Assembly (NCBI GenBank): GCA_016190245.1
Contig: JACPQY010000037.1
Coordinates: forward strand, 1-21,123
DNA: 21,123 nt
DNA from: Nitrospirota bacterium
GTDB taxonomy: Bacteria; JACPQY01
Direction of reading: 5' to 3'
Positions 1 through 21,123 of this stretch are shown piece by piece. Both the position numbers and the translations under genes were made by a program. Within the stretch, counting starts at the first letter, position 1, and every line of letters starts with the position of its first letter. The notes under the pieces are model-generated. The model was not told the origin of the DNA. It made no database searches and saw only the letters and a program-made list of their open reading frames with translations.

Positions 1-42
1 CACGGCGCCGGTCACGATGCCGAAGACCTCGATGAACCCCAT
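1..42 (-). CDS. N-terminal fragment of a leftward membrane protein, possibly PnuC-type transporter (partial)
   Basis: An ATG on the minus strand at 42-40 opens a frame that reads MGFIEVFGIVTGAV and runs off the window edge. The hydrophobic start with an acidic residue followed by a G-x-x-(T/S)-G pattern resembles the first helix of PnuC-family vitamin transporters (nicotinamide riboside or thiamine), which often begin with IE-x-x-G-x-x-x-G. Only 14 codons are visible, so this is a weak family guess. A weak purine stretch (AGGCGG) abuts the ATG and a TAGCAT box lies just upstream of it. The gene is divergent from the propeller gene at 524. Confidence 0.3.
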   Translation of the reverse strand, partial: MGFIEVFGIVTGAV

Positions 43-191
43 CCGCCTATGCTACCCGCCCGTTGGCCCGGCGGGAAGGTGGGATGCTCCCGGCACAGTG
101 CGACGACCGTCTCCCAGCTCTTCCGGCCGGGCACGGGTCCCGTCGCCGCCCGCACGCCCCCGCCCTTCGGCTCCGATCCGCCCAAACCCCA

Positions 192-225
192 TACTGTACA
201 GAGGACGGCCGTCCATTGTACAGTA
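192..225. promoter_or_regulatory. 34-bp near-perfect dyad, probable operator or cruciform site
   Basis: The outer arms TACTGTACA (192-200) and TGTACAGTA (217-225) are perfect 9-bp inverted repeats. They enclose a second perfect palindrome, GGACGGCCGTCC (203-214). Only the two dinucleotides between the blocks (GA at 201-202, AT at 215-216) break symmetry. Such extended dyads usually bind dimeric or tetrameric regulators. The CTGT/ACAG arms recall LexA-type sites, but the spacing is larger than the classical SOS box. It lies between divergent genes, so it could control either or both. Confidence 0.55.
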
Positions 226-272
226 ACGCCCGCTGAGGGTCCGGCCCTACTTCTTCGAAGGTTGGGGAGCGG

Positions 273-296
273 GCCTGTCCGCCGTGGCGGACAGGC
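273..296. repeat. REP-like GC hairpin
   Basis: GCCTGTCCGCC (273-283) and GGCGGACAGGC (286-296) are perfect 11-bp inverted arms with a 2-base centre. No T-run follows, and no gene ends just upstream on either strand, so an intrinsic terminator is unlikely. Short palindromes of this kind are often dispersed intergenic repeats. Copy number cannot be judged from this window. Confidence 0.45.
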
Positions 297-464
297 GTTT
301 CGGGGAAGGCTCGATCACGGGGGGAGGCACATTACACGCCTTGGCGACTGGGGTGGCGAGTGCAATAAGGAGGAGAAGCGAGCAAGCCCGTCTCACCCGA
401 TCAGGCCTTGAACGGGAGTGTGCGCGTGACCCGGGCTGGGACGATTCGCCTATTCAGGGCCGCC

Positions 465-493
465 TTGCGGCCAGCACCTGTGCAGAGTATGCT
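465..493 (+). promoter_or_regulatory. Weak candidate sigma70-type promoter for the propeller gene
   Basis: TTGCGG (465-470), a 17-bp spacer and TATGCT (488-493) lie 30 bases upstream of the ATG at 524. Both hexamers match consensus only partly (3/6 and 4/6). There is no Shine-Dalgarno sequence before the ATG. Confidence 0.2.
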
Positions 494-523
494 CTCTCCT
501 TCCCGAGCCGCCTGCTCTGATTC

Positions 524-2011
524 ATGCGTCATGATCTGAGGCGTCACCGCGTCGTCCGCGCCCTGGCGGACACCTTCATCACTACCTTCACGGGCCTGTT
601 TTCACTGGGCGGCGTGTTCGGCGGGGGTTTCTTTTTTCTGGGCGTTCCCGCGGCCTGTTTCGCCGCGCGATTCTGGGACCGATTGGGTCGGATGTGGATC
701 ACACGAATTGTGTATGCGCTGCTGCTGGTGAGCTACGTGAACGACCTTTTTCTCCTGAGCGCCCTCTTCTACCGCGGTGGGTCGTGGTGGAAGGTTTCCC
801 TGCTGTGCGTCGTCCTCGGCGGTTTGGTTGTTGGCGCGCTCAGATGGGGCGGCCTGACGCGACTCCAGGGCCCCTTGGTCTCCACGGGGCTCGGCGTGCT
901 GTTGCTGACTGCGGCCGTGGTCGGAATTCCCTCGAAGAGCAAGTGCGAGCAGGCCGGGCGTTCGCCGGGGATTCGCGCCCTGACGTGGATTCGGCAGGGC
1001 AGCACGATACCCCGGTTTCTGATCCCCACGCGCGACGAGCGCCTCCTCTTCGTGGGCTACCGTCAGAGCTTTTTCTCGGGAATGGTCTCGCCCAGTGCCC
1101 CGATCGACCTTCTTGATCTCGAGTCCGGGGAGGTGCGTCCGGCCCTAGAGGGGCTGGGGGAAGTCATCGGGGCTGGGAGCGACCCGGACACGGGAGAGGT
1201 GGCGATGGTAGTCGTGCGGGATCCGTCCCGCTCGCCCGGCCTGCCCGAGAAAGAGATGATCGCCTTCGATCCGTCGGGCCGTGTGATCCGCCGCGTGGAG
1301 CTGCCTTGGGGGGGGGCGCATGACTACAGTGATGCCGTGGCGTTCCATGATGGCCGGCTCCACATTCTCTCGGCGTATCCCATTCAGAACGAGCTCCAAG
1401 TGCGGCGAGCAGAGCCCGATCTGCGGAACTTCGAAACGCCTTCCGAGTACTTCCTCTGTCCCATACCTACGGTTGTCCACCACCTCCAAGTGGGGCCCTG
1501 GAACTACGTTTCTTCGGGTGGGCCGATCTTGACCCACTACAGGTCCCGCGCGCCGGACTTTTGTGCGGTGAATCTTCGGACCGGCGAGGTATTGGCGTCG
1601 CCCGACGAGCGTCGGTACCTTTTCGGAGGTCACAATCTGGCCTACGATCCGGTGGGGGGGGACATCTACGCGGGGGGGGCTTTCTCCAACCAGATCGATG
1701 TGTACGACCCCAATTTCACGTTCAAGCGGTCCTATCGTGTCGGAAGGATCATCCGATCGCTGGCGGTGGATGGTCGCCGGCGAGTGGGCTACGCGCCGGA
1801 CTACATGGACGGCCAGTTGCGAGTGTTTGACCTCGAGTCCGGCTCCGTGGTTGGAACAACCTATGTGGGCAGGGGGAGTCGGGTGGCAAGCGTCCTGCCC
1901 TCGGGTCGGCTCGCTGTCGGAAGCGCGTGCGGGGTTTTTCTCGTGGACGTGGAACGTGTTCTCTCGTCGGCGGGAAAACCGGAGGCGAGCGAAGGATCAC
2001 GGCCGGAGTGA
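524..2011 (+). CDS. Membrane-anchored beta-propeller-like protein (propeller C), 495 aa
   Basis: No named family is recognised. Residues about 16-135 contain four or five hydrophobic segments. From about 150 to 490 the protein is soluble, with repeating strand-rich units such as 'LAYDPVGGDIYAGG', 'SLAVDGRRRVGYAPDYMDG' and 'LRVFDLESGSVVG', typical of YncE/NHL/WD-like propeller blades. The likely topology is a membrane anchor with an extracytoplasmic propeller. The last blades resemble those of the proteins at 10957-12732 and 16611-18293 (each ends with a G-(V/I)-(F/L)-x-(V/L)-x-(V/L) strand before the C-terminus), so the three look paralogous. The ATG at 524 is used because no other early in-frame start exists. 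A G9 run (1308-1316) and two G8 runs (1654-1661, 1672-1679) lie inside the frame. A glycosyltransferase gene follows after 72 bases. Confidence 0.8.
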   Translation: MRHDLRRHRVVRALADTFITTFTGLFSLGGVFGGGFFFLGVPAACFAARFWDRLGRMWITRIVYALLLVSYVNDLFLLSALFYRGGSWWKVSLLCVVLGGLVVGALRWGGLTRLQGPLVSTGLGVLLLTAAVVGIPSKSKCEQAGRSPGIRALTWIRQGSTIPRFLIPTRDERLLFVGYRQSFFSGMVSPSAPIDLLDLESGEVRPALEGLGEVIGAGSDPDTGEVAMVVVRDPSRSPGLPEKEMIAFDPSGRVIRRVELPWGGAHDYSDAVAFHDGRLHILSAYPIQNELQVRRAEPDLRNFETPSEYFLCPIPTVVHHLQVGPWNYVSSGGPILTHYRSRAPDFCAVNLRTGEVLASPDERRYLFGGHNLAYDPVGGDIYAGGAFSNQIDVYDPNFTFKRSYRVGRIIRSLAVDGRRRVGYAPDYMDGQLRVFDLESGSVVGTTYVGRGSRVASVLPSGRLAVGSACGVFLVDVERVLSSAGKPEASEGSRPE

Positions 2012-2083
2012 CCTCGGCGAGGACATGGCCACCCGATCCGGGAAGATGATCGTCGTACCCGCGCAGGGGAGGGACGAGAGGGT

Positions 2084-2869
2084 GTGAGCAAGACGCTCGT
2101 ATTCATCCCCGCCTACGAGGCCGAGTTGACGATCGGAAAAGTTCTCGACCGGCTGGCCGCCTGCGCGGGAGCCAAGGCGTGGGACGTTCTGGTCGTGGAC
2201 GATGCGAGCCGTGACCGCACCGTCGAGGTCGTCAAGGCCTACCGAAAGCCGAGGGCCTTTCGCTCGCTGGAGGTGCGGTGCAACGCGCGTAATCTCGGCT
2301 ACGGAGGCAACTGCAAGGTGGGATTGAGGACGGCGGTCGAGCAGGGTGCGGAGGGGGTCGCCGTGCTCCACGGCGACGGCCAATACCCTCCGGAGGAAAT
2401 CGGCCGGCTCGTGGATGGGATCGTGTTCGATCGGGCCGACTTGGTGTTCGGCTCGCGACTTTCCGGCCGACCCCTGGCCGGAGGGATGCCGCTTTACAAG
2501 TGGGTCGGGAACAGCTCGCTGACCTGGATGGAGAACCGGGTCGCCGGGCTGCATCTCACCGAGTGGCATTCGGGATTCAGGGCCTACCGGGTGGCGAGCC
2601 TGAAAGAGGTGCCGTTCGAGCGCAACAGCAATCGCTTCGCCTTCGACGTTCAGATCATCCTTCAGTTCGCCGCGAGCGGCATGCGCGTACGCGAGTTCTC
2701 CATCCCCACGCATTACGGGGAGGACTCGCGCGCGATGTCCGGCCCGAACGCGCTTCGTCTGGGGGCCGAAGTCATCGCTTCTCTGTTCGATTTCGCGATC
2801 GCCCGCTCGGGCTGGGGGGCCAGCCCCAGTTTTCCTTTCGGACCGCCGCGCGGCCGAGAGCGGAGGTAG
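2084..2869 (+). CDS. Family 2 glycosyltransferase, DPM1-like (polyprenyl-phosphate sugar transferase type), 261 aa
   Basis: The GT-A fold is clear. It opens with LVFIPAYEAELTIGKVL, has VVDDASRDRT with the nucleotide-sugar-binding Asp pair at residues 39-40, and GDGQYPP with the DxD-like metal site at about 98. WHSGFRAYR (about 161-169) is typical of dolichyl/polyprenyl-phosphate mannosyl- or glucosyltransferases, as is the later IPTHYG. These enzymes transfer a sugar from a nucleotide donor to a polyprenyl phosphate at the cytoplasmic membrane face. No C-terminal transmembrane helices are present, so it is the short, peripheral form. The start is GTG, with a purine-rich stretch (AGGGGAGGGA) about 10-15 bases upstream. 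It probably shares a transcript with the propeller gene upstream. Donor and acceptor are unknown. Confidence 0.88.
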   Translation: MSKTLVFIPAYEAELTIGKVLDRLAACAGAKAWDVLVVDDASRDRTVEVVKAYRKPRAFRSLEVRCNARNLGYGGNCKVGLRTAVEQGAEGVAVLHGDGQYPPEEIGRLVDGIVFDRADLVFGSRLSGRPLAGGMPLYKWVGNSSLTWMENRVAGLHLTEWHSGFRAYRVASLKEVPFERNSNRFAFDVQIILQFAASGMRVREFSIPTHYGEDSRAMSGPNALRLGAEVIASLFDFAIARSGWGASPSFPFGPPRGRERR

Positions 2870-2940
2870 GCGCGGCCAGGTGGGCTCGACCTCCGCATCC
2901 GCCCTTGTTGCCCGCCGTGGCCTGGTGGCTCATGGGGGTC

Positions 2941-2983
2941 GCCCTCCGGGCGGGGAGGGCAGGTGCCGGACCCGGATCGGGTC
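2941..2983. terminator. Two GC hairpins between convergent genes, candidate bidirectional terminator
   Basis: GCCCTCC (2941-2947) pairs with GGAGGGC (2954-2960) around a 6-base loop. GACCCG (2969-2974) pairs with CGGGTC (2978-2983) around GAT. They sit between the stop of the rightward glycosyltransferase and the stop of the leftward radical SAM gene. Neither has a good T-run (only TATT after the second, read rightward), so termination is inferred from position and structure. Confidence 0.4.
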
Positions 2984-4350
2984 TATTGCCCCGCCCAATT
3001 CCGAAGGCCGGCCAGGGCCATCCCCCAGGGGAATGCCGCAGGGTGCCGGATCACTTTCCGAAGATAGCCGGGCCGGAAGTAGTAGCGCCGGTAGGCGCGG
3101 GTTTGGAGACGCCGAAGGAGGGCCGGCGGGAGTTCGGGCAGAGCGAAGCCTCCATCCCCCGTGGAGCTGTCGGCCGCCGGACGTCCCGCCCCGCCATCCG
3201 CCGCCAGCGGTGTGCCCGCTCGTGGAACGGCGATATTGAACGAAGCGAAGTCGGGGTTCAGCTCGCATGCCAGCCCGACGGTCTGCGCGACGGTGGCCTC
3301 GGTCGAGCCGGGCAGGCCCAGCACGAAGTGGGCGCCCACCCGGATCCCAAGTCTCGCACACGAGCGGACGGTCGCCTGGACCTTCTCTATCGGGGCGTCT
3401 CTTCCGAGCCTGCTTAGGAGACCTGCATCGGAGGACTCGACCCCAAACTGAAGAAGGACGCATCCGCTGTGTTTCATCAGATCGAGGAAGGACTCATCCA
3501 GCGTGTCCGCCCTCGCGTACCCATGCCAGGTGAGAGGCCATCTTCGATCCACCAAAGCGTGCAGGATCGTCTCCGTATGGCGACGGGCGGCGCCGAACGT
3601 CATGTCCTTGAAGAAAACGTGACGGTATCCCTGCGAGACGACGGCTTCGACCTCTTCGAGGACGTTATCAGGATCCCGGAACGCGAAGCCGATCCAACCG
3701 CTGTTGCAGTAGGCGCAATGGTGGGGGCAGCCGTACGTTGTGAGGACGCTGGCGAAAGGGGAGGGCACGAAAGGCATGCGGTAGGCGGTACGCCGGAACC
3801 ATTCGTGGCGTGGGAGGGGATAGCGGAAACCGTTCTTCAGCGGCTGCGCCCGGAGCGCGATGTCCCCGCACCGGCCCGCGCGGGCGCTGGGGATCCTGAA
3901 GGTTCCGTTCTCCAGGCGGTCGAACCGGCCTTTCATCCACAGGGCGACGTCCCGTGAAACGAAGTTCGTGAGGAAGCCATCCATGAAGGGGTAGTCGCGG
4001 AGTTTCCGCTCGGGATGGTCGAGCATCGGCTCGCCGATGGCGAAAAGGCGACAGCCCAGGAGCCGACGAATCTCCTCGAGAAACGAGAGGTCTTCGCCCA
4101 TGCTCGGCGCGCTACAGAGGGAGAGCACGGCGTCCGGTTGCAGAGCCGCGATACGTGAGAGGGTTTTCCCCGGGTCCAAGCGGAGAGCGACGGCATCGAT
4201 CACCTCGACGTCCGCCTCGCTCGACAGGATACCGCTCTGAACCAGGAGATCGATCGCCGGCCAGTAGTAGCCCGCTTTGGCCGAGGTGCTGCAGAAGTAG
4301 TCGCGGAGGTAGGGCTTGCGTGCAGGTGGGTTGAGAAGCAGAATCCTCAC
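2983..4350 (-). CDS. Radical SAM protein with B12-binding-type N-terminus (rSAM 5), 455 aa
   Basis: The N-terminus MRILLLNPPARKPYLRDYFC plus alternating strands and helices to about residue 130 matches the cobalamin-binding-like domain of the B12-dependent radical SAM class. The lower-axial DxHxxG motif is absent (IDAVAL is seen), so any cobalamin would be bound His-off. The core follows with TYGCPHHCAYCNS: the CxxxCxxC cluster ligands are C208, C212 and C215. Later motifs are FKDMTF, LLQFGVESSDAGLLSRLGR and HFVLGLPGST. The tail has RAYRRYYFRPGYL, a motif common at the end of such enzymes in lipid and natural-product loci. The expected chemistry is methylation or another radical reaction on an unreactive carbon; the substrate is unknown. 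It starts with GTG 7 bases after the stop of the previous gene and is the last gene of the five-gene operon. Confidence 0.88.
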   Translation of the reverse strand: MRILLLNPPARKPYLRDYFCSTSAKAGYYWPAIDLLVQSGILSSEADVEVIDAVALRLDPGKTLSRIAALQPDAVLSLCSAPSMGEDLSFLEEIRRLLGCRLFAIGEPMLDHPERKLRDYPFMDGFLTNFVSRDVALWMKGRFDRLENGTFRIPSARAGRCGDIALRAQPLKNGFRYPLPRHEWFRRTAYRMPFVPSPFASVLTTYGCPHHCAYCNSGWIGFAFRDPDNVLEEVEAVVSQGYRHVFFKDMTFGAARRHTETILHALVDRRWPLTWHGYARADTLDESFLDLMKHSGCVLLQFGVESSDAGLLSRLGRDAPIEKVQATVRSCARLGIRVGAHFVLGLPGSTEATVAQTVGLACELNPDFASFNIAVPRAGTPLAADGGAGRPAADSSTGDGGFALPELPPALLRRLQTRAYRRYYFRPGYLRKVIRHPAAFPWGMALAGLRNWAGQ

Positions 4351-4357
4351 GTCACGC

Positions 4358-5764
4358 TCAGACCATCCACCGGTACACTCGCCCGATGATCTGGAGGAGG
4401 TGGTCCCACGAGCGGATGTCCCGGAGCAGTGCCAGGAGTTTCTCGGGGCGGAGGTAGAACCTGAGGAAGGCCCGACGTTGGAGGTTCTTCAGCGAGTGTG
4501 GCGTGAAACCCCGTGGCACATACGCGGGTTGGGCATAGCTGGTGGAGGACCCATCCACCTGCTCGAGGCCGTTGCGGCCGCGGATTGTTTCGTAGGCCCG
4601 TGTGCCGGGCAGCGGGTGGAAGAGCATGAACTGGGCCCTTCGAAGGGGAAGATCAAGCGCGAGGCGCACGGTTTGATCCATCTCGTCGCGCGTCTCGTCC
4701 GGGAATCCCAGGATGAAGTAGCCCACCGGGTGGATGCCCGATTCGTGGATCAGGTTCACCCGTTCGCGAATCACGTCGAGGGTCGAGGCCTTTTCGATGT
4801 CCCTCAGGAGGCGGGGGCTTCCCGATTCGATGCCCACGGCCAGCGCGTAGCAACCCGATTGCCTCATGCGGGCAAGGAGGTCCTTGGTGAGCGTGTCCAG
4901 CCGGACGCCGTTCGGGCAGGTCCAGGACAGCTTCAGGTCCGAGGACAGCAGCGCCTCGCAGAATGTCTCGACGTAACGCCGATGCAGAGTGAAGTTGTCG
5001 TCGATCACATGGATCTCACGAATGCCGTGCGCGCGATGCAGATAGGCGATTTCCTCCATCACGTTTTCCACCGAGCGGTAGCGCATCTTGGCGCCGGAGA
5101 TGGTCTGCGCAGCGCAGAAGACGCAGTCATAGGGACAACCGCGGGAGATCGAGATCGGGGCCACCGGGAATTGCTCGTAAAACGCCGCCTGAGGGGCCTT
5201 GGGATACGATTCGGGCTCGAGGAGGTCCCACGAGACCATGGGGAGCTCGTCCAACTCCGCGATTCGGGCGATTCCGTTTCCGTGGAACCCGTTCCCGTTG
5301 TTCCAGAACGCCCCCGGGATGGGGTCACGTGCCAGGGTGTCGAACACGGCTCGTTGGGAACCCGCATCCAACCCCCGCTCCAGGAAGGCGGGAAGGGACT
5401 CCTCGGCCTCTCCGCGAATCCCCAAGTCCACCTCCGGCCCCACCGTGCCCGCGGGATTGGTGGTGGGGTGGGGGCCACCCACCATGGTGAGGATGCCGGG
5501 CCGGGCGAGCTTGATCCCGCTTAGAAGCCTCCTGGTCGCCGCCACATCGGTGGTGAAGCACTGTGTGCCGACCGCATCCGGTTCCCAGGAAAGGACGCGA
5601 CGGAGAAGATCCCGCTCATCAAGGTCGTGGCGGATGGCGTCCAGGATCGCGACTTCGAAGCCGCGCCGGCGGAGGGACGATGCGAGGTATCCCAGCCCAA
5701 TGGGAGGCTGGACCGAGTCCCGAAAACTGTTGGGTTTGACCAGGAGGACGCGTGATCCATTCAT
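4358..5764 (-). CDS. B12-binding-domain radical SAM protein (rSAM 4), 468 aa
   Basis: The start is ATG at 5764-5762, which overlaps the TGA of the upstream gene as ATGA. The open frame continues 59 codons further upstream, but that extension lies inside the neighbour and has no homology-like character. The cobalamin-binding-like domain shows VLLVKPNSF, PIGLGYLASSLRRRGFEV, MVGGPHPT (about 94-101) and IRGEAEESL. The DxHxxG histidine is not in place (LDAIRHD is seen). The radical SAM core has ISRGCPYDCVFC with cluster ligands C210, C214 and C217, then VIDDNF, ALAVGIESGSPRLL and GYFILGFPDET. The C-terminal RAFLRFYLRPEKL is of the same type as in the next gene downstream. It is likely a methylase or other radical enzyme on a lipid-like or isoprenoid-like substrate; that substrate class is inference. 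Confidence 0.9.
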   Translation of the reverse strand: MNGSRVLLVKPNSFRDSVQPPIGLGYLASSLRRRGFEVAILDAIRHDLDERDLLRRVLSWEPDAVGTQCFTTDVAATRRLLSGIKLARPGILTMVGGPHPTTNPAGTVGPEVDLGIRGEAEESLPAFLERGLDAGSQRAVFDTLARDPIPGAFWNNGNGFHGNGIARIAELDELPMVSWDLLEPESYPKAPQAAFYEQFPVAPISISRGCPYDCVFCAAQTISGAKMRYRSVENVMEEIAYLHRAHGIREIHVIDDNFTLHRRYVETFCEALLSSDLKLSWTCPNGVRLDTLTKDLLARMRQSGCYALAVGIESGSPRLLRDIEKASTLDVIRERVNLIHESGIHPVGYFILGFPDETRDEMDQTVRLALDLPLRRAQFMLFHPLPGTRAYETIRGRNGLEQVDGSSTSYAQPAYVPRGFTPHSLKNLQRRAFLRFYLRPEKLLALLRDIRSWDHLLQIIGRVYRWMV

Positions 5765-7374
5765 GGCGCGTAGGCCCTGGTGGGGGCGGCGCCTGGCGGC
5801 CTCGTTGCGTAGGGAAGGGGATAGCCGCCTGCGCTGCTCCGAATCCCCCGGCGCCGATACAAGAGGTTGCCGAGGGCCTCGGCGAGAAACGAGCGCCGAT
5901 GGCGTCGAACGAGGTCCGTCGCGACCTGGAAGAAGCGCCACGGACGCAGCAGGAAACCGGCAAGATAGAATAACGTGAGGCAGGAGAGTCTGAAGAGCCG
6001 CAGAGTTCCGGGACTCAAGGTGGGGTTGAAAGAGGACGCGCGCAAAAGGCTGGTGAAGCAGGCCAGGGACGCATAGTAGTCGTCATCGATCCGAGCGATC
6101 GCGCCCGACTTCCGCAAGTCTTCAAAGAGAGTCGAACCGGGATACGCCGAGAAGGAGTAGACCCCCAAGTCGTGCACCCCCAGAAGGGCCAGCCGCAACG
6201 CAAAGCGGAGCGTGCGCAATAGGTCACCGTGTCCCTCGCCGGGAAAGCCCACGACGACATGCGCCTTGACCGTGTGGCCGGCCCGGATCGCCCCGGCCAT
6301 GGACCTGACCATGCGCTCCAAGTCCACGTGCTTCCGGACTTCCACCAGGGTCCGCACGGAACCGCTTTCGGGCGCGTAGACGAGGCTCCGACAACCTGCC
6401 TCGTACATGCGGCGGGCCACCTCTTCATCCACGCGCTCGGTTCTCGTTCCGGACGGGAGCTGCCAGACGACGGGCACGCGTCTCTCGATCATCGTTCGGC
6501 AGAAGTCCATGATCCATGGGCGGAGCACGATGGCCGTAAGGTCGTAGAAATCGACGCTCTCCACGCCGAATCGCCGGACATACTCCTCGATCTCGTCCAC
6601 CACGTCGGCCGGCGATCGCGTCAGGTACCGTGTCGTCCACATGTTCGGGCTGGAGCAGAAAGTGCATTGAAACGGGCAGCCGCGGCTGGCGAGAAGCGGG
6701 ATGGTTCTTCCCCGGCGCAGCCCCATGCACTGGCCCCTCTCCAGGTAGTTTTCGAGGGGAACGAGGTCCCAGCGGGGGCGGGGGATCGCGTCCAGATCCT
6801 GAAGACGGCGCCGAGGGGCACCGCGAACGAGGCGGGAGCCGCGCCTGGCCACCAAGCCCGGCACCTCGGAGAGGTCGCGTCCGCTCTCGAGAGCACGCGA
6901 CAGATCGATGACCGTTTCCTCCCCCTCGCCCAGGACGCATGCCGCGAGTTCCGGAACGTCCGCGAGCACAACCTCGGGCAGCGCGTTGGCATGTTCACCA
7001 CCGCACACGAGCGGCACATCGGGGAAACGACGGCTGAGGGCGTGCAGCAGTTCCCTTGCAACGGGCCACTCGTGGGAGAAAGGCGCCGATACGCCGATCC
7101 ACAGGGACTTCGGATCGGTGCGCTCCACGACCTCCTGGATGCTCAAGCCGTTTGCGAAGAATCCAGGCCGGTAGCTCGGCGTCCACCGATCGAGTGCCTC
7201 TCCCACGGCATCGATCACGGCCACGCGGTGGCCCGCCGCGGTGAGACTGCCCGCCAGATACGCCTGCGTGAGAGGGGGCGTGCCGTTTCGGGAATACGCA
7301 TCGCGGGGCACTACGGTGGGCGGACGGATCAGCGTGACGAGGGGTCTCAACGGCTGTTCGCGCACTTCCTGCAT
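5761..7374 (-). CDS. B12-binding-domain radical SAM protein (rSAM 3), 537 aa
   Basis: The N-terminal domain has VTLIRPPTVV, PLTQAYLAGSLTAAGHRVAVIDA, VCGGEHANALPE (about 123-134) and LGEGEET (149-154), the usual cobalamin-binding-like pattern. The lower-ligand His is missing. The radical SAM core carries SRGCPFQCTFCSSPNMW with ligands C233, C237 and C240, followed by VDFYDLTAI, LVYAPESGS and HVVVGFPGEG. An unusual C-terminal region of about 100 residues is hydrophobic (LFRLSCLTLFYLAGFLLRPWRFF) and then Arg-rich, suggesting membrane association and a lipidic substrate. ATG at 7374 lies 14 bases after the upstream stop. Its own stop overlaps the next start by 4 bases, implying translational coupling. 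Confidence 0.9.
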   Translation of the reverse strand: MQEVREQPLRPLVTLIRPPTVVPRDAYSRNGTPPLTQAYLAGSLTAAGHRVAVIDAVGEALDRWTPSYRPGFFANGLSIQEVVERTDPKSLWIGVSAPFSHEWPVARELLHALSRRFPDVPLVCGGEHANALPEVVLADVPELAACVLGEGEETVIDLSRALESGRDLSEVPGLVARRGSRLVRGAPRRRLQDLDAIPRPRWDLVPLENYLERGQCMGLRRGRTIPLLASRGCPFQCTFCSSPNMWTTRYLTRSPADVVDEIEEYVRRFGVESVDFYDLTAIVLRPWIMDFCRTMIERRVPVVWQLPSGTRTERVDEEVARRMYEAGCRSLVYAPESGSVRTLVEVRKHVDLERMVRSMAGAIRAGHTVKAHVVVGFPGEGHGDLLRTLRFALRLALLGVHDLGVYSFSAYPGSTLFEDLRKSGAIARIDDDYYASLACFTSLLRASSFNPTLSPGTLRLFRLSCLTLFYLAGFLLRPWRFFQVATDLVRRHRRSFLAEALGNLLYRRRGIRSSAGGYPLPYATRPPGAAPTRAYAP

Positions 7375-7388
7375 CCGCGTGTCGGGCT

Positions 7389-8711
7389 CTACGCCGCGGC
7401 CTGTCGCGAGGACCTCGGCCCGGGAACCCCGTCCGCCTCGCGTCTCTTGGCGACGATGTTGTAGAGGTCAAACGGGACGAAGCTTCGCGGCGTCATGTAG
7501 GCCATGTGGCAATTGGATGCCTCTTCGAGGTCGAGCGCGCCGTTCGCCTGAAATTTCTCGATCGAGAGGAACCGGATGAAACTGGGCGTGGGCAGTTCTT
7601 GAAAGCGCAGGAGCCGCACTGCGGACCACGCCAGTCTGGCCAACACGTCGAGGTGCCGGAGAGCGCGCAGAGGATTCAGCATCCGACTGAGCGGAAAGTA
7701 GTCCCCGTTCTTGAAGACAAGAATCATCGGCAAGGTGCTCACCTTTTGCTGCAGATTGGGAATCCTAAGGAGCCGGTGGAGACCTGCCAGCACGCGCATC
7801 GTCACGAGGAAATCACCCCGGCGGATTCGCCCGCCCGTGTATCGTTCGATCTCGTCCAGCATGTCCGACACGTGGGTTTCCTCGTCCGGCAGCTTGGCGC
7901 GGCTCTGGTAGGTGTGGGGGTAGAGACTTGCCCAGAACACGTTGGGTTCGCGGCCCAGAAATCGCAGGATTTCGCCGATCTGGGGCGTGTTGACGCCCTT
8001 GGCCATCATGATCGTCAATTGGATCTTGAATCCCCTCTCGCTCAGGGTCCGGATCGCCCTCAACTTCGCCTCGAGGAACGCGGCTCCCCTGAAGCGCTGC
8101 TCGGCGTCCCGGTCGAACCCGTCGAACTGCACCACGACCCATCGCAGACCGGCTTCCCAAAGCGTGTTGACGTATGCCGGATCGCCCAGACGAAGGCCGT
8201 TGGTGGAGAGGCGGGGGATGTAGCCCCGCTCGATCACGGTCCGGATGAGCGCGGGCAGATCCTTCCTCATCGTGGGCTCGCCGCCGATCAGGACGACGTT
8301 GGGTTGCCTCACCCGCTCCCAGAAGTTGCGGCCGGCCGGCGGCAGCCGGGATCGGATCTCGTCGATCGTCGGCTCCGGTCTCGAGATTTGATTCGCGTCC
8401 GCGAAGCACACGGGGCAATCGAGGTTACAGCGTTGCGTCACGTCGATCATGATGTTGTACGTCTTCTCGAGACACTCGTCGCAGGCCTCGCCCTTCAGGC
8501 ATTCGAACGTCGTGCACCAGGCGTCGCGGCCGGCGATCTTCGTGAGGTCGTGGTAAAGGGCCGAATCCTTCCAGTACAGGGCCTTCCGGGGGCCGTGGTC
8601 GGGACACGAGCTGCGCACCGTCATGCCGGAGACCTCTGCCGCGAGGACGGCCGGGACGACCCTCTCGCACTGAGGGCAGATGCTATGGGTCCGGTGAACG
8701 GCGGTCTCCAC
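7389..8711 (-). CDS. Tes-like radical SAM protein (tetraether lipid synthase / MJ0619-like family), 440 aa
   Basis: The open frame extends up to 9320, but that part overlaps the upstream radical SAM gene. The chosen GTG at 8711 lies 2 bases after the upstream TGA. The protein begins with a metal-site-like region ICPQC (C12, C15) and SCPDHG (C36), then YWKDS and a Cys-rich stretch (C66, C71, C77, C80). The radical SAM motif RCNLDCPVCFADAN follows (C95, C99, C102), with GGEPTMRKDL and LSTNGLRL. This order (rubredoxin-like CPxC/CPxHG, extra Cys, CxxxCxxC, GGEPT) matches my recollection of archaeal Tes and its bacterial relatives, which form C-C bonds between lipid chains. The C-terminal part ends NCHMAYMTP...VPFDLYN and has only one Cys (C401). 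In Tes-type proteins I recall further Cys there, so the auxiliary cluster may be reduced. The family call is from recognition, not alignment. Confidence 0.8.
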   Translation of the reverse strand: METAVHRTHSICPQCERVVPAVLAAEVSGMTVRSSCPDHGPRKALYWKDSALYHDLTKIAGRDAWCTTFECLKGEACDECLEKTYNIMIDVTQRCNLDCPVCFADANQISRPEPTIDEIRSRLPPAGRNFWERVRQPNVVLIGGEPTMRKDLPALIRTVIERGYIPRLSTNGLRLGDPAYVNTLWEAGLRWVVVQFDGFDRDAEQRFRGAAFLEAKLRAIRTLSERGFKIQLTIMMAKGVNTPQIGEILRFLGREPNVFWASLYPHTYQSRAKLPDEETHVSDMLDEIERYTGGRIRRGDFLVTMRVLAGLHRLLRIPNLQQKVSTLPMILVFKNGDYFPLSRMLNPLRALRHLDVLARLAWSAVRLLRFQELPTPSFIRFLSIEKFQANGALDLEEASNCHMAYMTPRSFVPFDLYNIVAKRREADGVPGPRSSRQAAA

Positions 8712-8713
8712 GC

Positions 8714-10237
8714 TCAGGTATGCGCGGCGCTGGTAGCGGGATGATCCCCCCCCTCTCCCCTCCACCCGGTCATCGCCAGATCCATCGCTCGCTTTTCCAC
8801 CAGACCTTTGAAGAAGAAGTTCTTGGCCCTGAGCCGCGCCACCGGGCGGTACATCTTCGCCAGCACCCGGGCCCAGCCCGGCGCCCCGTATTCGCGCGCT
8901 TTGTCGTCCAGGAATAGGGAGGTGAAGTACAGGGCCTCGTAGAGAGCCTTGTTCTGGGGGAAGAGGCGGCTCTGGTCGTAGCGGAAGTCCGCCCAGCCGT
9001 CCAGCGTCGAGGGAGGCCGCAGCCCGTGCTGCAGCGCGATCTCGAAAAGCTCCGTGCCGGGGTAGGGCGTGAACGTGTATACCGGGGACACTCGCACGTT
9101 CCGATTCAAGGCCATAAGCTTGAACATGAGATCCACGGTCATTCTGACTTCTTCGAGTGTCTCCGTCGGGATCCCGCACATGAAGCTGTAGAACAAGGTG
9201 ATCGGGAATCGGGCCAGCCGGCGCGTGACGTCCAAAATATCCTCGATGGTCCCGTCCTTGTGAATGGCTTCCCGCACTCTTGGCGATCCGGACTCGATGC
9301 CGACGGTCAGCCTGCCGCAACCACTGTCGAGTATCCGGCCGTAGTCGTCATCGCTCATTCTCTTCAAGCCGAGGATATCGACGCCCTGGACCTGCCAGGT
9401 GACGCCGAGCGGCTTCAGGGCCTCCGCGATCGCGAGAGCACGCTTCCGGTTCGTGAAGAACATGTCGTCCACGAAGTACACGTCCTCCACGCCATGCCGC
9501 TCAACCACCTGCCGGACCTGTTCGATCGTCCTCTCCGGTGAGAGCGCGCGCCAGCGGCGCCGGCTGAATACCACGTTGTAGCAGTAGGAGCAGTTCAGTG
9601 GGCAACCCCTCGAACTCTGAAAGCACAGGGAGCGCCGCCCGTTGTAGCGGGGCTGGTAGCGGTCCATCTCCACCAGGTGCCAAGGCGGCGCCGGCAAGTC
9701 GTCCAGACGTCCCAGGGGCGCCCCTGGCATCCCCTTGACCTGGTCTCCCTCTTTGTACCAGACACCGGGGATGTCCGTCGGTCTGCGGTTCGCCGCGAGC
9801 GCGCGGGCCAAGTCCCGCAGCGGATACTCGCCCTCGCCCTCCACGACATAGTCCACGAGAGGGTCCGCCGCCGTCTGCTGCGGCAAGAGGCTCGCGTGAA
9901 TCCCCCCCCAGACGATCGGCAGCTCCGGGCGAAGGCGTCGGACCAGCCGACACATCTCCAGACTCGAGCGAATCATGGGACCCGTGAACGCCGTGACCCC
10001 GACCAGAAAGACATCTGGGGTAAGCCGGCGGATCAGCTCGGATTCCCAGTCTTCGACATGGAGTCGCCGGTCGAAGAAGCGGACGGGAAACTCCTGGGCC
10101 ACCAGCGCGGACGCATGGAGGAGCGCCACCGGCAGCGTGGGGCTGGAACGGAGATCATCCATGTGACCCACCGCCGGTTGGAGCAGCAGGATTGTACCTC
10201 GCGTGCTTGCCCCCGGAACACCTTCGTAGACTGACAC
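8714..10237 (-). CDS. B12-binding-domain radical SAM protein (rSAM 1), first gene of the radical SAM operon, 507 aa
   Basis: The cobalamin-binding-like domain shows ILLLQPAVGH, LPVALLHASALVAQEFPVRFFDRRL, VWGGIHASLLPQ (about 109-120) and VEGEGEYPL. The classic DxHxxG is not present. The core has SSRGCPLNCSYCYN with cluster ligands C212, C216 and C219, then VYFVDDMFF, LTVGIESGSPRV and YSFMCGIPTET. The region after about 430 is helical and basic. The start is GTG at 10237, with TAGGAA just upstream and a candidate sigma70 promoter at 10250-10278. The stop is 2 bases before the Tes-like gene. It probably performs a radical methylation or rearrangement; the substrate is unknown. The C8 runs at 9902-9909 and 8746-8753 are inside the frame. 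Confidence 0.9.
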   Translation of the reverse strand: MSVYEGVPGASTRGTILLLQPAVGHMDDLRSSPTLPVALLHASALVAQEFPVRFFDRRLHVEDWESELIRRLTPDVFLVGVTAFTGPMIRSSLEMCRLVRRLRPELPIVWGGIHASLLPQQTAADPLVDYVVEGEGEYPLRDLARALAANRRPTDIPGVWYKEGDQVKGMPGAPLGRLDDLPAPPWHLVEMDRYQPRYNGRRSLCFQSSRGCPLNCSYCYNVVFSRRRWRALSPERTIEQVRQVVERHGVEDVYFVDDMFFTNRKRALAIAEALKPLGVTWQVQGVDILGLKRMSDDDYGRILDSGCGRLTVGIESGSPRVREAIHKDGTIEDILDVTRRLARFPITLFYSFMCGIPTETLEEVRMTVDLMFKLMALNRNVRVSPVYTFTPYPGTELFEIALQHGLRPPSTLDGWADFRYDQSRLFPQNKALYEALYFTSLFLDDKAREYGAPGWARVLAKMYRPVARLRAKNFFFKGLVEKRAMDLAMTGWRGEGGDHPATSAAHT

Positions 10238-10249
10238 GTTCCTACAAGC

Positions 10250-10278
10250 ACACTAGTCGCGGCCGATAGGCCTGTCAA
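10250..10278 (-). promoter_or_regulatory. Candidate sigma70 promoter of the radical SAM operon
   Basis: Read leftward, TTGACA (10278-10273) matches the -35 consensus perfectly. After 17 bases comes TAGTGT (10255-10250), a 3/6 match to the -10. It is followed within 12 bases by the GTG at 10237, with a TAGGAA Shine-Dalgarno-like stretch between. It lies just outside the left end of the DUF559 element. Confidence 0.5.
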
Positions 10279-10281
10279 GGC

Positions 10282-10290
10282 GAGGGCGGG
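10282..10290. repeat. Left copy of the flanking direct repeat (target-site duplication)
   Basis: GAGGGCGGG directly abuts the left inverted repeat and is identical to 10814-10822. The match extends to 11 bp (GAGGGCGGGCG, to 10292) if the end of the element is drawn two bases further in. Confidence 0.6.
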
Positions 10291-10326
10291 CGGGAGTTTA
10301 TGGAATCTTCAGGGGCCTATGCGATC

Positions 10327-10347
10327 CCCCTCCTTTGTAAGGAGGGG
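10327..10347 (+). repeat. Left subterminal hairpin of the DUF559 element
   Basis: CCCCTCC (10327-10333) and GGAGGGG (10341-10347) pair around TTTGTAA. A related hairpin in inverse orientation occurs at 10749-10769. It lies 15 bases beyond the nuclease stop, so it could also stop or stabilise the nuclease transcript. Confidence 0.6.
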
Positions 10348-10361
10348 TAAGGGGAGGTCGA

Positions 10362-10724
10362 TCACCATCGCAGGCGTGCCTGCAAATCCTCGAGCACACC
10401 CTCAAGATTGCCGAGTACATCGGTGTTGGCATAGCGCACAACCAACAGCCCCAAGCTCTCAAGGTAGGTCTGCCTGGCTGCATCTTTTCGGGTCTGTTGG
10501 GGAAATGCGTGAACGTCCCCGTCAACCTCGATCACGATCCGCCGCTCCGGACAGAAGAAGTCCACGATATACGGCCCAATGCCGTGTTGACGCCTGAACT
10601 TGAGGCCCTCGATCTGCCGATTCCGGAGATGGGACCAGAGCTGTTTTTCAGCCGAGGTCATCTGACCTCGAAGTTGTTGCTTTCTGCGAAGATTCTGTCG
10701 GGATCCCTTGAGCGTTCTCGGCAT
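10362..10724 (-). CDS. DUF559 domain (Vsr/PDxK-like) endonuclease, 120 aa
   Basis: The protein is a complete, typical-length DUF559 member. It has LRRKQQLRGQMTSAEKQLWSHLRNRQIEGLKFRRQHGIGPYIVDFFCPERRIVIEVDG. The acidic residues D55, E67 and D69 and R44/R45 fit the Vsr-like nuclease fold. The family's DNA substrate is not well defined. The ATG at 10724 is chosen because the family starts at this point. An in-frame ATG at 10838 would translate the terminal repeats of the element and is rejected. The gene is the only cargo of the inverted-repeat unit 10291-10813, and its stop lies just inside the left hairpin. It may act in defence, repair or mobility of the unit; none of these is shown. Confidence 0.85.
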   Translation of the reverse strand: MPRTLKGSRQNLRRKQQLRGQMTSAEKQLWSHLRNRQIEGLKFRRQHGIGPYIVDFFCPERRIVIEVDGDVHAFPQQTRKDAARQTYLESLGLLVVRYANTDVLGNLEGVLEDLQARLRW

Positions 10725-10748
10725 CCGCTCGGACTCTACCCCACCTGG

Positions 10749-10769
10749 CCTCCCCTTACAAAGGGGAGG
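10749..10769 (-). repeat. Right subterminal hairpin of the DUF559 element
   Basis: Read leftward, CCTCCCC and GGGGAGG pair around the same TTTGTAA core as the left copy. It precedes the nuclease start by about 25 bases. If the frame is read through it, it gives the FPPLCKGRPGG-type translation I recall often next to DUF559 genes. Confidence 0.6.
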
Positions 10770-10813
10770 AAATCCTGCTCTCCTCACCACGAAGGAAATT
10801 CCATAAACTCCAG

Positions 10814-10822
10814 GAGGGCGGG
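10814..10822. repeat. Right copy of the flanking direct repeat (target-site duplication)
   Basis: GAGGGCGGG directly abuts the right inverted repeat and is the same sequence in the same orientation as 10282-10290. The identity continues to 10824. Confidence 0.6.
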
Positions 10823-10956
10823 CGCTCCTGCGCCGCATGGGCCGGGGCTTCGGTATGCGGCGTTTGGAGGGGCCCGCGTCGTGTTCGCACCGTGCTGCCG
10901 CTCGATCAACTCAAGTGCCGGAGCGGGAGCCCGAGCCTTGGCTGCGAAGCGATCGC

Positions 10957-12732
10957 TCAGGGTTGCTTGGTGGTGGGCCGAGCCGGTGCGTCGAGGGTGT
11001 CGAGTTCCAGGCGCAGGATTCCGACAGAGGTGACGACGTAAAGAGACCGGCCATCGTTCGAGAGAGTAATCTGGTGCCCCCGGGAACCCAGATTCAGGGC
11101 CGAGGTGGCGATACCGGTTGCGAGGTCGAGCCTGAGGAGGTCGCCCGTGAAGTGGTTGAGGACGTAGGCGGTTCTCCCGTCCGGCGCGCAGCGGGCGAAG
11201 CGGACGCCCCGCTCCGAGGGGATGCTGTGGACGAGAGAGAGGTCATCGGTCCGGCGGACGTCCACCCGGCCGTGCACCATGTGGACCTCCAAGAGGAGGC
11301 CGGTGGCCGGACAAGCCTCGAGGAGGACGAACATGTCGTTGTCCAGCGGGGCGACCTCCTCGGGCGGGGTCGCATCCATCGCGCCGCGGAGGAGGCGCGT
11401 CCCGCGGTCGTCGTGGCGCTGGCGGAGTTTCGACGTGAGGTCAGAGAGATCAAGACGGCGGATCTTTCGTTCCAGTCGGAGCGAGCCTTCGCGCAGGCTC
11501 GTGGAGACGACCCATGTGGCCGCGCGAAGGTTCGCGAGGGGCCCCGTCTGGCCGTTGAGCCGTTCCCGGTACTTGGCCGCGAGGAGCCGCCCAAGGGGGC
11601 GGAGGTCGCAGCACTCGCGCAGGGCCTGAGAAAAATCGGCTCGCATGGGCGTGCCTGTCGTCAACCAGTACCGTCCTGGGGGAGCCACGGCAGCCCCCTT
11701 GATGCGCTCACCATCGGTGTCGACCCAGCGAACGGGGCCATCGAGGGGTTCGAGGATACCCACCGCGCCCGCCTCGTCCACCAGGATCACCCCAGGGGTC
11801 CCTTCGATCCCGAGGGCGTGGAGGGGCCTCCTCGCAGGGATCTCGCGCATCACCGAGAGGGTCTTCTCGTCCAGGATGAGGAAGCGGTGCCCGTGAATGT
11901 CCGGCAGGATCACCACTCCGGCCTCGCAATCCACGCGGAAGGAGTCGCCGGCGCCTCCACTCTCCAGGACGGCGGTGGTCCGGAGCGAGGCGGGGTCGAA
12001 GCGAACGAGCGACGGCACCCCTTGGATCCCGTTCCGAGATGCGGCGAGCAGCTCTTTGCCGTTGCAGGCCTCGCGGACGTACCGGATCGCGTTGGTGTTC
12101 ACGATGCCGGCGGGCCGGGGCATGTTGAAGAGGACGACCGGCCGTACCCCGGGTTGATCGAGCACGCGGTTGCGAACGTCCGATGTCGCGTAGGTGGAGG
12201 ACCAGAGTGTGCCGGTGGCGAGAACCCAGGAGAGCGCGAAGAAGACAAGCGCGGCATCCGAGACCGGTCGGGGTTCCCGCCGGCGGGTTGCGAAGAGCCC
12301 GAGCCAGAAGGGGATGCAGAGCATCGCGAGGAGCGTGGCCATGTCGTAGTACGCGTGCCAGATCGTGACGAAGGTTGCTCCCCACAGCGCGGCCAGTGCC
12401 GCGCGGGGGTACCGAGGCTGGGCGATGACCCACGCGAATGCGGCGGTCGCGGCCAGGACGGTCATGGTGACCGGCCTGGGACCCCGCACGATGACGCCGG
12501 CCTGAAACGCCGTGATCGTGGCGTAGTACAGAAACCGGAGGACGGGTCGCGCTTGCAGGCGGCGCAACGGCCGGAGGATCAGGGGGGCGGGGAGGAAGAG
12601 AAGCGGGAGAAAGAAGATCGCACCGGAATCGAGGAGGGGCGCGCTGAGGAGGAAGGCGATCGGAAAGAGATGAACCGTGTAGACAAACAGCGCCGCGCCC
12701 GCCGGGACGCAGGCTGAAACAAAACCTCTCAA
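10957..12732 (-). CDS. Polytopic membrane protein with C-terminal beta-propeller (propeller B), 591 aa
   Basis: The start is TTG at 12732, overlapping the TGA of the upstream cytochrome gene as TTGA. The frame is open to 12867, but that part lies inside the neighbour. About six to eight hydrophobic segments fill residues 1-180. From about 195 onward the chain is soluble, with blades such as SLVRFDPASLRTTAVLE, FLILDEKTLSVMREI, FARCAPDGRTAYVLNHFTGDLLRLDL and ITLSNDGRSLYVVTSVGILRLEL. These recall YncE/NHL-like propellers. The junction (GVRPVVLFNMPRPAGIVNTNAIRYVRE) aligns by eye with the same region of the propeller at 16611-18293. No catalytic motif or haem site is seen. It is probably the membrane partner of the two cytochromes, perhaps a substrate- or protein-docking subunit (inference). 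Confidence 0.8.
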   Translation of the reverse strand: MRGFVSACVPAGAALFVYTVHLFPIAFLLSAPLLDSGAIFFLPLLFLPAPLILRPLRRLQARPVLRFLYYATITAFQAGVIVRGPRPVTMTVLAATAAFAWVIAQPRYPRAALAALWGATFVTIWHAYYDMATLLAMLCIPFWLGLFATRRREPRPVSDAALVFFALSWVLATGTLWSSTYATSDVRNRVLDQPGVRPVVLFNMPRPAGIVNTNAIRYVREACNGKELLAASRNGIQGVPSLVRFDPASLRTTAVLESGGAGDSFRVDCEAGVVILPDIHGHRFLILDEKTLSVMREIPARRPLHALGIEGTPGVILVDEAGAVGILEPLDGPVRWVDTDGERIKGAAVAPPGRYWLTTGTPMRADFSQALRECCDLRPLGRLLAAKYRERLNGQTGPLANLRAATWVVSTSLREGSLRLERKIRRLDLSDLTSKLRQRHDDRGTRLLRGAMDATPPEEVAPLDNDMFVLLEACPATGLLLEVHMVHGRVDVRRTDDLSLVHSIPSERGVRFARCAPDGRTAYVLNHFTGDLLRLDLATGIATSALNLGSRGHQITLSNDGRSLYVVTSVGILRLELDTLDAPARPTTKQP

Positions 12733-14801
12733 GGACGGGGCAGGGTTGCGGTTTTCGAGGCGATCACCGAGGCAGGCACGACGAGATCCGCATTCCCGGC
12801 CATCCAGGCCGCGAAGTCGTCGTTGATCCGCCGGTACATCCATCGGGCCTCGACGGTGACGGGCCAATCGCCGTCGCCGATGGAGGGGAGGGCGTAGATG
12901 TCTTCGACCGACCCGCGTGGCGGAATGGATCGAGTCCGCGCGATCGTTTTTGTCAGAAAGATCTCGTGCCGTTCCACCGGGGCTCCGTTCTCGTACAACT
13001 CCCGGCCGCCGAGGTTGTGGTGCGAATCCTCGGGGTCCGAGTGGGAGAATAGCACATCTCCCGAGGCGCCGCGGACCACCACCTCCTGCCAGACCCGGAC
13101 AAGGTCGAGGGGGCCGCCAGGGAAGGTGTGGCCGATGGTCCGATTCGTCGTCCGGACTTGGAGCCGCCGGGGGTCAGCCTGCGAAGCGTCGCGGGCCTCC
13201 AGGCGAACGTCCATCTCCAAGTGTTGGCCGCCCGTCGCAACGGCGCGGGCACGGAGCATGCGCGGGAGGTCGAAATAGAGCCGGTAGGCCTTGAAGGATT
13301 CGTCGAACGCCGCCTCGTGGAGTCGCAGCATTTTCAGGTTCCCGTCGAGCCATCGGCGCGTCTCTCCCGCGAAGGCCTGAAGGGATTCCTCGTCGTCCGG
13401 CGCGGAAAGGGCGAGGATCGGAAGCGCCTCATTGATCCCGAAGAAGCGGTGGTCCTTCCAACTGTACCTGTAGGCGTCCTTCTGGAGCCGGATCATGTGG
13501 CAGTCGGTGCATCCCAAGGACTCGCGGTACTCCGACTCCTTCCATGAATCGAACTGTTCCAGGTGAATGCGCGGTTCGCTCTCCTCGCCCACGTGCAGGG
13601 CGACGCGGTGGCACGGGGCGCACAGTTGACTCGAGCGGACGAGTGGCCGGCTGAAGTCGCCAAGGTGGGTGCGGGTCCGTCGAAGTATCAGGTGCTCCTT
13701 CTCTTCCTTTGGGAGGTCGAGAGGATCCAGCACGCCCGTGATAAGCCGGTAGGAACCGTTTCCGGCCTTGTCCGCGGACTCCATCTGATGGCACACCCGA
13801 CACGAGACTCCCTCGCGCCGGGCGATGGCGTCCCGATCATGAAGGGAAGCGAGGTCGGGAGAGAACGCCGCGGTGGGGTCGTGACAGGACGCGCAGAAGC
13901 GGGCGATCTCCGGCCCCGCGATGCTCACGGCGTTCTCGAGCGAGCGCACGTACGGCAGGTTCCGCGCCGAATAGGCATGGGTGGACTGTCTCCATTGCTC
14001 GAAGACAACATCGTGGCAGCCCGCGCAGTCCTTCGATCGACCCAGCGTGTGGGACGAGAGGGGTTCGAACGCCAGGCCGTACGCTTTTGCGTACGTCTGC
14101 GTGGGGAACAGGCGGGGGCCACGGGCATCGGCTTCGATGCGGTCCGTGTTCGCCCGCATCCGTCCGAGCGCGAGGGCGAGGAGGATGCCGGCGGCGGCGA
14201 TCCCGAGGCGGAGCGCGTGGAAGGGCAGGGGGGTCGCGGGGGCGAGCCAACGTCGCCAGCGACCCCGCTCCAGCACGTGAACGGCCATGAGGAGGGCACC
14301 GGCGAGCGCCAGCGGCCCGTGGAGGGAGCGATGGAAGGATGTGAACCGGATGGCGCTCTTTCCCATGACCGTGTAGAGGCCGTTGGCGAGCGACACGGCG
14401 ATCAGGAGCCAGAGCAGGGCGGCCCAGAGGCGGGGAGCCGCGTCCGCCGAATCGGAAGTGCGCGCGTACCGCAGGGCAAGGAGGGCGCCGAGCAAGAGAG
14501 CGCCGAGGAAGGTCACGAGGGAAGGTGTCGGAGAGATGAGGACCCAGATCACAAAGGGCGTGAAGGCCACACCGAGCCAGACGAGCTTCCGGCTGAAATG
14601 CCGCGCGAGGTGGGCATGGACGTAGACGAGAGTCAGAGCGAAGAGGAACGCCCCCATCGTGACGTGCAGGTCCACGGTTCTCGGGAAGAGCCGTCCGGCG
14701 GTGGGAGCGAAGTACAGCAGGGCGCCGCTCGCGGAGACGAGGGCGAAGAGGAGGAGATAGCCCGCCGCGGGGAGCTTCGCCCAGCCGGTTCTACTGGGCA
14801 C
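12729..14801 (-). CDS. Membrane b-type/pentahaem cytochrome c fusion (cytochrome B), 690 aa
   Basis: Residues about 12-213 form six or seven transmembrane segments with intramembrane His (H46, H62, H64, H157, H161, H175) placed like b-haem ligands in cytochrome b561/DUF4405-type proteins. The soluble part has five CxxCH haem c sites: CAGCH (259), CASCH (303), CRVCH (334), CAPCH (394) and CTDCH (431). A C-terminal beta-sandwich-like domain has IGHTFPGGPLDLVRVWQEV (about 556-573), a pattern frequent after multihaem domains. It probably passes electrons between the quinone pool and an extracytoplasmic acceptor or donor. It is a full-length paralogue of the neighbour at 14791-16614. The start is GTG at 14801, 11 bases inside the end of that gene; the stop overlaps the TTG of propeller B. 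Confidence 0.87.
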   Translation of the reverse strand: MPSRTGWAKLPAAGYLLLFALVSASGALLYFAPTAGRLFPRTVDLHVTMGAFLFALTLVYVHAHLARHFSRKLVWLGVAFTPFVIWVLISPTPSLVTFLGALLLGALLALRYARTSDSADAAPRLWAALLWLLIAVSLANGLYTVMGKSAIRFTSFHRSLHGPLALAGALLMAVHVLERGRWRRWLAPATPLPFHALRLGIAAAGILLALALGRMRANTDRIEADARGPRLFPTQTYAKAYGLAFEPLSSHTLGRSKDCAGCHDVVFEQWRQSTHAYSARNLPYVRSLENAVSIAGPEIARFCASCHDPTAAFSPDLASLHDRDAIARREGVSCRVCHQMESADKAGNGSYRLITGVLDPLDLPKEEKEHLILRRTRTHLGDFSRPLVRSSQLCAPCHRVALHVGEESEPRIHLEQFDSWKESEYRESLGCTDCHMIRLQKDAYRYSWKDHRFFGINEALPILALSAPDDEESLQAFAGETRRWLDGNLKMLRLHEAAFDESFKAYRLYFDLPRMLRARAVATGGQHLEMDVRLEARDASQADPRRLQVRTTNRTIGHTFPGGPLDLVRVWQEVVVRGASGDVLFSHSDPEDSHHNLGGRELYENGAPVERHEIFLTKTIARTRSIPPRGSVEDIYALPSIGDGDWPVTVEARWMYRRINDDFAAWMAGNADLVVPASVIASKTATLPRP

Positions 14802-16614
14802 GGTCGACCGGCCCTTCGAGGACGATCTGCTGCCGGGCGGCCGCCATTTCCACGGCCTCGAATCCGTCGCGTGCCCCGGGGAGATCGGGATACGCCCAGA
14901 GCATGAAAGGTGAGTTGATACGGCTGTACAACCACCGTGCCGTCAGCACGATCCGCGGCCCCACGCCGGACGGGATCCGGACGTCGAAGTCGTCCTCGAT
15001 GGTGCGTCCCGGCTCGACCACCCGCTTCGAGACGCGCGACTTCTCCCACACGCGGTGGCGGAGGATCGGCCGGCCCGCCGAATCGAAGAAGGTGCCGCCG
15101 AGGCGATGGATGCCGTCCTCCGTGTGGTAGATGCCGCCGGGTCGCCCGCTCGTGAAGAAGACCCGCCCGTCGGCATCCGCGGCGCGGAGCTCCAGCCAGA
15201 CATCGTACATGTCAAGCACGCCTGTCGGGAACGGGTGGCCGATGCCGACGTTGGACGTGTGGACCCGGACCGGAAGGTTGGCTTCGACGCCGGCCTGTTC
15301 GAGTGCCTCGATGCTGACCACGAGCCAGAACGCACGGCTCGGACGGGCGTCGTTTCCCGTACGCAGCTCCCAGAACGAGTCCGTTGCCGCGGGCGGGAAA
15401 TTCCCGCTGAGCCAACTCAGCGTGGAGGCGAGGCGCTCCCGGTCCTCGGTGAGGCGCGGCAACACGACGTTGGCGGCCAGGAAGAGATGCGGCCGGTCCG
15501 ATCCGGATTTCGAGAAGGGGGTCTGCAGCCGCATGTGACAGTCCACACAGCCCAGCCGTTCGAACGCGCCGGTCTGGGCGGCGGGGATATGCTCCTGGTG
15601 GCAACTCCGGCAGAGTGCGTCGGCTTTGAGCAGATCGGGCCGGAGAGCCCGACCATGGCCCAGTGGATTGAGCTCGATCAGGTAACGGTCGATACCCGCA
15701 GGCTCCATTTCACCATCGGGCGGGAACATGGTCAGATGAGCCGCCGGCAGGCCGAGGGTGTAACCTTTTCGGGGGCCGGCGTAGCCGGCCTCGGGCCCGG
15801 CCGCCACGGAGGTCTCGTCAGCGATGTGGGCTTGGTCCATGGCATGACAGACGAGACACCCGAACGCCGGCCGGGGATGGTTGGGCGGCGCTGCGCCGAG
15901 CGCCTCGCCGGGAGCGTGGCAGCTCGCGCAGAAACGCGTGGATTCCGCCCCTCGTTCTTCTTCGAGGAGCGCCACGATCTTGCGGAAGTGAGGCGCCGTG
16001 GGCGCGAGGCGGTGGGTGCCGGCCTCGAACTCTCGAGTGAGCTCGGCATGGCAACCGTCCGTGGCCCCGCACGTCTTCGTGGCGGACAAGAGGCGGAGGT
16101 CGGTGTTCGTTGGGGGCGACGTTTCGCCGGCGAGCGCCGCCTCGAAGTCCACGGTGACAGGTTGCGTGGGGCGTGTGGCGGCAAGCGCGCCGAGGCCGGC
16201 GAGACCCGCGAGGAGGAGCGTCAGAGCGGCGCGTCGAGGGGCGGGCGCCAGACGTGTCCAGGCCGGCGCCACGTGAACGAGGGCGACCGCGGCGGCACCG
16301 TACGCCAGCCAGCGGTGGACGAGAATCCGGTCCACGTGGTGGCCCGCGCCCGGGGCGATGAGAAGGCCCGTCGCGAGCGCGCCGCCCCACAGGAGGGCGG
16401 ACAACCAACCTGCGGCAACGCCCGACCTCCGGCCCTGCCGCTTCTGCTGTACGTGCCCGCGCAGGTAGAGGGCCAGCAGCGCGACCGTTAGGGCTCCCTC
16501 GACCGGGTGGAGGATGAGATTCAATCGGTAGGGCGTGGTCCAGGTTTCGGTGAGGTGGATGTACAGGCCCGAGAGGATTGTGAGCAGCAGGCCGGTGAAG
16601 GCGGCCGCGGTCAC
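14791..16614 (-). CDS. Membrane b-type/multihaem cytochrome c fusion (cytochrome A), 607 aa
   Basis: Four or five transmembrane segments (about 3-20, 33-52, 69-88, 97-117, 130-147) carry His residues (H36, H54, H92, H93, H100, H114) that could bind b haems. The soluble part has four standard sites: CASCH (229), CLVCH (253), CRSCH (335) and CVDCH (356). The first site is atypical, CGATDGCH (C182, C188, H189), a CX5CH spacing. The C-terminal domain has NVGIGHPFPTGVLDMYDVWLELR (about 455-477) and WLYSRINSPFMLW, both matched in cytochrome B. The two proteins therefore share the same architecture, although A has fewer membrane segments. The start GTG at 16614 overlaps the stop of propeller A (GTGA). 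The expected role is transmembrane electron transfer in a complex with its coupled neighbours. Confidence 0.87.
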   Translation of the reverse strand: MTAAAFTGLLLTILSGLYIHLTETWTTPYRLNLILHPVEGALTVALLALYLRGHVQQKRQGRRSGVAAGWLSALLWGGALATGLLIAPGAGHHVDRILVHRWLAYGAAAVALVHVAPAWTRLAPAPRRAALTLLLAGLAGLGALAATRPTQPVTVDFEAALAGETSPPTNTDLRLLSATKTCGATDGCHAELTREFEAGTHRLAPTAPHFRKIVALLEEERGAESTRFCASCHAPGEALGAAPPNHPRPAFGCLVCHAMDQAHIADETSVAAGPEAGYAGPRKGYTLGLPAAHLTMFPPDGEMEPAGIDRYLIELNPLGHGRALRPDLLKADALCRSCHQEHIPAAQTGAFERLGCVDCHMRLQTPFSKSGSDRPHLFLAANVVLPRLTEDRERLASTLSWLSGNFPPAATDSFWELRTGNDARPSRAFWLVVSIEALEQAGVEANLPVRVHTSNVGIGHPFPTGVLDMYDVWLELRAADADGRVFFTSGRPGGIYHTEDGIHRLGGTFFDSAGRPILRHRVWEKSRVSKRVVEPGRTIEDDFDVRIPSGVGPRIVLTARWLYSRINSPFMLWAYPDLPGARDGFEAVEMAAARQQIVLEGPVDRAQ

Positions 16615-18293
16615 GGCTGTGGCTCCTCCAGGAACTCGGACAGACGCAAGCGAAGGACGCCCCGGCTCGAGGCCACGTAGAGGTCCTCCCCCACCTCATC
16701 GTAGTGCATGGATGAAGGCTTGCTGCCGATGTTGATTCTCCGAATCCTCGCCCCATCCGAATGGCGGATGACGTCAAGGTCGCCTGACATGAAACTGGCG
16801 GCGAACAAGAGACCGCGCCGCGGGTCGTAGGCCAGCGAGCGAGCGTTGGCTACCGCCGGAATGGAACGTCGGATTGTCCAGGCATCGACGTCCAGCTCGT
16901 AGATGAGGTCCGAATAAAAATCCGGGAGGAGGAGCGTACGGTGATCGGGAAGGAACTTGAGTTCGAGGCCCCCGGCGGGGAGGTCCATAGTTCGCCGCAC
17001 GCCCAGCGAGGAGGTGTCGAGCTCGACCATCAGAAATCGGTCGGACAGGTCGGTCATGCCCAGTTGAACGAAAAGGCGGCCGGATGTGTTGTCCAGGGCC
17101 ATGGTCCACGCGCCGCTGCTGAACTGGGTCAGGCCGAGTTGCTTGAAGTTCGTTTGCGCCACGCGCGAGAGCGTCGCGCGGTCGAGGCGGGTGACGGCGG
17201 GGAGCTCGGTGCTGAGGACGAACAGATCCCGGGCCGAAACGATGAGATCAATGGGAGAGATGATGACGCCGTCCATGAGGTGAGTCCTCGATCCGACTTG
17301 GAACGCCGCCCTTTCCACGTGGATCAGGTCATCGTAGATCCATTCGAGAGCGAGGAGAGTGGGATCGGAAGTGGAGGCCCAGAAGTGGCGGATCACCCCG
17401 GGTGTCTCCAGAAGGTCCGCCTGCCCCGTGGGGACATGGATTCTGAACAGCCCTGAGGTGGGGCCGTACGAGCCGTACAACTCGTGCCGATCGGGATCGA
17501 GCCAAAGGGCGCGCACATATTGGAGGGGGAATTTCGAGGACTCCCCGGGTCGAGGATACACCACCTCCACGCCGCTGGGTAGGGGCAGTCGGGATGGTTT
17601 GAGCGGGAGGAGGCCCGTGTAGAACGCCCAGAGAACGAGAAAGGCGCCGGTGAGTGGGAGGAGACGGGCGAAGCCGCGGTGCGCGCCACGAAGCGCACAC
17701 AGCGCCAAGATGGCCCAGGGGGCTGCGAACACGGCTTGATAGAAGGGGGCGCGGAAGCCGATGTCTTCCCGCGTCAGACGCGAGGCGACGGCGAGTGCGA
17801 CGCCCACGCATGCAAGCGCGGCGATGCGTGGTGCGCGCAAGGCGGCGGCCAGCAGCAGAGGCAGGAGGGCGCCGACGAGGGCCGCGAAGGCCGCTTGGTG
17901 CCGTGCAATGAGCTCGATGTTGTGGGGGAGTTTGTGCCATTCGATGGGGAGCCAGAGGAAGTGCATGGAGGATTTTGCTTCGGTGCTGATGGTGGGCGGC
18001 ACGAGAGGGAGCCCCCTGGGGATCGCAACCGCGAGGAGGAGGAAGGCGAGGGCCTCCCACAGCGGCCGGCTGGGTCGTGAGGTGGGAGAGGCCAGACGGT
18101 TGGTGTACACACGCTCGAGTCCGACGAGGAGGAGTAGCCCCACCGAGGCCCACATCCAGGCGTGGTATCTCCAAAGAGGGGACTCGCTCCACAGCAGCAC
18201 CGCTTCCACCGTTTTGAATGTTGCATAGTTGAAGATCGCGGCATCGGCGATGAGGAAGGACCAGTTCAGCAGCGGGGGGGGGGAGCGTTTCAC
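16611..18293 (-). CDS. Polytopic membrane protein with C-terminal beta-propeller (propeller A), 560 aa
   Basis: The N-terminal half has about seven hydrophobic segments (about 12-30, 43-60, 79-94, 133-152, 156-170, 186-202, 210-228). From about 255 the protein is soluble and built of blade-like repeats: YVRALWLDPDRHELYGSYGPTSGLFRIHV, WTMALDNTSGRLFVQLG, LAYDPRRGLLFAASFMSGDLDVI and YDEVGEDLYVASSRGVLRLRL. The architecture and last blades match propeller B and the protein at 524-2011. No named family is recognised. The start is GTG at 18293, and codons 3-7 contain a C10 run (18274-18283) where slippage would shift the frame. The stop overlaps the cytochrome A start by 4 bases. An 84-base gap with GC hairpins separates it from the glycosyltransferase upstream. 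Confidence 0.8.
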   Translation of the reverse strand: MKRSPPPLLNWSFLIADAAIFNYATFKTVEAVLLWSESPLWRYHAWMWASVGLLLLVGLERVYTNRLASPTSRPSRPLWEALAFLLLAVAIPRGLPLVPPTISTEAKSSMHFLWLPIEWHKLPHNIELIARHQAAFAALVGALLPLLLAAALRAPRIAALACVGVALAVASRLTREDIGFRAPFYQAVFAAPWAILALCALRGAHRGFARLLPLTGAFLVLWAFYTGLLPLKPSRLPLPSGVEVVYPRPGESSKFPLQYVRALWLDPDRHELYGSYGPTSGLFRIHVPTGQADLLETPGVIRHFWASTSDPTLLALEWIYDDLIHVERAAFQVGSRTHLMDGVIISPIDLIVSARDLFVLSTELPAVTRLDRATLSRVAQTNFKQLGLTQFSSGAWTMALDNTSGRLFVQLGMTDLSDRFLMVELDTSSLGVRRTMDLPAGGLELKFLPDHRTLLLPDFYSDLIYELDVDAWTIRRSIPAVANARSLAYDPRRGLLFAASFMSGDLDVIRHSDGARIRRINIGSKPSSMHYDEVGEDLYVASSRGVLRLRLSEFLEEPQP

Positions 18294-18297
18294 GGTC

Positions 18298-18330
18298 GGG
18301 CGGGCGGGGCGGTGGTGCCCCGGGGCGGGC
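18298..18330 (+). other. G-run cluster with G-quadruplex potential
   Basis: The plus strand carries GGGCGGGCGGGG, then a CCCCGGGG palindrome and GGGCGG. It lies in the short gap just upstream of propeller A. The matching leftward transcript would be C-rich, so a quadruplex could form only in the template DNA strand. Confidence 0.3.
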
Positions 18331-18359
18331 GGCGGGCAGGGAGCGGCACTCGGAAGGGG

Positions 18360-18375
18360 GCGGGCTCCGGCCCGC
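18360..18375 (-). terminator. Hairpin just after the glycosyltransferase stop
   Basis: GCGGGC (18360-18365) and GCCCGC (18370-18375) form a perfect 6-bp stem with a 4-base loop, directly downstream of the TGA of the leftward glycosyltransferase. No T-run follows. It may be a processing or attenuation structure inside a longer operon rather than a full terminator. Confidence 0.3.
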
Positions 18376-18377
18376 GG

Positions 18378-19151
18378 TCAGATTCCTCCGGAAACGGGCA
18401 GTGCGCCGGGACGCTGCGCCCACGATGTCCCCTCGCCTGAAGCGGGCCATCTCGAGGACCGGACGATCTGCGCCGCGAAGCGAATGCCCTCCCTCATGAG
18501 CGGGACCTTCGACGTTCCGAGTCTCGGTCGCGAGGGCACGGCGACCTCCTCAATCCGGAGTCCGAGACGAAGGGACCTCACGGTCATGGCGAGGCCGAAG
18601 TCGAAGCCGTGGGGAAGACGGCCCATCCGGGCGAGGAGGCCGCGATGGAAGACGCGCATCCCCGAGGTCGGGTCGCTCACGGTTGCACCGGTGACGTGCG
18701 CCATGAGCGTCCTGAGCACGCGGTTACCGAGGCGCCGTGCAACGGGGCGGTGCCGGCAATCGCGCGTGTATCGTGTGGCCACCACGAGCTCCGCGCCGGT
18801 TGTGAACCAGGTCTCCACCAGTTGGGGCAGGGCGTCGGGCGGATACGTCCCGTCGCCGTCCAGCATCCCGAGGAGATTTCCGCGCGCGGCGAGGAAACCG
18901 GTCAGGAGGGCCGCGCCGTACCCGCGTCGGCAGGGCAGGCGCAGGGTGTGGATCCCGCTTGTTCGGGCGAGAATCTTTGGGGAGAAGTCGCTTGAGCCGT
19001 CGTCCACCACGATGACCTCGCAGCCCCCCGGCGAGGGCCCCCGGCCGGCGATACGGGCGCACGCGTCAAGTGTCTCATTCACCACGGACGGCAACGCCTC
19101 CTCCTCGTTATGAACGGGGATGACAACGGAGAGTCGCGGTTCTCCACCCAC
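18378..19151 (-). CDS. Family 2 glycosyltransferase, DPM1/UndP-sugar type, 257 aa
   Basis: The protein has the GT-A layout of polyprenyl-phosphate glycosyltransferases. It has LSVVIPVHNEEEALPSVV at the N-terminus, VIVVDDGSSD with the Asp pair at 50-51, RRGYGAALLTGF, MLDGDGTYPPDALPQLV with the metal-binding DGD at about 98-100, and DPTSGMRVFHR. It ends without transmembrane helices. It likely loads a sugar onto a lipid carrier at the inner membrane face; donor and acceptor are unknown. The GTG at 19151 is preferred because a TATACT box ends 6 bases before it. The frame also contains a TTG at 19187, adding 12 residues, but that codon lies in the putative -35. It sits between a methyltransferase and the redox module. 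The pairing of a family 2 glycosyltransferase with a propeller gene is repeated at 524-2869. Confidence 0.86.
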   Translation of the reverse strand: MGGEPRLSVVIPVHNEEEALPSVVNETLDACARIAGRGPSPGGCEVIVVDDGSSDFSPKILARTSGIHTLRLPCRRGYGAALLTGFLAARGNLLGMLDGDGTYPPDALPQLVETWFTTGAELVVATRYTRDCRHRPVARRLGNRVLRTLMAHVTGATVSDPTSGMRVFHRGLLARMGRLPHGFDFGLAMTVRSLRLGLRIEEVAVPSRPRLGTSKVPLMREGIRFAAQIVRSSRWPASGEGTSWAQRPGALPVSGGI

Positions 19152-19157
19152 GAAGTC

Positions 19158-19187
19158 AGTATAGCGTGCCCGAGGTTGAGGGTTCAA
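19158..19187 (-). promoter_or_regulatory. Candidate sigma70 promoter giving a leaderless glycosyltransferase mRNA
   Basis: Read leftward, TTGAAC (19187-19182) and TATACT (19163-19158, 5/6 to consensus) are 18 bases apart. The expected transcription start falls on or next to the GTG at 19151, so the message would have no 5' leader. No Shine-Dalgarno sequence is present before either possible start. It may also drive the redox module downstream. Confidence 0.5.
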
Positions 19188-19212
19188 TCGAAGTCCGGGG
19201 GGGGTCCCGAAA

Positions 19213-20118
19213 TCAGATCCGGCGCGCCACGGCCGTCCAAGTCCGCCCCAAACCGCGCCAGGTGGGGTCTCTCGAGAGTCGACGCTCCAGATCGAGGATG
19301 AGACGCTGAATCACAGGCTTCGAAAGCGCGGTCTCTTCGACGCGTGGGTCCAACGGACCGTCCAGCAGGTAGTGGGCGGGGCGGAGCGCGAGCGGCCGAA
19401 ATCGCGCATCGAGGAGGAGGGACCGAAGTTCATCCTCCGTGTAGTAGCGGGTGTAGCCGGCCCCTGGGAGCTTGAACGTGTGAGTTTGGTGCACCTTGGG
19501 CAGGCTGGACAACGTGAGGTGTCCATCGGAGAGGAGGCCGCCGATCACACTCTCGACGGAGACGAAGAGGAGGGCGCCCGGCCTGAGGACTCGGTGGGTT
19601 TCGCGCAAGGCCCTCTTGGGCTGTCCCACATAGGAGAGGGTTTCGACGGCCAGTGCCGCATCGAACGATCGGGGCGGGAAGGGGAGCGCCTCGGCCAATC
19701 CCCGACAAACGCCCACGGGGCGTCCCCGAACGCCCCGCGCCACTCGCAGAGCAGCGCGAGCATGATGGCCTTCCGGCTCGATCCCCACGACCGAGAGGCG
19801 TCGGGCCGCCAACGAGGGAAGAAATCGGCCGACTCCGCAGCCGATGTCGAGCACGTTGTGCCCCGGTCGCAGGCGTAGCAGGTGCGGGGCAAACGCGGCC
19901 TCGTAGATCTGTCGCTGAATCAGCCTCCGGTGCTTGAGGGGACTGCCGGCCCTCATGTAGTCGAGCCGGTGACGATCGCGGGCAAAGAACAGCCGGAAGT
20001 AAACGAAGTTGCTCAACTCGGGGCTGCCGCGGCAGAGGCGCGTGACCTGGCCCAGGAGGCGGTCAAGATGCCGCCGTTTGGAGACGATGGAGTACCGCGG
20101 GGCCTGGGGGGGGGCCAT
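19213..20118 (-). CDS. Class I SAM-dependent methyltransferase, 301 aa
   Basis: The Rossmann-type motif I is VLDIGCGVGRFLPSLA (about 89-104). It is followed by VVGIEPEG with the acidic ribose-binding residue E114, then LPFPPRSFDAALAVETL and ALRETHRVLRPGALLFVSVE, all typical of the Methyltransf_11-like fold. The first 70 or so residues are basic and helical and resemble the N-terminal extensions of small-molecule or lipid/quinone methyltransferases. The substrate cannot be read from the sequence. With the glycosyltransferase 61 bases downstream, a role in modifying a glycolipid or lipid-linked sugar is plausible (inference). The start is ATG at 20118, and codons 2-5 contain a C9 run (20106-20114). 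A TGATATACT box lies 11 bases before the ATG. Confidence 0.87.
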   Translation of the reverse strand: MAPPQAPRYSIVSKRRHLDRLLGQVTRLCRGSPELSNFVYFRLFFARDRHRLDYMRAGSPLKHRRLIQRQIYEAAFAPHLLRLRPGHNVLDIGCGVGRFLPSLAARRLSVVGIEPEGHHARAALRVARGVRGRPVGVCRGLAEALPFPPRSFDAALAVETLSYVGQPKRALRETHRVLRPGALLFVSVESVIGGLLSDGHLTLSSLPKVHQTHTFKLPGAGYTRYYTEDELRSLLLDARFRPLALRPAHYLLDGPLDPRVEETALSKPVIQRLILDLERRLSRDPTWRGLGRTWTAVARRI

Positions 20119-20129
20119 GGAGCCGCCCC

Positions 20130-20138
20130 AGTATATCA
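20130..20138 (-). promoter_or_regulatory. Candidate extended -10 promoter of the methyltransferase gene
   Basis: Read leftward, TGATATACT has the TGn extension and a 5/6 -10 hexamer, ending 11 bases before the ATG at 20118. A matching -35 is not evident. The 5' leader would be about 4 bases. Confidence 0.4.
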
Positions 20139-20234
20139 GGGCGGGGGCGAATTCATTTGGGAGACGTGCTTCCAGCCCATCGGCAGGGGGTGCTCTCAGG
20201 GACGCGTTCCTACGCTTCCGGTATCACGGAGCGA

Positions 20235-20277
20235 CCTGCCCGCGGCTCGGCAGGCCCGCCGTACCAGCTCTGGCGGG
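20235..20277 (-). terminator. Two tandem GC hairpins downstream of the small unrecognised gene
   Basis: CCTGCC (20235-20240) pairs with GGCAGG (20249-20254). CCCGCC (20255-20260) pairs with GGCGGG (20272-20277). They begin 13 bases after the stop at 20291 in the direction of transcription. There is no clear T-run, so termination is inferred from position. Confidence 0.3.
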
Positions 20278-20290
20278 TCGGAATCGCCCC

Positions 20291-20869
20291 CTACGGCTCG
20301 ATCTGCGGCTCTTGAAGGGACGCGAAGATCTTGTCGAGCAGGGCCTTGAGGTCGCCGAACAGGCGATGGAGGCTGTCGTCCGCCTCCTTGGTCGTGTCAC
20401 CGAGATCCTCGATGCGATCGCGGCCCCCGTTGAAGGCCCGGTCGAACAGGGCGTCCATCTTACCCCTAAGCGTGTCCTGGGGTCCGGCAAAGCTTCTGCG
20501 CAATGCCTGCACGGCGCGGTCCACGCGGTCGAGCAGGTTGTTCGCATCGTCCATCCCCTCGGGGTTGGACAGGTCGTTCCCGAACTCGAAGCGCGAACGG
20601 GTGAACTCGAGGTGGATTTCCTCGTACATGATGAAAACGGCCGTGCCTGACCCGACCTGTTGCCGCATGGCATCGAAGGGGTCCTGTCCCTCGGCGATCT
20701 GCAGGTCCTCTCCGGGCATGTTCATGAGCTGGTCGGCGAGGCCCTTCAAATCCTGCCCCTCGAGCTGCTGCTGCTCCGTGACCTGCCCGCCCTGATAGTA
20801 GGCGAGCGTGAGCCTCTGGTAGGACAGGCTCAGTTGCTCGTAGGAGTAAATGCCCTCCATGTCCCTCAT
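20291..20869 (-). CDS. Unrecognised small acidic helical protein, 192 aa
   Basis: No family is recognised. The chain is Gln/Asp/Glu-rich, soluble, and predicted mostly helical. It begins YSYEQLSLSYQRLTLAYYQ, then QVTEQQQLEGQDLKGLADQLMN. The C-terminal third, NNLLDRVDRAVQALRRSF and KEADDSLHRLFGDLKALLDKIF, has heptad-like hydrophobic spacing suggesting a coiled coil. There is no signal peptide, membrane segment or Cys. ATG at 20869 opens the frame. The second ATG at 20860 has AGGGA a few bases before it and could be the real start, giving 189 aa. A 172-base gap with hairpins separates it from the methyltransferase, so it is probably a separate transcript. Codon pattern and GC match the neighbours, so the frame is likely real. 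Confidence 0.7.
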   Translation of the reverse strand: MRDMEGIYSYEQLSLSYQRLTLAYYQGGQVTEQQQLEGQDLKGLADQLMNMPGEDLQIAEGQDPFDAMRQQVGSGTAVFIMYEEIHLEFTRSRFEFGNDLSNPEGMDDANNLLDRVDRAVQALRRSFAGPQDTLRGKMDALFDRAFNGGRDRIEDLGDTTKEADDSLHRLFGDLKALLDKIFASLQEPQIEP

Positions 20870-21043
20870 GGAGAGTTATCGGTGTCGGGGGGCGGCGACT
20901 TGAGCGTTCCTGCGTACGACGATCGCGGTGGATGCCGGGATTGGCGTCAAGCACACATGGTCGCATTCTCAATAGGTTGTACTTCTGGCCTTTGGCACAT
21001 TCTCGTGGGACTTGAAGACGCACCCGTGAAGGCCATGTTCCAT

Positions 21044-21062
21044 GCGGCCCTTCCTGGGCCGC
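21044..21062. repeat. GC hairpin upstream of the small gene
   Basis: GCGGCCC (21044-21050) and GGGCCGC (21056-21062) form a perfect 7-bp stem around 5 bases. The 254 bases from 20870 to the window end show no other feature or convincing gene. It may terminate a gene beyond the right edge. Confidence 0.35.
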
Positions 21063-21123
21063 AACCTATCATGGCCCCATGCCATCCTCGGCAAGGGGGT
21101 GCGGCTACCACACAACTTGGGAC

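Follow-up and report, generated by a model that had tools for sequence, protein, structure and literature searches.

A DUF559 nuclease gene paired with triplex-type repeats across bacteria and nested in a transposon-like element of a Nitrospirota genome

DUF559 nuclease genes are paired with triplex-type repeats, and this pairing recurs across bacterial phyla, E. coli and gonococcus included. Here we describe one such unit in the window, by which we mean the whole 21,123-nt stretch of Nitrospirota DNA that was analysed. The triplex repeats with DUF559 form a general inner layer, around which the outer inverted ends with their 9-bp duplication add a second layer that is lineage-specific. With a probability of about 0.6, we favour a reading in two nested layers, in which the inner DUF559 would be the cognate nuclease of the triplex repeats and the outer layer a transposon. 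BoxC/PIT/TM is a decades-old orphan repeat family for which DUF559 is now the likely partner enzyme; such repeats occur in hundreds of bacterial genomes, including E. coli K-12, and their origin or an enzyme acting on them has gone unreported since the 1990s in the open-licence literature.

The element in the window and its copies in the same genome

The element spans positions 10291–10813 and is bounded by 16-bp inverted ends that are identical at 15 of 16 positions, the left end CGGGAGTTTATGGAAT at 10291–10306 on the plus strand and the right end ATTCCATAAACTCCAG at 10798–10813 on the minus strand. An exact 9-bp target-site duplication, GAGGGCGGG, directly abuts both ends, with its left copy at 10282–10290 and its right copy at 10814–10822 (neither assigned to a strand). 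The original prediction had placed a DUF559 gene between these inverted and direct repeats, and its coordinates proved exact. It had also allowed the direct repeat to be read as 11 bp; this 11-mer is present, but the extra 2 bp overlap the left end at its terminal CG, whereas the 9-bp version abuts both ends exactly. The inverted ends and the direct repeat are beyond chance because each is the sole case of its kind in the 21-kb window: no other perfect 14-bp inverted repeat has arms at most 650 bp apart, and 9-mers repeated at a spacing of 532 bp occur only within the 11-mer direct repeat. The ends also recur in the genome, where the end pattern with at most one mismatch gave five matches against none for the reversed control pattern.

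The DUF559 gene occupies 10362–10724 on the minus strand (PF04480, E = 1e-33) and encodes 120 aa from an ATG at 10724 to a stop at 10362, with the EDxHD-type active-site residues intact. A longer open reading frame would cross the upstream hairpin (hairpin B, below); ATG 10724, which directly follows the tail of repeat B, is the likely start. As the gene starts after the tail of repeat B and stops before the tail of repeat A, it fills the space between the repeat tails. No transposase is encoded inside 10291–10813, and the suggested search for one with matching ends found none in the same genome, whose assembly is 85% complete.

The predicted anatomy of a transposed element is borne out by the inverted ends, the duplication and the existence of gene-less copies. 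Besides the window, the outer end occurs on contigs C38, C63, C71 and C12. The C38 copy (25116–26785) is the gene-less form that the original prediction had proposed to look for; between its two outer ends lie hairpin B and hairpin A, separated by about 16 bp that replace the gene. Inverted ends with a target duplication of fixed length, by which MITE-type elements are recognised, are thus found in the window with 9 of 9 bases duplicated and in C38 with 7 of 9 (CAGGGCGTT/CAGGGTATT). On C63 the DUF559 gene is truncated at its 5′ side and is accompanied by hairpin A and one outer end, and C71 and C12 carry one solitary outer end each. The whole element has 43 matches in the genome when weak ones are counted, and the significant ones are mostly gene-less A- or B-type hairpins, single or in inverted doublets (e.g. 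C83:39626–39713); the TTTGTAA hairpins of the inner pair are also found at about 12 gene-less loci. No empty site was found for this copy; in the only genome of the same family the flanking gene lacks a close counterpart, the best one having 30% identity.

The outer layer is most likely a transposon that is non-autonomous, has CTGGAGTTT... ends and a 9-bp duplication, and depends on a DDE transposase acting in trans. It shares with the MITEs of DDE insertion sequences its outer ends, 9-bp duplication, gene-less copies and lack of its own transposase, but differs from them in that it holds a nuclease–repeat pair; the parent insertion sequence was not found. A Tn5/IS4-like insertion sequence sits in the hairpin B loop of the C38 copy (L054:1178–2659), a type of target already known for some insertion sequences in REPs; having ends of its own (GGCTTGTCATTACCCACAT) and lying in this loop, it was discarded as the origin of the outer ends. 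The solitary end on C12 adjoins an IS3-type gene, and a second end was not seen there.

Triplex-type repeats and the DUF559 nuclease

The inner inverted pair of hairpins with a TTTGTAA core, also part of the original prediction, is present at 10327–10347 and 10749–10769, as perfect 9-bp stems with folding energies of −9.3 and −9.6 kcal/mol (z of −2.5 and −2.8), each pairing a pyrimidine arm with a purine arm. Both hairpins continue into a tail. Repeat A (10327–10357, plus strand) consists of arm1 CCCCTCCTT (10327–10335), a loop (10336–10338), arm2 AAGGAGGGG (10339–10347), the spacer TAA and arm3 GGGGAGG (10351–10357), which is the mirror of GGAGGGG, and its tail points toward the gene. Repeat B (10739–10769, minus strand) consists of arm1 CCTCCCCTT, the loop TGT, arm2 AAGGGGAGG, the spacer CCA and arm3 GGTGGGG, which mirrors GGGGAGG except that T stands opposite A, and its tail points toward the gene start. 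In A and B alike, arm3 mirrors the purine arm with G opposite G and A or T opposite A, which, with the pyrimidine–purine hairpin, is the form of the BoxC/PIT/TM repeats.

Across loci the layout is the same, arm1–loop–arm2 followed by a spacer, usually of 3 nt, and the third arm. Among 147 repeats with an asymmetric arm2, arm3 is closer to the mirror of arm2 than to its direct copy by 84:16 (p = 2.6e-12), and a reading of arm3 as a direct repeat of arm2 was rejected on this better fit. The bases of arm3 opposite A are A (107), T (95), C (5) and G (4), and opposite G they are G in 770 of 787 cases. From the mirror symmetry and this pairing rule, a purine-motif intrastrand triplex is predicted, and by their sequence the repeats beside DUF559 are motifs of this BoxC/PIT/TM class. 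A G3×4 motif occurs in 67 of 126 repeats, and a G-quadruplex is possible as an alternative fold; as the main reading it leaves the mirror rule unexplained, and NMR evidence argues against it for the E. coli motif (PMC4666352). No Rfam family matched the repeats. After arm3, TAGAG or TCGA comes next in the repeats of the window genome, a feature that is not general in other genomes (compare the GTAG-type foot of REPs). An extra mini-hairpin stands between arm2 and arm3 at loci L209, L196, L185, L216 and L134, several of which are from Alphaproteobacteria.

In a set of relatives comprising one genome per family across bacteria, nearly all of the stand-alone DUF559 genes that were read start just 3′ of a GC-rich hairpin whose tail is G-rich, and they frequently end just ahead of an inverted copy of it, and a scan of named genomes added 80 loci, for example from Planctomycetes, Chloroflexi, Nitrospirae, Omnitrophica, Elusimicrobia and Proteobacteria. 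We compared 113 complete DUF559 loci with 211 control genes from the same loci, asking for a repeat that obeys the strict triplex rule, faces the gene and lies within 220 nt. Such a repeat is found at 81% of the DUF559 loci and 6% of the controls (p = 3e-44), on both sides at 49% and 0%, respectively, and in 0.5% of shuffled flanks, while about one-fifth of the DUF559 loci have no strict repeat. The GC hairpins that the original prediction mentioned next to DUF559 genes elsewhere thus follow a general rule. The 5′ flank also matches the reverse complement of the 3′ flank, with a median score of 25 for the 113 loci and 11 for 237 other genes of these loci (p = 2.6e-27), and the repeat tails point toward the gene in a ratio of 139:37 (p = 4e-15). 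Upstream, the repeat tail stops shortly ahead of the start codon, with a median of 46 nt between hairpin and domain. Repeats on the 5′ and 3′ sides of one gene resemble each other more than repeats taken from different genes (24.6 versus 14.5; the own partner has a median rank of 1.5 of 41), and similarity between DUF559 proteins follows similarity between their repeats (Mantel rho 0.30, p = 0.0025). The inner unit itself shows no target duplication where it borders the flanking DNA.

In E. coli, triplex repeats lie on the 3′ side of the DUF559 gene, ycjD, and score 51–55 bits with the model made from DUF559 flanks. A clean empty site was rejected for E. coli, where ycjD and its repeats stand in the place of eefRABCD and the other allele is that operon (PMC12817139).

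The residues E66, D68, H72 and D81 are invariant in 56 DUF559 sequences, and a structure model built from 56 window and locus sequences has a pLDDT of 87. The closest structure is 3hrl, the N. gonorrhoeae protein NGO0050 (Z 16.7, rmsd 1.0), followed by the homing endonuclease I-Bth0305I (PDB 3r3p; Z 12.7, with a profile match at E = 5.7e-6) and Vsr (Z about 11; 10.8 for 1vsr); Holliday-junction resolvases score no higher than Z 7.7, a range where common folds also score. The modelled DUF559 thus has the fold of I-Bth0305I and Vsr, and it combines this fold with the E, D, H and D residues typical of the EDxHD homing endonucleases. EDxHD enzymes are known as homing endonucleases (PMC3943268), and one DUF559 gene has already been placed in the EDxHD family (PMC9403480). 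I-Bth0305I shares fold and active-site residues with DUF559 but is encoded in a phage intron and combines an extended DNA-binding region with a single long target site, whereas DUF559 is a protein of about 120 aa encoded between repeats. Vsr likewise shares the fold; DUF559 differs from it in that no methylase partner was seen and in its score with the Vsr family model (17.5 bits, against a cutoff of 97.9). The DUF559 gene of another gonococcal record is the same as 3hrl over the aligned region and has triplex-type repeats on both flanks. These gonococcal repeats are direct rather than inverted (L324:1075–1110 and 1690–1725).

Gene, repeat and outer ends in other genomes

A covariance model detected repeats in 23 of the 28 families that have strong DUF559 and in 24 of the 117 that lack it (odds ratio 17.8, p = 1.7e-9, with G+C content uncontrolled). 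No such enrichment is seen in genomes whose DUF559-like domains are all weak and mostly fused, of which 0 of 23 have at least four repeat copies. The 24 genomes, out of 117 without strong DUF559, that still carry the repeats include the one from the same family as the window, with 45 matches; DUF559 is therefore not needed for the persistence of the repeats once they are present. Among 14 further DUF559-carrying genomes, the model found repeats in 13, at 2 to 143 per genome. Within Stenotrophomonas, the repeat occurs in all nine genomes that carry strong DUF559 (in one of them as a fragment at a contig end) and in 3 of 52 others (p = 1e-8, for lineages that are not all independent), and at least 60 repeat copies are reached only in genomes with DUF559; because these genomes are related, there are fewer independent events than 9/9 suggests. 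The site ahead of nadE holds DUF559 in 5 of 61 Stenotrophomonas genomes. Many of the Stenotrophomonas loci L262–L283 without DUF559 have GTAG-type REP-like repeats where others have DUF559 and triplex repeats.

The outer ends follow a different distribution. Inverted ends outside the repeats exceed the 95% level of the null in only 6 of 65 two-sided DUF559 units, and they were rejected as a general trait of these units. The original prediction suggested that DUF559 may mobilise or maintain its own repeat; the gene is tied to the tailed inner hairpins rather than to the 16-bp ends. The inner unit is nested in unrelated inverted ends in three genomes, namely the window genome, G117 and G019. In G019, the nested form includes gene-less doublets of 116 bp, with 8-bp duplications (CTATTTAG and TTAATTAG) in two copies and less clear ones in others. 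G117 has 24 DUF559 matches, many of them broken and several within elements with terminal inverted repeats of the type GGTAGTGTCAAAA..., and the same ends also hold a Y1 transposase gene between REP-type hairpins (L316:1500–2100, C183). The DUF559–triplex and Y1–REP units of G117, having the same ends around them, therefore use one vehicle. At the G117 loci L107, L111 and L112, the first half of DUF559 is replaced by a different hairpin repeat (of the CCCCTCACC...CTCTCCC type).

Known repeat systems and the role of the nuclease

The TM repeats, formerly BoxC and PIT (Holder et al. 2015), have been described in more than 260 genomes, with 23 copies in E. coli K-12; they block polymerase in vitro, a triplex has been demonstrated in vitro for the E. 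coli motif, and their loci are unstable (PMC4666352). That report gives no link to mobile elements, no common neighbour gene and no enzyme, and the words 'endonuclease' and 'ycjD' are absent from its text (PMC4666352). The published motif (Hoyne 2000; Holder 2015) and the repeats described here are alike in their C-rich arm, G-rich arm, short spacer and mirror arm, in being intergenic and in forming inverted pairs; they differ in that the former was published without a partner gene and the latter are tied to DUF559. Open-licence papers linking DUF559 to inverted repeats were not found, and an earlier report elsewhere is possible. The likeness to RAYT/REP systems drawn in the original prediction holds for the arrangement: a gene flanked by an inverted dispersed repeat (on both sides at 49% of the DUF559 loci, on at least one at 81%), gene-less doublets, a repeat type peculiar to each genome, genes and repeats that occur together both inside a genus and across genera, and, in G117, identical transposon ends around either pair. 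It does not extend to the enzyme, since RAYT is an HUH (Y1) transposase whereas DUF559 is an EDxHD nuclease with the Vsr/I-Bth0305I fold. As to the repeats, a GTAG-type tetranucleotide foot is typical of REPs and a third, triplex arm of the repeats at DUF559.

We tentatively propose that DUF559 may be a structure-specific nuclease for the intrastrand triplex that spreads its own gene and large numbers of gene-less repeats across bacteria, which would define a class of mobile element, parallel to RAYT/REP, whose enzyme is Vsr-like and whose target is three-stranded. The unit of about 450 bp, with DUF559 between inverted triplex repeats whose tails point inward, would be the source of the gene-less repeats found genome-wide. 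DUF559 could recognise the hairpin or triplex in single-stranded or extruded DNA, for example at replication forks, and cut at the repeat, whereupon repair would copy the repeat, or the repeat and the gene, to new places. It would in this way play the part that RAYT plays for REPs, with a Vsr/EDxHD-type nuclease in place of the HUH enzyme, while in this lineage the inner unit would ride in a non-autonomous transposon moved in trans by a DDE transposase. Against this reading stand the repeats of genomes without strong DUF559, the missing target duplication at the inner unit, the DUF559 loci that have no strict repeat, the relatedness of the Stenotrophomonas genomes, the direct orientation of the gonococcal repeats, and the role in mismatch repair proposed for a Caulobacter DUF559 protein (PMC12907096). 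A partner nuclease could explain the instability of the repeat loci, would add a nuclease-driven counterpart to RAYT/REP, and makes the origin of the repeats testable via E. coli ycjD and 3hrl, for which a crystal structure exists.

The generality of the pairing bears directly on whether DUF559 and the hairpins are passengers of a MITE-like unit that a DDE transposase moves in trans, the hairpins spreading only within such elements. Several DDE insertion-sequence families typically make 9-bp duplications, the units in the window, G117 and G019 lie inside terminal inverted repeats, duplications of 8–9 bp flank the copies in the window, C38 and G019, and the outer ends vary between genomes, all of which is consistent with pure cargo. 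The rarity of the outer ends (6/65) against a pairing that is general, and the match of the two repeats at a gene both with one another and with the encoded protein, make this explanation unlikely. A role for DUF559 in repair or resolution, clearing or processing triplexes and hairpins at forks and so making the repeats tolerable (maintenance or addiction) rather than spreading them, agrees with the Vsr fold and, more weakly, with that of the Holliday-junction resolvases, and the polymerase block and unstable loci of the motif (PMC4666352) point the same way. Moreover, the Caulobacter DUF559 protein VsrA is behind an SOS response in vivo when a methylase is missing and has a proposed role in mismatch repair (PMC12907096). 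We nevertheless find this role doubtful, because repeat-rich genomes without DUF559 exist and DUF559 in G117 acts like a multicopy, decaying mobile element.

Two further explanations carry far less weight with us than the nested reading. That the repeats control DUF559 in cis, as terminators or translational elements, with the gene-less copies being unrelated G-rich hairpins, would suit a tail that stops just before the start codon; it is very unlikely given that an inverted copy also lies 3′ of the stop codon, that gene-less hairpins elsewhere in this genome share arms, loop and tail, that no Rfam family matches, and that neither promoter nor terminator activity was detected in published tests (cited in PMC4666352). 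Weak PADLOC matches of DUF559 (the best, E = 1e-4, to a region of DpdF) would suit a nuclease of anti-phage or restriction type with incidental repeats. This is highly improbable, as no methylase or defence gene was recognised adjoining the window gene and DUF559 is tied to one specific repeat class.

On the left of the element, the window has a row of minus-strand genes (2983–10237) resembling B12-binding radical SAM proteins, a likeness backed by Pfam only for 8714–10237. On its right (12729–16614), inspection by eye gave two large membrane proteins that bear several CxxCH haem motifs.
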